The notes under the pieces: model-generated
What the model was told of the DNA's origin: nothing
Databases searched by the model: none
Seen by the model: only the letters and a program-made list of their open reading frames with translations
In this document: positions 1-64,000 of the stretch, piece by piece
How positions within the stretch are numbered: the first letter of the stretch is position 1
How the letters are laid out: every line of letters starts with the position of its first letter
DNA from: Halorubrum salinarum
GTDB taxonomy: Archaea; Halobacteriota; Halobacteria; Halobacteriales; Haloferacaceae
Length of the DNA: 64,000 nt
NCBI RefSeq assembly: GCF_013267195.1
Contig: NZ_CP053941.1
Location: 2,728,001 to 2,792,000 of the forward strand
Reading direction: 5' to 3'
Program-made: the position numbers and the translations under genes

Positions 1-866
1 TACGACGTGACGTTCCTGACGAGGCCGTACACCCGGTCGAGCAGCGCGTCGGGGACGAACCGCGCGAGCACGCCGACGCGGGCGACCGTCCCGGGCTGGA
101 CCCGCGCGGGGGGCTGGGTCGCGCTCGCGGCGTCGTAGATGGCGTTCGCGACGAGCTCCGGCTCCACGGCGCCGGGGCCGTCGCCGCCCATCAGCTTCGC
201 GTCCTCGAACATCGCGTAGAACGCCTCGTAGGCGTCGGTGCGCTCTATCCCCTCGCGCTCCTCGGGGTCGGCCTCCCGCTCCGCGCGCTCGGAGAAGTTC
301 GTCTTCACGGGGCCGGGCTCGACGACGACCACGTCGATGCCGAGGTCGGCCACCTCGTTGCGGAGCGCGTCCGACATCGCCTCCAGGGCGAACTTCGAGC
401 CGCTGTACACGCCGCCGCCGGGGATCGACACCCGGCCCGCCACGGAGGATACGTTGACGATGGTCCCGTCGCGCTCGCGGCGCATCGCGGGGAGGACCGC
501 GCGGATCAGCCGGTGCGGCCCGTACACGTTCACGTCGAACTGGTCGTGGACGCGGTCCGTGGTGACGTCCTCGACCGGGCCGAACTGGCCGTAGCCGGCG
601 TTGTTGATCAGGGCGTCGATCGCGCCCTCCTCGTCTAAGATCCGCTCGACGACGCGGTCGATGTCGTCCTGATCGGTGACGTCGAGCGTGGCGAGCTCAC
701 AGCCCGCCTCGCCGAGCGCCTCGACGTCCGCCGGGTTCCGCGCGGTGGCGTACACGGTCCATCCCTCGTCGAGGAACGCGTGCGCCGCGGCGCGGCCGAT
801 GCCCGAGGAACAGCCGGTGATGAGTACCGTCTTCTGCACGCGTCTCCGGTCAGTCTCCGACGGCAT
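1..866 (-). CDS. SDR family oxidoreductase (3' end outside window)
   Basis: This is a classical short-chain dehydrogenase, probably NAD(P)-dependent; the substrate cannot be told from sequence. The N-terminal Rossmann motif TGCSSGIGRA lies near residue 18, NNAG in the middle, and the catalytic YSGSK follows a conserved Ser, as in classical SDRs. The ATG at 864-866 is preceded by no better start. About 288 codons are present and no stop occurs before the window edge, so only the C-terminus is missing. It reads away from psmA on the same strand, about 65 bp downstream of it, and could be cotranscribed with it or independent. Confidence 0.93.
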   Translation of the reverse strand, partial: MPSETDRRRVQKTVLITGCSSGIGRAAAHAFLDEGWTVYATARNPADVEALGEAGCELATLDVTDQDDIDRVVERILDEEGAIDALINNAGYGQFGPVEDVTTDRVHDQFDVNVYGPHRLIRAVLPAMRRERDGTIVNVSSVAGRVSIPGGGVYSGSKFALEAMSDALRNEVADLGIDVVVVEPGPVKTNFSERAEREADPEEREGIERTDAYEAFYAMFEDAKLMGGDGPGAVEPELVANAIYDAASATQPPARVQPGTVARVGVLARFVPDALLDRVYGLVRNVTS

Positions 867-932
867 AACTCTCCCGACCGATGGCGGTCGAGCCGGCGAC
901 GCGCCGGCCCTCGCGCCCGCGGCGACGACGAC

Positions 933-1715
933 TTACTCCTCGTCGCTCTCCGCGTCGTCGTCCGCCTCGTCCTCGTCCTCGTCGGTCGCGAGGAGGTCTC
1001 GCTCGTCGAGGATCCCCTCGACCTCGTCCGCGGGTAGCTCGCCGTACTGCGGGTTGTCGACGGTGATCGTCGCGACGCCGACGCCGTCGGGCTCCAGTTC
1101 ACCGTCGTTCGACTGCGCGAGGGTGTCGAGCGCGAGCCCGACCGCCTCGTCCGTCGAGATGCCCTCCTCGTACTCCGCTTCGAGGTAGTCGCGGAGGTCG
1201 TTGCGGTCCGAGCCGATCGACAGCGCCTGCCACTCGTAGGGGGTGCCCGAGGGGTCGGTCTCGAAGAGGCGCGGCTCGCCGTCCTCGATGCCGCCGACGA
1301 TGAGCGCGACGCCGAACGGGCGCGCGCCGCCGACCTGCGTGTACTGCTGAATGTGGTCGGTGATGTTCTTCGTCAGCGTCTCGATGCCGACGGGCTCGCC
1401 GTAGCGGAGCTGGTTGATCTGCGCCTGCCGCCGCGCGAAGTCGATGAGCTGGCGCGCGTCGGCGACGTGGCCGGCGCTCGCGACGCCGACGTGGTCATCG
1501 GCCTTGTGGAGCTTCTCGATGCTCTCCGGCTCCATGAGGGGGGAGCGGGCGCGCTTGTCGGCCGCGAGGACGACGCCGTCCTCGGCGCGGACGCCGACGC
1601 TCGCCGTCCCTCGCTTCACCGCCTCCCGGGCGTACTCGACCTGGTAGAGTCGGCCGTCCGGAGAGAAGATTGTGATGCCGCGGTCGTACGCCTGCTGTTG
1701 GGATTGGCCCTGCAT
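933..1715 (-). CDS. psmA: Archaeal proteasome alpha subunit
   Basis: The product (260 aa) forms the outer rings of the cytoplasmic 20S proteasome and gates substrate entry. The N-terminus MQGQSQQQAYDRGITIFSPD and the following LYQVEYAREAVKRG are the alpha-subunit signature. The C-terminus is an acidic Asp/Glu tail, common in haloarchaeal alpha subunits. I chose the ATG at 1713-1715 because the reading frame runs further upstream but without similarity. The gene begins 4 bp after the rnp2 stop, so it is the last gene of an rnp3-methyltransferase-rnp2-psmA operon. Confidence 0.97.
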   Translation of the reverse strand: MQGQSQQQAYDRGITIFSPDGRLYQVEYAREAVKRGTASVGVRAEDGVVLAADKRARSPLMEPESIEKLHKADDHVGVASAGHVADARQLIDFARRQAQINQLRYGEPVGIETLTKNITDHIQQYTQVGGARPFGVALIVGGIEDGEPRLFETDPSGTPYEWQALSIGSDRNDLRDYLEAEYEEGISTDEAVGLALDTLAQSNDGELEPDGVGVATITVDNPQYGELPADEVEGILDERDLLATDEDEDEADDDAESDEE

Positions 1716-1719
1716 GATA

Positions 1720-2199
1720 TCACTCGGTGTCGAACGTCGTCGCGCCGACGCGACCCGACTCGGTCCGCACGTCGCACGCGTCTCCGCGCACGGTCGCGGT
1801 CCGCTCGGCGCCCTCGAACGCGACGTCTCGCTGTGTCGAACTGGCGGTCGCGCGACCCATATATCTTTCTTCACAGGCACGCACCGTCCCCGAAATCCCC
1901 CTGACGAGGATCCCGACCGGCTCGCCGTCGACCTCGCTCACGCAGGCTATCGCGGCGCGAGCGTCGTCGACGTGGCCGTGTCTGACGCGGACGACGGCCT
2001 CGCCGCTCCCGTCCGCGTGGTCGAACGACAGCAGCGTGAGGTCGGCGTCGGCGCTGCCGGCGTCGCCGAGCAGGTTGCCGGCGCTGTACCACAGCGCGCG
2101 CTGGAACGCCCGCCGACCGACCTCGGCGCCCGCCCACGACTCGATGCCGACCGCGACGTACCGCCACCGCGGCCGCAGGTGTTTCGGGAGGTGCTTCAC
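1720..2199 (-). CDS. rnp2: Ribonuclease P protein component 2 (Pop5)
   Basis: This 159-aa protein belongs to the Rpp14/Pop5 family. It binds the catalytic domain of RNase P RNA together with Rpp30 for tRNA 5' processing. The typical start MKHLPKHLRPRWRYVAVGIE and the central RxxxxxxWYSAGNLLGDAGS region are visible. It is somewhat longer than many archaeal Pop5 proteins because of a C-terminal tail. It sits in one operon with rnp3 (Rpp30), its known partner, and psmA. Confidence 0.93.
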   Translation of the reverse strand: MKHLPKHLRPRWRYVAVGIESWAGAEVGRRAFQRALWYSAGNLLGDAGSADADLTLLSFDHADGSGEAVVRVRHGHVDDARAAIACVSEVDGEPVGILVRGISGTVRACEERYMGRATASSTQRDVAFEGAERTATVRGDACDVRTESGRVGATTFDTE

Positions 2200-2209
2200 G
2201 ACGGCCCCC

Positions 2210-2833
2210 TCACGCCGGGAGCTCCCGGATCCGCTCGGCGACGATCACCGCCACCTGGTCGTGGACGCGCTCGACCGCGGTCACCGCGAACCCCTCGGCC
2301 GTGAACGCCTCGACGAGCGTGCCGACGGTCGCGGGGTCGTCGACCTCGGGGCTGTAGAACGGCTCGTCGGGGTCGGGCGCCTCGAAGAAGGCCACGTCGC
2401 CGAGGACGATCCGGCGCGCGCCCGTCTCGGCCATCACCCGGATCGCCTCGTGCTTCTCGTCGTCCGCGAGGTGGTGGAGCGCGAAGTTCGAGGTGACGAC
2501 GTCGACCCCCTGCTCCGGGTCGACCTCGGGGTCGCGGAACTCGCCGTACGCGAACTCGACGTTGTCGAGCCCGCGCTCGTCGGCCTTCCGACGGCCCTCG
2601 TCCATCATCCCCTCGCTGATGTCGCGGGCCAGGACGCGCTCGGCATCCTCGGCGACCGCGAGCGCGATAGCGCCGGTGCCGGCGCCCAGGTCAAGGACCA
2701 CGTCGTCCGGCTCCGGCGACGCGTGGTCGATCACGAGGCTCGCGCAGGCGTGGTACTCCTCGCTCTTCGAGTCGTCGTACTCCGCGGCCTTCTCGGAGAA
2801 CCGCTCCGCGTGTTCAGCGACCGTCTTCTTCAT
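2210..2833 (-). CDS. Class I SAM-dependent methyltransferase between rnp3 and rnp2
   Basis: The 207-aa product has a Rossmann-type methyltransferase fold with motif I VLDLGAGTGAIAL near residue 45, an acidic motif II (ARDIS), and NFALHHL as post motif. The substrate is unknown. The gene overlaps the rnp3 3' end by about 20 bp and ends 10 bp before rnp2, so it is co-translated with RNase P subunits. This position suggests, but does not prove, a role connected with tRNA or RNA. An ATG at 2842 is possible; I prefer MKKTV at 2833. Confidence 0.88.
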   Translation of the reverse strand: MKKTVAEHAERFSEKAAEYDDSKSEEYHACASLVIDHASPEPDDVVLDLGAGTGAIALAVAEDAERVLARDISEGMMDEGRRKADERGLDNVEFAYGEFRDPEVDPEQGVDVVTSNFALHHLADDEKHEAIRVMAETGARRIVLGDVAFFEAPDPDEPFYSPEVDDPATVGTLVEAFTAEGFAVTAVERVHDQVAVIVAERIRELPA

Positions 2834-3590
2834 ACCTGCCACGTCGGACCCCCGGCTCTATGAAGCCCTCGGAGCGGCGCTCGCGGTTGCGGTCGACCAG
2901 GTCGCCCCACGCCCGGAGCCCCTCGCGGACGGCCTCGGCGTCGAACCCGATCGCCTCGCCGACCGCGACGAGTTCGCGCGGCGCGCGGAGTTCCAGGTGC
3001 GACCGGGCGTTCGCGCTCACGACGTACGGCGCGTCGTAGTGGCCGACGATCTCGCGGAGCTTCCGGAGGTCGGCGAGCGCGCGGACCCGCTTTCCGCCGG
3101 TCTCGCGGAGCGCCGGCCCGAAGTCGAACTCGACGTGGACGCCGTTGTCGCGCGCCGCCTTCGCGAGGACGTGGTTGAAGTCGCCGCCGGCCGCCATGGG
3201 GCGGACGAGCACGTCGACGCGCGGCTGCTCGACCGCGAACCGGTTCAGCGCGTCGTCGCCGCCGACGACGCAGACCACCGTGCGGTCCGAGCGGTAGTTC
3301 CCGACCGCCCCGGAGGCGCTCGTCGGGTCGTCGGCGTCGACCTCGACCGCGTCGACCACGTCGATCCCGTACTCCTCGCCGATGGCGGCCGGGTCGCGGA
3401 CCGGGCTCTCGGCGCGGCCCGTTTCGACCGACCCCCTCGCGTCGGCGGCCGCGGCGGAGCCGTCGTCGGCCGGGTCCAGCGCGTCGCGCGACCGCACGAC
3501 GATCCCGTCGTAGCCGTGTCGCGCGGCGGTCGCCGCCTGGCGGGCGGCGGTCGCCTCCCCGTCGGGGGCGGCGTGAACGGCCTCGTACAT
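2814..3590 (-). CDS. rnp3: Ribonuclease P protein component 3 (Rpp30)
   Basis: The 258-aa product is a PHP-like TIM-barrel protein that pairs with Pop5 in archaeal RNase P. The start MYEAVHAAPDGEATAARQ, the central VGGDDALNRFAVEQPRVDVL and the late HYDAPYVVSANARSHLELR are characteristic of haloarchaeal Rpp30. It is the first gene of the four-gene operon ending in psmA. Its end overlaps the following methyltransferase gene. Confidence 0.93.
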   Translation of the reverse strand: MYEAVHAAPDGEATAARQAATAARHGYDGIVVRSRDALDPADDGSAAAADARGSVETGRAESPVRDPAAIGEEYGIDVVDAVEVDADDPTSASGAVGNYRSDRTVVCVVGGDDALNRFAVEQPRVDVLVRPMAAGGDFNHVLAKAARDNGVHVEFDFGPALRETGGKRVRALADLRKLREIVGHYDAPYVVSANARSHLELRAPRELVAVGEAIGFDAEAVREGLRAWGDLVDRNRERRSEGFIEPGVRRGRYEEDGR

Positions 3591-3656
3591 GCGCCCTCAT
3601 TTCGCGGCCGCGCGTATCCGCGTTGCGTTTTTCGGCGCTCCCGCCCCGTCGGCCGG

Positions 3657-4490
3657 TCACCCCTCTCCGGTGGACTCCTCCTCCTTCTTCCACTCGCGCC
3701 TGGGATCTTCCCCGGTGAACCACGTCGCGACGCCGTCGGGGTCGTCCTCGCTGAACGCCCGTCGCCGCCCCCACTCGACGACCGCCTTGGCGAGCGTGAT
3801 CGGGAGGAGGTACGGGAGGAGGACGGCCCCGACGCCGAACGCGTCGCCGACGCGGTCGAGCAGTCCGGGGGCGAGGGCGCCCTCGACGACGAAGATGCCG
3901 AACGTGACCGGGACGACGGTCAGCATGCCGATGACGACGTAGAAGAAGACGACGCGCTGGGCGGCCTCGACGACCATGTACGGCGACTGCTCCTCGTAGG
4001 CGCGCTCGGCGAAGAACTCCCGGCGGACCTCCGCGACCTGCGCGCCGCAGACGCCGAGCGTCGCGAGCGCGACCGTGGGCGTGAAATACGAGAGCGCGTC
4101 CCAGCCGACCGGCACGAGCGGGAACAGGAGGAAGGCGAACACCCCGAGCGAGCGGCGGACGACGCGGAAGTTCCGCGGGTAGATCGGCGGGAGCCACGAG
4201 ACGAGGCGGGTCGGCTCCGGCTCGCGCTCCCACACCTCGTCGCGCTCGGCGTCCTCGTCGTACCCGGTGATGTAGAACGAGCGGTCCTCCAAGACGATCG
4301 GTCGCTCCGCGAACATCGCGGCGGCGGCGTGCGCGAGGACGAGGACGGCCACCTCGATCCAGTACACCGCGAGCAGTTCGCCGACGCGCCAGCCGAAGGC
4401 GACCACGCCGGCGAGCGGGAGCAGGTTCGTCGCGACGACGAGCGCGAGGGCCGAACGGCTCCCCGCCGGAGGGCGAGTGCGGGGGTTCAT
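3657..4490 (-). CDS. Polytopic membrane protein, DUF6498-like
   Basis: The 277-aa product has several hydrophobic segments: residues about 12-35 and 42-62 form a hairpin containing NLLPLAGVVAFGW and YWIE, with further segments near 118-150, 183-205 and 217-235. The N-terminal NLLPL...FGW...YWIE pattern resembles DUF6498 proteins, whose function is unknown. A charged C-terminus would face the cytoplasm. The gene lies 66 bp before rnp3 on the same strand and may be transcribed with it. No catalytic motif is evident. Confidence 0.8.
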   Translation of the reverse strand: MNPRTRPPAGSRSALALVVATNLLPLAGVVAFGWRVGELLAVYWIEVAVLVLAHAAAAMFAERPIVLEDRSFYITGYDEDAERDEVWEREPEPTRLVSWLPPIYPRNFRVVRRSLGVFAFLLFPLVPVGWDALSYFTPTVALATLGVCGAQVAEVRREFFAERAYEEQSPYMVVEAAQRVVFFYVVIGMLTVVPVTFGIFVVEGALAPGLLDRVGDAFGVGAVLLPYLLPITLAKAVVEWGRRRAFSEDDPDGVATWFTGEDPRREWKKEEESTGEG

Positions 4491-4602
4491 TCGGATCGAT
4501 CAACGGACGAGCGGTAGGTAAACGCTCCGGCGACCCCGACACGTCCGTGCCGTCGCCCCGCCCGACCCGGCCGCTTTTGTCCGCCCGCCGGGACACTCGC
4601 GT

Positions 4603-4887
4603 ATGGCCGCCGACCTAGAGGAGAAGACCGACCGCTACGAGCGGATGCTCGCGGACGCGCTGGCGGTCGCGGAGCCCCGGCCCCCGGCCGACACGCCGCT
4701 CGGCGAGGCCGCCGCCGACGTGACCGAGATGGCCGAGTCGTACCTCGACGACGGGCGCCACTTCCGCGCCGACGGCGACCCGGTGAACGCGCTCGCGTCG
4801 TACTCGTACGGCTACGGCTGGCTCGACGCCGGGGTGCGGCTCGGGCTGTTCGCGGTGCCCGACGACACCGAGCTGTTCACGACGTGA
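4603..4887 (+). CDS. DUF357 family protein
   Basis: The small acidic 94-aa protein matches the archaeal DUF357 family: an alpha-helical N-terminus (EEKTDRYERML) and a late helix with ALASYSYGYGWLDAGVRLGLF. DUF357 proteins are conserved in archaea but have no assigned function. A T-rich TATA-like element (cttttg) lies about 28 nt before the ATG, as for leaderless transcripts. It stands between divergent and downstream genes as its own unit. Confidence 0.9.
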   Translation: MAADLEEKTDRYERMLADALAVAEPRPPADTPLGEAAADVTEMAESYLDDGRHFRADGDPVNALASYSYGYGWLDAGVRLGLFAVPDDTELFTT

Positions 4888-4955
4888 GGCCGCGACCCGG
4901 CGCCCGGAGCGCTCACGAGGGACGCGCTTAAGCGGCGACGGCCGCCACTGATGGC

Positions 4956-6074
4956 ATGGACGAACTCGCGGACCTGACCGAGCGGCTCGTCTCGATCCCG
5001 TCGCACGAGGACGAGACCGCCGCCGGCGACGCCGTCGAGGAGTGGCTGCGCTCGGAGACGGACGCGACCGTCGAGCGCGACGACGCCGGTAACGTCCTCG
5101 CGTCCACGGGCGCGACCGACAATCCGGACGCCGACTCGCTCGCGCTCGTCGGCCACCACGACGTGGTCCCGCCCGCGCCCGAGCAGACGACCGGCGACGG
5201 ACTCGACGGCGACTACGTCGTCGAGCGCCGCGGCGGCCGGATCTACGGCCGCGGGACCGCCGACATGAAGGGGTCGGTCGCGGCCGCAATGTGCGCTTTC
5301 CGGGACGCGACGCCGCCCGCGGGCCGAGAGCTGATATTCGCCTCCTTCGTCGGGGAGGAGGTCGGCGGCGAGGGCGCGAGACACGCCATCGACGCCGGGT
5401 TCGCGCCGGACCGGGCGGTCGTCGCTGAGGGGTCGACGAACTACTCGAAGCCCGGCGTCACGGACGTGGTCGTCGCGCACCGCGGGCGCCGCGGCTCGCG
5501 GCTCGTCGCGCGCGGCGAGGCCGCCCACGCCTCGGAGCCGGAGGCGGGGGAGAACGCCATCTACCGCGCCTGCGACGCGATCGACGCGGTCCGCGACCTC
5601 GACGCCCCGCGGGCGACGGTCCTCGGCAACGACGTGTCGGGGTCGCTCGCGGTCACGATCGTCGACGGCGGCGAGACGTGGAACGTGATCCCGGAGCGCT
5701 GCGAGGCGACGGTCGACGAGCGCACCGTGCCGGGCGGCCGCGCCGACCTCGCCGGCGTGGCGGACGCGACGCCAGGCGTCGAACTCGTCGTCGACCAGGA
5801 CCTCCCGCCGATGGCCTGCGGCGACGCCGCGTTCGCGGACGCCGCGCTCGACGTCGCCCGCGAGGTCCACGACGACCTCGGCCTCGACGCGCCCGAACAC
5901 GTCACCAAGCCGCACGCGACCGACGCGGGGTGGCTCGCGGAGGCGGGCACCGAGTGCTTGGTGTGCGGCGCCTCCGAGCCCGGCGAGGCCCACACCGACA
6001 CCGAGAGCGCGAGCCTCGACGCCCTCGACCGCTGTTACCGGATCTACGCGGGCATCGCCGAGCGGGAGCCGTAG
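4956..6074 (+). CDS. M20 family metallopeptidase/deacylase
   Basis: The 372-aa product has the M20 di-zinc fold. Metal and catalytic motifs are GHHDVVPP (near residue 66), the bridging region GRGTADMKG, the catalytic Glu pair in [10 protein letters not shown], and a late His in GEAHTDTE. The middle third is the dimerisation (lid) domain. It resembles succinyl-diaminopimelate desuccinylase and acetylornithine deacetylase, but the substrate is not determined; nothing nearby points to lysine or arginine synthesis. A TATA-like cttaag lies about 28 nt before the ATG. Confidence 0.9.
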
Positions 6075-6149
6075 CCGCCGCCAGCGCGGCCGCGAGGGAC
6101 GACGTGCGGCGGCGTTCGGACCGCCTCGCGCGGCCCCGTATGGAAGGGG

Positions 6150-6156
6150 TTTTATG
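6150..6156 (+). promoter_or_regulatory. TATA box for the rpl39e operon
   Basis: The sequence ttttatg is centred 29 nt before the ATG of rpl39e. This fits a leaderless haloarchaeal transcript whose 5' end lies at the start codon. Confidence 0.6.
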
Positions 6157-6181
6157 CGCTCCGCGGAAAGTGTGCGCCACT

Positions 6182-6334
6182 ATGGGAGACAAGTCGAAGG
6201 CTCAAAAGAAGCGTCTGGCGAAGGCGGAGCGCCAGAACACCCGCGTCCCCGCGTGGGTCATGATGAAGACTGACATGAACGTGACGCGAAACCCCAAGCG
6301 GCGCAACTGGCGCCGGAACGACCTGGACGAGTAA
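6182..6334 (+). CDS. rpl39e: 50S ribosomal protein L39e
   Basis: This very small basic protein (50 aa) of the large ribosomal subunit lines the exit tunnel. [20 protein letters not shown] and the late [14 protein letters not shown] are diagnostic. The stop codon is followed directly by the ATG of rpl31e. It opens the conserved archaeal series rpl39e-rpl31e-eif6. Confidence 0.97.
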
Positions 6335-6613
6335 ATGTCGACGAACGACTTCGAGGAGCGCGTCGTCACCGTCCCGCTCCGCGACGCCAAAGACAAGCCC
6401 GTCCAGCAGCGCGCCGACTACGCCATGAAGATCACGCGGCAGCACCTCGCGAAGCACTTCTCCGTCGACGAGGGCGACGTGATCATCGACGGCTCCGTCA
6501 ACGAGGCCGTCTGGGCGAACGGGCGACAGAACCCGCCCAGCTCGGTGCGGGTCCGCGCGGCTCGGTTCGTCGAGGACGGCGAGCCGGTCGTCGAGGCGGA
6601 ACACGCGGAGTAA
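6335..6613 (+). CDS. rpl31e: 50S ribosomal protein L31e
   Basis: The 92-aa protein is an archaeal/eukaryotic large-subunit protein located near the exit tunnel. [24 protein letters not shown] and the late [20 protein letters not shown] match L31e. The spacing to rpl39e is zero and to eif6 one base, so the three genes are translated from one message. Confidence 0.97.
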
Positions 6614-6614
6614 C

Positions 6615-7280
6615 GTGTTACGGGCGACCTTCACCGGCTCGTCGTACGTGGGCGTGTTCGCCCGCGCCGTCGACGACCTCCTGCTGGTCCGGCCGGACGT
6701 CGACGAGGGGCTCGCCGAGGACCTCGCGGCAGAGCTCGGCGCCGAGCCGCTGCCGACGACAGTCGGCGGGTCGAACACGGTCGGCGCGCTCGCGACGGGC
6801 AACGAGAACGGCGTCCTCGTCTCTGCGCGGGCGACCGAGCGCGAGAAGGACCGGATCGCCGACGCCGCCGGCGTTCCGGTCCGAGAGCTCCCGGGCGAGA
6901 TCAACGCCGCCGGGAACGTCGTCCTCGCGAACGACTCCGGCGCGTACGTCCACCCGGACCTCTCGCGCGAGGCGGTCCGGACGGTCGCCGACGCCCTCGA
7001 CGTGCCGGTGACGCGGGGCGACCTCGGCGACGTGCGAACTGTCGGGACCGCGGCGGTCGCCAACAACACGGGCGTGCTCTGTCACCCCCAGTCGACCGAG
7101 TCGGAGCTTCAGGCGGTCGAGGAGGCGCTCGACGTGCGCGCCGACCTCGGCACCGTCAACTACGGCGCGCCGCTCGTCGGCTCCGGCCTCGTCGCCACCG
7201 ACGAGGGGTACGTCGTCGGCGAGGACACCACCGGCCCCGAGCTGGGCCGCATCGAGGAGACCCTCGCCTTCATCGACTGA
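6615..7280 (+). CDS. eif6: Translation initiation factor aIF6
   Basis: The 221-aa protein is the pentein-fold anti-association factor that binds the large ribosomal subunit. Repeats with [17 protein letters not shown] and NNTGVLCHP belong to the five-fold pentein structure. The start is a GTG (GTG TTA CGG GCG), one base after the rpl31e stop. In related genomes rpl18a usually follows directly; here a two-gene ABC transporter separates them. Confidence 0.96.
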
Positions 7281-7324
7281 GCCGACCCGCGCTCCGTTCT
7301 CCTCCGTTCCGATCGCACTCCCAC

Positions 7325-7331
7325 ATTTAAG
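7325..7331 (+). promoter_or_regulatory. TATA box for the ABC exporter
   Basis: The element atttaag lies 28 nt before the ABC ATPase ATG, showing that the transporter has its own leaderless promoter inside the ribosomal gene series. Confidence 0.6.
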
Positions 7332-7355
7332 AGCCGCAGCCGTGTTGCGGTCGGT

Positions 7356-8324
7356 ATGCCCGCTATCGAGTGCCGCGGCCTCTCCAAGTACTACGGCGAC
7401 GTCCGGGGGATCGAAGACGTGTCCTTCGCCGTCGAGGACGGCGAGGTGTTCGGTTTCCTCGGCCCGAACGGGGCCGGGAAGACGACCGCGATCCGCACCA
7501 TGCTGGGGTTCCTCTCGCCGACGAGCGGCGGCGCCACGCTGCTCGGTCACGACGCGACCGACCCGGTCGAGTCGCGCCGCGCCCGCGAGCGCATCGGGTT
7601 CCTCCCGGGCGACCCGGGGCTCGACCGCGACCGCACCGCGGCGGCGTTCCTCGACCACCAGGCGGCGCTCCGCGGGGAGTCGAGCCGCGAGGGCCTCGTC
7701 GAGCGGTTCGGCCTCGACGAGTCGCGGCGGATCGGGGACCTCTCTCGGGGGAACCGGCAGAAGGTGGCGCTGGTGGCCGCGTTCATGCACGACCCGGACC
7801 TGCTGCTGCTCGACGAGCCGACCTCCGGGCTCGACCCGCTCCTCCAGGAGGAGTTCGCCGCCCTCGTCCGCGAGCGCGTCGACGACGGGGCGAGCGTCCT
7901 CCTCTCCTCGCACGTCCTCGGCGAGGTGGCCGCGCTCTGCGACCGCGTCGGCGTCCTCCGGCAGGGTCACCTCGTGGCGGTCGAGTCCGTCTCGGACCTC
8001 CGCTCACGGGGCGGGAAACAGGTCCGCGTCCGCGTCGCGGAAGACGTCGACCGGAGCGACTTCGAGGTCCGCGGGATCATGAACCTCCGCGTCGGCGAGG
8101 CGGTATCGTTCACCTGGACCGGTGAGTACGACGCGCTGATCGACCTGCTCTCGCGGTACACCGTCCGGGACCTCGACGTGGTCGACGCGCCGCTCGAAGA
8201 GGCGTTCATGACCTTCTACGACGGCGAAGCGCCGGGACCGACCGGGAGCGGCGGAGCGGGCGAAGCGCCGGGCGACGGCGCGCCGACCGGCGTCGCCGCG
8301 GAGTCGGGGGGTGACGCCCGATGA
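7356..8324 (+). CDS. ABC transporter ATP-binding protein
   Basis: The 322-aa ATPase drives an ABC-2-type exporter. Walker A is GPNGAGKTT (near residue 38), the signature is LSRGNRQKVALVAAFMHDP, Walker B is LLLLDEPTSGLD, followed by an H-loop (SSHVL). The signature is SRGNRQ rather than LSGGQ, as often in drug- or peptide-export ATPases. After about residue 220 comes a regulatory extension and a Gly/Ala-rich low-complexity tail. The last 4 bases overlap the permease start. The substrate is unknown. Confidence 0.93.
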   Translation: MPAIECRGLSKYYGDVRGIEDVSFAVEDGEVFGFLGPNGAGKTTAIRTMLGFLSPTSGGATLLGHDATDPVESRRARERIGFLPGDPGLDRDRTAAAFLDHQAALRGESSREGLVERFGLDESRRIGDLSRGNRQKVALVAAFMHDPDLLLLDEPTSGLDPLLQEEFAALVRERVDDGASVLLSSHVLGEVAALCDRVGVLRQGHLVAVESVSDLRSRGGKQVRVRVAEDVDRSDFEVRGIMNLRVGEAVSFTWTGEYDALIDLLSRYTVRDLDVVDAPLEEAFMTFYDGEAPGPTGSGGAGEAPGDGAPTGVAAESGGDAR

Positions 8325-9136
8325 GCGGTCGCCCCGCGCCGTGGCTCGCCATCGCGCGGTACGACGCCGCCGGCCGCGCCCGCGGATCGCTCGTGGTGGC
8401 CGGCCTCCTCTCCGCGTTCATGCTTCTCTTCTTGGCCTTCTTCCCGTCGCTGACCACCGCCGGCATCGACCTCGACGCGTACGTCGAGGCGTTCCCGCCG
8501 GCGTTCCAGGAGGCGTTCGGGATCATCGCCATCTCCTCCATCGAGGGGTTCCTCGCCGTGGAGTTCTACCAGTTCGCGTGGCTGCTCCTCGTCGGCCTCT
8601 ACCTGGCGTACCTCGCCGGGGGGACCATCGCCGACGACGTCGCCTCCGGCCGGATGGACCTCACGCTCTCAGCGCCGGTCGCGCGCCGCGACGTGGTGAT
8701 CGGGCGGTTCCTCGGACTGGTCCCGCTCGTCGCGCTCCTGAACCTCGTGATCCCGGTGGTCGCGTACGTCGGCGTCCTCGCCGTCGGGGAGACGATCGCG
8801 GTCGAGCGGCTCGTCGCAGTCCACGCGCTCGCGGTCCCGTACCACCTGACCTGCGTCGCGCTCGGCATTGCGGTGTCGACGCTCGCCTCGCGGCCGGGGA
8901 TCGCCCAACGGGTCGCGCTCGGCGCGCTGTTCGCGCTGTTCATGTTCGAGTCGGTCGTCGGGAGCACCGATTACGCGGAGGTCGGCGACCTCAGCCCGAC
9001 CGCCCACTACGACCCCTCCGCGGTCCTCGTGTTGGGCGAGTACGACCTGACGGGCGCCGCGGTCCTGCTCGCGGCGACGACCGCCCTCGTCGCGCTCGCC
9101 GCCGTTCGGTTCCGACTCGCGGATCTGACGGGGTGA
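8321..9136 (+). CDS. ABC-2 type transporter permease
   Basis: The 271-aa protein has about six membrane segments: near residues 20-40, 85-105, 135-155, 160-180, 190-215 and the C-terminal 240-262. The stretch AGGTIADDVASGRMDLTLSAPVARRDVVIGRFLG is the cytoplasmic loop typical of ABC-2 permeases that couples to the ATPase. ATGA overlap with the ATPase gene indicates one operon and one transporter. The direction is probably export; the cargo cannot be inferred. Confidence 0.9.
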   Translation: MSGRPAPWLAIARYDAAGRARGSLVVAGLLSAFMLLFLAFFPSLTTAGIDLDAYVEAFPPAFQEAFGIIAISSIEGFLAVEFYQFAWLLLVGLYLAYLAGGTIADDVASGRMDLTLSAPVARRDVVIGRFLGLVPLVALLNLVIPVVAYVGVLAVGETIAVERLVAVHALAVPYHLTCVALGIAVSTLASRPGIAQRVALGALFALFMFESVVGSTDYAEVGDLSPTAHYDPSAVLVLGEYDLTGAAVLLAATTALVALAAVRFRLADLTG

Positions 9137-9192
9137 GACCCGGGTTTCGCGGCCGCTCCGGCCCGTCAACGCCGGCGTGGTCGCCTGTCCCC

Positions 9193-9199
9193 TTTTAGG
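9193..9199 (+). promoter_or_regulatory. TATA-like element before rpl18a
   Basis: The sequence ttttagg lies 35-41 nt before the rpl18a ATG, slightly farther than for leaderless genes. It would restart transcription of the ribosomal/SRP genes after the ABC exporter. Confidence 0.4.
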
Positions 9200-9233
9200 A
9201 AGATACTTCCCTGTCCCTGCCGGATCGAGGAAC

Positions 9234-9410
9234 ATGAGTACCTACACGGTGAGTGGACGGTTCCAGAGCCGAGACGGCGACCAGCCGTTCACGAAGGACG
9301 TCGAAGCGGAGAACGAGGACCTCGCCCGCGAGCGCATCTACACCACGGTCGGGAGCCAGCACAACCGCAAGCGCACCCAGATCGAGATCGAGGAGGTGTC
9401 CGAGGCATGA
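9234..9410 (+). CDS. rpl18a: 50S ribosomal protein L18Ae (LX)
   Basis: The 58-aa protein with YTVSGRFQSRDGDQPFTKDVEA and RIYTTVGSQHNRKRTQIEIEEV matches archaeal LX/L18Ae. I set the start at the ATG at 9234 (MSTYTV); the frame is open further upstream but that part is not conserved. Its TGA overlaps the ATG of pfdA (ATGA), as in other archaea. Confidence 0.95.
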   Translation: MSTYTVSGRFQSRDGDQPFTKDVEAENEDLARERIYTTVGSQHNRKRTQIEIEEVSEA

Positions 9411-9868
9411 TGGGCGGCGGACAACAGCAGCTTCAGCAGCTCTCGCAGGAGATCCAGGCGCTCGACGAGGAGATCGAGGCGCTCGAGGCCGAGATCGCCG
9501 ACTACCGCGAGGAGAAGGCGGACATCGACGACGCGATCGAGGCCATCGAGACGCTCGACACGGGCTCGACGGTCCAGGTCCCGCTCGGCGGCGGCGCCTA
9601 CCTCCGCGCCGAGGTCCAGGATATCGACGAGGTCATCGTCTCGCTCGGCGGTAACTACTCCGCGGAGCAGGAGCAGGACGACGCCATCGACGTCCTCCGC
9701 AGCAAGCAGGAGGCGCTCGACGACCGCATCGAGGAGACCGAAGACGAGGTCGCTGAGCTGGAGTCCGAGAGCGACGAGCTCGAACAGCAGGCCCAGCAGA
9801 TGCAACAGCAGATGCAGCAACAGCAGATGCAGCAGATGCAGCAGGCGCAGGAAGACGACGGGGAGTAA
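9407..9868 (+). CDS. pfdA: Prefoldin subunit alpha
   Basis: The 153-aa subunit belongs to the jellyfish-shaped cytosolic chaperone. An N-terminal coiled coil (QQLQQLSQEIQALDEEIEAL) and C-terminal coiled coil flank the beta-hairpin core with VPLGGGAYLRAEV and VSLGGNYSAE. The C-terminus is an unusually glutamine/methionine-rich tail (repeats of QQMQ). It overlaps rpl18a by 4 bp and is followed 15 bp later by ftsY. Confidence 0.95.
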   Translation: MMGGGQQQLQQLSQEIQALDEEIEALEAEIADYREEKADIDDAIEAIETLDTGSTVQVPLGGGAYLRAEVQDIDEVIVSLGGNYSAEQEQDDAIDVLRSKQEALDDRIEETEDEVAELESESDELEQQAQQMQQQMQQQQMQQMQQAQEDDGE

Positions 9869-9883
9869 GACGGGGATCCGACC

Positions 9884-10975
9884 GTGTTCGACGGACTGAA
9901 AGACAAGCTCTCCGGCTTCCGCGAGGACGTCGAGGAGTCGACCGAGGCCGAGGAAGCGCCCGCCGACGACGAGGCGGCGACCGCCGAGAGCGACGCCGAC
10001 GCGGACGAGGCCCGAGCGGCGGCCGTCGGTGACGCGTCCGAAGCGGACGCGAGCGAGACGGACGACGCCGACGCCTCCGACGACGAGCCGAGCACCTTCC
10101 AGCGCGCGAAGGCGTTCGCGACGGGCCAGATCATCATCGAGGAGGAGGACTTAGAGGAGCCGCTGTGGAACCTCGAGATGGCCTTACTCGAGAGCGACGT
10201 GGAGATGAGCGTCGCCGAACAGATCCTCGACAGCGTCCGCGAGAGCATGCTCGGCGAGTCGCGCAAGCAGGTCGAGACGACCGGCGAGCTCGTCGAGGAG
10301 GCGCTCCACGACGCCCTGCTCGACGTGATCGCCGTCGGCCAGTTCGACTTCGAGCAGCGCATCGCCGAGGCCGACAAGCCGGTCACCATCGTCTTCACCG
10401 GCGTCAACGGCGTGGGCAAGACGACGAGCATCGCGAAGCTCTCCGAGTGGCTCGCCGACCGCGGCTACTCCTCGGTCCTCGCGAACGGCGACACCTACCG
10501 CGCGGGCGCGAACGAGCAGATCCGCGAACACGCCGACCGGCTCGACCGCGACCTGATCAGCCACGACCAGGGCGGCGACCCGGCGGCCGTCATCTACGAC
10601 GGCGTCGAGTACGCCGAGGCGAACGGCGTCGACGTCGTGCTCGGCGACACGGCGGGCCGGCTCCACACGAGCGACGACCTGATGGCCCAACTGGAGAAGA
10701 TCGACCGCGTCGTCGACCCGGACATGACGCTGTTCGTCGACGAGGCGGTCGCGGGCCAGGACGCGGTGAACCGCGCGAAGGAGTTCGACGACGCCGCGGC
10801 GATCGACGGCGCGATCCTGACGAAGGCCGACGCCGACTCCTCGGGCGGCGCCGCCATCTCGGTCGCGTACGTCACGGGCAAGCCCATCCTCTTCCTCGGT
10901 ACCGGACAGGGGTACGACGACATCACGCTGTTCGACCCCGAGGACCTCGTCGAGAGCCTCCTCGACGAGGAGTAA
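9884..10975 (+). CDS. ftsY: Signal recognition particle receptor FtsY
   Basis: The 363-aa SRP receptor GTPase pairs with SRP54 at the membrane for co-translational targeting. Residues 1-70 are a highly acidic, Ala/Asp/Glu-rich A domain. The NG domain follows with G1 FTGVNGVGKTT, G3 DTAGR, G4 TKADAD and the closing GTGQGYDDI. The start is GTG at 9884. In many haloarchaea srp54 follows; here it does not, the next gene being convergent. Confidence 0.95.
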   Translation: MFDGLKDKLSGFREDVEESTEAEEAPADDEAATAESDADADEARAAAVGDASEADASETDDADASDDEPSTFQRAKAFATGQIIIEEEDLEEPLWNLEMALLESDVEMSVAEQILDSVRESMLGESRKQVETTGELVEEALHDALLDVIAVGQFDFEQRIAEADKPVTIVFTGVNGVGKTTSIAKLSEWLADRGYSSVLANGDTYRAGANEQIREHADRLDRDLISHDQGGDPAAVIYDGVEYAEANGVDVVLGDTAGRLHTSDDLMAQLEKIDRVVDPDMTLFVDEAVAGQDAVNRAKEFDDAAAIDGAILTKADADSSGGAAISVAYVTGKPILFLGTGQGYDDITLFDPEDLVESLLDEE

Positions 10976-11091
10976 CGGGCAGCCGACCCGACCCCGCCGG
11001 TTCCTTCCGGCTCGTTACGTCTCACGAGCCGCGGCTCAGGGGACGCGCCCGTCGCTCCGCCGGGTCGACGAAGCTCGATCTCGCGACTCGA

Positions 11092-11964
11092 TCAGTCGTC
11101 GCCCGGCTTCGGCTCCGGCTCTGACGCCGCCCCGTCGACCGGATCGGGCGCTTCGCCGGCTGCCCGCCGTTCGACGCGAGTCACGATCCGCGCCCCGACG
11201 GCCGCCGACCCCGCGCCGAGGACGGCGCCGGCGATTACGTCGGTCGCCCAGTGGATCCCGAGGTACATCGTCGAGTAGACGACGGTCGCGGTGAGGGCGC
11301 CGGCGATCCAGGCCCACCGCGGGAACCGACGCCGAGAGCGCCACGCGACGGCGGCCACCGCCACGGAGAGCGAGGCGTGGAGCGAGGGGAAGACGTTCGT
11401 GTTCGACGCGACCGCGGCCGTGAGCTCCTGGGTCTCGGGGTAGAACTGGTACAGCAGCCCGTCGACCGAGTCGAGGTACTTTCGCGGCCCGTAGCCGACG
11501 AACAGCGTGTAACAGAGCGTCCCGACCGCGTAGTTCAGCATGTAGGCGACGAGCAGTTCCTTCAGGTGTCGCTGTCCGCCGTCCCCGGCGAGGAAGTACA
11601 CCGCCGGCCCGGCGACGAGGAGGACCGCGAACCCGAGCATGTACGCCGCCGAGAAGAGTTCGAGCGTCGCGTCCGGCGTCGCGCGCTGGAGCGCGGCCAC
11701 GAACTCTCCCTCGATAGCGTACAGCTTGTCCGTGATATGCCAGTCGAGCGCGCGGGAGATCCGAATCCGGTACCCCTGGGTGAGCTGTTTGACCGCGAGT
11801 AACCCCAGCGCCGCCGCGAGGTACGGCGCGATGTCGCGAGCGCGGCGGCCGAGGTCGTTCGTCGTGCGAGACAGCTGTCGAGGCCCGACACAGAGGAGGG
11901 CTGTGACCGCCGACCCGACGGCAACCGAGAGGCCGGTGAGGGCGGTCACTCTGAGGAGCGCCAT
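11092..11964 (-). CDS. PAP2 superfamily membrane phosphatase
   Basis: This polytopic membrane protein (about 290 aa) has PAP2 motifs: PSLHASLSV (motif 2, with His) and STMYLGIHWATDVIAG (motif 3, with the catalytic His), after a GPRKYLDSV segment. This spacing resembles the Aur1/PAP2_3 subgroup acting on lipid phosphates at the outer face. The C-terminus is a charged tail. I take the ATG at 11964; ATGs at 11994 and 12003 are alternatives, but a possible TATA (ggatatc, minus strand) near 12005 lies too close for them. The substrate is unknown. Confidence 0.85.
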   Translation of the reverse strand: MALLRVTALTGLSVAVGSAVTALLCVGPRQLSRTTNDLGRRARDIAPYLAAALGLLAVKQLTQGYRIRISRALDWHITDKLYAIEGEFVAALQRATPDATLELFSAAYMLGFAVLLVAGPAVYFLAGDGGQRHLKELLVAYMLNYAVGTLCYTLFVGYGPRKYLDSVDGLLYQFYPETQELTAAVASNTNVFPSLHASLSVAVAAVAWRSRRRFPRWAWIAGALTATVVYSTMYLGIHWATDVIAGAVLGAGSAAVGARIVTRVERRAAGEAPDPVDGAASEPEPKPGDD

Positions 11965-12216
11965 CGTCGTTTCCCCACCGCCTTCACGATACATGAGTGA
12001 CACGATATCCGAGCAGGCCGGTACGGCAGGAAAAGGGAACGGCCGCCAGCGCCGCTACCCCTCCCGCTCCGTTGGTGATCACCCGCCGCGACAGTGGTGA
12101 TTTGTCCATTGGACCTGAGCGAGATCGACCGGGGTATTTCGGTATAGCGACATACGATTTACTCACTCGCTCTCGAACAAAATGTGTCGCTTCTTACCCG
12201 ACGGAATTCGAGTCGG

Positions 12217-13248
12217 TCACGGGAGCAGTCGGTAGACGTTCGCCTCGTAGACCTCGCGCACCTGATCGCCCCAGTTGTGAGTGTAGGTATCGATCACGTC
12301 GTCGGCGACGTCGCCGCGCAGGTACTTCACCACGCCGCGGTCCCCGGTCCTGTCGCGGAGGTGCGTCGTGAAGAAGTGTCTGAAGTAGTGGGGCGTGACG
12401 TTCTCGTCGGCGCCGCCGCCGGTCCGATACCACCCTTCCTCGCGGGCGTACCGCTCGACGACGTGTCTGACCGCCTGCGGTCGCAGCCGCTCGCCCCAGC
12501 CCTCCGCGGTGCCGACGAACAGCGGCTCCGCGGGCGACGGCGAGTCCGGTCGAACCGCGAGCCACGCCTTCAGCGCACGGTGTAGCTCGTCGTCGACGGG
12601 GATCACGGTCCCCCGCTTCCGCTTGTTCGCGGCCGTGCGCACCTCACCGTTCAACTCCTCGCCGACGGTCGCGTCGGCCGTCACGAATATCGAGTCGGGG
12701 CGCCCCGACAGCGCCGGTCGGTCGCCGAGCGCGTAGGCGGCCTCCAAGTCCGGATCCGTGACCGAGAAGTCACGTAAGTCGAGGTTACAGAGCTCGCCGA
12801 CCCGCATCCCGGTCTTCAAAAGCGTCACCACGAGCGCCCGATGGAGCGGGTGGCGGATCCCGGCGAGGAACGACCGCATGGCCGGGATAGAGACGTCGCG
12901 CCGAGCAGGGTCCTTGTCGACGGTCTCGTCCATCTCCTCCATCACCAGCGTCATCGGATTGCCGTCGAAGGCGCCCACCTCCGTCATGTACCCGTAAAAC
13001 CGGTGGAGGTAGGCGGCGTACGTCGCGACCGTGCTGTCGGCCACGTCGCCTCGCAGCGAGTGGACGAACGCCATACAGTCGCGGTGGGTCGCCGACGCCG
13101 GTTCGGTCCCGTCGAGGAACGCCTCGAACCGGCGGAGGACGCGCTCGTACGCCGCCCTGGTCCGGTCCGTCTTGCCGTGGTAAGTGAGGTCTTCGAGGAA
13201 GTATCCGACCGGGTCGTCGGGCTCGGGGGCCCCGCGCGCGCTACTCAT
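12217..13248 (-). CDS. Tyrosine recombinase/integrase (XerC/D-like)
   Basis: The 343-aa protein has an N-terminal SAM-like core-binding domain (residues about 10-105) and a catalytic domain. Catalytic residues visible are R149 (TGMRVGEL), K211 (KRKRGTVIPVD), H287 and R290 (HYFR) and the nucleophile Y322 (TYTH). The second His is replaced by Asp (RGD at 312-313), a position that varies in the family. The start overlaps the end of the upstream small gene by 8 bp. It could act on chromosome dimers or be an element-derived integrase; no tRNA or att repeat is visible nearby. Confidence 0.88.
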   Translation of the reverse strand: MSSARGAPEPDDPVGYFLEDLTYHGKTDRTRAAYERVLRRFEAFLDGTEPASATHRDCMAFVHSLRGDVADSTVATYAAYLHRFYGYMTEVGAFDGNPMTLVMEEMDETVDKDPARRDVSIPAMRSFLAGIRHPLHRALVVTLLKTGMRVGELCNLDLRDFSVTDPDLEAAYALGDRPALSGRPDSIFVTADATVGEELNGEVRTAANKRKRGTVIPVDDELHRALKAWLAVRPDSPSPAEPLFVGTAEGWGERLRPQAVRHVVERYAREEGWYRTGGGADENVTPHYFRHFFTTHLRDRTGDRGVVKYLRGDVADDVIDTYTHNWGDQVREVYEANVYRLLP

Positions 13249-13621
13249 CGGTCAACACGTACCCCCCGTCACGCCCGCTGTATCGAACCCGGTTTCGATC
13301 TTGGAGATCGTCGAGCGTCGCCTCTAGTTCGTCCTCCACGTCACCGACCACGGCCTGGACCAGTTCGTCCCACGATCGGGGTCCGGATTCGAGAGCCGCG
13401 CGAACACGCCTTTCGAGGTCGTGACCCCTGGGGTCGGAGCCCTCGGAAGCGGGTTCCTCGTCGGTCGCCGACTCGCTTGGCGCGAAGCCCCTGCGTCCGG
13501 CCTGTACCATCGTCCTGACGAACTCGCTCAGCGACATGTCCAACTCGTCGGCGTGCTCGCGCCAGATCTCTTTTTGTTCTGTCGGCACGTACGTCTTCAC
13601 CGACTGTCGATCGCCTCCCAT
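13241..13621 (-). CDS. Small regulator-like protein paired with the integrase (DUF5805-like)
   Basis: The 126-aa protein has an N-terminal segment SVKTYVPTEQKEIWREHADELDMSLSEFVRTMVQAGRR that looks like a ribbon-helix-helix DNA-binding module. A charged linker follows, then a helical domain (residues about 75-126, SWDELVQAVVGDVEDELEATLDDLQDRNRVRYSG) resembling a small winged helix. It closely resembles haloarchaeal DUF5805 proteins encoded beside tyrosine recombinases. Overlap with the recombinase gene suggests it controls or assists it. Function is inferred, not known. Confidence 0.75.
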   Translation of the reverse strand: MGGDRQSVKTYVPTEQKEIWREHADELDMSLSEFVRTMVQAGRRGFAPSESATDEEPASEGSDPRGHDLERRVRAALESGPRSWDELVQAVVGDVEDELEATLDDLQDRNRVRYSGRDGGYVLTDE

Positions 13622-14040
13622 CTGTGGAACGAGCGTTCTCGCGCTCTCAACTTCAATCTATCCCAGATTTCCGGATAAGTGACTTTATCTCGGTGTGTAG
13701 ACCCCTATATCCGCCAGTTCTGAGAATGTATCTTGTTTTGTAGTGCTGCTATCTGAGGTGTGTGGTACTACTTTCCTGGATATACAATTTCCATGATCGC
13801 TTCCATGCGGGGAGCCCTAGGACACGCCATCCCAGGGAGTCGGCTAACCGATTCCGTCGGAGTGTTTGAGAACACGACACGAACTGGTCGGACTTCGTCG
13901 ACAAGGGGTTACCGCCGAGACGTATCGACTGGATTTCCTGCCACTGCCGGTACGAAAACACGGACCGGGGCCAGCGCGACGTGGCCGGACCCCGTTCAGA
14001 CGCGACGAGTATATTTCATGCCGCTATACGATACCCGGAC
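13622..14040. other. AT-richer intergenic stretch without a credible gene
   Basis: About 420 bp upstream of the small integrase partner is distinctly richer in A and T than the rest of the window. It holds several TATA-like stretches (for example around 13683, 13710, 13780 and 14010) and an imperfect inverted repeat near 13814-13837 (CCCTAGG...CCCAGGG). Short open frames here lack haloarchaeal acidic composition or codon bias. I see no tRNA, no transposase remnant and no clear attachment repeat. Confidence 0.6.
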
Positions 14041-14946
14041 TCAGACCCGTATCTCCGAGTCGGTCGGTTCGCGTTCGAACGCCCCGAGCACGCGAGAGAC
14101 CGATTCGTCCGTCTCGGCGGCGTTACGCATCAGGACCGTCTCGCTCGGGAAGAGGTGCTCGCCGACGGAGAGGCCGTGTTCGCGGGCCGTCGAGCCGGTG
14201 ACGGTGAGGTAGACGCCGAGGCCCACCCGAGCGATGGCCGCCTCCTCCTCCTCGTCGGCGTCGGGATAGACGAACTCCACGCCGTCGAGCGCGTCGGTGC
14301 CCAACACCGCGGTGACCAGGCGCTCGTACCGCGGCGAGATACACAGCAGGCCCTCGTAGTCGGCGAGGTACGCGCGGTCGAACGTCGTGTTCGGCGCGCG
14401 TCGGTCCTCGCGTCCCATCAGCGTGTGATACACGGTGTCTCCGAGGCCGGACACGACGCGCACGTCGGTGTCGACCGGGTCGATGCGGTCGTTGATGTCC
14501 GCGATGTCGCCGAGGCCGCCCTCTCGGATGCCGACCACCTCCTCCAAGACGAGGTCCGCGGAGTCGAATCCGAGCGCGAACTCGTGGGTTCGGAGCGCGC
14601 GGAACGGCTCCTCGCGGCCGACGAGTTTGACCGTCACGTCGCCCAGGTCGACCGTCGCGGCGTCGAACACGATCCGACGCGGCTTCCCGTTTCGGTCGTC
14701 GCGAAGCAGCGTGAACTCGGGTTCGGCGGCGGCCGCCGGGTCCGAGTACTCGGCGAGCCGCTCGTACGGGCCCGCGTCGGCGTCGACGGAGCCCTTCGTG
14801 ACCGCCTTCTCGTACCGGAGCGTGTTGCTCACGCCGTCCGCGAGCCGGTCGAGGCGGTCGCCGTCCGCGACGGCCGCGATCCGCTCTAACACCGCTTCGA
14901 GCGGGCGTCCCTTGCGCGGGACCGCGACCGGAACCGGATCTGTCAT
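14041..14946 (-). CDS. Uncharacterised conserved protein with HisG-like start
   Basis: The 301-aa soluble protein begins VPVAVPRKGRPLEAVLERI, reminiscent of the first strand and loop of ATP phosphoribosyltransferase HisG (AVPxKGR). A later segment (FALGFDSADLVLEEVVG) loosely resembles the HisG ADLGITGxD region. The remainder, including RRIVFDAATVDLGDV and the C-terminal VGLGVYLTVTGSTAREHGL, I cannot assign. It could be a two-lobed ligand-binding or transferase-like fold. Codon use is normal for the window, so it is a real gene, but no function is proposed. Confidence 0.75.
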   Translation of the reverse strand: MTDPVPVAVPRKGRPLEAVLERIAAVADGDRLDRLADGVSNTLRYEKAVTKGSVDADAGPYERLAEYSDPAAAAEPEFTLLRDDRNGKPRRIVFDAATVDLGDVTVKLVGREEPFRALRTHEFALGFDSADLVLEEVVGIREGGLGDIADINDRIDPVDTDVRVVSGLGDTVYHTLMGREDRRAPNTTFDRAYLADYEGLLCISPRYERLVTAVLGTDALDGVEFVYPDADEEEEAAIARVGLGVYLTVTGSTAREHGLSVGEHLFPSETVLMRNAAETDESVSRVLGAFEREPTDSEIRV

Positions 14947-15054
14947 TGAGCGATCTGCGGTCGGGCGCGTAAAACGGGTTGCGTTTTTGAACCGGGACCA
15001 CGGCTCGCTGCCGTGCCCTTCGAAAAAGCCGGCGCGGCGTCGGCAGCGACCGAC

Positions 15055-16836
15055 TTACGGACCGAAGGCCTCGTTGAGCCTGGTCCGGAACTCGTCGAGC
15101 TCGTCGAGGTGATCGTTGATCTCCTCGATCTCGGCCGCCACGTCGTCGAGGTCCTCGCCGAGGCGGTCCTCGATGTCGGTGAGCCGCGAGTCGACCTCCG
15201 CGAGGTCGTCCCACAGGTCGTCGAACTCCTCGTCGAAGCGGTCGAGCCCGGACTCGACCTCGTCCACGCGCTCCGTCGCGTCGGTGGCGAGGTCCTCCGC
15301 GCTCTCGGCCGTCTCCTCGGCGTTCTCGGCGCGCTCGGCCGCCCTGTCGACCTCCTCGTAGAGGGTTTCCACGTCGTCTCCCAGGTCGTCGACCGACTCC
15401 GCGACGGCGTCGGCCTCTCCCTCGACCCGGTCCACGTCGGCGGCGAGGTCGTCGACGTCGCTCTCGACGGCCGAGACGACGCCCCGGACCGATTCGACGC
15501 TGTCGTCGACGGCCGCGACGTCGTCCTCGACCGCCCGAACGTCGCTCTCGACCGTCTCGACGTCGTCCGCCACCGCGTCCACGCGGTCCTCCACCTCGTC
15601 GACCGCGTCCGTGGCGGCGTCGACTTCGGCGTCGACGCGCGAGACGTCGGAGGCGAGCGTTTCGCGCTCGTCGTCGGCATCGTCCAGGCGGTCGTCGAGG
15701 GCGTCGACCTCCGCCTCGACGGCGTCGACGCGGTCGTCGATCCCGTCGAGGATCTCGCGCGCCGTACCCTCACCGTCGATGAACTCCGCGAGCGCGTCGG
15801 CGTACGCCTCGATGTCGGCCACGCTCGACTGGAGGCGGGCGATCCGCACGTCGACGCTGCGCGGCACGTCGGCCTCGAACGCCTCCTCGATGGTCGCGAT
15901 GTCCTCCTCGTCTGCCGCGCCGGTGCGGATCTCGGCCGCGAGCGCCGCCGCGAGGCCGCCCTCGCCCGGCAGCCTCGCCGCCTCGCCATCGTCCTCGACC
16001 GCTCCCTCCTCGTCCGTCTCGTCCTCGTGAGGCTCTTCAGCGTCCGTGTCGTCCGCCTCGGGCGCTTCCTCGGGCGCGTCGTCGGCCGCCGGCTCGGCTT
16101 CCTCGTCCGGGGCAGACTCGCTCTCTGCCACCGCTGCGCCGACGGGCTCTCCCTCGTGCGCCGTCACGGCGGCCGTCCCCGCTTCGATGGCCCGCGGTTC
16201 GGGGGCCGCGGACTCCGGCTCGTCGTGGGCTTCGTCGGCCGCGTCAGCTTCCGGCTCGGCGTCGGCTTCCGGTTCGGCGTCTGCCTCCGGCGGCTCGGTC
16301 GGCTCCGCGTCGTCCTCCTCGGCCTCGGATTCGGGCTCGTCTGCGGGTTCGGCCGGGTCGTCCGGGAGCAGCTCGTCGTCCTCCGCCATTCCCGGGAGCG
16401 TCGCGCGGTCGCCGGAGAGCACCTCGCGGACCGCGTCCGTGTCGCCGGCGCCGAGAACGTCCTCTATCTCCTCGCCGACGGGGACGTGTTCGATCACCGG
16501 CGTGCCGAGGAACCCGTCGAGGTCGGGGTCCTCGTCGCGGATCCCGAACACCGTCTCGACGGTCTCGTCCGGGTCTATCACCCGTTCGAACTCCACGCGG
16601 TGGTCCTTGTACGCCGTCCAGTTCTCGCTTTCGTACTCCGGGTGGAACCCGACTCGGTCCATCGGGAACGACTCCGGGATCCGGTCGACGATGCGCACCC
16701 GTACGGGGTCCTCGCGGTGCGAAGAGAGGGTGTACATCACCGCGGGCACGGGGAACGCGTCGTCAGTGAAGGATTTCTCGACGCGGATGCCGTCCTCGTC
16801 GACGGTCGTGGCCGCCTCCGCCGTCCGTTCGCTCAT
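15055..16836 (-). CDS. Acidic coiled-coil protein of unknown function
   Basis: The 593-aa protein has three parts. Residues 1-115 form a compact domain (AVMYTLSSHREDPVRVRIVD, ENWTAYKDHRVEFE). Residues about 130-290 are a disordered Glu/Asp/Ala/Pro-rich region with repeats such as ADAEPE. Residues about 320-593 are one long acidic coiled coil of heptad-like units (DDRVDAVEAEVDALDDRLDDADDER). There is no ATPase motif, so it is not an SMC protein. Such architecture suits a scaffold or cytoskeletal role, but that is speculation. It stands alone between genes on the same strand. Confidence 0.85.
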   Translation of the reverse strand: MSERTAEAATTVDEDGIRVEKSFTDDAFPVPAVMYTLSSHREDPVRVRIVDRIPESFPMDRVGFHPEYESENWTAYKDHRVEFERVIDPDETVETVFGIRDEDPDLDGFLGTPVIEHVPVGEEIEDVLGAGDTDAVREVLSGDRATLPGMAEDDELLPDDPAEPADEPESEAEEDDAEPTEPPEADAEPEADAEPEADAADEAHDEPESAAPEPRAIEAGTAAVTAHEGEPVGAAVAESESAPDEEAEPAADDAPEEAPEADDTDAEEPHEDETDEEGAVEDDGEAARLPGEGGLAAALAAEIRTGAADEEDIATIEEAFEADVPRSVDVRIARLQSSVADIEAYADALAEFIDGEGTAREILDGIDDRVDAVEAEVDALDDRLDDADDERETLASDVSRVDAEVDAATDAVDEVEDRVDAVADDVETVESDVRAVEDDVAAVDDSVESVRGVVSAVESDVDDLAADVDRVEGEADAVAESVDDLGDDVETLYEEVDRAAERAENAEETAESAEDLATDATERVDEVESGLDRFDEEFDDLWDDLAEVDSRLTDIEDRLGEDLDDVAAEIEEINDHLDELDEFRTRLNEAFGP

Positions 16837-16929
16837 ACCCGCACGTCCCGGAGCAAGGGCTTAAATTCCACGGGCCGCGTTTCGTGGTTGATAACCGAAA
16901 CGTCGAGAAAACGGCCGCTCGACTCCCGT

Positions 16930-17763
16930 TTACAGGTCGATCCGGTCGCCGATCTCGACTATCTCCAGCCGGTCCGGCGACTCGTAGCTCCGCACGTGGT
17001 CGTGGAGCGCGGTCGGGTCGGCGGTCAGCCCCTTCCACATGTCCCAGTGGGTCGGCACCAGGCGGTCGAGGCCGAGGTCGTTCGCCGCCGTCGCGACCTC
17101 GTTCTCGTCGCTGTACCACTTCGTCCGAACCGGCTCCCCCGTCTCCTTGTCGGGTATCGTGCCCTCGGAACCGAACGCCAGGATTCCGAGGTCGATGTCG
17201 AACCGCTCCGCGAGCCCCGTGAACGACGGCGAGGGCTTGCTGTCGCCGGCGTGGAACACCGTCCCCGCGTCGTGTTCGATCACGTAGCCGACCGGGTGCG
17301 TGGCGTCCGCGTCGTGCGTTTCGACGACGTGAACGGTGAACTCGCCGACGCGCAGTTCGTCGCCCTCGGTGACCTCGGTGAACGCCGCCTCGCTCACGTC
17401 GTACTCCTCGGTCCACCGCTCCTCCTCGCGCGCGACCGCGAGCGAGTCGTCGGGCGCCACGAGGTCCGCGTCGGTGTTCTCCAGGATCGGCGCCTGCGAG
17501 GGCCCGTGAACGTGGTCCGTGTGCTCGTGGGTCGCAAGCACCGCGTCAGCGACCTCGACGTCGGCGGGGTCGAACGGGACCGGAATCATCCGAATCGTCC
17601 GCGGCGGGTCGCCCGTGCCGACGTAGGGGTCGATCCAGAGGACCGTCCCCTCGCTCCCCTTGATCGCGAAGCCGTTACAGCCCAGGTACCACAGCGCCAC
17701 CGTGTCGGGGTCGGCGTCCGCGACCGCGCGCGGCAGCCAGTCGCCCCAGTCGGAGTCGACCAT
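16930..17763 (-). CDS. Metallo-beta-lactamase-fold hydrolase (UlaG-like)
   Basis: The 277-aa protein has the MBL zinc motif THEHTDH (HxHxDH) near residue 80, a later DADATHPVGY, the bridging-metal segment VFHAGDSKPS and a final PTHWDMWKG. This pattern matches UlaG-like lactonases and other hydrolases of the beta-lactamase superfamily. The substrate is unknown. I start at MVDSDW (17763), where similarity begins. The frame is open to an ATG at 17865, and TATA-like sequence lies near 17868-17892, so a leader or a longer N-terminus is possible. Confidence 0.88.
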   Translation of the reverse strand: MVDSDWGDWLPRAVADADPDTVALWYLGCNGFAIKGSEGTVLWIDPYVGTGDPPRTIRMIPVPFDPADVEVADAVLATHEHTDHVHGPSQAPILENTDADLVAPDDSLAVAREEERWTEEYDVSEAAFTEVTEGDELRVGEFTVHVVETHDADATHPVGYVIEHDAGTVFHAGDSKPSPSFTGLAERFDIDLGILAFGSEGTIPDKETGEPVRTKWYSDENEVATAANDLGLDRLVPTHWDMWKGLTADPTALHDHVRSYESPDRLEIVEIGDRIDL

Positions 17764-18005
17764 GGACGGCGATGCGGAAGCGGCGGGGGTAATGATTCCG
17801 GAGTTCGCCGGATCGCGGACAGTTGTGTCGGAACAGCAACGACGGATTTCTGTCGCGGACGCCACAAATAAATCGCATACCGCTATACAAAATTGCCGCG
17901 CACCGCGCGAGCGAGTTCGATCCGCGAAACCCGGGAAAATAGAAGCGAGACGCGGTCTACCGGGGGTGAGTCGAAACGAGAAGGCGAGTCAGCGCGACTC
18001 GCGAG

Positions 18006-19361
18006 TCACTCGGTCGACAGGCGACCGGGGGTCCACTCGGCGCCGTCGAGTTCGCGGTGCGTGAACGGGACCGCGTCCTCGCCGCTATAGCTCGCGACGA
18101 GGTGTCCGTCGCCTTCGAGGTAGTACTTGTACGTCGTGAGCCCCTCGAGGCCGACCGGGCCGCGGGCGTGGATCTTCCCCGTGGAGATCCCGACCTCGGC
18201 GCCGAGGCCGTAGCGGTAGCCGTCCGCGAACCGGGTCGAGGCGTTGTGGAAGACGCTCGCGGCGTCGACGCCGGTCATGAACGTCTCGGCCGTCTCGGCG
18301 TCCTCGGTCAGGATCGACTCGGTGTGTTTCGAGCCGTGGTCGTTGACGTGGTCGATCGCGTCGTAGGCGTCGTCGACGACCTTGATCGACAGTTCGAGGT
18401 CGCCGTACTCCGTGTCCCAGTCGTCGGCGGTCACGGGGTCGACGTCGACGACCTCGCGGGTCCGCTCGTCGCCGCGCAGTTCCACGCCGGCGTCCTCGTA
18501 GCGCGCGACGAGGTCGGGCAGGAACGCGTCGGCGACGGACTCGTGTACGAGCAGCGTCTCGACGGCGTTACACACGGCGGGGTACTGGACCTTCGCGTCG
18601 AAGGCAACGTCCTCCGCCATCTCCAGGTCAGCGTCGGCGTCGACGTAGACGTGACAGACCCCCTCGGTGTGACCGAGCACGGGGATCTGCGTGTTCTCCT
18701 GGATGTACGAGACGAACTCCGAGGAGCCGCGCGGCATCACGAGGTCGACGCGGTCGTCGAGTTCGAGGAGGCGGTCGACCTCCTCGTGGGCCTCGACGTG
18801 GGCCGCCCACCCGTCGGGGAGGTCAGGGGTGGCCTCGACGATCGTCTCGTGGAGGATTCGGTTCGACTCGCTGGCCTCGCTGCCGCCCTTGAGGACGACC
18901 GCGTTCCCGGACTTCAACGCGAGCGCGGCGATCTGAACCAGAGCGTCGGGCCGCGACTCGAACACCGTCGCGACGACTCCGATCGGCACCGCGACCCGGT
19001 ACAGTTCGAGGTCCTCGTCGAGCTCGCGCGCCGCGAGCGTCTCGCCGAGCGGGTCGTCCTGTTCGGCGACCGACTCGACCATCGACGCGATCTCCTCGAC
19101 CTTCGTCGCGTCGAGCTTCAGGCGGTCGACCAGCGCCTGCGTGTACTCGCCGTCCGCAAGCATCGCCTCGGCCGCCTCCACGTCGACCGCGTTCGCCTCC
19201 AGTATCTCCGATTCGCGCTCGCGGATCGCGTCGGCTATCGACCGGAGCGCCTCGTCGCGGGTCGCCTCGTCGGCGTTCGCGAGCCGCAGCGCGGCGCGCT
19301 CGGCCCGCCGGGCCAGTTCGTCGGTGTCCGCTTCCACGTCGGTGGTGTGGCTCTCACTCAT
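18006..19361 (-). CDS. proA: Glutamate-5-semialdehyde dehydrogenase
   Basis: The 451-aa enzyme makes glutamate-5-semialdehyde from glutamyl-5-phosphate with NADPH, the second step of proline synthesis. Family features include [36 protein letters not shown] and the catalytic Cys region [17 protein letters not shown]. The ATG at 19361 overlaps the proB end by 8 bp; a GTG nine bases upstream is possible. It is the last gene of proC-proB-proA. Confidence 0.96.
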
Positions 19362-20229
19362 CGTCGTCACCCGTCTCCGGCACGAATAGCGTGCCCGTCG
19401 GCTTACCCGCTGCGATCCGCGCTAACACGTCGCGCTCGGCCGACCCGGCGATGATGGCGGGGATCCCGTGGCGGCTCACGTCGTGGGCGCCCTCCACCTT
19501 CGTGCGGATGCCGCCGAAGTCGGTCTCCGTGCCGTCGCCGACGATCTCCCGCAGCCGCTCGTAGCCGTCGTCGACGGCCTCGATCAGCTCCGCGTCGCCG
19601 TCGCGCTTCGGGTTCCCGGTGTAGACGCCGTCCACGTCGGTGAGCGTCACGAGGAGGTCGGCGTCGAGCCCGATCGCGATCGACGCCGACAGCATGTCGT
19701 TGTCGCCGATCCGGAGCTCGTCGGTCGCGACCGCGTCGTTCTCGTTGACGACGGGGACGACGCCCCACGACAGCAGCGTCTCGACGGTGTTCGTGAAGTT
19801 GTCGAACCGCTCCGGGGCGTCGAGGTCGGTCCCGGTCACGAGGATCTGCGCCACGTCCTGGTCGAAGCGCTCGAAGCTCTGCGTGTAGTGACGCATCAGC
19901 AGGCCCTGGCCCACGGTCGAGAGCGCCTGGCTCTCCGCGATGGACTCGACGCCGTCCCGCGACTCGGGCCCCGTGTCGAGCCGCCCCGTCCCGGCGCCGA
20001 CCGCCCCGGAGGAGACCAGCACGACCTCCGTGCCGCGCTCGCGGAGGTCCATCACGTCCGCGACCAGCTTGTCCAGCTTCACCCGGTCCAGCCGCGAGTC
20101 GTCGTCGGTCAGGGAGTTCGTCCCCGCCTTGACGATCACGCGGTCGGCCGCGGCGGCCTCCCGTCGCGCGGCCGCGACGCGGTCGGCGTCGGTCGCGCCG
20201 ACCCGCTCCACGCTCGCGTCCTCAGCCAT
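19354..20229 (-). CDS. proB: Glutamate 5-kinase
   Basis: The 291-aa enzyme phosphorylates glutamate for proline synthesis. It contains [59 protein letters not shown] and [16 protein letters not shown]. It has only the amino acid kinase domain; the C-terminal PUA domain of the E. coli enzyme is absent. The start at 20229 overlaps proC by 8 bp. Confidence 0.96.
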
Positions 20230-20998
20230 CGTCGAACGCCTCGGCGAGCTCCCGGGACCGGCGCTCGGCGGCCGCGACCGCATCCTCGACCGCCGCGTCG
20301 GCCTCGCTGTCCCACAGCACATCCATGCCCTCTATCGTCGTGCCGTTCGGCGAGCAGACCGCGTCGATGAGTTCGTCGACGCTGCGGTCGTCGCGCAGCA
20401 CCGTCTCGGCCGCGCCCTTGAATGTCTGAGCGGCCAGCGTCTCCGCCTGTTCGGGGTCGAGCCCGCTGTCGATCCCGCCCTGCTTCATCGCGTCGATCAG
20501 GTAGAACGCAAACGCGGGGCCGCTGCCGTTGACCGCCGTCGAGACGTGCATCAGCGACTCGTCGACCTCGACGAACTCGCCGACCGCGTCGAGCATCGCG
20601 CGGACCTCGTCGGTGAGCCCCTCGTGCGTCGCGGCCGCGGCCATGTTCCCCGTCTCCGCCGCGAGGTTGGGCATGATCCGGACGACGGAGGCGTCGGTGC
20701 GCGCCGCGACGAACTCGCGGGGGAGCCCCGCCGCCAGCGTCACCAGCTGCTGGTCCCCGCGGAGGTCGAGGTCGTCGAGGACCGCGGGCGCCACGTCCGG
20801 CTTCACCGCGAGGACGACGATGTCTGCGTCGCGCGCCGCCGCCACGTCCTCGGTCGTCTCGTCGACGGCGTCCTCGATCGCGGCGAGCGCCTCGGGATCG
20901 AGGTCGATCGCCGTCAGGTGGTACCCATCAACGCGGGCGAGCCCCCTGAGCAGGGCACCCCCCATGTTCCCGCAGCCGATAACGCTCACTCGAGTCAT
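20222..20998 (-). CDS. proC: Pyrroline-5-carboxylate reductase
   Basis: The 258-aa enzyme reduces pyrroline-5-carboxylate to proline, the last step. The N-terminal [15 protein letters not shown] is the NAD(P) motif, [13 protein letters not shown] follows, and the C-terminal [19 protein letters not shown] and [10 protein letters not shown] are typical of the dimer domain. It is the first gene of an overlapping three-gene operon that holds the whole glutamate-to-proline pathway. Confidence 0.96.
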
Positions 20999-21086
20999 TT
21001 GGCCCTACGGAATCGTCGGGCGGACATACCAACTGCGGTTTTCGCAATTTTCCGGGAACGGTCGATTCCATTCCCCTCGCGGCCGC

Positions 21087-22115
21087 TTACACCAGATCCG
21101 CGTACAGCGATCGGTAGCGGTCGGCGATCGCGTCGAGCGAGAAGGCCTCGCTCCGCTCGGCGGCCCGCGCGCCGAGTTCCGCCTGGCGGTCGGCGTCGCG
21201 GAGCGCGTCGATGGCCTCGACGAACCCCTCGACGTTGTCCCCGCGAGCGTCGGCGTCGGCCGCGGCGTGCGCCCCGTCGCCCGCGTCGCCGACCTTCAGG
21301 CACTCCTCGCCGTCGTCCAGCCACGAGAACGTCTCGATGTCGCGCACGACGAGCGGCTTGCCGGCGGCCATCGCCTCCAGCAGCGCGATCCCCTCGTTCT
21401 CCTCGTGGGTCGGGAAACAGAACACGTCGCCCGCGGCGTACGCGCCGCGGATGTCGTCGACGAACCCCGTGAACGTACAGTTCCTGGGCGCCTCGTCGAC
21501 GAGCCGCTTCGTCTGGCGGCCCTTCAGCGACCGGTCGATGGGGCCGAACCAGACGAAGTCGACGTCCGGCATCCGGTGGGCCGTCTCGACGAACGTCTCT
21601 AACCCCTTCCGCTTGATCACGTGGCCGACCATGAACACCGTCGGCGGGTCGAGGTCGTAGCGGTCGCGGTACTCGGCCTCCAGCGACTCGAACCCGTCGA
21701 GCTTCCCGCGGTCGACGCCGTTGGAGACGACGGTCGTCGGCGCGTCGGTGTACTCCTCGATCACCGCTCGGTTGTACTCGGAGGGGCAGATCAGCCGGTC
21801 GGCGAGCCCGTACGCGCGGCGGAGGTACGGCCTGAGCGGCCGCGCGAGCGCGTTCGTGAACCGGAAGCTGTCGCCGAAGTCCTCCGCGGTGACGTGGGTG
21901 TGCGCGACGACGGGGACGCCCGCCTTCCGGGCGCGGCGCGCGTACCAGACCGAGCGCGGGCCCATCAGGTTGAGGTGGAGCACGTCGGCGTCGAGCGTCG
22001 GCTCCGTCGTGTAGTCGATGCCGACCCGGTCGAACATCTTGCGCTGGTGGTCGACCGAGGCCGCCACGCCGCCGGTGACGTGCTCCGCGAACTCGAAGTA
22101 GTGGCTGACCTTCAT
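21087..22115 (-). CDS. Glycosyltransferase family 4
   Basis: The 342-aa GT-B protein probably transfers a sugar from a nucleotide donor. Features are an N-terminal acceptor domain (MKVSHYFEFAEHVTGGVAASVDHQRKM), the hinge VVSNGVD, the donor domain MVGHVIKRKGLETFV, and the EX7E donor motif HEENEGIALLEAMAAGKP. No signal peptide is present. It follows the alkaline-phosphatase-fold gene by about 58 bp on the same strand, suggesting envelope glycan or glycolipid work. Confidence 0.92.
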   Translation of the reverse strand: MKVSHYFEFAEHVTGGVAASVDHQRKMFDRVGIDYTTEPTLDADVLHLNLMGPRSVWYARRARKAGVPVVAHTHVTAEDFGDSFRFTNALARPLRPYLRRAYGLADRLICPSEYNRAVIEEYTDAPTTVVSNGVDRGKLDGFESLEAEYRDRYDLDPPTVFMVGHVIKRKGLETFVETAHRMPDVDFVWFGPIDRSLKGRQTKRLVDEAPRNCTFTGFVDDIRGAYAAGDVFCFPTHEENEGIALLEAMAAGKPLVVRDIETFSWLDDGEECLKVGDAGDGAHAAADADARGDNVEGFVEAIDALRDADRQAELGARAAERSEAFSLDAIADRYRSLYADLV

Positions 22116-22173
22116 CGGCGGATCGGCGGTCGCGGCCGCGCGGCGGTCGCGTCTCGGGCCCCGCCGCGGTCGC

Positions 22174-23040
22174 TCACTCGACTTCCAGCCACGGGACCTC
22201 CATCAGCGCGGGGATGTACGTCTCGATGTGGTGCTCCCAGACGCCCTCCTCGCCGAACGCCTCGCCGTGGTCGGCGGTGACGACCACGTCGCCGTCGAGC
22301 TCGTCGGCGAGCTCCGAGACGCTCTCTAAGGCGATCCGGAGGTTCTCCTCGTACATCGACAGCGCGGTCACCCGCGTGCCGTCCTTGACGAGGTCCTTCG
22401 GGTCGAGTTCGAGCCACAGGCCCGCCTTCTGGGCGAACTCGCTGTCGTCGAGCCGGCTCTCGATCTTCGGCCGGACGGAGTCGCTGAGCGAGGAGAGCAG
22501 CCCGCCGTCGTCGTCGCTCCCGTCGTTTTCCTCCGCTTCCCCCTGCTCTCTGATCCCCTTCTGGATCTGCTTGAGCTTCTGTCCCTTCCCGCGCGAGAGG
22601 TAGGGCGCGTGCGGCTGCATGTAGTGGAGCACGGTGCGGTCGGCGCGCTCGACGGCGTCTTGGTTGCGGTGGAACGCGTCCGCGAGCCCCTCCGGCGGGA
22701 CGGTGCCGAGGTCGTCGTCCCAGTCGGTCTTCCACACGTCGTGGATGTCGCTGATGTGCTCGGAGGCGGTCCACTCGTAGTCGCAGCTGGCGCCCCACTT
22801 CAGCTCGTTCAGCGGGATCCCCAGGTCGTTGATAAAGGGGTTCCCGGAGAAGTACGCGATGTCGTGGTCGTCGGTGAACGTGCGGTAGGCCCACTCGGGC
22901 GTCGACGAGCCGACGCTGCGCCGCTTCTCGAGCGTGCCGTCGAGGTACTCGTCGTACACGTCCGCGAACACGTCGTATCGGCACGCGTCGAGCACCAGAC
23001 AGTAATCCCACTCCGACTCGAGGAACCGCTGATCTTCCAT
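22174..23040 (-). CDS. Alkaline phosphatase-fold (sulfatase-like) protein
   Basis: The 288-aa protein has the alkaline phosphatase superfamily metal motifs DACRYD near the N-terminus and VVVTADHGEAFGEEGVWEHH near the C-terminus, with HYMQPHAPYL in the middle. There is no signal peptide, unlike secreted sulfatases. Similar haloarchaeal proteins sit in sugar-envelope loci and could be phosphoglycerol- or sugar-phosphate-transferring enzymes. An acidic insertion (EEENDGSDDDGG type) splits the fold around residue 165. The reaction is unknown. Confidence 0.85.
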   Translation of the reverse strand: MEDQRFLESEWDYCLVLDACRYDVFADVYDEYLDGTLEKRRSVGSSTPEWAYRTFTDDHDIAYFSGNPFINDLGIPLNELKWGASCDYEWTASEHISDIHDVWKTDWDDDLGTVPPEGLADAFHRNQDAVERADRTVLHYMQPHAPYLSRGKGQKLKQIQKGIREQGEAEENDGSDDDGGLLSSLSDSVRPKIESRLDDSEFAQKAGLWLELDPKDLVKDGTRVTALSMYEENLRIALESVSELADELDGDVVVTADHGEAFGEEGVWEHHIETYIPALMEVPWLEVE

Positions 23041-23187
23041 TAGGTGGGCCGTCGGCCCGCCGGTACGTATGTATTCTCATTCTCGCCCCCGGACCGGCGG
23101 TCCGCGAGTGTGGCCGGGGCTCAGAGACGCCACGCGCCGGCGGGCGCGAAGCAGACGTTTCAAGTTCGCTACCGCCCCACCCAGTCT

Positions 23188-24201
23188 ATGGACGGCCCAC
23201 AACGGCGCGCGCTCATCCTCGGTGCGGGCGGCGCCGTCCTCCTCCTCGCGGTGCTTTTCGTCGTCGTCGGCGTCGACCGCATCGTCGACGCGCTCGCGGC
23301 CGCCGACCCGGGCCTCGTCGCCGTGACGCTCGGCCTCGGCCTCTGCTGGCTCGCGGCGTGGAGCCTCATGCTCCGCGCCGTGCTGGGCGCGCTCGATGTC
23401 GAGATGTCCGTCCGGACCGCGTTCCTCGTGTACAGCGGCGCCGCCTTCGCGAACAACGTCACCCCGTTCGGCCAGGCGGGCGGCGAGCCGGTCGCCGCGG
23501 CGCTCATCTCGAAGGTGGGCGAGGCGCGGTACGAGACGGGGCTCGTCGGTATCGCGAGCGTCGACGTGCTCAACGTCGTCCCCTCCGTCTCGCTCGTGTT
23601 CCTCGGCGTCGGGTCGTACGCGGCCACCACGGCAGTCGGCGACCGCGTCGGCTTCGCCGTCGCGAGCGCGGTCGCGCTGATCGCCGCCATCGTCTCGGCC
23701 ATCGCGTTCGTCTGGCGCTACCGCGTCGCGGTCGTCGACCGCGTCCCGGGCGCCGTCGGCCCGTTCCTCGGACGTTTCGACCGCTTCGACGCCGAGACGA
23801 TCGAGGCCGGCCTCGCCGACCGCCTCGGCAACTTCTTCGCCGACATCGAGCGCGTCGGCACCGACCGGACGCGCCTCCTCGGGATCGTCGCGCTCTCGCT
23901 GACCGGCTGGATCTTCCAGGCGGCCGCGCTCACCGCCGCGTTCGCCGCGGTCGGCCACCCGATTTCGCCGGTCATCCCGGTCTTCGTCGTCCCGCTGTCG
24001 TACGTCGCGGGCGCGACCCCGCTCCCCGGCGGGCTGGGCGGCATCGAGGCCGCGCTCGTCGGCCTGCTCGTCCCGACGACCGGCGTCGCCGCCTCCGCGA
24101 TCACCGCCGCGGTCCTCGTCTTTCGCGGCGCCGTCTACTGGGTGCCGATGGTCATCGGCGGCGCCTCCGCGTCAGCGCTGGGCGTGAAGGCGTTCGAGTA
24201 G
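23188..24201 (+). CDS. UPF0104/lysylphosphatidylglycerol synthase-type membrane protein
   Basis: The 337-aa protein has about eight membrane helices and the family hallmarks AAFANNVTPFGQAGGEP and PLPGGLGGIEAALVGLL. The family includes the flippase part of MprF, without the catalytic soluble domain here. It probably moves or anchors lipids or isoprenoids. The ATG at 23188 is chosen because sequence upstream is not conserved. It is divergent from the alkaline-phosphatase-fold gene and probably belongs to the same envelope group. Confidence 0.88.
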   Translation: MDGPQRRALILGAGGAVLLLAVLFVVVGVDRIVDALAAADPGLVAVTLGLGLCWLAAWSLMLRAVLGALDVEMSVRTAFLVYSGAAFANNVTPFGQAGGEPVAAALISKVGEARYETGLVGIASVDVLNVVPSVSLVFLGVGSYAATTAVGDRVGFAVASAVALIAAIVSAIAFVWRYRVAVVDRVPGAVGPFLGRFDRFDAETIEAGLADRLGNFFADIERVGTDRTRLLGIVALSLTGWIFQAAALTAAFAAVGHPISPVIPVFVVPLSYVAGATPLPGGLGGIEAALVGLLVPTTGVAASAITAAVLVFRGAVYWVPMVIGGASASALGVKAFE

Positions 24202-24385
24202 CGCGCCGCGTCGGGAGCGGTCCGCATTCCGTCGCAACTCCGAGCCGAGCGCGTACGCCGCGCTGCCGAGGGTATCGCGCCGCCGTTCGCTCGCAGAGAC
24301 GTTGCTACGGCCGTACGTAGGGTCGGAGATACGATCCGGCCGATCCCTCAGATACGATTATGTCCTGAAAGCGCGTATAAGGGGC

Positions 24386-25105
24386 ATGAACGGAGGCAAA
24401 GCGACGGAAAACGGGATCGCTCGGCGCACCGTCCTGCGGCGCGGGGCGCTCGTCTCGGCCGCGCTCGGACTCGGCGTCGCGGCGGGCGGCGGCGGGGCGG
24501 CGGCGTCGAAGCGACCAGAGTTGGTCGAAGCGATCGCGGTCGAGAGCGGCCTCTCGCCGCGGGACGCGGCCCGCGGGCTCGACGCGATCACCGGCGCGGT
24601 CACCGCCGCGTTACGGCGGGGAGACAGCGCCCAGGTCGAGGACTTCGGGCGGTTCAGTATCTCGAAGCGTAGCGCTCGGACCGGGCGAAACCCGCGGTCG
24701 GACCGAGGCGGCGACGACTCGCCGGTGACGTTCGACCCGTGTCCGGCGTTCGCGGCCGCGCTCGATCTCAACCCCGGCCGCGGCGACGTGGCGAGCGCCA
24801 AGTGTCGCGACGCCGACGTGTGGATCGACGCCGAGTCCGTCGCGAGCGACACCGGGCGCAGCTCCGACCAGGGGCTCGCGGCGCGCGAGGCGGCGCGGCT
24901 GCTGGACGCGCTCGTCACCGTGACGGCCAACGGCCTTCAGGGCGGGGGAACGGTCGTGGTGAGCGAGGCGTTCGGCTCGTTCGGCATCTCGAAGCGGAGC
25001 GCCAGGACGGGGCGGAACCCGCAGACCGGCAAGCGGACCGAGAGCGCGGCGAAGAACGAGGTCAAGTTCAAGGCCGGCGCCGAGCTCTCCGGGCAGGTGA
25101 ACTGA
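24386..25105 (+). CDS. Twin-arginine-exported protein with two HU/IHF-type domains
   Basis: The 239-aa protein starts with a Tat signal: RRTVLRR at 13-19, a hydrophobic Ala/Gly stretch (20-40) and an AAAS cleavage-like site. Residues 42-127 read as an HU domain (KRPELVEAIAVESGLSPRDA, then EDFGRFSISKRSARTGRNP). Residues about 143-236 repeat it with a weaker N-terminus (AREAARLLDALVTVTANGL, EAFGSFGISKRSARTGRNPQ). Both keep the DNA-intercalating arm motif ARTGRNP. Two Cys (119, 140) could form a disulfide. HU is bacterial-type and rare in archaea; exported tandem HU is very unusual. The function is unknown; extracellular DNA binding is an inference. Confidence 0.85.
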   Translation: MNGGKATENGIARRTVLRRGALVSAALGLGVAAGGGGAAASKRPELVEAIAVESGLSPRDAARGLDAITGAVTAALRRGDSAQVEDFGRFSISKRSARTGRNPRSDRGGDDSPVTFDPCPAFAAALDLNPGRGDVASAKCRDADVWIDAESVASDTGRSSDQGLAAREAARLLDALVTVTANGLQGGGTVVVSEAFGSFGISKRSARTGRNPQTGKRTESAAKNEVKFKAGAELSGQVN

Positions 25106-25167
25106 AGGCGGCGGCGAGCGCTGCGCCGGCGCGGCGAGTCACGCCGACCCCCGAAAAGCCGTGCCGC

Positions 25168-26904
25168 TCAGAAGAACAGCCACAGCACGAGCAGCGCGTA
25201 CAGGATCACCAGCGAGATGAGCGTGAGGCGGATGAGGATGTTGACGCTGAACACGAGCCCGTTGTAGTCGTTCTTCAGGAGCTTCACCGGCTCGGTCCGG
25301 TTGCTCTCGAACCCGACCGTCGCGGGCGCGACGTCGTCGACGGCGCGGTCGACCGCGCCCTCGATGGCGTCAATGTCGGACTCGCGCATGTTCGCCAGCT
25401 CGTGGATCGACGCGTGGGTGTCCGTCGAGAAGGGGATCACCGCGTCGAACTCCGCGCGGTACTCGTCGGCGGTCGCCCGCACGTCCGGGGTGAGCCCGTT
25501 GGTGTCGACGCCGATCCAGAGGACCTCCTGTCCGTCGACGCGCTCGACCATCGCCAGCGCGTCCTGGCCGGTCCGCGTCACGGAGAACCCGGCGGCGTAG
25601 TCCTCGACGAGGTCGGCGTCCGCGAGCCGGTCGCGGAAGTCGTCGAACGCGCGCTTCAGGCGGTCGGCCGTCGCGGAGCCGTACTGGATCTCGACGTCGG
25701 GGCCGTTCTGGATGTCGTGTCGGTGCTGGTCGATCAACAGCACCTCGTCGTGGTCGACGTCGCGCATGAACACGCCCGTGTCGTAGTCGTCGATCCCCTC
25801 GCCGTGGAGGACGACCACCTCCTTGTCCCCGATCCGGCGGCCGTGGAACCGCACGTCCGCGTAGCCCTCGCGCTCCCCGTACGACTCGGTCACGAGCCGC
25901 GAGACGCGCTCGGTCCGGTCCGGGTCCGCGACCGCGTCGAGGATCCGCTCCGCGTCCGCGGGGTTCGAGAGGTCCTCCTTGTGCGTACACGGGACGTGGA
26001 AGAAGAAGCCGGCCGCGTCCTCGGACGCGGCGCCGCCGTCGGTCGCGGCCGGGGCCGCGGCGCGCTCCGTCCCGTCGACCCCGCGGCCCTCGTTCAGCGC
26101 CTCGATCAGGTTTCCGCTCAGCTGGCCGCCGCCGAACCCGCCGAGCGGACCGGGGTGGACCCACGGGGCCGCCACCGTGAGCCGGCTCCCGTTGTCGACG
26201 GCGAACGTCTCGACGGCCGGGCGTGCCTCGACCCCCAGGTCGAGCGACTCGCGGTCGTTCCGGAGGAGGCCGGAGGTGAGCGCGAACGCGGAGACGTCGG
26301 TGTTGCTCTTGATCAGGTAGTCGACGACGACGAGGACCAGCACGAGGAAGCCAGCCGCGATGAGCAGCGAGGCGAACGCGAACACGTGCCGGTACGTCGA
26401 GAAGCCGAGCTCGCTCCCGCCCAGCGCGTAGAATGCGGCGATGAGCGCCGCCGGCTCGGCGAGCGAGACGAGCAGGATCCGGTCGGAGCGGTCGATGCCC
26501 GTCGAGACGACGAGCACCAGGATGTTGATCAGGTACAGCGTGATGAAGCTGAGCCAGATGATGCTCCAGGCGTTCCCGACGTTGTCCGCGCCGGAGAGCA
26601 CCAGGGCGTAGACGAACAGGACGAACTGCGAGGTGAGCGCGAGGAAGTAGCTCCACGACCGCGGGTAGCCGTCGAGCACGCGGGGGAACAGCTCGGCCGC
26701 GACGACGAACGGGATCAGGAAGATGAGGGCGGCGACGGGGACGATCCGAGACGGGTCCGGCGCGAACGGCGTGAAGAGCCAGATGCCGCCGAACGTGCCC
26801 ACCCCGTAGACGGCGCTGAGCGCGACGAGCGCGGCCGCCTGAATCCGGAGGGGCGGCACCGAGAAGACGAACCGCTGGAAGGCGTCGACGTTGTCCGCCC
26901 CCAT
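25168..26904 (-). CDS. DUF2070 family membrane protein
   Basis: The 578-aa protein has seven or so N-terminal membrane helices (to about residue 190), a large soluble domain (about 200-540) and one or two C-terminal helices. The soluble part contains APWVHPGPLGGFGGGQLS, VPCTHKEDLSNP, LHGEGIDDYDTGVF and LLIDQHRH, which are characteristic of DUF2070 in archaea. Histidines and aspartates here could bind metal. The ATG abuts the TAG stop of the upstream glycosyltransferase gene with no spacer, so the two are one operon. Confidence 0.93.
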   Translation of the reverse strand: MGADNVDAFQRFVFSVPPLRIQAAALVALSAVYGVGTFGGIWLFTPFAPDPSRIVPVAALIFLIPFVVAAELFPRVLDGYPRSWSYFLALTSQFVLFVYALVLSGADNVGNAWSIIWLSFITLYLINILVLVVSTGIDRSDRILLVSLAEPAALIAAFYALGGSELGFSTYRHVFAFASLLIAAGFLVLVLVVVDYLIKSNTDVSAFALTSGLLRNDRESLDLGVEARPAVETFAVDNGSRLTVAAPWVHPGPLGGFGGGQLSGNLIEALNEGRGVDGTERAAAPAATDGGAASEDAAGFFFHVPCTHKEDLSNPADAERILDAVADPDRTERVSRLVTESYGEREGYADVRFHGRRIGDKEVVVLHGEGIDDYDTGVFMRDVDHDEVLLIDQHRHDIQNGPDVEIQYGSATADRLKRAFDDFRDRLADADLVEDYAAGFSVTRTGQDALAMVERVDGQEVLWIGVDTNGLTPDVRATADEYRAEFDAVIPFSTDTHASIHELANMRESDIDAIEGAVDRAVDDVAPATVGFESNRTEPVKLLKNDYNGLVFSVNILIRLTLISLVILYALLVLWLFF

Positions 26905-27969
26905 CTACGCCGTCACCCCGTATATCGATTCGAGCTCGTCGACGGTCTGTTCCACGGAGAACCGCTCGACCGCGCCGCGGGTGTCCCGGTCGCCGTCGAG
27001 GCAGTCGCGGACCGCGCGCTCCATCTCGTCGAGGTCGCCGAACGCGAAGCGCGCCCCGTTCTCGGGGCCGATCGTCTCGTCGAACGGCGCCACGTCCGCG
27101 GCGGCGACCGGCGTGCCGCAGGCGTTCGCCTCCAGCGTCGAGAGCCCGAGGGTGTCGCAGGTCGACGCCGTGACGAACACGTCAAGGGCGGCGTAGAAGT
27201 CGGGGAGCTCCTCGCGCGGCAGGAAGTCGTGGAACCGGACGTTCCCCGGCGCGTCGGCCTCCAGATCCCCGCGGACCGGCCCCTCGCCGACGAGTTCGAA
27301 CCGCACCTCGGGCAGCCGGTCCGCGAGCCGGAGGATCTCGTCGACGTTCTTCTTGCGGGTCATCCGGCCGCTGTACCCGACGACCGGCGCGTCGACGGCC
27401 GTCGGCCCGCCGTCGGTCGCCGTCGCGGTCACGCGGGCGTTCTCTTGCGGCCGGAACCGGTCCATCTCGATCCCGACGGGGAGCCGGTACGGCTCCACGT
27501 CCCGCCGGATACGCGAGGTAGAGGCCGTGACGCAGTCGAACGCGTTGAGGAAGCGGTTCTCGTAGGCGACGTACGCCCGCCCGACGACGGAGGCGAGCCG
27601 CTCCGACTTGAGCCCCTGGACGAAGTAGTCCTCGACGGGGGTGTGGTGCGTGTACACGGAGGTCGCGCCGTACCGCTTCGCGTACCGGAGGCCCATCAGC
27701 CCGGTCGACGCCGGGCCGTGGCAGTGGACCACGTCCAGGTCGGGGAGCGTCGACAGGCGGCGGAACGTGGGGAGGCGGTACTGACGGTAGAAGGGGTTCG
27801 GCAGCGAGGGGACCGGAATCTCGTGGTCGTCCGGGTCGTGGCTGCTCTCCGGATACACCACGTAGACGTCGTGCCCCCGGGATTCGAGCCGGTCGCGCCA
27901 CGACTGGATGGTGTAAGTGACGCCGTCGATACCGGGGAAGTAGCTGTCGGTGAAGAAGCCGATGTTCAT
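26905..27969 (-). CDS. Glycosyltransferase family 4
   Basis: The 354-aa GT-B enzyme begins MNIGFFTDSYFPGIDGVTYT, the pattern of diacylglycerol glucosyltransferases and related GT4 enzymes. Other features are VVHCHGPASTGLMGLRYAKR, THHTPVEDYF, GYSGRMTRKKNVDEIL, and the donor motif STCDTLGLSTLEANACGTPV. It may glycosylate a membrane lipid. It precedes the DUF2070 gene directly, so the transferase and that membrane protein may work in one process. Confidence 0.93.
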   Translation of the reverse strand: MNIGFFTDSYFPGIDGVTYTIQSWRDRLESRGHDVYVVYPESSHDPDDHEIPVPSLPNPFYRQYRLPTFRRLSTLPDLDVVHCHGPASTGLMGLRYAKRYGATSVYTHHTPVEDYFVQGLKSERLASVVGRAYVAYENRFLNAFDCVTASTSRIRRDVEPYRLPVGIEMDRFRPQENARVTATATDGGPTAVDAPVVGYSGRMTRKKNVDEILRLADRLPEVRFELVGEGPVRGDLEADAPGNVRFHDFLPREELPDFYAALDVFVTASTCDTLGLSTLEANACGTPVAAADVAPFDETIGPENGARFAFGDLDEMERAVRDCLDGDRDTRGAVERFSVEQTVDELESIYGVTA

Positions 27970-28241
27970 GGTCGCGTCTGACGGTTGGGGGGTTGCCGGC
28001 GGCCGGAACCGCCGCGGAGGGGTCGGCGGGCGGGGGACGCGCCGGTCGGGGCGGGGCTCGGCTCGTCGTCCGCGCCGACGGCTACTGCGAGTACCACGGT
28101 CATTCGCCGACTTCACTACCGGACCGCTTCAACATTTTCATTTCCCGAGCCGACTCGGCTGGGCGGGCGACGCGGGCGAACACCCCGCGCCCGCCCGCCG
28201 GACCCCGCCCGCTTAATCCCCGGGCGCCCGAACCGCCGACC
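27970..28241. promoter_or_regulatory. Divergent promoter region between glycosyltransferase and nnr
   Basis: These 272 bp separate divergent genes. On the plus strand, gcttaatcc at 28211 puts a TATA box 28 nt before the nnr ATG. A T-rich patch (ttcaacattttcatttcc) around 28130-28147 may serve the minus strand. GC-rich repeats fill the rest. I see no gene. Confidence 0.5.
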
Positions 28242-29699
28242 ATGATACCGACCGATCGCATGGCGGCCGTCGACGCCAACGCGGCGGCGCTCGGCGTGCC
28301 GCGCAAGCAGCTGATGGAGTCGTCCGGCAACGCGGTCGCCCGCGAGGTGCGGGCCGTCGCGGACCCGGGCGCGACCGTCGCACTCGTCTGCGGCCGCGGG
28401 AACAACGGCGGCGACGCCCTCGTCGCGGCCCGGTTCCTGACCGAGTACGCCGTCCGGGTCCACCTGCTCGGCCGCCCCGAGACGGTCCGGACCGACATCG
28501 CGCGGGAGAACTGGGCGGCGCTCGGAAAGGCGGAGATTCCCCGCGAGACCGTCACCGACTCGCGCGACCTCGACCTCGCCGCCCCCGACGGCGACGACCC
28601 CGACGTGATCGTCGACGCGATGCTCGGGTCCGGAATCTCCGGCGGGCTCCGCGAACCGGAGCGGACCGCGGCCGCAGCGATCAACGCGAGCGACGCGACG
28701 GTGATCGCGGTCGACGTGCCCTCCGGGATCGACGCCGACACGGGCGATCCGACGGGAGGCCCGGACGCGGTCGCCGTCGACGCCGACCGCGTGGTGACGT
28801 TCCACGACGAGAAGCCCGGGCTGGCCGCGCTCGACGCCGCGGTCGCGGTCGCCGACATCGGGATCCCGGCCGCCGCGGAGCGGTACACGGGCCCGGGGGA
28901 CCTCCTCGGCCTCGACCGCGACCCCGACTCCCACAAGGGCGACAACGGCGAGGTGCTGGTGGTCGGCGGCGGCCCGTACACCGGCGCGCCGACGCTGTCC
29001 GCGCTCGCCGCCCTCCGCGCGGGCGCGGACCTCGTCCGGGTGGCGTGTCCGGAATCGGTCGCGGACGCGGTCCAGGGCTTCTCACCGAACCTCATCGTCC
29101 GGCCGCTCCCCGGCGACCGGGTCGGCTCGTCGCACGCGGCCCGAGTCGCGTCGCTCGCGGCCGAGAACGACGTCGTCGTCCTCGGTCCCGGACTGGGAGA
29201 CGGCGACGGGACCCGCGAGTTCGTCCGCGAGTTCCTGACGGCCTACGACGGGCAGGCGGTCGTCGACGCCGACGCGCTCCGGGTCGTCCCCGAGGTCGAC
29301 ACGGACGCCGACCTGATCTGTACCCCGCATCAGGGCGAACTGGTCGACATGGGCGGCGAGACGGCGGCGGACCCGGACGAGCGAGCAGAACTGGTCCGGG
29401 AGTTCGCCGCCGACCTCGGCCACGTCCTGCTCGTGAAGGGCGCGGTCGACGTGATCGCCGACGCCGACGGCGTGCGGCTGAACCGCACCGGCAACCCGGG
29501 CATGACCGTCGGCGGGACCGGCGACGTGCTGGCGGGGACGGTCGGCGCGCTCGCGGCCGTCACGGACCCGTTCCGCGCGGCCGCGGTCGGCGCGTACGTC
29601 GTCGGGCGCGCCGGGGACGCAGCGGCCGACGCGAACGGGGCCGGCCTGGTGGCGACGGACTTACCCGACCGGCTGCCGGAGGCGATGCGTAATGAGTGA
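28242..29699 (+). CDS. nnr: Bifunctional NAD(P)H-hydrate epimerase/dehydratase
   Basis: The 485-aa enzyme repairs hydrated NAD(P)H. The N-terminal YjeF_N epimerase domain (1-220) has VCGRGNNGGDALVAARFL. The C-terminal ribokinase-like dehydratase (YjeF_C) has EVLVVGGGPYTGAPTLSALA, the GPGLG loop, and NPGMTVGGTGDVLAG. The ATG at 28242 sits 28 nt after a TATA box; the open frame upstream is not conserved. The stop overlaps moaC by 8 bp. Confidence 0.96.
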   Translation: MIPTDRMAAVDANAAALGVPRKQLMESSGNAVAREVRAVADPGATVALVCGRGNNGGDALVAARFLTEYAVRVHLLGRPETVRTDIARENWAALGKAEIPRETVTDSRDLDLAAPDGDDPDVIVDAMLGSGISGGLREPERTAAAAINASDATVIAVDVPSGIDADTGDPTGGPDAVAVDADRVVTFHDEKPGLAALDAAVAVADIGIPAAAERYTGPGDLLGLDRDPDSHKGDNGEVLVVGGGPYTGAPTLSALAALRAGADLVRVACPESVADAVQGFSPNLIVRPLPGDRVGSSHAARVASLAAENDVVVLGPGLGDGDGTREFVREFLTAYDGQAVVDADALRVVPEVDTDADLICTPHQGELVDMGGETAADPDERAELVREFAADLGHVLLVKGAVDVIADADGVRLNRTGNPGMTVGGTGDVLAGTVGALAAVTDPFRAAAVGAYVVGRAGDAAADANGAGLVATDLPDRLPEAMRNE

Positions 29700-30234
29700 C
29701 GACGGACCCGGCGACGGCGCGGCGGGCGACGGAGCGAGCGCGGACCCCGCCGGCGCGGACGCGCTGACCCACACCGACGACGCGGGCGACGTCCAGATGG
29801 TCGACGTGGGCGCGAAGCCCGACAGCAGCCGACGCGCGGTCGCGCGCGGCGAGATCCGGCTGACCCCGGAGACGATCCACGCGGTCGAGGCCGACGCGGT
29901 CGAGAAGGGCGACGTGCTCGCGACCGCGCGGATCGGCGCCGTCCAAGCCGTGAAACACACCTGGGAGACGATCCCGATGTGCCACCAGATCCCGATCACG
30001 AACGTCGACACCGAGTTCGCGGTGGGCGACGACCGGATCGAACTCACCGTCGCGGTCGAGACCACCGGGAAGACGGGCTGCGAGATGGAGGCGTTGGAGG
30101 GCGTCACGACAGGGCTCAACACCGTCTGGGACATGGTGAAGGCCGCCGAGAAGGACGCGGACGGGGGGTATCCCGACACGCGGATCTCGGACGTCGAGGT
30201 CGTCGAGAAGCGGAAGGAGCAGGTCGGCGAGTGA
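29692..30234 (+). CDS. moaC: Cyclic pyranopterin monophosphate synthase MoaC
   Basis: The 180-aa enzyme forms cyclic pyranopterin monophosphate in molybdenum cofactor synthesis, together with the MoaA product. MVDVGAKPDSSRRAVARGEI, HTWETIPMCHQIPI and the active-site KTGCEMEALEGVTTGLNTVWDM are complete. A 30-residue acidic Asp/Gly/Ala extension precedes the core. Overlap with nnr indicates cotranscription; the pairing is frequent in haloarchaea. Confidence 0.96.
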   Translation: MSDDGPGDGAAGDGASADPAGADALTHTDDAGDVQMVDVGAKPDSSRRAVARGEIRLTPETIHAVEADAVEKGDVLATARIGAVQAVKHTWETIPMCHQIPITNVDTEFAVGDDRIELTVAVETTGKTGCEMEALEGVTTGLNTVWDMVKAAEKDADGGYPDTRISDVEVVEKRKEQVGE

Positions 30235-30303
30235 GTCGCGGGTGAGTCGCGGGTGAGCCGCGAGTGGGCGGCGAGCGGCGTCACACCGAAGCCCGGCCGC
30301 CGG

Positions 30304-32046
30304 TCAGAACAGCCCGCTCACGTCGCCGTCGGCGTCCACGTCGATGTCCTCGGCGGCCGGCTCCGCGGGCAGCCCCGGCATCGTCATCACGTCGGCGGTC
30401 TTCGCCACGACGAAGCCGGCCCCCGCCGAGGGGGTCACCTCGCGGACGGTGAGCGTCCACCCCTCGGGCACGCCGGTCCGGGCGGGGTCGTCGGACAGCG
30501 AGTACGGGGTCTTCGAGAGGCAGACCGGGAGGTCGCCGTACCCCCAGCGCTCGACGCGCTCGACGTCGTCGGCCGCGCCGTCGACGTACTCGACGCCCGC
30601 GACGCCGTACACCTCGCGCGCGACCGTGGCTATCTTCTCGCGGATCGGCGCGTCGGCGTCGTACAGGGGTTCGAACGACCCCGTCCCGGCGCGCTCGCGC
30701 ACCAGTTCGGCCAGGTCGGTCGCGCCCGCGCCGCCGTCGCGGTGGGCCGTCGAGCGCGCGACCGGGATCCCGCGCTCTTCGAGTCCGGCCTCCAGCGCGG
30801 CGAGTTCGACCTCGGTGTCGTCCGCGAACACGTTGATCGCGGCGACCGTCGGGACCCCGAACGACTCGGCGATCGAGACGTGCTTCGCGACGTTGGCGAC
30901 GCCGGCCCGGACCGCCTCGGGGGCCGGCTCCGCGAGGGCGTCGAAGTCGGTCGGCCACATCTCCAGGCCGTGGCGCTTCGCGCCGCGGACGGTGGCGACC
31001 ACGACGGCTACGTCGGGGACCACGCCCTGCCGCGCGACGATGTTCCCGAACTTCTCCGCGCCGAGGTCGGCGCCGAACCCGGCCTCCGTGACGAGGTAGT
31101 CGGCGAGCGCGGCGCCGACCCGGTCAGCGACCAGTGTGTTCGTCCCGTGCGCGATGTTCGCGAAGGGTCCGCCGTGGACAAACGCTGGGACGCCCTCAAC
31201 CGTCTGGACAAGGTTCGGCCGGAAGGCGTCCCGGAGCAGCGCGGCCGCGGCGCCGGTCACCCCGAGGTCGTCCGGCGTGACGGGCTCGCCGTCGGCGTCG
31301 GCCGCGAGCACGATCCGACCGATCCGCGCCTTCAGGTCCTCCAGGTCGGTCGCGAGCCCGAGGACGGCCGTCAGCTCCGAGGCGGCGGTGATCACGAACC
31401 CCTCTTCCCGGGGGACCCCGCTCGCGGTCCCGCCGAGGCCGACGACCGTCTCGCGGAGCGCGCGGTCGTTGACGTCGAGCGCGCGCGGCCAGTCGACCCG
31501 TCGCGCGTCTATCTCCGCGTCGTTGCCCTGGTGGAGGTGGTTGTCGAGCGCGGCCGCGAGGAGGTTGTGCGCCGCGGTCAGCGCGTGGATGTCGCCGGTG
31601 AAGTGGAGATTGATCGCCTCCATCGGGAGCACCTGCGACCGGCCCCCGCCGGCCGCGCCGCCCTTGACCCCGAAGACCGGGCCGAGCGACGGCTCCCGGA
31701 TCGCGACCGCGGCCCGCTCGCCCAGCGCGGCGAGCCCCTGCCCGATCCCCACGGTGGTGACGGTCTTCCCCTCGCCCTTCGGCGTCGGCGACATGCCCGT
31801 CACCAGGACGGTCGTCCCGGCCGAGTCCGCTGCTGCCCCGGAAGCGTCCGGCCCGTCGCTGACGGCGTCGCGGACCGCCGCGTGCGTGAGCTTCGCGACG
31901 CCGTCGCCGCGCCGCTCGACGTCGTCGGCGGAGAGCCCGAGGTCGGCCGCGACCTCCTCGATCGGCCGGGGATCGGTCGCTCGCGCGACGGCGAGGTCCG
32001 ACTCCGGTACCCCAGTCGCGTCGCTCGCGGGATCGGTGGGCGCCAT
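30304..32046 (-). CDS. fhs: Formate--tetrahydrofolate ligase
   Basis: The 580-aa enzyme makes 10-formyl-tetrahydrofolate from formate, ATP and THF. TGMSPTPKGEGKTVTTVGIGQGL is the P-loop-like ATP site, GVKGGAAGGGRSQVLPMEAINLHFTGDIHA and HNLLAAALDNHLHQGN are family signatures, and FANIAHGTNTLVADRV follows. It supplies formyl groups for purines and initiator metabolism. It ends convergently to moaC and is followed upstream by gcvT on the same strand. Confidence 0.96.
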   Translation of the reverse strand: MAPTDPASDATGVPESDLAVARATDPRPIEEVAADLGLSADDVERRGDGVAKLTHAAVRDAVSDGPDASGAAADSAGTTVLVTGMSPTPKGEGKTVTTVGIGQGLAALGERAAVAIREPSLGPVFGVKGGAAGGGRSQVLPMEAINLHFTGDIHALTAAHNLLAAALDNHLHQGNDAEIDARRVDWPRALDVNDRALRETVVGLGGTASGVPREEGFVITAASELTAVLGLATDLEDLKARIGRIVLAADADGEPVTPDDLGVTGAAAALLRDAFRPNLVQTVEGVPAFVHGGPFANIAHGTNTLVADRVGAALADYLVTEAGFGADLGAEKFGNIVARQGVVPDVAVVVATVRGAKRHGLEMWPTDFDALAEPAPEAVRAGVANVAKHVSIAESFGVPTVAAINVFADDTEVELAALEAGLEERGIPVARSTAHRDGGAGATDLAELVRERAGTGSFEPLYDADAPIREKIATVAREVYGVAGVEYVDGAADDVERVERWGYGDLPVCLSKTPYSLSDDPARTGVPEGWTLTVREVTPSAGAGFVVAKTADVMTMPGLPAEPAAEDIDVDADGDVSGLF

Positions 32047-32101
32047 ACCGGCGCTTCTCGGGCCGCTCGTATGAGCGTTGCTCGGGCCTTGGTGACAACC
32101 C

Positions 32102-33286
<1,185 letters not shown>

Positions 33287-33419
33287 ACCCGCACCTCTCC
33301 GGGACGAACCTAAGGCTTTGTGACATCGGCGGTCCGCGTCGGCGGCGGCCCCCGTCGCGGTCGCGCCCGTCGTCGACTCGGCCGACAGCCTCAAGCGGTC
33401 GCCGGCCCCTCACTCCGGC

Positions 33420-34082
33420 GTGAGCAGCCGTCGCCCCGACCGGCCCGGTCCGCTCGCCCCCGCGGTCGCCGTGGTCGTCGCCGCGGTCCTCCTGTTCGCG
33501 CTCGTCGGGACCTGGCCGCCGTTCGTCGCGGTCGAGAGCGGCAGCATGGCGCCCGGGGTCGAGCGCGGGGACCTCGTCGTCGTGACGGCGGCCGACCGGG
33601 CGCCGTGGGGCGACCTCTCGACCGCCGCCGACCCGAACGCGCCGGCGCGGCTCGGCGGGACGGGCGATGTCGTCGTCTACACCGTCCCGGGGGCGGACGG
33701 GAGACCGGTGTTCCACCGGTTGGCGTTCGCGGTCGACGCCGGCGAGGACTGGACGGAGCGGGCCGACCCGGCGCTCCTCGCCGCTGACTGCGCGGAGCTG
33801 GCGACGTGCCCGGCGCCGTACGACGGCTACGTCACCTACGGCGACGCGAACGAGCTGTACGACCAGAGCGCGGGCATCGCGCCCGTCGTCCCCGACGAGT
33901 GGATCGCCGGGAAGGCGCTGTTCGCGGTGCCGAACCTTGGCTGGATTCGGGTGGGGATCGACGCGGCGGCCGCGCGCTACGGCGGCGTCGCGACCGGCGT
34001 CGTCCTCGTCGGTATCGCGGGGATCGCGGGGGGCGTCGGGGCGCTGTTGCTCGGTCGGATCCGGTGGGAACGGCGGCGGTGA
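33420..34082 (+). CDS. Signal peptidase I-like (S26) membrane protein
   Basis: The 220-aa protein has an N-terminal helix (14-32), the S26 nucleophile motif ESGSMAPG with S42, and PVFHRLAF with H99, the archaeal Ser/His dyad that replaces the bacterial Ser/Lys. A second helix lies at about 187-210. It could remove signal peptides outside the membrane, or be a specialised paralogue, since haloarchaea usually have more than one. The GTG at 33420 is the only start that keeps the helix. Confidence 0.88.
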   Translation: MSSRRPDRPGPLAPAVAVVVAAVLLFALVGTWPPFVAVESGSMAPGVERGDLVVVTAADRAPWGDLSTAADPNAPARLGGTGDVVVYTVPGADGRPVFHRLAFAVDAGEDWTERADPALLAADCAELATCPAPYDGYVTYGDANELYDQSAGIAPVVPDEWIAGKALFAVPNLGWIRVGIDAAAARYGGVATGVVLVGIAGIAGGVGALLLGRIRWERRR

Positions 34083-34107
34083 GTCGGGCGTCGATCAGTC
34101 CCGGGCG

Positions 34108-34659
34108 CTACCGGTGCCAGGTCGGTTCGCTTCCCGTATCGTCCGCGGCCTCGGTCGCGTCGACCTCGTCGCCGTCTAGAGTCACCGATCCGTTCGCGGC
34201 GTTGCGGAGGGCGTCCGACCGGCCGAACTCCCCGGGCGCGATGGCGAGCGTGCGGATCCCGTAGCCGTTCGCGGTCTCGACGACCGGCTTGAAGTCCGTG
34301 TCGCGGGAGGCGATCGCGAGCGTCTCCATCCGGCCCTCCGCGGCGAACCGCGCGGCGTCGACCGCGAGCTTCACGTCCACGTCGCCGCTCGTGACGATGA
34401 CCTCGAAGCCGCGCGCCTCCGCGGCCTGTATCAGCCCCGGCGTCGCGTGCTCGTCGAGGTACAGCCGGGTCGTCACCAGCGGGCCCTCCGCCTCGCCCGC
34501 CCGCCGCACGTCGTCTAAGTCCACGTCAAACTCCTCGCGCAGCACGTTCGGGCCGTCGACGAACAGCGCCACGCTGCCGGCGTCCGGATCCGTCTCGGCG
34601 GCCGCGCTCGCGACGCCCTCGGCGGTCGTCTCGGCTTCCGGGCCCTCGCCTCGGTCCAT
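34108..34659 (-). CDS. NYN domain protein (TIGR00288-like)
   Basis: The 183-aa protein has a PIN-like NYN fold. Conserved acidic residues occur in VALFVDGPNVLRE, GDVDVKLAVDAARFA and IASRDTDFKPVVE, as in LabA/TIGR00288 proteins, probably a metal-dependent RNase. The target is unknown. The first 35 residues and the last 20 are acidic, disordered tails. The ATG at 34659 is preferred to an in-frame start at 34725. Confidence 0.88.
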   Translation of the reverse strand: MDRGEGPEAETTAEGVASAAAETDPDAGSVALFVDGPNVLREEFDVDLDDVRRAGEAEGPLVTTRLYLDEHATPGLIQAAEARGFEVIVTSGDVDVKLAVDAARFAAEGRMETLAIASRDTDFKPVVETANGYGIRTLAIAPGEFGRSDALRNAANGSVTLDGDEVDATEAADDTGSEPTWHR

Positions 34660-34841
34660 GGGTGGCCTTCGCCGTCGCCGGAGATAGGTATGGTGATCCG
34701 CGCGCTCGCGGTCCGCCCCCGTCACTCGCCGGTCGTCCTCTGCGACGGTCCGTCGTCGCCCGAGTCGATCGTGATCAAGTGATCGAAACTATCGTCCGCG
34801 AATCATCGACACCCTTCGTCGAACGCCGTCGAAATTCAAGA

Positions 34842-34849
34842 CCTTATAT
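34842..34849 (+). promoter_or_regulatory. TATA box for the small gene at 34927
   Basis: The element ccttatat sits about 80 nt before the ATG. It implies a 5' leader of roughly 55 nt, in contrast to the leaderless arrangement at most genes here. Confidence 0.5.
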
Positions 34850-34871
34850 GGATATTACGACTTCCCTCACG

Positions 34872-34890
34872 TCCGTAGTGAATATACGGA
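34872..34890 (+). promoter_or_regulatory. Hairpin in the 5' leader of the small gene
   Basis: TCCGTA and TACGGA pair perfectly over 6 bp around a 7-nt loop. The hairpin is 36 nt before the ATG at 34927 and lies within the predicted transcript. Confidence 0.4.
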
Positions 34891-34926
34891 GGCTTGAAGT
34901 AAGGCGTCCAGCAATAACGGGATAAG

Positions 34927-35178
34927 ATGTCACAATCGAACGCGTACACCGTCATTTCCGCACAGAACGATCACGAATGTACCACGGTACGTGCCCATCC
35001 CCGCAACGAGACGTTCCACATCGTCGACTACGCCGACGAGGACGCCCGCGAGCGGGTCGCGGACCTGCCCGTCGGCTCGGTCGTGCGGATGGAGCTGTCC
35101 CGCGCGGGTCGCCGGAGCAACGTCTGGTGCGCCGAGTCGGTTACGACGGCCCGGACCGACGGGGGAGAGCGCCGGTAA
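34927..35178 (+). CDS. Small conserved haloarchaeal protein
   Basis: The 83-aa acidic protein (SQSNAYTVISAQNDHECTTVRAHP, then FHIVDYADEDARERVADLPVGSVVRMELSRAGRR) looks like a compact beta-rich domain with a basic Arg-rich end. It has no known catalytic motif. I cannot assign a family with certainty; similar small proteins occur in other Halobacteria. It has its own promoter with a structured leader. Confidence 0.7.
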   Translation: MSQSNAYTVISAQNDHECTTVRAHPRNETFHIVDYADEDARERVADLPVGSVVRMELSRAGRRSNVWCAESVTTARTDGGERR

Positions 35179-35352
35179 GCGACGCCGAACCTCCGCGCTC
35201 CGTCACCGGTCGGGAGCGCGCCGGTCGACTCCGTAGTCCGGTTCCCGCGGGTCCGCTTCGTCCCTCTCTTTCGCGGTTCGCCGTCCGCCTCACGGCCGTC
35301 CGCTTTCCCGATGACGACAGGTATTTGCCACCGATGCCGGTAGGGGCAGGAG

Positions 35353-36531
35353 ATGGTCGAGACGCTGCTCGCTGTCGGTATCGTCGCCTCGGTGTTCGTC
35401 GGCTTCAACATCGGCGGCTCCTCGACCGGCATCGCGTGGGGGCCGCCGGTGGGCGCCGGCATCCTGAAGAAGACGACCGCGGCCGCGCTGATGACGGTGT
35501 TCGTGTTCCTCGGCGGGTGGACGGTGGGACGGAACGTGATGGACACGCTCAGCGGCGGGATCATCACGACCGAGCTCTCGCTGTCGGCCGGCGTCGCCGT
35601 CCTGTTTTTCATCGGGTTCGGGATCCTCATCGCGAACGTCTTCGGCGTCCCGGTGCCGACCTCGATGACGACCGTGGGCGCCATCGCCGGGCTCGGGCTG
35701 GCGACTGACACGCTCAACTACGCCACGATCACCCGGATCGTCTCCTGGTGGATCGTGACGCCGATCATCGGCTTCTGGATCGGCGTCGTCATCGGTCGGT
35801 ACGTCTACCCGGCCGTGAACCGGCGCGTCCGCGTCGAGAAGTCGCCCGGGCCGCTGCTCAGACTCGACCGCGACGGAGCCGTGCCGACGGTCGCGCTCGG
35901 ACCCAACACGACGTACTCGGAGCTGATCAGCACGGTCGTCGTCCTGGTCATCGGCTGTTACATGGCGTTCAGCGCCGGTGCGAGCAACGTCCCGAACGCC
36001 GCCGCGCCGCTCGTCAGCGGCGTCGGCGGCCTCCCCGACGACACCGCGATCCTGCTCGCGACGCTCGCAATCGGGCTCGGCGGGTTCACGATCGCCCGCC
36101 GCACGATGGAGTCGGTCGGCGGCGAGCTCAGCGACATCCCGCTCCTCGCCGCGCTGTTCGTGATGACCACGGCCTCAACGATCACGACGGTCCTCTCGTG
36201 GATCGGCATCCCGATCAGCCTCGTCATGGGCACGGTGATGACGATCGTCGGCATCGGCTGGGGGCGGGCGACGCGCCCGGTCACGGTCCGGCAGGCGGTC
36301 ACGCGCAACACCGGCGACAACGAGATCGTCACCGGCGCGATCACCGTGAGCGACACCGAGGGGCGGCAGTCGTCGCCGATCGGGGAGGCGGAGCCGGCGG
36401 CGGTGTTGAACGCGGGCGACCTTTTCAACCCCCGAGCGGTCCTGAAGTACGTCTCGATGTGGATCATCGGTCCGTCGGTGTCGACCGCGCTGGCGTACGG
36501 GTTCTTCGTCCTCCTGCCGGGAGTCGCCTGA
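35353..36531 (+). CDS. Inorganic phosphate transporter (PiT family)
   Basis: The 392-aa membrane permease has about ten helices and the duplicated PiT signature: GFNIGGSSTGIAWGPPVGAG in the first half and SAGASNVPNAAAPLVSG in the second. It moves phosphate with cations, most probably sodium or protons. A central hydrophilic loop (residues about 155-190) separates the halves. A TATA box (gtatttg at 35321) is about 28 nt before the ATG. A UspA gene follows 51 bp downstream. Confidence 0.94.
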   Translation: MVETLLAVGIVASVFVGFNIGGSSTGIAWGPPVGAGILKKTTAAALMTVFVFLGGWTVGRNVMDTLSGGIITTELSLSAGVAVLFFIGFGILIANVFGVPVPTSMTTVGAIAGLGLATDTLNYATITRIVSWWIVTPIIGFWIGVVIGRYVYPAVNRRVRVEKSPGPLLRLDRDGAVPTVALGPNTTYSELISTVVVLVIGCYMAFSAGASNVPNAAAPLVSGVGGLPDDTAILLATLAIGLGGFTIARRTMESVGGELSDIPLLAALFVMTTASTITTVLSWIGIPISLVMGTVMTIVGIGWGRATRPVTVRQAVTRNTGDNEIVTGAITVSDTEGRQSSPIGEAEPAAVLNAGDLFNPRAVLKYVSMWIIGPSVSTALAYGFFVLLPGVA

Positions 36532-36582
36532 CGGCGCCGGGGTGACGGGAGCAGTTAGGAGGATGCGCGGCGTAGATCGGGT

Positions 36583-37011
36583 ATGATAGACCGCATCCTC
36601 GTGCCGATGGACGACTCGGACCACGCCGAGCGGGCCCTCGAATACGCCTTGGAGAACTTCCCGGACGCGGACGTCACCGTGGTTCACGTCGTCGGCGCGC
36701 CGTCGATGATGATGGGCGAGGCCGCGTCGCTCGCGCTCGCGGACGACTTCGAGGCGGCGGCCGCGGAGCGCGCGGAGGGCGTCTTTGAGCGCGCCCGCGC
36801 ACTGGCGACCGACCGCGGCCGCGAGGTCGACACGGTCGTCGGCGTCGGCCACCCGGCGCGGAACATCATCGACCGGTCGGAGGGGTACGACACGGTCGTA
36901 ATCGGGGCCCACGGCGCGGACCGCGGGCGCGCGACGCGCCGGTTCCTCGTCGGTAACGTCGCCGAAACCGTCTCGAAGCGCGCTCCGGTGTCCGTGGTGC
37001 TCGTCCGCTGA
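36583..37011 (+). CDS. Universal stress protein (UspA family)
   Basis: The 142-aa single-domain protein has the family start MIDRILVPMDDSDHAERALEYAL and an ATP-binding loop GAHGADRGRATRRFLVGNVAE. It is close to the phosphate permease gene and may be coexpressed. UspA proteins often accompany transporters in haloarchaea; its specific role is unknown. Confidence 0.94.
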   Translation: MIDRILVPMDDSDHAERALEYALENFPDADVTVVHVVGAPSMMMGEAASLALADDFEAAAAERAEGVFERARALATDRGREVDTVVGVGHPARNIIDRSEGYDTVVIGAHGADRGRATRRFLVGNVAETVSKRAPVSVVLVR

Positions 37012-37047
37012 CGGACGGCCCGGCGCGGTCGGTGGGCGGCGGCGCGA

Positions 37048-38835
37048 TCAGTCCCGCGTGAGCCGCGGGTTCGTCACCGCGCCGTCCGCGGCGGAGGCGA
37101 AGTCCCGGCCGTACTTCGCGAGGATGCCGCCCTCGTATGGCGGCTCGGGCGCCTCCCACTCCTCGCGGCGCGCCTCCAGCTCCTCGTCGGAGAGGTCGAC
37201 GGTGAGGTCCCGCTCGGGGATGTCGACGGTGACGTGGTCGCCGTCCTCGATCAGGCCGATCGGGCCGCCGACGGCGGCCTCGGGCGCGACGTGGCCGATC
37301 ATCGGGCCGCGGGTGCCGCCCGAGAAGCGGCCGTCGGTGAGCAGCGCCACGTCGTCCTCGTGGCCCGCGCCGACGACCGCGGCGGTGACGCCGAGCATCT
37401 CGCGCATCCCGGGGCCGCCGCGGGGGCCCTCGTTGCGGATGACGATCACGTCGCCGGACTCGATCCCGCCGGACTGGACGTACTCCATCGCGTCCTCCTC
37501 GTTCTCGAACACGCGGGCCGGCCCCTCGTGGTAGAACTCGTCGTCGCCGGTCACCTTCAGCACCGAGCCGTCCGGCGCGAGGTTGCCGTCGAGGATCTTG
37601 ATCGCGCCCTCCTCCTCCTTCGGGTCGTCGACGGGGTAGAGGAAGTCGGCCTCGATGTCCGACTCGTCCGGGAGCTCGCCGCGCTCCTCCAGCGCCGCGA
37701 TCTCCTCGGCGAGCGTGTTGCCCGTCACCGTCATGGCGTCGCCGTGGAGCAGGTCCGCCTCCAGCAGGCGGCGGAGCACGACCGGCACGCCGCCGATCTC
37801 GTGGAGGTCGTTCATCACGCGGCTCCCCCCAGGCTGGAGGTTCGCGATCTTCGGGGTGCGCCGCGAGATTTCGTCGAAGTCCTCAATCGAGAGGTCGACG
37901 TCGGCCTCGCCGGCCAAGGCGAGCAGGTGGAGGACGGCGTTCGTGGAGCCGCCCATCGCGGTCTGGGCCGCGATCGCGTTCTCGAACGACTCCCGCGAGA
38001 GGATGTCGGAGGGGCGGCGGTCGTTCTCGATACAGTCCATCGCCAGCTCGCCGGCGCGCTCGGCGACCGCGTAGCGCGCCTCGTCCTCGGCGGGCGGCGA
38101 GGCCGACCCGAGCGGCGCCAGCCCCAGCGCCTCCGAGAGCGACGCCATCGTGTTCGCGGTGAACATCCCGCCGCACGAGCCCGCGCCGGGGCAGGCGTGG
38201 CGTTCCAGGTCGTCGAGCTCGTCGGCGTCCATGTCGCCCTGCGCGTACGTGCCGACGCCCTCGAACACCTGGACGATCGTCACGTCGCGGCCGTCGTGCT
38301 GGCCGGGCATGATCGAGCCGCCGTAGAGGAAGACGCTCGGCAGGTCCGTCCGGATCGCGGCCATCATCATCCCGGGGAGGTTCTTGTCGCAGCCCGCGAC
38401 GGTCACGAGCGCGTCCATGCGCTCGCCGAAGGAGACCAGCTCGACGGAGTCGGCGATGACCTCCCGCGATATCAGGCTCGCCTTCATCCCTTCCGTCCCC
38501 ATCGAGATGGCGTCGCTAATGGTGATCGTTCCGAACTCGATCGGCATCCCGCCCGCGGCGTCGATGCCGTCGAGCGCGGCGTCGGCCACGTCGTCGAGGT
38601 GGACGTTACACGGCGTGATGTCGGCCGCGGGGTTCGGCACGCCGACGATGGGCGACGAGAGGTCCTCGTCGTCGAATCCCATCGCGCGGAACATCGCGCG
38701 GTGCGGCGCCTTGTCCGGCCCCTCGGTCACCTCGCGGCTCCGCAGGTCTCCGTCCTTCTTCCCGGCGAATCGGTCCGCGTCCGCCCGGCGACGACGGCGC
38801 TCGTCGTCGTCTGACCTCGGCTGCTGTTCGCTCAT
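37048..38835 (-). CDS. ilvD: Dihydroxy-acid dehydratase
   Basis: The 595-aa iron-sulfur enzyme makes 2-oxoacid precursors of valine and isoleucine. Cluster Cys residues are seen in GCDKNLPGM and [17 protein letters not shown]. Also present are [13 protein letters not shown] and [21 protein letters not shown] highly charged 40-residue N-terminal extension precedes the core. It stands alone, with no other ilv genes in the window. Confidence 0.96.
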
Positions 38836-38943
38836 ACGCGACCCTGTCGCTCGGGGGTCTTAAACGACCGCGTCGGGGCGAGGGTTGCTCGGCGGGGCGA
38901 ACGGGTTCGGGGCGGGGGTCGATCGGTCGTCGTCGCCGGGCTA

Positions 38944-39336
38944 TCACACCCGCGACTTCAGTTCCACCCGGTAGCCGAACGGGTCCCTGACGTACACCGC
39001 GCCCGCTTCACCGGTCGCCCCGAGCGGCGAGTCGAGGCTCTTCTCGACCTCGACGCCGGCGTCCGCCAGCTCGGCTTCGATCTCCGCGGCCGACTCCTCC
39101 ACGACGACCGCGACGTGGTCGTAGTTCGTCTTCGCCGGCGCCTCGAACTCCTCGGTGGGCCAGAGGTGGATCACGGCGGTCGCCGAGAGCCGCACGTCGA
39201 AGAACGGCTTCTCGTCGGCCGCGTACAGCGCGTCCTCGATGCCGAACCCGAGCTGCTCGCCGTAGAACTCGCGGGCCTCGTCGGCGCCGTCTTCGGGAAT
39301 CCGAAGGTTGACGTGGTCGATGTGTCGAGCGTTCAC
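38944..39336 (-). CDS. VOC family (glyoxalase-like) protein
   Basis: The 130-aa protein has the two beta-alpha-beta-beta-beta modules of the vicinal oxygen chelate fold. HIDHVNLRI and a late YVRDPFGYRVELK place the metal ligands (His, Glu). I start at the GTG at 39336 (NARHIDHVN); a TTG at 39363 would add nine residues without similarity. Substrate unknown; dioxygenase, lyase or resistance roles are possible. Confidence 0.88.
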   Translation of the reverse strand: MNARHIDHVNLRIPEDGADEAREFYGEQLGFGIEDALYAADEKPFFDVRLSATAVIHLWPTEEFEAPAKTNYDHVAVVVEESAAEIEAELADAGVEVEKSLDSPLGATGEAGAVYVRDPFGYRVELKSRV

Positions 39337-39461
39337 AACGGCCGGTTCGGCGGCCGGGCGCAAAAGTCGTGCGGGGGCGGCACGACGCTCGCCTTCGAAC
39401 GCCAGCAGCGCGGCGAATGCGACGGTGAAGCGCGGTCCCGCGACCCGCGAACCGCCGCGGA

Positions 39462-39469
39462 GTATTTAC
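39462..39469 (+). promoter_or_regulatory. TATA box for the SHOCT gene
   Basis: The element gtatttac is centred about 28 nt before the ATG at 39493, typical of leaderless transcription. Confidence 0.55.
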
Positions 39470-39492
39470 CCACAGAAATGTAAGTATCACAC

Positions 39493-39849
39493 ATGATTGG
39501 CTTGAACGTCGTCGCCGTCACGCCGCTGATGGGCGGGATGGCGGGCGGGATGGGCGGCTGGATGTTACTCTTCCCGCTTCTCGCGTTGCTCACCGTCGCG
39601 GCGCTGCTCGCCGTGGGCGTCGTCGGAATCAGGGCGCTCGCGAACGAGACCGACGACGGCTCGACGCAGAACGAGCCCGACGAGGATCCGGTCGAGCGCC
39701 TTCAGCGACGGTACGCGGAGGGCGATCTCACGGAAGCGGAATTCGAGCGGGCGCTGGAGCGCGAACTGGAGTGGGAGGAGACCGGTGGGACCGGGTCGAG
39801 CCCGACGCACGAGACCGAATCGAGCGGGGAGGCGGCGCGGGCGCGGTAA
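39493..39849 (+). CDS. Membrane-anchored SHOCT domain protein
   Basis: The 118-aa protein has one long hydrophobic helix (residues about 8-48, preceded by a GGMAGGMGG stretch) and a cytoplasmic SHOCT module near 68-92 (DPVERLQRRYAEGDLTEAEFERALERELE). SHOCT modules accompany many membrane proteins and are thought to mediate oligomerisation. The tail is Ser/Thr/Glu-rich. Many haloarchaea have paralogues. No specific role is known. Confidence 0.9.
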   Translation: MIGLNVVAVTPLMGGMAGGMGGWMLLFPLLALLTVAALLAVGVVGIRALANETDDGSTQNEPDEDPVERLQRRYAEGDLTEAEFERALERELEWEETGGTGSSPTHETESSGEAARAR

Positions 39850-39881
39850 GTCGAGGGAAGAAGGTCGGTCGTCGCGGCCGG

Positions 39882-40559
39882 TCAGGCGAACGCGCGCAGG
39901 ATTCCGGCGCCGTCGGTGCTGCGGCCGAGGTCCGGGAGCGTGGCGCGCTCGGGGTGGGGCATCAGCACCGCGACCGTCTCGCGCTCGCCGAGGACGCCGG
40001 CGACGTTGTCGGTCGAGCCGTTCGGATTGGCGGCGTCCGTGACGTTCCCGTCGGCGTCGCAGTAGCGGAAGAGGACGCGGTCCTCGGCGACGAGGTCGGC
40101 GTGGGTCGCCTCGCTTATCTCGAAGCGCCCCTCGCCGTGCGCGATGGGGACCTCGATGACCTGTCCCTCCTCGTAGGCGGCGGTCCAGGGGGTATCGGCG
40201 CGCTCGACGCGCAGGTGGACTGGCTCGCACTGGAACCGCGCGGAGGCGTTCGTGGTGAACGCGCCGGGCGTCAGCCCCGACTCCGAGCCGATCTGCGCAC
40301 CGTTACAGATGCCGATCACGGGGACGCCGGCGTCGGCGGCGTCGCGGACCTCCTCCATGATCGGATCGCGGGCGGCCATCGCGCCGGCGCGGAGGTAATC
40401 GCCGTAGGAGAACCCGCCGGGGAGGACTACCCCGTCGGGGTCGGCGGGGAGGCCGTCGTCGTACCAGACGCGCTCGGCGTCGACGCCGAGGTGGTCGAGC
40501 GCGCGGACGGCGTCGCGGTCGCAGTTCGAGCCGCCGAACTGGACGACGGCGACCGTCAC
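39882..40559 (-). CDS. purQ: Phosphoribosylformylglycinamidine synthase subunit PurQ
   Basis: The 225-aa glutaminase subunit provides ammonia for the PurSQL complex (purine step 4). FGGSNCDRDAVRAL, LPGGFSYGDYLRAGAMA, the nucleophile region GICNGAQI and the His/Glu part MPHPERA are clear. The GTG at 40559 gives the standard N-terminus (TVAVVQFGG). The 88 bp between purS and purQ are noncoding. Confidence 0.95.
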   Translation of the reverse strand: MTVAVVQFGGSNCDRDAVRALDHLGVDAERVWYDDGLPADPDGVVLPGGFSYGDYLRAGAMAARDPIMEEVRDAADAGVPVIGICNGAQIGSESGLTPGAFTTNASARFQCEPVHLRVERADTPWTAAYEEGQVIEVPIAHGEGRFEISEATHADLVAEDRVLFRYCDADGNVTDAANPNGSTDNVAGVLGERETVAVLMPHPERATLPDLGRSTDGAGILRAFA

Positions 40560-40647
40560 GCCGCCCACCCCGCGTGGGCGGCCGCGGCGCTCGCATCGCC
40601 GGCGGCCGCGCCGGTGACGGTCGGCGTCGTCTCGGAGGCGGCGACCG

Positions 40648-40899
40648 TCATCGCTCCGCGACCGCCACGTCGTAGTCGTGGATCGTGGGGTTCGCGAGCA
40701 GCCGCTCGGCCATCTCGCCGGCGCGGTCGGCCGCCTCGTCGGCGTCGGCGGCGTCGAGGTCGACCTCGAAGCGGTCCGCCGAGCGGAGGTCGGACAACTC
40801 GAACCCGAGCCGTTCGAGGGCCTGCTGGGTCGTCTCGGCCTCCGGGTCGAGGACGCCCCGCTTCAGCCGGACCGTCACCGTCGCCGTGTACGCGGTCAT
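40648..40899 (-). CDS. purS: Phosphoribosylformylglycinamidine synthase subunit PurS
   Basis: The 83-aa structural subunit bridges PurL and PurQ. TATVTVRLKRGVLDPEAETTQQAL and the end LANPTIHDYDVAVAE match the family. The ATG at 40899 faces the divergent purU promoter region. purL is outside this window. Confidence 0.93.
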   Translation of the reverse strand: MTAYTATVTVRLKRGVLDPEAETTQQALERLGFELSDLRSADRFEVDLDAADADEAADRAGEMAERLLANPTIHDYDVAVAER

Positions 40900-40944
40900 A
40901 CCCGTTGGTGCGGAGTCGTGTGTAAAAACCGTTTTGGAACGACG

Positions 40945-40971
40945 TTTATACACATGTTCGTGGATATATAT
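40945..40971 (+). promoter_or_regulatory. Double TATA region of the purS/purU divergent promoter
   Basis: Two AT boxes, tttatac (40945-40951) and gatatatat (40963-40971), lie between purS and purU. The second would start purU transcription near 40995, giving a leader of about 85 nt before the purU ATG. Confidence 0.5.
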
Positions 40972-41010
40972 CGGTCGTTCGTGCGGGAGGCAGGGACCGC
41001 GCGGAACGAA

Positions 41011-41041
41011 AGGGGCAAACCCCTCCGGCTGTTGGGGAGGG
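41011..41041 (+). promoter_or_regulatory. Two competing hairpins in the purU leader
   Basis: AGGGG-CAAA-CCCCT (41011-41024) forms a perfect 5-bp hairpin. CCCTCC (41021-41026) also pairs perfectly with GGAGGG (41036-41041) around a 9-nt loop. The two share bases 41021-41024 and cannot form together. The second hides a GGAGG that is a Shine-Dalgarno candidate for the following short ORF. This is a switch-like layout; the ligand or trigger is unknown. Confidence 0.45.
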
Positions 41042-41044
41042 TGT

Positions 41045-41083
41045 ATGCAGCCGCTCGAACCCGCGGAGGTGATCGTCGCATGA
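41045..41083 (+). CDS. 12-residue upstream ORF in the purU leader
   Basis: The ATG at 41045 follows the GGAGG at 41036-41040 and encodes MQPLEPAEVIVA, ending in a TGA at 41081 that overlaps the purU ATG as ATGA. This arrangement would couple purU translation to that of the short ORF. It could be chance, but the spacing from a good ribosome-binding site is right. Confidence 0.4.
   Translation: MQPLEPAEVIVA
41065..41074 (+). promoter_or_regulatory. Full-length Shine-Dalgarno sequence of purU
   Basis: GGAGGTGATC is exactly complementary to the 3' end of archaeal 16S rRNA and ends 5 nt before the purU ATG. Such a complete site is unusual where most messages are leaderless, and it supports the ATG at 41080. 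Confidence 0.65.
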
Positions 41084-42057
41084 CCCGCGAACTGACCGAA
41101 ATTACGGTCGTCGGAGGAGACAAGACCGGACTCATCGCGCGGGTCACCTCCCTGCTGTTCGAGCGCGGGATCAACATCGAGGACCTCGATCAGGCGGTCC
41201 GCGAGGGCGTCTTCCGGATGACGACCCGCGTCGACACCTCGGAGATGGAGACCTCGCGCGGCGAGCTCCGCCGGGCGCTCGCCGAGCTCGGCCGCGAACT
41301 CGACGTCGACATCCAGGTCCGGTTCCCGAGCGACCGCGACGCGCGGCGCGTCGCGCTGCTCGTCACCAAGGAGACCCACGCGCCCGAGGCGCTGTTGGAG
41401 GCGGAGGCGCGCGGCGAGCTGGCCGAGGACAGCGAGGCCGAGATCCCGGTCGTCATCGGCAACCGCGGCGACCTCCGGTCGCTCGCGGAGCGCTACGACA
41501 AGCCGTTCTACGACGTGGGCGACGGCAACGGCAACACCGACGAGGAGCGCCTTCTCGACCTGCTGGCCGAGTACGACGTGGACCTCATCGCCTTAGCGCG
41601 GTACATGCGCATCCTCTCGCCCGAGGTCGTCTTCCGGTACGAGGGGCGGATCGTCAACGTCCACCCCTCGCTGCTGCCGGCGTTCCCCGGCGCGGAGGCG
41701 TACCGGCAGGCCAAGGACGCCGGCGTCCGGGTCGCGGGCGTCACCGCCCACTACGTCACGACCGACCTCGACCAGGGGCCGGTCATCGCCCAGCGCGCCT
41801 TCGACGTGCCCCCGGGCGCCGACGTCGACGAGATCAAGCGCCGCGGACAGCCCCTCGAGGCCGAGGTCCTGCTCGACGCGGTCCGGCTCCACCTCGCGGA
41901 CGCCATCGCGGTCCACCGCGGGACAGTCCACGTGCGCGAGGACGTGGACGTCGACGCGCAACTCGGCCTCTCGGAGGCCGCCGTGGACGCGAACCCGGAC
42001 GAGCCCGTCGACGGCGAGCCGCTCGGCCGCACCCGCCCGTCGCCGTCGGACGACTGA
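41080..42057 (+). CDS. purU: Formyltetrahydrofolate deformylase-like protein
   Basis: The 325-aa protein has an N-terminal ACT domain (TEITVVGGDKTGLIARVTSLLFERGINIEDLDQ) and a formyltransferase-type hydrolase domain from about residue 95. The Asn-His-Asp active-site set is seen in VNVHPSLLPAF and DLDQGPVIAQ. It hydrolyses 10-formyl-THF to formate and THF. A 45-residue acidic C-terminal extension is extra. The start has a full ribosome-binding site and a structured leader. Confidence 0.93.
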   Translation: MTRELTEITVVGGDKTGLIARVTSLLFERGINIEDLDQAVREGVFRMTTRVDTSEMETSRGELRRALAELGRELDVDIQVRFPSDRDARRVALLVTKETHAPEALLEAEARGELAEDSEAEIPVVIGNRGDLRSLAERYDKPFYDVGDGNGNTDEERLLDLLAEYDVDLIALARYMRILSPEVVFRYEGRIVNVHPSLLPAFPGAEAYRQAKDAGVRVAGVTAHYVTTDLDQGPVIAQRAFDVPPGADVDEIKRRGQPLEAEVLLDAVRLHLADAIAVHRGTVHVREDVDVDAQLGLSEAAVDANPDEPVDGEPLGRTRPSPSDD

Positions 42058-42138
42058 CGGAGCGATAGGACCGCACGCGCCGGCCGACCTCGAACTCCGG
42101 CGGCTACTTTTAACCGCGCGCGAGCGCAACGACGGACG

Positions 42139-42326
42139 ATGACCGGTCGTCGCGCCCGGACGTTCCTCGCGGACACCGCCGCGGTCGTCCGCAGCGACGA
42201 GCGGCTGATCCTGCTGTTCCTACTGCTCCTCCCTCTCTCGCCGCGCTGGCGGTGTTCCTCCACTACACGACCCTGGTCTTGGAGGGGCTCCCGGACCCGG
42301 TTCCGGGGGAGCCGTTCGGGCCGTGA
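42139..42326 (+). pseudogene. Small membrane protein gene interrupted by a frameshift
   Basis: From the ATG at 42139 the frame reads MTGRRARTFLADTAAVVRSD, then a hydrophobic run (LILLFLLLL). Around 42225-42240 the sensible frame changes: it continues as SLAALAVFLHYTTLVLEGLP and ends DPVPGEPFGP with a TGA at 42324-42326. Joined, the parts make a protein of about 61 residues with one transmembrane helix. A one-base deletion in a C/T-rich run (ctcctccctctctc) explains the break. It could be a sequencing error, a real mutation or recoding. Confidence 0.6.
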
Positions 42327-42345
42327 ACCGGGACCGCCGAGCCGC

Positions 42346-43119
42346 TCACTCCAACCGCACCAGCAGGTCGCGGTTCGCGGCCTCGTAGCGCAGGCGCCCG
42401 TCGTCGAGCGCCCGGCGGCGCCTAGCCGCCCAGTCGCTCGCGTCGTAGCCGGTCTCGCCGACGGCCGTCTCGACCGTGTCAAGCAGGTGCGCGAGGACCG
42501 TCCGCTCGCCCGGCTCGTAGGGGGGTTCGATCTCCCACGGCGAGGGGCCCTCGGCGATCGCGGTCGCCTCCCGGGCCAGCGCCGCCGCCCCGTCGGGGCC
42601 GCCGGGGCGGAACTCCCGCATGTGGCGGTGATAGCGGTCGAGAACTGCCTCGTCGTCCGGGTCCGGGGGCGCGAACCGCGTCTCGCCGTCGTAGGTTATC
42701 GGCGCGTACGCGACGGGGGCGACCTCGGCGAGGGCGTCGACCGCCGGGGCGGCGTCGACCACGTCGAAGAACGCGCAGCCGACGACCGCGTCGAACCGCT
42801 CGCCGGCGGCCGCCGCCTCGCTCGCGAAGTCGAAGGCGTCCGCGACGCGGAACTCGACGGCCACGTCCCCGACCGCGTCGCCGATCCGCGCTTCGCCCGC
42901 GGACAGGGCCGCCTCGTGGGCGTCGACCGCGACCCACCGGCCGGCGTCGATCACGCCCCAGTCGACGAGGCGCTCGACCATCGTCGCCGTGCCCGCGCCG
43001 ACTTCGAGCACCTCGGGCTCGGGCGGGAGCTCGGCGGCGAAGCGGTCGAGGACCGCCCGGTTCAGCGAGCGGTCGTCGAGCGCGCGCTTCGCGTCGAGGT
43101 ACGTCGCGTGGTCGGTCAC
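42346..43119 (-). CDS. SAM-dependent methyltransferase of the pterin-like operon
   Basis: The 257-aa class I methyltransferase has motif I VLEVGAGTATMVERL (near residue 37), an acidic strand end WVAVDAHE, and VVGCAFFDVVDA as post motif. The C-terminal part (MREFRPGGPDGAAALAREA, YEAANRDLLVRLE) may bind the substrate. It overlaps the glycosyltransferase gene by 4 bp and is the last gene of a four-gene operon. Substrate unknown; methylation of the glycosylated product is an inference from context. Confidence 0.85.
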   Translation of the reverse strand: MTDHATYLDAKRALDDRSLNRAVLDRFAAELPPEPEVLEVGAGTATMVERLVDWGVIDAGRWVAVDAHEAALSAGEARIGDAVGDVAVEFRVADAFDFASEAAAAGERFDAVVGCAFFDVVDAAPAVDALAEVAPVAYAPITYDGETRFAPPDPDDEAVLDRYHRHMREFRPGGPDGAAALAREATAIAEGPSPWEIEPPYEPGERTVLAHLLDTVETAVGETGYDASDWAARRRRALDDGRLRYEAANRDLLVRLE

Positions 43120-44264
43120 GCGGCGTCACCTCCCGCGCCCGGGACCCTCGTCCGCCGTCCGGCCTCGGCCTCCAGGAAGTCGACGACGCGGTCGAGCGTC
43201 TCGGGCCACCCCGGCCGCGCCTCGTAGTCGCGGCGCGCGGCGGTCCCCATGGCCGCCAGCCGGTCGCGGTCGTCGAGGTCGCGGAGTGCCGCGGCGACGG
43301 CGCGCGGGTCGCCCGGGGGCACGAGGACGCCCGACTCGCCGTCCCGGACGAACTCGCTCGCGCCGCCCGCGGTCGTCGCCAGCGGCACGCAGCCGAACCC
43401 CATCCCCTCCAGGTACACCATGCCGAACGGCTCGTACCGCGACGGCACCGCCAGGACGTGGCTCTCGCGGAGCCGCGCCGCGACCGCCTCGTCGTCGAGG
43501 CGCCCGGCGAAGCGGACGCGGTCGCCGATCCCGGCCGCGGCGACCGACTCCGCGACGGCCTCGGCGTGGGCCGGCGCGACCGTCCGGTCCCCGACGACCG
43601 TCAGCCGCCAGTCCACGTCGCGGCCGTCCAGCCGGGCGAGGCCGTCGACGAGCGCGTCGAGCCCCTTCCGCGGGACGACGTTCCCGAGGAAGGTCACCTC
43701 CAGCGGGCCGGACCGGGCGCGCTCTCGGATCGCTGACGCGGAGGTCACCGGGTCGAACCGGTCGCCGGCCGGCGGGGCGACCGCGCTCCTGGCCGGGCCG
43801 CCGAGCACGGCCGCGTTCCGGCGGGTCGTCTCGGCGTTGTACACCGCGGCGTCGACGCCGCGGAGGAACCGGCGCTCGACGGCCGCCACTCCGCGGCGCC
43901 CGAGCGCCGAGCGCGCGCGGTCGAGGGCTCCCCGTTCGCCGTCCGGCGTCCCCTGCGCCGCCCGCGCACGCCACGCGATCATGTGGACGAGCGCGACGGT
44001 CGGCGCGTCGAGCCGGCGGTTGGCGCACAGCACCGACGGGTGCGCCAACCCGTCCTCGACGACCACGTCGAACTCGGCGAGGCGGGCGGCGAGCCGGCCC
44101 GCCCGGAGGTTCGGCGCGAGGCGTTCCCGGTAGGATCCCCGGGGCAGCGAGACCACCTCGACGCCGTGGCCGCGCTCGCGGAGCCGGTCGCGGAGCCGCC
44201 GGTCGTAGTAGAAGCCGCCGGACTCGGACTCGATGTCGCCGGCCAGCACGAGGGCGACGCGCAT
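43116..44264 (-). CDS. Glycosyltransferase family 4 of the pterin-like operon
   Basis: The 382-aa GT-B enzyme has a ligand-binding N-terminal half (MRVALVLAGDIESESGGFYYDRRLRDRL, VVVEDGLAHPSVL), the donor-domain opening VTFLGNVVPRKGLDALVDGL, and the donor motif PSRYEPFGMVYLEGMGFGCVPLAT. It is soluble. It lies 7 bp from the PTPS gene and overlaps the methyltransferase gene. The acceptor is not known; attaching sugar to the product of the neighbouring pterin-like enzyme is possible. Confidence 0.9.
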   Translation of the reverse strand: MRVALVLAGDIESESGGFYYDRRLRDRLRERGHGVEVVSLPRGSYRERLAPNLRAGRLAARLAEFDVVVEDGLAHPSVLCANRRLDAPTVALVHMIAWRARAAQGTPDGERGALDRARSALGRRGVAAVERRFLRGVDAAVYNAETTRRNAAVLGGPARSAVAPPAGDRFDPVTSASAIRERARSGPLEVTFLGNVVPRKGLDALVDGLARLDGRDVDWRLTVVGDRTVAPAHAEAVAESVAAAGIGDRVRFAGRLDDEAVAARLRESHVLAVPSRYEPFGMVYLEGMGFGCVPLATTAGGASEFVRDGESGVLVPPGDPRAVAAALRDLDDRDRLAAMGTAARRDYEARPGWPETLDRVVDFLEAEAGRRTRVPGAGGDAA

Positions 44265-44271
44265 CGGGGCG

Positions 44272-44643
44272 TCACCGCAGTTCGCCGGCGTAGGAGACGC
44301 TCGCGGCGTCGTCCTCGCGGACGGTCACGGTCAGCCGGGTCGCGGCCGGGGCGTCCACCGCCGCGAGGTCGTCGAACAGCGCCCGGGCCAGCCGCTCGGC
44401 GCTGGGGTTGCCCTCCAAGTGCTCGTTGAGCGTCTCGTCCCGGTAGCGGTCGGCCGCGTCGGCCAGGGCGTCGAGCGCGAGGTCGATGTCGAGCAGGTAG
44501 CCGTACTCGCCGAGCTCCGGGCCACGGAACGTCGCCTCCGCGGTGAAGGTGTGCGAGTGGAGCTCCGCCTCGCCGGCCGGCGGGTTCGGGACGGTGAGGT
44601 AGTGCTGTGCGACGAACGTCTCGGAGACGGTCAGTTCGTACAT
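44272..44643 (-). CDS. PTPS/6-carboxytetrahydropterin synthase-family protein with altered active site
   Basis: The 123-aa tunnelling-fold protein keeps the zinc ligands H14 (AQHYL), H29 and H31 (LHSHTF) and the pterin-anchoring E83 (NPSAE). The catalytic Cys that lies four residues before HxH in QueD and PTPS is Glu here (E25), as in PTPS-III enzymes that make 6-hydroxymethyl-dihydropterin. The Asp-His dyad (LDHRYLN in QueD) is also changed, to RDETLN. It is thus probably a divergent pterin enzyme. It overlaps the MDR gene by 13 bp. Confidence 0.82.
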   Translation of the reverse strand: MYELTVSETFVAQHYLTVPNPPAGEAELHSHTFTAEATFRGPELGEYGYLLDIDLALDALADAADRYRDETLNEHLEGNPSAERLARALFDDLAAVDAPAATRLTVTVREDDAASVSYAGELR

Positions 44644-45689
44644 GGGTAGGTGAAGAGGAGCTGAAGGGTCGGTTCGCCCTCGTCGGCAAGGCGCCGGTAC
44701 GCGCTCGGCGCGCGGTCGACCGGGACGCGGTCCGTGACGAGCCGCTCGGTGACATCCAGTTCGCCGTGGAGACGCCGGAGCTGGCGCCAGGCGGTCTCCC
44801 GGCGCCGCTCCCGGTCCCAGCGACCCCGCAGCTCCGGCGCGATGGTCGTGACTTGGCTGCTCCGGACGGTGACCCGCCCGCGGTGGAAGTGGTCGCCGAA
44901 GCCGAGGTCGGCGCGCTTGGTGCCGTACCACGACCCCACGAGGACGCGGCCGTCGAACCGCGTCGTCTCGACGGCCGTCTCCAGCGTCTCCGGGCGCCCC
45001 GAGACCTCGACCGCGAGGTCGACGCCCCCGGTGCGGTCGCGGACGGCGTCGACGACGCCGGCGCGCCCGTCGTATCGGGTCGGGTCGACGACGGCGTCGG
45101 CGCCGAACTCGGCCGCGAGCTCGCGCCGCCGGTCCCTCGGTTCGACCGCGACCACGGTCTCTGCGCCGCTCCGCGCCAGCAGCGCGGTCGTGAGCAGCCC
45201 CACGACGCCCTGCCCGAACACCGCGACGCGCTCGCCGAGCCGGGGGGCCGCGTCGAGCGTCAGCGTCACCGCCGTCTCCGCGTTCGCGAACAGCGTCGCG
45301 GTCTCCGGGTCGATCCCGTCCGGGACCGGGATGAGCGCGTCCGGGGAGACGGCGAACCGGCTCTCGTGGGGGTTAAACGCGAAGACGGTCCGGTCTCGCC
45401 ACGACGGGTCGACCGCCTCGCCGACCGCGGTCACCCGCCCGACGACCGCGTAGCCGTAGCGGAGCGGGTACGAGAGGTCGCCGTCGAGCGAGGAGAGCTC
45501 CTCGTCCGCGACGGTCTCGGGGTCGAGCTCCCCGCGGTACGCGAGCAGCTCGGACCCCGCGCTCACCGCCGAGACGGACGCGGAGACGACCACCTCGTCG
45601 GGGGCCGGGGCGGGGTCGTCGACCGGGACGACCTCGACGCGTTCCGGCCCGGTGAACTCCACCGCGCGGTGGGCGGCGCCGTCGCTCAC
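44631..45689 (-). CDS. MDR-superfamily dehydrogenase without catalytic zinc ligands
   Basis: The 352-aa protein has the medium-chain dehydrogenase architecture. The GroES-like domain carries YGYAVVGRVTAVGEAV where the alcohol dehydrogenases have GHExxGxV. The Rossmann motif GQGVVG lies at 159-164 with a VAVEP strand end. The usual catalytic Cys and the four-Cys structural zinc loop are absent, so it is a zinc-free reductase/dehydrogenase. It opens a tight operon with the PTPS-like, glycosyltransferase and methyltransferase genes. Confidence 0.87.
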   Translation of the reverse strand: MSDGAAHRAVEFTGPERVEVVPVDDPAPAPDEVVVSASVSAVSAGSELLAYRGELDPETVADEELSSLDGDLSYPLRYGYAVVGRVTAVGEAVDPSWRDRTVFAFNPHESRFAVSPDALIPVPDGIDPETATLFANAETAVTLTLDAAPRLGERVAVFGQGVVGLLTTALLARSGAETVVAVEPRDRRRELAAEFGADAVVDPTRYDGRAGVVDAVRDRTGGVDLAVEVSGRPETLETAVETTRFDGRVLVGSWYGTKRADLGFGDHFHRGRVTVRSSQVTTIAPELRGRWDRERRRETAWRQLRRLHGELDVTERLVTDRVPVDRAPSAYRRLADEGEPTLQLLFTYPCTN

Positions 45690-45860
45690 GCGGACTCACC
45701 CGTCCGCGACCGACGACCGAGAGGAGTCGACATTACCGATCGCACGGGCCGATCCAACATAAAGCCCCGCCGGCGACCACCCGACCGAGCGGCGTCGGCG
45801 GTCGCGGTCGCTGCCGTCGGGAGTAAACATAAGCCAGCGGAGGCCGTGCGTAGCGTATCC

Positions 45861-46241
45861 ATGGCACACTCCGACGCGGGCGCCGACGTCGAATCGCTGA
45901 CCCCGCTCCACTGGATCGGGATCCTCGCCGCGACCGTGTCCGGGATCGTCCACGCCGTCCTCGGGGTTCAGGTCGGGGGCGCGCTGGGGATCTCCTTCTT
46001 CGTCGCGACACTTGGCTTCGGAGCGGGCGTGACGGCGATAGTCGCCGGCTACCGTCGACGGCTGATCTACGCCGTCGGGATCCCGTTCACCGGCGGTCAG
46101 ATCGTCCTGTGGTACGTGATCAACTTCGTCACCGGGACGTACTCGTTCCCGGGCGATATCGGGGTGTACGGCGCCGTCGACAAGGTCGCGCAGATCGCGT
46201 TGATCGCCGTCCTCGCGGTCCTGCTCTCCAGAGAGTCGTAA
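45861..46241 (+). CDS. Four-helix membrane protein (DUF7475-like)
   Basis: The 126-aa protein has four predicted helices (about 17-37, 42-62, 69-89 and 105-122). LTPLHWIGILAATVSGIVHAVLG and GIPFTGGQIVLWYVINF resemble a haloarchaea-specific family that I believe is DUF7475; function unknown. A TATA-like element (taaacata) is about 28 nt before the ATG. Its 5' side is divergent to the MDR dehydrogenase. Confidence 0.8.
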   Translation: MAHSDAGADVESLTPLHWIGILAATVSGIVHAVLGVQVGGALGISFFVATLGFGAGVTAIVAGYRRRLIYAVGIPFTGGQIVLWYVINFVTGTYSFPGDIGVYGAVDKVAQIALIAVLAVLLSRES

Positions 46242-46323
46242 GCCCGGCCGCGGCTCGCCGTTCCCTCCTCGACGCCGCGAACCGGTCCCGCCACCGCCCG
46301 GTTCGGACCGTTCGCTCACCGCC

Positions 46324-47112
46324 TCACTCGCCGCCTCGGCCGGCCGCGATCGGCGGATCGTCGCGCCCGAGTCGCCCCGTCGCGGCCGCCCAGTCGCGGG
46401 CGAAGCTCGCCAGCAGTGCCGCCAGAGCGACCGCCGCGAACGCGGTCAGGAGGACCGTCTCGCCCCCGCGGCCGACGTTCGGGAGTAGCGCGAGCGCGAC
46501 GACGGCGAACTGCGCGGTGCCCACGAACGGCCGGACTCGGCTCGGCGGGAGCTCGTACACCGGCGCCCCGGCGCGTCGTCGCCGCCACAGCGACCCGGCG
46601 TAGGCGTACCAGACCCCGCCGGCGAGGAGGTACCACGGGGGGAGCGCGCCCAGCGCGACGGCGACCGCGGCGCCGACGAGGACGGCCAGCGCGTCGGTGG
46701 CCCCGTCGAGGCGCGCGCCGAGGACCGTCTCGCGGGTGCGGCGGGCGACGGCGCCGTCGACCGCGTCGAGGCCCACCGCGCCGACGAAGAGGGCCGCGGG
46801 GAGCCGCGGGTCCGGCGCCGGCGCGACCGCCGCGCCCGCGAGGACGACGGCGAGCCAGCCCCGGAACAGCGTGATCGCGTTCGCCGGGCCGAGCCGCGGG
46901 TCGGGGGCCTCTCCGTCGGGCGCGCGGTTCGCCGCGAGGTTGGCCCGCGCGTACGCGGCGAGGTACGCGCCGGGAACGACCGCGGCGAGGACCCAGGCCG
47001 TCCCGAGCGGGCGCCACAGCGCGGCCAGCCCGAGCGCGCCGAGCGCCACGGAGCCGGCGAACCGCCGTCGGAGCCGAGCGGGCGTGGCCGCGGAGGGATC
47101 GGGGGCCGGCAT
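46324..47112 (-). CDS. CDP-alcohol phosphatidyltransferase family membrane protein
   Basis: The 262-aa polytopic protein has the family motif in DAVDGAVARRTRETVLGARLDGATD: DxxDGxxAR, then G, D and D in their proper order. The spacer between AR and G is seven residues instead of eight. It links an alcohol to a CDP-activated lipid or polyol. The gene begins one base after the Lhr-type helicase stop, so it is translated from the same message. Its substrate is not known; the neighbouring pterin-like operon makes a specialised lipid or CDP-alcohol step conceivable. Confidence 0.85.
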   Translation of the reverse strand: MPAPDPSAATPARLRRRFAGSVALGALGLAALWRPLGTAWVLAAVVPGAYLAAYARANLAANRAPDGEAPDPRLGPANAITLFRGWLAVVLAGAAVAPAPDPRLPAALFVGAVGLDAVDGAVARRTRETVLGARLDGATDALAVLVGAAVAVALGALPPWYLLAGGVWYAYAGSLWRRRRAGAPVYELPPSRVRPFVGTAQFAVVALALLPNVGRGGETVLLTAFAAVALAALLASFARDWAAATGRLGRDDPPIAAGRGGE

Positions 47113-47113
47113 C

Positions 47114-50038
47114 TCAGTCCGGTCTCCCGTCCGCGGGCGGTCCGGCGTCGGGGTCGCCTTCGCCGTCCGCTTCCGCCTCGGCGCTCCGCGGGGTCTCCCC
47201 GATCTCCTCCATCACGCGGGCGTGGAACTCGCGGAGGACCGCGGACTCGTCGTCGGCGATGACGGTGTCGGAGTCGACCAGCGTCGCGAGCCCGAACGCG
47301 AGCGGGCTGGGCGAGTCGACGACGCGGTGTTCGACCGCGAGGTCGCCGGCGGCGATTCGGTCGACCGCCTCGCGGATGCCGTCGACGTCGAGCCGGTCCT
47401 CCAGCAGCTCTCGGTACGTCTCCTCTAACACGGCGAACTCCTCTAAGTCGGCCGCGAACGACAGCAGCATCTCGGCGGAGACCTGCTGTTCCGCGGCCGA
47501 CTTCTCGTACCCCTTGTACCGCTTCAGGATCAGGAGCGCGCGCCCGGCGTTGATCCGGAAGTAGCGCTGGAGCAGGTCCGTCCCCTGGACCGCCTCGCGC
47601 AGGTCCTCGCGGACCGTCTCCGGGTCGAGGTCGGCCAGTATCCCCGCCACGTCGACCTTCCGGTTCAGCGGGAGCGCCAGCGAGAAGCCGCGGTCGGCGA
47701 CCGCCACCGCGACGTTGGCGTCTGTCCGGTTCGCGACCGCGGCCGCGACGAGCCGCGAGAGCCCGTCGTTGAACCGGCGGCCGTAGGTCGAGTGGACGTA
47801 GAAGCGCCGCTTGTACTCGTTCCGGTCGAGCTCCTCCTCGACGACGAGGCGGTCGGGCGTCGAGACCGAGTCCGCGCCCGCGTACCGCACCTGCTCGTCG
47901 TACATGCGGGCGAGCGCGCGGACCGCGTTCCCGTCGAGGGGGAACTGCCGGAGCCACGCCCGGACCGCCGCCGGACCGGCGTTCGGGCCGTCCCCCGTCA
48001 GGCGGTCGAGGAGCTCCGCCTGGAAGTCGAGGACCTCGCGGGCGAGGTCCGCCGAGAGGGGCAGGCGCTCGGCGAACCACGACGGCACGGTCGGGCGCTC
48101 GCTCGTTCGGTCGACGTACACCTTCGAGCCGCGCCGGTAGCGGAACGCGAACCGCTCGCCGCCCAGCGCGAACACGTCGCCGGACTCCAGCGTGTCGAGG
48201 TACGATTCGTCGAGGGTGCCGACCCACTCGTCGTCGCGCGTGAACACGTCGCAGGTGAACGAGTCGGGGATCGTTCCGACGTTCGTCATGTAGATGACCC
48301 GCGCGAGCCGCCCGCGCTTCCCGACGAGCGTCTCGCCCACCGGATATTCGGGGTAGTGGTGCTCCCCGTCGGGCGGGTCGTTGGCGTCGCGCCACACCTT
48401 CGGGTAGACGTTCTTGTCCTTCAGCCCGTCGTAGTCGCCGGTGAGGTACCGGAACAGCCGCTCGTACGCGGCGTCGTCGAAGCCGCGGTACGGGTGCGCC
48501 CGGCGCAGTACCTCGCGGACCTCGCGGTCGGGGCGGATCCGGTTTATCGCCATCCCGTAGACGTGCTGTGCGGCCACGTCGTACGCGCCCTCGGGCGGGA
48601 ACACGCGGTCGACGAACCCCTCCTCGGCGCGCGCGAGCAGCGCGGCGCACTCGATCAGCTCGTCGCGGTCCAGCGCGAACACCCGGCCCTCGACGGTCTC
48701 GCCCGGGCTGTGGCCCGCGCGGCCGACGCGCTGGAGCAGCGCGGCGACGGACTTCGGCGACCCGACCTGGACGACGAGATCGAGGTGCGGCATGTCGATG
48801 CCCAACTCCAGGCTCGTCGAGGTCGTGACCACGTCCAGTTCGCCCGACTTCAGCCCCTCCTCGACGCGAGTGCGCTGGGCCTCGCCGAGGCTCCCGTGGT
48901 GGCAGCCGGAGTCCGATTCGTCGTAGTCGAAGCGACGACGGAGCTCTTGGAGGGTGCGCTCGGCGCCAGATCGGGAGTTCGTGAACACCAGCGTGTTCTC
49001 GTGGGACTCGATCAGCTCGCGAAGCGACTCGTAGAAGCGGTCGGTCACCGCCGACCGCGGCGTGTGGATCAGGTCGGCGGCCGGCGTCCGGAGTTCGAGG
49101 TCGAACTCGCGGGCGAACCGGGCGTCGACCACCTCACAGGGCCGCGTCTCGAACCCGTCGGGATCGCCGACCTCGCCGGCGACGCGCTCGCGCCCGACGA
49201 GGAACGAGGCGATCCCGTCGAGCGGTTCGACGGTCGCCGAACAGCCGATCCGCGTGATTTCGGCCTCGCTCCCTCTATCTCCGTTCCGCGTCAACTCGGT
49301 CAGCCGCTCTAAGGACACCGCGAGGTGCGTGCCGCGCTTGTTCGCGGCAAGCGAGTGGATCTCGTCGACGATCACGTACTCGACGGTGCGGAGCTTCTCC
49401 TTGAACTTCGGCGAGTTGAGCAGGATCGCGAGCGTCTCCGGCGTGGTGTTGAGGACGTGGGGCGTCTCGGAGAGCATCGCCTGCCGGTCCGCCTTCGAGG
49501 TGTCGCCGTGGCGGATCGCCTGCCTGACGCCCGGATCGTACGCCTCGTCGTCGCCCGTCCCGTCGTCCTCCTCGGCCGCGGCGACCGCCTCCCCGATTCC
49601 CTCCAAGGGAGTCTCCAGGTTGCGCTCGATGTCGTTCGCGAGCGACTTCAGCGGCGAGACGTACAGGCAGTAGACGGCGTTGTCGAGGTCGTCGGCGCGG
49701 TCCCGAGCGAAGAGGTCGTCGAGGACCGCGAGAAAGGAGGCCAGCGTCTTCCCGCTGCCCGTCGGCGCCGCGACGAGGCAATTCTCCCCGTCGTCAACGC
49801 GGGGGATCGCCTCGCGCTGCGGCGGCGTGAAGAACCCGCCGTTCTCGCCGACGTACGCGCCGAACCGCTCGACCCACCAGCGCCGGACCAGCGGTGAGAG
49901 CCGCGCGAGCACGTCGGCGTCGGCGATCGGGACCGCGTCCGGGTCGAAGTCGGGGTCCGCGATCGCACCGCGCTCGACCGCGTCGCGGAGGAGGGCGCGC
50001 GCGGCCGCCTCGTCGCCGCGGTCCGTGGTCTCGCTCAC
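47114..50038 (-). CDS. Lhr-type DEAD/DEAH-box helicase
   Basis: The 974-aa superfamily 2 helicase has motif I APTGSGKTLASFLAVLDDLF, the LYVSPLKSLANDIERNL segment, motif II VDEIHSLAANKRGTHLA, motif III GCSATV, and motif VI QRVGRAGHSPGE. A long C-terminal part with winged-helix and Lhr-core domains follows (residues about 420-974). It unwinds DNA or RNA:DNA hybrids, probably in repair. I start at the GTG at 50038; the open frame upstream only encodes the 39-bp repeats. CDP-alcohol transferase follows 1 bp later. Confidence 0.93.
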   Translation of the reverse strand: MSETTDRGDEAAARALLRDAVERGAIADPDFDPDAVPIADADVLARLSPLVRRWWVERFGAYVGENGGFFTPPQREAIPRVDDGENCLVAAPTGSGKTLASFLAVLDDLFARDRADDLDNAVYCLYVSPLKSLANDIERNLETPLEGIGEAVAAAEEDDGTGDDEAYDPGVRQAIRHGDTSKADRQAMLSETPHVLNTTPETLAILLNSPKFKEKLRTVEYVIVDEIHSLAANKRGTHLAVSLERLTELTRNGDRGSEAEITRIGCSATVEPLDGIASFLVGRERVAGEVGDPDGFETRPCEVVDARFAREFDLELRTPAADLIHTPRSAVTDRFYESLRELIESHENTLVFTNSRSGAERTLQELRRRFDYDESDSGCHHGSLGEAQRTRVEEGLKSGELDVVTTSTSLELGIDMPHLDLVVQVGSPKSVAALLQRVGRAGHSPGETVEGRVFALDRDELIECAALLARAEEGFVDRVFPPEGAYDVAAQHVYGMAINRIRPDREVREVLRRAHPYRGFDDAAYERLFRYLTGDYDGLKDKNVYPKVWRDANDPPDGEHHYPEYPVGETLVGKRGRLARVIYMTNVGTIPDSFTCDVFTRDDEWVGTLDESYLDTLESGDVFALGGERFAFRYRRGSKVYVDRTSERPTVPSWFAERLPLSADLAREVLDFQAELLDRLTGDGPNAGPAAVRAWLRQFPLDGNAVRALARMYDEQVRYAGADSVSTPDRLVVEEELDRNEYKRRFYVHSTYGRRFNDGLSRLVAAAVANRTDANVAVAVADRGFSLALPLNRKVDVAGILADLDPETVREDLREAVQGTDLLQRYFRINAGRALLILKRYKGYEKSAAEQQVSAEMLLSFAADLEEFAVLEETYRELLEDRLDVDGIREAVDRIAAGDLAVEHRVVDSPSPLAFGLATLVDSDTVIADDESAVLREFHARVMEEIGETPRSAEAEADGEGDPDAGPPADGRPD

Positions 50039-50073
50039 GGCGATTACGAGGGCTCGGAGGGGGAAATCGGTTG

Positions 50074-50190
50074 CGTCGGGCCCGTGAAAATTCCTGGAAT
50101 GAACCCTATCTCCGTCGCCGCCGCGGAAATTCGCGGACCCGAGCCTATCTCCGTCGGGCCCGCGGAAATTCGCGGAACCGACCCGTTTAT
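50074..50190. repeat. Three tandem 39-bp repeats
   Basis: Units start at 50074, 50113 and 50152 (cgtcg) and run about 39 bp each. Each has a GC-rich start, a gaaattc core (near 50095, 50127 and 50165) and a pyrimidine-rich tatctc or tttatc end. Copy 3 ends in gtttatcc, the TATA box of the kinase gene at 50218. Read in the minus direction, the repeats encode thirteen-residue units (ANFRGPDGD type), but they lie upstream of the helicase start. Confidence 0.75.
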
Positions 50191-50191
50191 C
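50185..50191 (+). promoter_or_regulatory. TATA box for the cytidylate-kinase-like gene
   Basis: The element gtttatc lies about 30 nt before the ATG at 50218 and is the end of repeat copy 3. The matching parts of copies 1 and 2 read cctatctc, a degenerate form. Confidence 0.5.
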
Positions 50192-50217
50192 CGCCCGCCT
50201 TCCGTGGCGCCACACGT

Positions 50218-50832
50218 ATGAGCGGCACCTCGCCGGAGCCCGACCGACGGATCGACCGGAACCTGTTCGTCACCGTCTCCGGCCCGCCGGGCTGCGGGGC
50301 CACGACCCTCGTCGAGGGCATCGCCGAGTCGCTCGACTGCGGCTACGTCTCCGGCGGCGAGCTGTTCCGCGAGATCGCCGCCGAACGGGAGATGAGCCTC
50401 TCCCAGCTCATCGCCGAGACCGGCGAGTCCGAGGAGATCGACCGTGCGCTCGACCGCCGGCTCCGCCGGATCGCCGAGAAGTGGGGGACCGCGAACAAGG
50501 CGTTCGTGCTGGAGTCGCGGCTCGCGGGCTGGATCGCCGGCAACCGGGCCGACATCCGGATCTGGCTCGACGCGCCCGACGAGGTCCGCGCGGACCGCAC
50601 GGCCGACCGCGAGGAGATGACCTCCGAGATGCAGGTTCGCGAGGTCATCGAGGAGCAGCGCTACAAGTCCTACTACGACATCGACCTGAACGACCGCTCC
50701 ATCTACGACCTAGTGATCAACACGGGGCGGTGGGACGCCGAGGCCACGCTGGACGTAGCGCTCACCGGGATCGAACGCTACGACGTCGACGCCGACGAGG
50801 GCGCGTTCGACACGCCCGACTTCGAGATCTGA
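50218..50832 (+). CDS. Cytidylate-kinase-like protein lacking the Walker A lysine
   Basis: The 204-aa protein follows archaeal CMP kinase: FVTVSGPPGCGATTLVEGI at the P-loop, YVSGGELFREIAAE, VLESRLAGWIAG, RIWLDAPDEVRADR, and YYDIDLNDRSIYDLVINT. The Walker A lysine is replaced by Ala (A28, GPPGCGATT), which normally abolishes ATP binding or catalysis. It may be an inactive or repurposed paralogue of Cmk. A real cmk elsewhere is expected. Promoter arises from the 39-bp repeat. Confidence 0.85.
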   Translation: MSGTSPEPDRRIDRNLFVTVSGPPGCGATTLVEGIAESLDCGYVSGGELFREIAAEREMSLSQLIAETGESEEIDRALDRRLRRIAEKWGTANKAFVLESRLAGWIAGNRADIRIWLDAPDEVRADRTADREEMTSEMQVREVIEEQRYKSYYDIDLNDRSIYDLVINTGRWDAEATLDVALTGIERYDVDADEGAFDTPDFEI

Positions 50833-50860
50833 TCGGCCGTCCGCGGCGTCGTCGTCCGGG

Positions 50861-51325
50861 CTACAAGCCTTCGACGCGGCGGAGCGCGCGCCGGACCTCG
50901 CCGGGCGTCGCGTACGGCCCGCCGCTCACCCGGTGGTCCGGGAGGAACACGGGGACGGGGTTGTCGTTCAGCGCGCCCCGCACGGTCGCCACGTCGTCGG
51001 CGTCGTCGGGGTCGAACCCGGCGAGCCGGGCGAGGCGGCTCACCGACACCTCCTCGCCGTACGGGACGTTGCGCAGCGCCTCCAGCGCCTCGCGCTGGTC
51101 GGTCGGGACTGTGAGGCCGAGCGCCACCTCGGTGAACTCGTCGCGCTCGCCGCCGAGGTACGCGCCGATCCGGTCGAGGAGGTCGTGGTCGCCGTCGGCG
51201 TCTCCCGGCGGTTCGGCGGGGAACGACACCGAGATGACGCGACCGCCGGCGAACCCGACCTGAACGGTCCGGCCGATCCGGTCGAACTCCCGGGCGAAGA
51301 CGCCCGAGGTGCCCGCCATACTCAT
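50861..51325 (-). CDS. Alkyltransferase-like protein (MGMT fold without acceptor Cys)
   Basis: The 154-aa protein has the MGMT DNA-binding domain: PYGEEVSVSRLARLAGF, a helix and NPVPVFLPDHRVSGG. In active O6-alkylguanine transferases this reads PCHRV; here the acceptor Cys is D130. The Arg-finger position is also changed. It is therefore an alkyltransferase-like (ATL) protein that would bind but not repair alkylated DNA, perhaps signalling to excision repair. The ATG at 51325 fits the TATA (ttttaag, minus strand) about 28 nt upstream; others lie at 51319 and 51334. Confidence 0.85.
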   Translation of the reverse strand: MSMAGTSGVFAREFDRIGRTVQVGFAGGRVISVSFPAEPPGDADGDHDLLDRIGAYLGGERDEFTEVALGLTVPTDQREALEALRNVPYGEEVSVSRLARLAGFDPDDADDVATVRGALNDNPVPVFLPDHRVSGGPYATPGEVRRALRRVEGL

Positions 51326-51456
51326 ACCCTTCATTGGTCGGGTCGATCACTTAAAACATCCCCCGTCTGACCGAGTCGTACCCTCGCCCGGAGGCTGAGC
51401 GAGTCGGCCCGGCCCCCGCAAGCCTTATGAACAGATACGTACATTAGTGTATAGTA

Positions 51457-52287
51457 ATGGACGATCCAGACGAGCTGGCGCCGGCGGTCAGGTCGATCCT
51501 GTCCGCCGCACGGGAGCGCGCTGACGCGGCGGCGAGGGCGGGCGACACCGCCTCGGTCACGCCCCGCGACCTCGCGGCCGCGTTCGAGCGGGCCGAGGCC
51601 GACGGACGCGTCCCGGTGATCGCCGAGGTGAAGCCGACGAGCCCGACGACCGAGGGCAGCCGCGAGGACGACCCCGTCGCGCTCGCCGAGGGGATGGTCG
51701 CCGGCGGGGCGGCCGCGCTGAGCGTGCTCACCGAGCCGGAGCACTTCGGCGGGAGCGTCGACACGCTCCGGCGGGTCCGCGAGGCCGTCGACGTGCCGGT
51801 GCTGCGCAAGGACTTCGTCGTCGAGGAGGCGCAGTTGGACGCCGTCGAGAGCGACGTGGTCCTCCTGATCGCCCGCTTCGTCGGGGACGATCTGCCGGAC
51901 CTGCTCGCCGCCGCCCGCGACCGCGGCTTTCAGGTGCTCGTGGAAGTCCACGACCGCGACGAGCTGGAGCGCGCGCTCGACGCGGGCGCGACGACGGTCG
52001 GCGTCAACAACCGCGACCTCGCGGAGCTGGTCGTCGACCTCGGAACCTTCGAGTCCGTGGCGCCCCACGTCCCGGACGACGTGACGCTGATCGCCGAAAG
52101 CGGGATCGGCTCGCCCGCGGATGTCCGCCGGATGCGGGCGGCGGGCGCCGACGCCCTGCTCGTCGGCAGCGCGATCATGGACGGCGACGTGGAAGCGAAC
52201 ACGCGCGAACTGACGCGGGCGGAGGCGGACGACGACGCGGACCCGACACCCCACGACGCGACCGACACCACGGAGACACCCACATGA
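51457..52287 (+). CDS. trpC: Indole-3-glycerol phosphate synthase
   Basis: The 276-aa TIM-barrel enzyme closes the indole ring in tryptophan synthesis. [34 protein letters not shown] and [12 protein letters not shown] carry the catalytic Lys, Glu and phosphate loops. A TATA-like ccttatg is about 30 nt before the ATG. The acidic C-terminus overlaps trpB by 4 bp. Confidence 0.96.
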
Positions 52288-53588
52288 GCGAAACCGAATC
52301 ATCGACGAGCGAGGTTGGAGAGCTTTCGCGACGCCCCGGCCGCGAGCGCGGCCGCGAGGACGGGAAGTTCGGCCGCTACGGCGGCCAGTACGTTCCCGAG
52401 GCGCTGATGCCGGCGATAGAGGAGCTGGCCGACGCCTACGAGCGCTACGTGCTGAACAACGAGGACGGGTTCATGGACGAGTTCCGCGAGCGCCTCGCGG
52501 ACTTCGGCGGGCGCCCGACGCCGCTCCAGCGGGCCGACCGGCTCTCGGAGCGCTACGACACGGAGGTGTACCTCAAGCGCGAGGACCTGCTCCACGGCGG
52601 CGCCCACAAGCTGAACAACGCGCTCGGGCAGGTGCTGCTCGCGAAGTACATGGGCAAGGAGCGCATCATCGCGGAGACCGGCGCCGGCCAGCACGGCACC
52701 GCGACCGCGATGGCGGCGGCGCACCTCGACATGCCCTGTACGATCTACATGGGCGAGCGCGACATCAACCGCCAGCGCCCCAACGTGTTCCGGATGAAGC
52801 TCAACGGGTCGGAGGTCAAGCCCGTCACCACCGGGCGCGGCACGCTGAAGGAGGCCATCTCCGAGACGATGCGCGACTGGGCGGCCACCGTCGAGGACAC
52901 CCACTACGTGATCGGGTCCATCGTCGGCCCCCACCCCTTCCCGGTGATGGTCCGCGACTTCCAGGCGGTCATCTCCGAGGAGGCCCGCGAGCAGACCGTC
53001 GAAAAGACCGGTGGACTCCCGACCGACGTGGTCGCCTGCGCGGGCGGCGGCTCGAACACGATGGGGGCGTTCGCCGACTTCGTCGACGACGAGTCGGTCG
53101 CGCTCCACGCGGTCGAGGCCGGGGGGTCCACGCTCGAAGTCGACGAGGAGGCGGGCGTCGCGCCCAACTCGGCGTCGCTGTTCGCCGGCGAGGAGGGCGT
53201 CCTCCACGGCGCGCGGACGAAGCTGCTCCAGGACTCCGACGGGCAGATCATGGAGAGCCACTCGGTGTCCTCCGGGCTCGACTACGCCGGCGTCGGCCCG
53301 GAGCTCGCGTACCTCGTCGACGAGGGGCGCGTGGACCCGGTCGCCGTCGACGACGACGCCGCGCTGGAGGGGTTCCACCGGCTCTCGAACACGGAGGGGA
53401 TCATCCCCGCCTTGGAGACCGCCCACGCGTTCGGCTACCTGGAGGAGCACCACGAGGACCTCGGCGAGCGGGTCGTCGTCAACGTCTCCGGGCGCGGCGA
53501 CAAGGACCTCGACGCCGCCATCGAGGAGACCGACCAGCGCGACGTGCCGAACGCGCCGGACATGTCGATGTTCACGGGGGGGATGTAG
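52284..53588 (+). CDS. trpB: Tryptophan synthase beta chain
   Basis: The 434-aa PLP enzyme joins indole and serine. The PLP Lys is in [26 protein letters not shown] follows, and [13 protein letters not shown] is the phosphate loop. It is the typical TrpB1, with the alpha-binding regions. It has a 30-residue charged N-terminus. Stop and trpA start are adjacent. Confidence 0.97.
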
Positions 53589-54434
53589 ATGGGCAACTCC
53601 GAGGCCATCGCCGCCGCGTTCGCGGACGGCCCCGCCTACGTCCCGTACCTCGTCGTCGGCGACCCCGACTACGAGTCCTCGAAGGCGTACGTCGAGGCGC
53701 TCGACCGCGGGGGCGCCGACGTGATCGAGCTCGGCCTCCCGTTCTCCGAGCCGATCGCCGAGGGGTCGACGATCCAGGAGGCGCTCGTCCGCGCGCTCGA
53801 CGCGGGGATGACGCCCGAGCGCTTCTTCGCGTTCGCGGAGGAGCTCGACGTCGACGCCGCCCTGGTGTGTATGACGTACTACAACCTCATCTACCAGTAC
53901 GGCGACGAGACCGGCCCCCGGCCGTTCGTCGAGCGGGCGGCGGCCGCGGGGATCGAGGGGCTCGTCGTCCCGGACCTCCCGGCCGAGGAGGCGGACCCGC
54001 TGCGCGAGGCGTGCGACGAGTTCGGGCTCGACCTCGTCTTCATCGTCGCGCCGACGACGCGCGGCGACCGGCTCGACCGCATGATGGAGAACGTCTCCGG
54101 GTACGTCTACGTCCAGGCGCGGCTGGGGACGACCGGCGCCCGCGACGACGTCTCCGACCAGACGACCGAGAGCCTCGACCGGCTCCGCGAGTACGACGTG
54201 CCGAAGGCGGTCGGGTTCGGCATCTCGACGGGCGAGCACGCGGAGCGCATCGTCGCGGGCGGCGCCGACGGGATCATCGTCGGCTCGGCGCTCGTCGACG
54301 TGGTCGCCGAGGGCGTCGCCGAGGACCTGTCGACCGACGAGGTCGCCGACCGGCTGGAGGCGCTCTCCCGCGAACTGACGGAGGGCGCCGAGCGCGGCTA
54401 CCGCTCGTGGACGACGCCGGCCGAGTCCGCCTGA
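53589..54434 (+). CDS. trpA: Tryptophan synthase alpha chain
   Basis: The 281-aa TIM-barrel subunit cleaves indoleglycerol phosphate and passes indole to Trp[22 protein letters not shown] contains the catalytic Glu, and [27 protein letters not shown] and [12 protein letters not shown] complete the site. It follows trpB with no spacer. Confidence 0.96.
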
Positions 54435-54513
54435 CCAGAAACGGACTAATACCTCCCCGAACGAAACCGACTTACCTCCGATTGCCACACCCTCACACAA
54501 CACTCGCCTCACA

Positions 54514-55305
54514 ATGACAGCAGGACTCTCGGCACGACTCGACCGCATCTCCACGAACGACCGATACCTCATCGTCCCGATGGACCACGGGATCACGATG
54601 GGCGCCGTCCAGGGCCTCGTCGACATCGAGTCGACGATCGACGGCGTCACGAGCGGCGGCGCGGACGCCGTGCTCACGCAGCGCGGCATCGCGCCCCGCG
54701 TCCACGAGAACAAGAACGACGCCGGCTACATCGTCCACCTCAACGGGTCGACGACGATCGGGCCGGACGAGAGCGACAAGCGCGTCACCGGTACCGCGGA
54801 GGACGCGGTCCGCGCGGGCGCCGACGCCGTCTCCTTCCACATCAACGTCGGCTCCGACCACGAGCCGGACCAGATCGAGGAGCTCGCGGAGCTGACCGCC
54901 GACGCCGAGCGGCTCGGGCTCCCCGTCCTCGCGATGGCGTACGCGCGCGGCCCCGGCGTCGACGAGAGCGATCCGGAGGCGCTCGGCCACGCCGTCCGGC
55001 TCGCCGAGGAACTCGGCGCCGACGTGGTGAAGACCGGCTACTCCGGCGACGGCGATTCCTTCGAGCGCGTCACGGAGTCGACCCGCTTGCCGGTGGTCAT
55101 CGCCGGCGGCTCGAAGGGTACCGACCGCGAGACGGTCGAGATGGTCCGCGGCGCGATGGACGGCGAGGCAGCGGGCGTCTCGATGGGGCGGTCGATCTTC
55201 CAGCACGACGACCCCGAGGGGATCGCCCGCGCGGTCTCCGCGGTGGTCCACGACGACGCCGCCGTCGAGGAGGCGCTGCGGGCGGGCGGGTTCGTCGAGG
55301 CCTGA
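54514..55305 (+). CDS. aroA': 2-amino-3,7-dideoxy-D-threo-hept-6-ulosonate synthase
   Basis: The 263-aa class I aldolase-fold enzyme opens the archaeal route to dehydroquinate, replacing DAHP synthase. LIVPMDHGITMGAVQGL, the Schiff-base Lys region GADVVKTGYSGDGDSF and VVIAGGSKG match the family. It lies 79 bp after trpA and just before aroB', so aromatic amino acid synthesis genes are grouped. Confidence 0.93.
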   Translation: MTAGLSARLDRISTNDRYLIVPMDHGITMGAVQGLVDIESTIDGVTSGGADAVLTQRGIAPRVHENKNDAGYIVHLNGSTTIGPDESDKRVTGTAEDAVRAGADAVSFHINVGSDHEPDQIEELAELTADAERLGLPVLAMAYARGPGVDESDPEALGHAVRLAEELGADVVKTGYSGDGDSFERVTESTRLPVVIAGGSKGTDRETVEMVRGAMDGEAAGVSMGRSIFQHDDPEGIARAVSAVVHDDAAVEEALRAGGFVEA

Positions 55306-55395
55306 GGTCCGCCCCCGCGATCGCGGGGCCGCGGTCGGGCGCACGCGACTGTTCCTTTCGCAGTTTTCAAGCCGGCGCGCCGTGAGGTGTCGGTA

Positions 55396-56568
55396 ATGAC
55401 ACGCACGGTCTGGGTCAAAGCCGACGGCGCGGTCGGCGACTGGGAGGCGCGCAAGCGACGGGTCACGGCCGCCATCGAGGCCGGGGCGGACTGGGTCCTC
55501 GTCGACGAGGGCGACGTGGGGCGCGTCCGGGAGCTCGGCGACGTGAACGTGGCGGCGTTCCGGTCGGACGCCGACGTGATCGACGACGCCGAGAGCGACG
55601 CGGAGGCGGACGCGTACTTCGTCGGGAAGGGCGGCGAGGGCGACGGGACGATCGACATGCCCGACGACCTCTCCGGGTCGGCCGACCTGACCACGCTCCG
55701 CCGCCGCGACGACCGCGCGCAGGGCGCGTACGTCCGCGTCCTCGGCACGGAGTACGAGGCGTTCGCCGAGGCCGCGGCCGACGACGCCGAGTTCACCGTG
55801 GTCGTCGGCGAGGACTGGTCGATCATCCCCCTGGAGAACCTCATCGCCCGCGTCGGCGAGGAGACCCACCTCGTCGCGGGCGCGACGACCGCCGCGGAGG
55901 CCCGGACCGCCTTCGAGACGCTGGAGATCGGCGCCGACGGCGTCCTCCTGGATTCCGACTCCCCCGACGAGATCCGCGGCGCGATCGAGGCCCGCGACGC
56001 GGCCGACCGCGAGACGCTCGACCTCCGGCACGCCGAGGTGACCGAGGTCGAGCAGACCGGGATGGCGGACCGCGTCTGCATCGACACCGGATCGCTGATG
56101 GACGACAGCGAGGGGATGCTCGTCGGCTCGATGTCGCGCGGGCTCTTCTTCGTCCACGCGGAGACCGCGGAGTCGCCGTACGTCGAGTCGCGCCCGTTCC
56201 GCGTGAACGCGGGCGCGGTCCACGCGTACGTCCGCAACCCCGAGGGCGGCACCAACTACCTCGCGGAGCTGTCGAGCGGCGACGAGGTCCAGGTCGTCGA
56301 CACCGACGGGCACACCCGCGAGGCGGTGGTCGGTCGGGTGAAGATCGAGAAGCGCCCGATGTTCCGGATCCAGGCGGAGGTCGAGACCGACGACGGCACC
56401 GACCGCATCGAGACGCTCATCCAGAACGCCGAGACCGTGAAGATCGCCACGAGCGAGGGGCGGAAGGCGGTCACTGAGGTGGAGCCTGGCGACGAGGCGC
56501 TCGTCTTCTACGAGGACGTGGCGCGCCACTTCGGCGAGGCTGTCGAAGAGAGCATCATCGAGAAGTAG
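55396..56568 (+). CDS. aroB': 3-dehydroquinate synthase II
   Basis: The 390-aa archaeal enzyme oxidatively deaminates the hept-6-ulosonate to dehydroquinate, with NAD. TRTVWVKADGAVGDWEARKRRVT, DWSIIPLENLIA, GMADRVCIDTGSLM and VGSMSRGLFFVHAET with FRVNAGAVHAYVR are conserved. It partners aroA'. The ATG at 55396 matches the family N-terminus. Confidence 0.95.
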   Translation: MTRTVWVKADGAVGDWEARKRRVTAAIEAGADWVLVDEGDVGRVRELGDVNVAAFRSDADVIDDAESDAEADAYFVGKGGEGDGTIDMPDDLSGSADLTTLRRRDDRAQGAYVRVLGTEYEAFAEAAADDAEFTVVVGEDWSIIPLENLIARVGEETHLVAGATTAAEARTAFETLEIGADGVLLDSDSPDEIRGAIEARDAADRETLDLRHAEVTEVEQTGMADRVCIDTGSLMDDSEGMLVGSMSRGLFFVHAETAESPYVESRPFRVNAGAVHAYVRNPEGGTNYLAELSSGDEVQVVDTDGHTREAVVGRVKIEKRPMFRIQAEVETDDGTDRIETLIQNAETVKIATSEGRKAVTEVEPGDEALVFYEDVARHFGEAVEESIIEK

Positions 56569-56636
56569 CCGTCGAGTCCCGCGGCCGCGATCGTATCGAC
56601 CACAAATCATTTTCCGTCGACATGTGATCTTACCTC

Positions 56637-57251
56637 ATGGCAGTTGCTAACGAAGGAAACCGTCGCGTCGCCGAACAGGGGTTCATCGATCGGGTTCAAC
56701 ACCTCGCGGACGCCGCGAACCCGGCGTTCGCGGCCGGAAGCCTCCTCGTGCCGCTGGCCTTCTTCGCCGCGAGCCTCGCGCTGGGAAGCACCGAACTGCT
56801 CTTCTACACGCACGTCGCGGCCGGCGCGGTGTGGTTCGGGTTCGCGCTGATCTTCCCCGCGATAATCGGCCCGACGCTCGGCGGCCTCGACGAGGCGGCC
56901 GCGGCCGCGGTGAACAGGACGCTGATCCCGAAGGCGGTGTTCTTCCTCGTCGGCTTCTCGCTGACGACGGTGCTGTCGGGGACGGTCCTGTTGACGCCCG
57001 AGGTCGGGCTCGGGTACGGCTTCGGCGGGACGTGGTCGGGGCTCGCGCTCGGGCTGGGCTGGGGGCTGTTCGCGTTCGGGCTCGCGGTCCCCCACCGGCT
57101 CCACCTCAGCGCGTACTACGAGACGGTCTCGCCCGACCCGGACGCCGACCGACTGGAATCGATCGAGAGGAAGAACCTCGTCGTCGGGCTCTTCGAGGGC
57201 GCGGTGATGCTCGCGCTGATCGTCTTGATGACCGGCTTCCGGCTCGGATAG
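56637..57251 (+). CDS. Five-helix integral membrane protein
   Basis: The 204-aa protein has about five helices (near residues 33-53, 60-85, 97-118, 130-152 and 182-202). Intramembrane His residues occur in FYTHVAAGAVWFGF and in PHRLHL. This could be a haem or metal-binding membrane protein, similar in style to CopD/DUF2269-type proteins, but I cannot assign a family. It follows aroB' by 69 bp and may have its own promoter. Confidence 0.75.
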   Translation: MAVANEGNRRVAEQGFIDRVQHLADAANPAFAAGSLLVPLAFFAASLALGSTELLFYTHVAAGAVWFGFALIFPAIIGPTLGGLDEAAAAAVNRTLIPKAVFFLVGFSLTTVLSGTVLLTPEVGLGYGFGGTWSGLALGLGWGLFAFGLAVPHRLHLSAYYETVSPDPDADRLESIERKNLVVGLFEGAVMLALIVLMTGFRLG

Positions 57252-57339
57252 CGGGAGCGCCGCGCGGCCGACGCGCCCGCAGTCGCACGCGCTGACACGC
57301 GGCCGAACCGTTATCTCGTCGTCGGGCGTCGAGCCGAGC

Positions 57340-58143
57340 ATGGCCTCGACACCCCGCTTCTCCCTCCGCGCTCGGTTCGGCGTCGCGCTCCTGGCCGGCC
57401 TCCCCGGCGTCGCCGCGCTCGTGTGGTACGTCTACCGCACGACCCCGCCGACCGCCGTCCCGCCGGGGCTGTCCCGCCCGCTCCTCGCCCTCCTCACCGC
57501 GGTCAACCCGCTCCTGCTGCTCGTCGTCGCGTGTCTGATCGGCGCCTACGCGGCCCCGCGGGTCGGCCTGCGCTCGCACCTCCTCGACCGCGCGGGCGGC
57601 GACGCTCGGGCGCTCGGATGGGTCCGCGGCGAGGCCGGGCTCGCCGTCGCGGTCGGCGTCGTCGGGAGCCTGCTCGTGATCGCGCTCGACGTCGCGCTGG
57701 CGCCGCTCGTCGCGCGCGACCTGCCGAGGTCGGCGATCGGCGCGGGGCAGCCGACGGTCGTCGACGTGCTCGCGTACGCGCCGGTCCGGTTCCTCTACGG
57801 CGGGGTCACGGAGGAACTGCTGCTCCGGTTCGGGCTCATGTCCGCGCTCGCGCTCGGCGGGTGGGTCCTCGCCGGCCGCCGCGGCGACGCGCCCGGACCG
57901 AGAGTCATGTGGGCCGCGATCGGGGTCTCGGCGGTGCTGTTCGGCGTCGGTCACCTCCCGGCGCTGGCGCAGGCGGTGGGGCTGACGCCGGCGCTCGTCG
58001 CGCGAACGGTGCTGTTGAACGCGGTCGCCGGGGTCGCGTTCGGGTGGCTCTACTGGCGGCGCAGCCTCGAGGCGGCGATGGTCGCGCACGCGGCGTTCCA
58101 CGTGCCGCTCGTGGCGCTGTCGCTGGTTCAGGTGCTCTCGTAA
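57340..58143 (+). CDS. CPBP family intramembrane metalloprotease
   Basis: The 267-aa membrane protein has the CPBP/CAAX-like (Abi) motifs: the paired Glu and Arg in TEELLLRFGLM, FGVGHLPAL with the first His, and the late VAHAAFHV. These place a metal or water-activating site within the membrane. Substrates of archaeal members are mostly unknown. It has about seven helices and no obvious partner next to it. Confidence 0.88.
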   Translation: MASTPRFSLRARFGVALLAGLPGVAALVWYVYRTTPPTAVPPGLSRPLLALLTAVNPLLLLVVACLIGAYAAPRVGLRSHLLDRAGGDARALGWVRGEAGLAVAVGVVGSLLVIALDVALAPLVARDLPRSAIGAGQPTVVDVLAYAPVRFLYGGVTEELLLRFGLMSALALGGWVLAGRRGDAPGPRVMWAAIGVSAVLFGVGHLPALAQAVGLTPALVARTVLLNAVAGVAFGWLYWRRSLEAAMVAHAAFHVPLVALSLVQVLS

Positions 58144-58171
58144 AAACGGGGCGGGCGGCCTGCTTCCCGGT

Positions 58172-59698
58172 TCAGATCCCGTACAGCTCGCCGTACTTCT
58201 CGTCGACGTAGTCGAGGAAGGCGTCGGCCGAGAAGTCGTCGCCGGTCGCGCGCTTCACGAGCTCGTTCGTCTCGTAGCGGGAGCCGTGTCGGTGGACGTT
58301 CTCGCCGAGCCAGTCGTGGAGATCGCCGAACTCGCCGTCGGCGATCTTGGCGTCGAGGTCGTCGATGTCGTCCTCGGCGGCCTCGAAGAGCTGGGCGGCC
58401 ATCACGGAGCCGAGCGAGTAGGTGGGGAAGTAGCCGAAGTTGCCGTGGCTCCAGTGGATGTCCTGGAGGCAGCCCTCGCTGTCGGTGTCGGGGCGGATGC
58501 CGAGGTACTCCTCATACTTGTCGTTCCAGACCTCGGGCACGTCCTCGACGTCGAGGTCGCCGCGGATCAGGTCGCGCTCGATCTCGAACCGGATCACGAT
58601 GTGGAGGTGGTAGGTGAGCTCGTCGGCCTCGACGCGGATGAGGTTGTCCTCGTACACTTGGTTGAACGCCTCGTACGCGTCCCGAACGCTGGCCTCCTCG
58701 GTCTGCGGGAAGTGCTCCTGGAAGACCGGGAGGAACTCCTCCCAGAACGCCTCGCTGCGCCCGACGTGGTTCTCCCAGAGGCGCGACTGCGACTCGTGGA
58801 CCGAGAGGTCGCGCGACTCGCCCAGCGGCGTGCCGAAGTGCTCCTGCGGGAGCCCGAGGTTGTACTGCGCGTGGCCGAACTCGTGGATGGTCGAGCCGAC
58901 CGCGCCGAGCGGGTCCTCCTCGTCGAACCGGGTCGTCACGCGGCAGTCGAACTGGTTGCCCGACGTGAACGGGTGCGAGGAGACGTCGAGGCGGCCGCGG
59001 TCGAAGTCGTAGCCGACGAGTTCGAGCGCGGCGCGGGAGAGCGCCTCCTGCTCGTCCTCCGAGAAGATGCCCTCGAAGGTGTCGACCGCGAGCTCCACGT
59101 CGGACTCGCGGATGTCCTCGATCATCGGGACGAGCGCCTCGCGGAGCTCCGTGAGGATCGACTCGGCGCGCTCCATCGAGAGGCACGGCTCGAACTCCTC
59201 GAAGAGGACCTCGTAGGGGTCGCGGTCGGGGTCGATGTGCTCGGCGTACTCGCGTTTCAGCTCGACGTGCTTCTCCAGGTACGGCGCGAACTCATCGAAG
59301 TCGTCCTCGGCCTTCGCCTCCTCCCACGCCTGGAGCGCCTCGGAGCCGGTCTCGGATATCTCCTCGACCAGTTCGACCGGGACGGCGTCGGCGCGCTCGT
59401 ACTCGCGGCGGACCTCGCGGACGACCGCCGCCTGCTCGTCGGTGAGGTCGGCGTCGTCGAGCTCGTCGAGCAGCTCGCCCGTCTCGTCGTCGGTGACCAT
59501 GTCGTGGTGGACGGAGGAGAGCGCCGACAGCTGCTTCGAGCGCGCTGGCGTGCCGCCCTCGGGCATCATCACCTGCTGGTCCCAGCCGAGGACGCCGGAG
59601 GCGCTGCCGACCGCGTTCCACCGCTCGACGCGGTCGAGGAGGGCGTCGTAGGCGTCCGGTGCGTTCGCTGCGTCGTCTGGCGCGGCTTCCGTTGCCAT
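58172..59698 (-). CDS. M32 family carboxypeptidase
   Basis: The 508-aa zinc carboxypeptidase carries HEFGH at residues 272-276, with the third zinc ligand Glu in the ESQSRLWENH segment, as in thermostable carboxypeptidase Taq-type enzymes. The N-terminal third (LLDRVERWNAVGSASGVLGWDQQVMMPEGG) and the C-terminal HWSHGNFGYFPTYSLGSVMAAQ are typical. It removes C-terminal residues in the cytoplasm. Full length for the family. Confidence 0.96.
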   Translation of the reverse strand: MATEAAPDDAANAPDAYDALLDRVERWNAVGSASGVLGWDQQVMMPEGGTPARSKQLSALSSVHHDMVTDDETGELLDELDDADLTDEQAAVVREVRREYERADAVPVELVEEISETGSEALQAWEEAKAEDDFDEFAPYLEKHVELKREYAEHIDPDRDPYEVLFEEFEPCLSMERAESILTELREALVPMIEDIRESDVELAVDTFEGIFSEDEQEALSRAALELVGYDFDRGRLDVSSHPFTSGNQFDCRVTTRFDEEDPLGAVGSTIHEFGHAQYNLGLPQEHFGTPLGESRDLSVHESQSRLWENHVGRSEAFWEEFLPVFQEHFPQTEEASVRDAYEAFNQVYEDNLIRVEADELTYHLHIVIRFEIERDLIRGDLDVEDVPEVWNDKYEEYLGIRPDTDSEGCLQDIHWSHGNFGYFPTYSLGSVMAAQLFEAAEDDIDDLDAKIADGEFGDLHDWLGENVHRHGSRYETNELVKRATGDDFSADAFLDYVDEKYGELYGI

Positions 59699-59843
59699 AC
59701 GTCACGGATCGGCCGCACACGTTAAGAAGGGACCGAACTCGGAACCCCTCGCTCGCCGCGCGGAGCCGCCGGAATTCCCTCTCGTCGAGCGCGTTCGCCG
59801 AGCGCGGGATATATGCCCGCCGCCGCGGTAGGACGGGTAACGG

Positions 59844-60890
59844 ATGCCCGACGACGACTTCATCGACCTGCGGTCCGACACCGTCACGAAGCCCTCGGCC
59901 GAGATGCGCGAGGCGGCCGCGACCGCCGAGGTCGGCGACGACGTGTACCGCGACGACCCGACGGTCAACGAGCTCGAACGGCGCGCGGCCGAGGCGGTCG
60001 GCACCGAGGCCGCGCTGTACGTCCCCTCCGGGACGATGGCGAACCAGATCGCGGTCCACGCCCACACGGAGCCGGGCCAGGAGCTCCTCTTGGAGCGCGA
60101 GTCGCACATCTACCGCTGGGAGCTGGCCGGCGCCGCCAAGCTCTCCGGCGTCCAGACGCGGACGATCGACGCCGGCGAGCGCTGCGTCCCGACCCCGGAC
60201 GCGGTCCGCGAGGGGCTCGTCGACGAGGACCTCCACCGCCCCGGAACGGGCCTGCTCTCCCTGGAGAACACCCACAACTACCGCGGCGGGGTCGCGGTCC
60301 CGGTCGAGCGGATCGAAGACGCGGCCGAGGTCGCCCGCGAGGTCGACGTGCCGGTCCACCTCGACGGCGCGCGCGTGTTCAACGCCGCGGTCGCGCTCGG
60401 CGTCGACGCGAGCGAGGTCGTCGCCCCCGTCGACAGCGTCACCTTCTGTCTCTCGAAGGGGCTCGGCGCGCCGGTCGGGTCGATCCTCGCCGGCGACGAG
60501 GCGTTCGTCGAGGACGCCCGCCGCGTCCGCAAGCTGTTCGGCGGCGGGATGCGCCAGGCGGGCATGATCGCCGCGCCCGCGCTCCGCGCGCTGGAGAACG
60601 TCGACCGCCTCGCCGAGGACCACGCCAACGCGGAGCGGCTCGCGGCCGGGCTGGACGCGCTCGACGGCGTCGACGCGCCCGCGCCCGACACCAACATCGT
60701 CGTCGCGAACACGGAGGCGGCCGGGATCCCGGCCGAGTCGCTCTACGCGGCCTGTAAGGAGGCGGGCGTCGGCTGCGTCGAGTTCGACGACTACGCGACG
60801 CGGTTCACCACCCACCTCGACGTCGACGAGGCGGACGTGGACGAGGCGATCGACCGGATCGCGGCCGTCGTCGACGAGCTGCGGGCGTAA
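59844..60890 (+). CDS. Low-specificity threonine aldolase
   Basis: The 348-aa PLP fold-type I enzyme cleaves threonine or allo-threonine to glycine and acetaldehyde. DLRSDTVTKPSAEM, PSGTMANQIAVHAHT, HLDGARVFNA and the PLP Lys K205 (CLSKGLGAPVGS) are visible. A TATA-like gatatatg lies about 35 nt before the ATG, and the gene stands alone. Confidence 0.93.
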   Translation: MPDDDFIDLRSDTVTKPSAEMREAAATAEVGDDVYRDDPTVNELERRAAEAVGTEAALYVPSGTMANQIAVHAHTEPGQELLLERESHIYRWELAGAAKLSGVQTRTIDAGERCVPTPDAVREGLVDEDLHRPGTGLLSLENTHNYRGGVAVPVERIEDAAEVAREVDVPVHLDGARVFNAAVALGVDASEVVAPVDSVTFCLSKGLGAPVGSILAGDEAFVEDARRVRKLFGGGMRQAGMIAAPALRALENVDRLAEDHANAERLAAGLDALDGVDAPAPDTNIVVANTEAAGIPAESLYAACKEAGVGCVEFDDYATRFTTHLDVDEADVDEAIDRIAAVVDELRA

Positions 60891-61058
60891 CGGGCCGCCG
60901 CCTCCGCCGACGCGGGTCGCCGGCTCCGTTCGGAGCCCGCACGGAAACGTTCAATTCGGCGGGCGACCTACGGCGGATCATGGACGCACGAGGGGCCGCC
61001 CCGCGAACCCGAGCCGGTCGAACCGTGGTGAACGGCGCCCGCCCCTGAGGTCGTCGGC

Positions 61059-61415
61059 GTGGACATCAGCGGCCGCCACGAGGAGGACGGCGAGTACCTG
61101 ATGGTCGCGGCCGCGGTCCACGCGCGGATCGACTCCTCGCGGATCCGGTCGGTCGAGGGGATGGGCTTCGCCGCGGCGCGCGAGGGGCCGACGCTGGAGG
61201 CGACCGTCGCGCTCGCCGCGGAGGCGGTCGGCGACCTCCCGACGCCGCCGGAGGGGCCGGTCGTCGCGGAAGGCGGCGAGTTCTACGAGGAGCCGGCGGA
61301 CCGCGTCGGGCTGAGCTTCCAGCCCGAGTTTAAATACGTCGAGAGCATAGGCGAACGCGAGACAGTGCAGGCAGCACACCACGCCGCGTACGCCGCGCGC
61401 GACCTCCTCCGATGA
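61059..61415 (+). CDS. DUF2209 family protein
   Basis: The 118-aa protein with DISGRHEEDGEYLMVAAAVHAR and the late VGLSFQPEFKYVESIGERETVQAAHHAAYAARDLL matches the archaeal DUF2209 family, function unknown. The start is unclear: three further residues (VVG) are in frame before the GTG at 61059 but no ATG or GTG precedes them before an in-frame stop at 61029. It overlaps hflX by 4 bp. Confidence 0.8.
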   Translation: MDISGRHEEDGEYLMVAAAVHARIDSSRIRSVEGMGFAAAREGPTLEATVALAAEAVGDLPTPPEGPVVAEGGEFYEEPADRVGLSFQPEFKYVESIGERETVQAAHHAAYAARDLLR

Positions 61416-62761
61416 GCGGGGGCGCCGGGAACGCGGACGGCGAGGCCGAGGCGCCGACCGGCAGCCGCCGCGCGGTCGTCGCGAAGCGCGTCGACTCGGG
61501 CGAGGCCGACCTCGCGGAGATATCGCAGCTCGCGGCCGCCGCGGGGTACGAGGTGGCGGGCGAGCTCACTCAGACGCGCACCGAGGACGCCGCGTTCATG
61601 TTCGGCGAGGGGAAGGTCGCCGAGCTTCGCGACCTGGTCCGCCGGACCGACGCCGAGGCGGTCATCGTCGACAACGACGTGGGGCCGTACCAGACGTTCA
61701 ACATCGGCGGAGTGCTCCCCGAGGGCGTCGAGGTCGTCGACCGGTTCACGCTCATCCTGGAGATATTCGGCCAGCGCGCCAACACCCGGAAGGCGCAGCT
61801 CCAGGTCGAGCTCGCGGAGCTCCGCTACGAGCTGCCGCGCGCGGAGGCGAAGGCGAGCCTCGCGAAGCGCGACGAGCGGCCCGGGTTCATGGGGCTCGGC
61901 GAGTACGACGAGAGCGTCGAGCGCGATATTAAACGGCAGATATCGGAGATCCGCGACGAGCTCGAATCGATCGCGGAGAAGGAGGAGGCGCGCCGCGAGC
62001 AGCGCCGCGACTCCGGCTTCGAGCTGGTCGCGCTCGCCGGGTACACCAACGCGGGCAAGTCGACGCTGATGCGCCGGCTCGCCGACGAGCTGGCGGTCGA
62101 CGAGAACGACGACCGACACCGCGACCTCGACACCACCGCCGAGTCGCAGGACATGCTGTTCACGACGCTCGGCACCACGACCCGCCGGGCCGAGATGGAG
62201 AAGCGCGACGTGCTCCTCACCGACACGGTCGGGTTCATCTCGGACCTCCCCCACTGGCTGGTCGAGTCGTTCGAGTCGACGCTCGACTCCGTCTACCGGG
62301 CCGACCTCGTGCTGCTCGTCGTGGACGCGAGCGAGCCGGTCGCGGAGATGCGCGAGAAGCTCGTCACGAGCCACGACACCCTCTACGAGCGCAACGAGGC
62401 GCCGGTCGTCACCGTGTTCAACAAGGTCGACCGGCTGGCGCCCGGCGAGCTGGCGGAGAAGCGCGCCGCGCTCTCGGGCGTGGCGCCGGACCCGATCGCC
62501 GTCTCGGCGAAGACGGGCGCCGGCGTCGCCGAGCTGCGGGACCGCGTCGAGGACGAACTGCCGGACTGGGAGCGCGAGCGGCTCGTGCTCCCCGTCTCCG
62601 ACGACGCGATGAGCCTCGTCTCGTGGGTCCACGACCACGGGTACGTCGCCGAGGAGACGTACGCGGGCGACCAGGTGACGGTCGAATTCGAGGCGAAGCC
62701 GTCGATCGTCGCCCGCGCCCGGGCGAAGGCGGCCGAGCTCGCGCCCGCCGAATCGGCGTAA
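61412..62761 (+). CDS. hflX: GTPase HflX
   Basis: The 449-aa GTPase binds ribosomes and can split stalled ones. The N-terminal HflX domain (VDNDVGPYQTFNIGGVLP, IFGQRANTRKAQLQVELAELRYELPR) is followed by a coiled coil and the G domain with GYTNAGKSTLMRRL, DTVGFISDLPHWLVESFEST and NKVD. The start overlaps the DUF2209 gene, so the two are cotranslated. Confidence 0.95.
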   Translation: MSGGAGNADGEAEAPTGSRRAVVAKRVDSGEADLAEISQLAAAAGYEVAGELTQTRTEDAAFMFGEGKVAELRDLVRRTDAEAVIVDNDVGPYQTFNIGGVLPEGVEVVDRFTLILEIFGQRANTRKAQLQVELAELRYELPRAEAKASLAKRDERPGFMGLGEYDESVERDIKRQISEIRDELESIAEKEEARREQRRDSGFELVALAGYTNAGKSTLMRRLADELAVDENDDRHRDLDTTAESQDMLFTTLGTTTRRAEMEKRDVLLTDTVGFISDLPHWLVESFESTLDSVYRADLVLLVVDASEPVAEMREKLVTSHDTLYERNEAPVVTVFNKVDRLAPGELAEKRAALSGVAPDPIAVSAKTGAGVAELRDRVEDELPDWERERLVLPVSDDAMSLVSWVHDHGYVAEETYAGDQVTVEFEAKPSIVARARAKAAELAPAESA

Positions 62762-62822
62762 GGGGTCGCCTCGGAGACGCGACCGGGGGCGGTTCGCGGC
62801 GAGGCGGTGCGACGGCTCCGGC

Positions 62823-63422
62823 TCAGAACTGCGGGCCGAGCGACCCGAGCGCGTCGCTCTCAGTTATCGCCCGCGTGAGGTCGACGGTCGCGGCCCCGAG
62901 GGTCTCCAGCCGCGCGCGGACGGCCTCGTCCGTCACCTCGCGGGACTCGAAGTCGTCGTCGCTCGCGTACGCACCGCCGACGACGTGCGCGCCGAAGAAG
63001 GCGAAGACGGGTCGGAGCTCCTGATCGACCGCGAGGTAGTGGTGATCCGTCGCGCCGGTGGCGACGAGCCCGACCGCGGCGTCTTCGAACGGCGCGACAT
63101 CGGCCTGCCACATGCCGCGCGGGACCATGTCGAGCAGGTTCTTCAGCGCTCCGGAGTAGGAACCGCGGTAGACCGGCGTGCCGACGACGTACGCGTCGGC
63201 CGCGACGATCCGTTCGAGCGCGGCCGCGGTGTCCCCTCCGTACTCGTCGAGCCCGCGTCCGTCCGCGGTGACGAGGTCGTACTCCGCGAGGTGGAGCACC
63301 TCGGTCTCGACCGCGTCGCCCGCCGCTTCGGCCGCTTCGAGCGCGGTCTCCACCGCGCTGCGGGTCTTCGACTCGGACGAGACGCTGCCCGCGATCCCGA
63401 GGACGGTGGTCGCGTCGGTCAC
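62823..63422 (-). CDS. NAD(P)H-dependent FMN reductase
   Basis: The 199-aa flavodoxin-fold reductase has the phosphate loop GIAGSVSSESKTRSA, VGTPVYRGSYSGALKNLLDMVP and GLVATGATDHHYLAV. It would supply reduced FMN to a two-component monooxygenase, as SsuE does. Its GTG start overlaps the stop of the neighbouring LLM-type gene by 4 bp, so the two are very likely partners. Confidence 0.9.
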   Translation of the reverse strand: MTDATTVLGIAGSVSSESKTRSAVETALEAAEAAGDAVETEVLHLAEYDLVTADGRGLDEYGGDTAAALERIVAADAYVVGTPVYRGSYSGALKNLLDMVPRGMWQADVAPFEDAAVGLVATGATDHHYLAVDQELRPVFAFFGAHVVGGAYASDDDFESREVTDEAVRARLETLGAATVDLTRAITESDALGSLGPQF

Positions 63423-64000
63423 CGCGCCACCTGCGCCCCGGCGATCTCTTCGACCTCGTCGCCCCCGTCGATATCGTCGACGTCGAGCGGCTCGGCCTCC
63501 TCGACCCGCGGGATGATCGTCTCGCCGAACCGCTCCAGTTCCTCGTCGTAGTGGAGGAACCCGGCGAGCACGATGTCGATCCCGATCGCGTCGAGCTTCC
63601 GGATCCGCTCGACGATCTGGTCGTCGGTCCCGATGAGCCCGGTCTTGAATCCGTCGTTGTACTGGACCAGGTCCTCCACGTCGGAGTCGGCCCACATCCC
63701 CTCGCCCTCGGCGGACGACTGCCCGGCCTGTTTCACCTGTTCTTTGAACGCCTCGACCGCCTCGTCGGTCGCGTTCTCGATGATCCCCTCCAGCGTCTCC
63801 TTCGCCGCGGCCTCGGTGTCGCGCTGGATGACGAAGGCGTTCGCCGCGAACCGCGGCGGCTCCGTGCCGAACTCCGCGGCGTACTCCTCGACGTCCTCGA
63901 TCACGGCGCGGATCTCCTGAAGGCTCCCGCCGTTGATGAACAGCACGTCGGCGTTGCGCGCGGCCATCTTCCGGGCCGCCTGCGAGTTGCCGCCCTGGAA
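63419..64000 (-). CDS. LLM-class flavin-dependent monooxygenase (5' part outside window)
   Basis: The C-terminal 193 residues of a luciferase-like monooxygenase are present. FQGGNSQAARKMAARNADVLFINGG and TGLIGTDDQIVERIRKLDAIGIDIVLAGFLHYDEELERFG resemble SfnG/SsuD-type sulfonate or sulfone monooxygenases. With the overlapping FMN reductase it would form a two-component desulfonation system; that is inferred. The N-terminus with most of the barrel lies outside the window. Confidence 0.9.
   Translation of the reverse strand, partial: FQGGNSQAARKMAARNADVLFINGGSLQEIRAVIEDVEEYAAEFGTEPPRFAANAFVIQRDTEAAAKETLEGIIENATDEAVEAFKEQVKQAGQSSAEGEGMWADSDVEDLVQYNDGFKTGLIGTDDQIVERIRKLDAIGIDIVLAGFLHYDEELERFGETIIPRVEEAEPLDVDDIDGGDEVEEIAGAQVAR

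Follow-up and report, generated by a model that had tools for sequence, protein, structure and literature searches.

A gene in the 64,000-nucleotide stretch of haloarchaeal DNA analysed here (the window) encodes two HU domains in one chain behind a predicted Tat signal peptide. We consider it reasonably probable that the product leaves the cell as a single-chain HU 'dimer' and there binds and bends extracellular DNA, and that it derives from a captured and duplicated bacterial HU. A conserved HU with an export signal, if the signal is genuine, would mean that evolution made an extracellular DNA-binding protein on purpose; the HU proteins known so far from biofilms are cytoplasmic proteins that escape by release. 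Free DNA is abundant where the host archaea live, and they can use it as food; how haloarchaea hold on to and use extracellular DNA becomes a directly testable question.

Gene, signal peptide and HU domains

The open reading frame is intact, running from ATG to TGA with no internal stop, and encodes 239 amino acids. Its neighbours are a flippase-like gene at 23044-24201 (+) and, on the other side, a DUF2070-like gene at 25168-26904 (-); both names come from sequence reading and not from profile search. The features of the gene are:

24386-25105, +: whole gene, apparently monocistronic
24386-24505, +: predicted Tat signal peptide MNGGKATENGIARRTVLRRGALVSAALGLGVAAGGGGAAA, residues 1-40 (motif, 21-residue uncharged run, AxA-type site; TatC in the genome)
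24422-24427, +: twin Arg of the predicted Tat signal (signal motif)
24506-24766, +: HU domain 1, residues 41-127 (PF00216 match of this half alone; HU fold in the model)
24662-24694, +: putative DNA-binding arm of domain 1, SKRSARTGRNP with arm-tip proline (direct reading; conserved in most relatives)
24740-24742, +: Cys119, first of the pair flanking the linker (both Cys in 26/32 copies)
24767-24814, +: inter-domain linker, residues 128-143 (alignments)
24803-24805, +: Cys140, second of the pair flanking the linker (both Cys in 26/32 copies)
24815-25102, +: HU domain 2, residues 144-239 (PF00216 match of this half alone)
24989-25021, +: putative DNA-binding arm of domain 2, SKRSARTGRNP (kept in 23/24 aligned sequences)

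Profile searches with each half alone found PF00216 at residues 43-105 (2.1e-14, 53.9 bits) and 161-239 (1.2e-17, 64.4 bits), both above the cut-off of 22.4 bits, in agreement with the two HU domains proposed in the initial annotation. Its placing of HU in an archaeon also held, as the host genome gave an archaeal 16S match of 1590 bits and the gene sits inside a 2.9-Mb contig of an assembly that is 99.97% complete. A PDB sequence search returned HU and IHF structures, with an engineered single-chain IHF ranked first. The whole protein scored below the curated cut-offs of the HU-alpha, HU-beta and IHF equivalogs of NCBIfam (HU-beta, 94.7 versus 157 bits). ARTGRNP was found at residues 97-103 and 206-212 (tip-proline motif RTGRNP, 98-103 and 207-212), and both arms of the mature protein retain the arginines and the tip proline; these conserved arms point to DNA binding. 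The mature protein has a pI of 8.7, whereas ten neighbouring proteins range from 4.1 to 5.3; so high a value is uncommon in haloarchaea and agrees with a DNA-binding surface. A second tandem HU copy, 61% identical, was found on contig 2 of the same genome (G000:C2:176005-176724; L038 8985-9725), where its neighbour is a response-regulator-like gene; it has the standard tail SKAVN and has diverged less than the window copy.

In the window protein, ARRTVLRR (residues 12-19) is followed by 21 uncharged residues and then by AAA and S at residues 38-41, with a signal peptidase I site predicted after AAA. Tat signals were scored by a simple motif rule (twin-Arg, uncharged stretch, AxA, no lipobox Cys), under which all 32 copies compared have the features of a Tat substrate of the signal peptidase I class lacking a lipobox Cys; these include L174, which the automatic rule passed over solely on account of its motif SRRAIL. 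The Tat pathway carries folded proteins outward, and three matches to TatC were found in the host genome. In haloarchaea this pathway handles 39-55% of secreted proteins (PMC2945643). Export of the tandem HU via Tat, first suggested from the window protein, is strongly predicted for the whole set, and with neither a lipobox nor a membrane anchor the protein is predicted to be released from the cell. As a rule HU acts on chromatin inside the cell (PMC6877293), which would suit a cytoplasmic or membrane-tethered nucleoid protein with a merely Tat-like N-terminus. Such a protein is very improbable here: twin arginines, 17-25 uncharged residues and an AxA-type site stand at a fixed place in 32/32 copies, a fossil HU start comes after the signal (see below), and the Cys pair suits an oxidising compartment.

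The window protein has exactly two cysteines, C119 and C140, the latter nearly invariant in the family alignment; most copies that do not have both have neither. Joint loss is as expected of a disulphide, and a Cys119-Cys140 bond probably forms outside the cell. The pairing behind the cysteine lock first proposed is thus borne out, and the lock itself is suggested.

AlphaFold2 gave an HU fold in each half (full length, pLDDT 73.9 and pTM 0.68; mature chain, pLDDT 77.6 and pTM 0.76), and domain by domain the folds matched 3rhi_C (target TM 0.76, full-length model) and 1huu_C (target TM 0.76, mature model). Against the PDB, the full-length model matched single-chain IHF best (E 6e-6), with low TM-scores of 0.41/0.47 and an rmsd of 8.9; for the mature model that match fell to E 0.05 and ranked after microtubule inner proteins and HU. 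The models give the fold of each half but do not settle how the domains pack, and at such TM-scores and E value the built-in dimer of the initial annotation, an intramolecular HU dimer, is something we infer rather than read from the models.

The mature-model fold search returned Mycoplasma gliding-machine proteins as well as the microtubule inner proteins alongside HU, and the HU-CCDC81_bac_2 profile gave a weak match of 11.5 bits, under its cut-off of 35. In CCDC81-type proteins, tandem HU domains are believed to mediate protein-protein contacts. Together with the high external salt and the loss of the domain 1 arm in some relatives, these matches would fit an exported protein with a structural or adhesive role at the surface, in which the HU fold is reused to contact other proteins and not DNA. 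We regard this as unlikely, since the CCDC81 match is far under the family cut-off, the matching structures share only 11-13% identity, SKRSARTGRNP of domain 2 is nearly always kept, and the mature chain is basic by haloarchaeal standards. The domain 1 arm is lost or rewritten in 5 of 24 aligned sequences (L041, L042, L043, L045 and L049), all of which retain that of domain 2; with one arm near-invariant and the other degenerate in these five, the two halves of a DNA-binding tandem HU may divide the labour as in IHF.

Distribution, selection and bacterial origin

A survey of haloarchaeal homologues by family-profile search revealed a conserved family, with full-length tandem HU in 32 of 391 genomes sampled from the class, mostly from the window's genus and family. 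PF00216 was found in 25 of 392 genomes sampled from the order, two of which (G100 and G300) hold lipoproteins with an HU arm fragment and not HU proteins; in a phylum-wide sample of 247 genomes, HU exceeded the cut-off only within the window's genus. A scan of genome contigs with the single window protein as query gave no match. Viral contigs and plasmids yielded no relatives, and a viral or plasmid origin was rejected on that ground.

The 32 coding sequences, the window's included, were extracted and compared. The Tat signal, the AxA site and the two-domain order were intact in every copy, and the median pairwise dN/dS was 0.30 over 411 pairs with dS <1.5, synonymous change being about threefold the non-synonymous. 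The tandem HU is under purifying selection, and the joint retention of signal, domains and order with this synonymous excess excludes chance.

No gene family was found to recur around the HU copies, and no conserved neighbour points to a DNA pathway; an explanation by operon or neighbours was rejected because the neighbour families do not recur. Both flanks of the window gene were found together without an HU gene at 17 of 30 loci in the genus, and with HU between them only in G000 and G052; G228, G317, G382, G394, G402 and G430 have the flanks without HU and carry HU elsewhere. Changing loci and a patchy, strain-variable presence (PF00216 in 25/392 genomes of the order) could be those of a secreted weapon or halocin-like protein acting on competitors and not on free DNA, an improbable reading given that both HU domains are under purifying selection, that no conserved neighbour could serve as an immunity gene and that the protein has no toxin-like part.

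In a genome-contig profile search, 75 of the best 80 bacterial matches were to Bacteroidota, and typical haloarchaeal members share up to 40 of their last 45 residues with HU of Fluviicola or Saccharicrinis. After the AxA in most relatives comes MNKAELIEAMAS..., the start of a Bacteroidota HU such as that of Fluviicola (MNKAELIDAIASEAGLSKADAKKALDAF), so that the bacterial HU start MNKAELIE stands directly behind the cleavage site. An old initiator Met immediately after a signal peptidase site reveals how the gene was assembled. In a domain tree, which rests on few columns and does not resolve the deeper order, the sequences fell into three groups, made up of all 24 first domains, all 24 second domains and bacterial HU. 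This grouping indicates a single duplication, and the fusion most simply arose once. Judged from sequence, the tandem HU is a horizontally acquired Bacteroidota-type HU that was doubled once and placed behind a Tat signal.

In PMC6877293 (2019), four haloarchaeal HU sequences, e.g. EMA66313.1 of Halorubrum aidingense, fall among Bacteroidetes sequences and are viewed as possible recent transfers or contaminants, the choice being left open; the available text contains neither the term 'signal peptide' nor a mention of a tandem fusion. Those sequences very probably belong to the tandem family, as judged without sequence-to-sequence comparison, and no earlier report of a signal or fusion in haloarchaeal HU was found in the literature. 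The Bacteroidota affinity and the patchy presence would also be seen if the assemblies were contaminated, or if a bacterial gene had been transferred very recently and had no function, and that explanation is scarcely conceivable: the copies have haloarchaeal Tat signals and a common tandem architecture with one group each of first and second domains, lie inside multi-megabase contigs, are syntenic in two species and evolve at a dN/dS of 0.30. Contamination is excluded by the signal peptides, architecture, purifying selection and synteny, and haloarchaeal HU is a maintained gene family.

An isolated 56-residue open frame at L168 5322-5489 (G431) holds only the HU arm and tail, and is probably what is left of a tandem HU gene that has decayed. 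Upstream of the HU genes L033, L034, L038, L045, L048 and L051-L057, which belong to several close relatives, there is a shared AT-rich stretch of about AATTTTAAATATRTTTATAT, of which the window copy has a weak version; it is a probable archaeal promoter. A sigma-70 promoter scan was set aside as irrelevant to archaea.

Proposed action on extracellular DNA

In the mechanism we propose, a Bacteroidota-type HU gene would have entered haloarchaea, undergone one tandem duplication and been fused behind a Tat signal peptide. The tandem chain would fold in the cytoplasm as an intramolecular HU pair, be exported folded by Tat, be cleaved after the AxA and then be released. Outside, the Cys pair of the linker would probably form its disulphide, and the two proline-tipped arms would clamp and bend DNA without a second chain, a tandem needing no partner in the dilute exterior. 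HU-DNA contacts are largely electrostatic and salt-sensitive, so DNA binding in molar NaCl is not assured. Free DNA is the likeliest ligand outside, and the protein would most likely serve to retain such DNA, in compacted form, on the cell surface or close to it, where the DNA could act as matrix or later be taken up or degraded; candidate roles thus include matrix, surface retention, nutrient capture, scavenging and uptake. Haloferax volcanii metabolises extracellular DNA (PMC3929857), and in biofilms extracellular DNA is scaffolded and cross-linked by bacterial HU/IHF (PMC8878592).

The family resembles bacterial HU (PF00216), especially that of Bacteroidota/Flavobacteriales, in the domain fold, the arm RTGRNPQTGKEI and the C-terminal tail KNVVKFKAGAELS, but differs in having two domains per chain, a Tat signal, the linker Cys pair and an archaeal host. 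Like the DNABII proteins (HU/IHF) of biofilms, it is an HU-family protein expected to meet extracellular DNA (PMC8878592); those, however, are ordinary HU/IHF that are released or reach the exterior in other ways (PMC8878592, PMC9370930), whereas the window family encodes a dedicated export signal. HTa of Thermoplasma is likewise a bacterial HU acquired by an archaeon, but is a single-domain chromatin protein (PMC6877293). The engineered single-chain IHF (PDB 2iie/2iif) also has two HU/IHF folds per chain, but is man-made from IHF subunits and is not secreted.

Lipoproteins carrying HU pieces

The family profile also matched Tat lipoproteins of 500-700 residues in many haloarchaea (61 of 384 genomes of the order). 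At varying positions they contain brief stretches almost identical to parts of the tandem HU (arm, C-tail or helix 2): the arm piece SISKRSARTGRNPQTGKEI in mid-protein or near the C-terminus, the tail piece VKFKAGAELSKAVN at the very C-terminus and, in some, the helix 2 piece LDAFINATTKALKKGDR. The arm piece alone exceeds the Pfam HU cut-off (2.1e-6). In the window's own genome the lipoprotein tail NEVKFKAGAELSGQVN equals that of the window HU. The loci are:

G000:C1 about 2276.4-2278.3 kb; L225 8437-10287: own-genome lipoprotein, found by the family profile
L171 3969-5837; L185 4745-6643: lipoproteins
L036, L037, L169, L170, L172, L173, L175, L226-L235: lipoproteins

The peptides shared by HU and lipoproteins differ at many synonymous sites and are therefore conserved as peptides and not freshly copied; recent gene conversion between the two kinds of gene was rejected on the same evidence. 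Order-wide, lipoproteins occurred in 12 of 23 genomes with HU against 49 of 361 others (p 3e-5). Within the genus alone the figures were 6 of 13 against 3 of 19 (p 0.11), which is not significant, and shared ancestry may explain the order-wide link. We can only tentatively, and with considerable doubt, suggest a dedicated extracellular DNA-handling layer, in which the Tat-exported single-chain HU would be accompanied by membrane-anchored Tat lipoproteins displaying its arm (SISKRSARTGRNPQTGKEI) and tail (VKFKAGAELSKAVN) peptides. If true, no HU lineage before this one would have had an export signal of its own, and the arm of HU would have been turned into a transplantable surface module.

RCC1 repeats were matched in 6 of 10 lipoproteins (best 1.3e-5; fragments like VYCWGxN), together with a weak fragment match to the T4 gp19 tail tube (loop KRPGRxKYGNITLKK) and, in one lipoprotein, a piece of EF-Tu. 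PDB sequence searches with the lipoprotein cassettes found nothing useful. The lipoproteins share a conserved motif, YNSxRSNK, and appear as mosaics of peptides from well-known families, e.g. L229, L231 and L235. An element of about ATAAGAAAgCTTAT, an inverted repeat overlapping a TATA-like box, is conserved 20-50 bases before the start of the lipoprotein genes L172, L173, L175, L225, L226, L232 and L235, and may reflect shared regulation.
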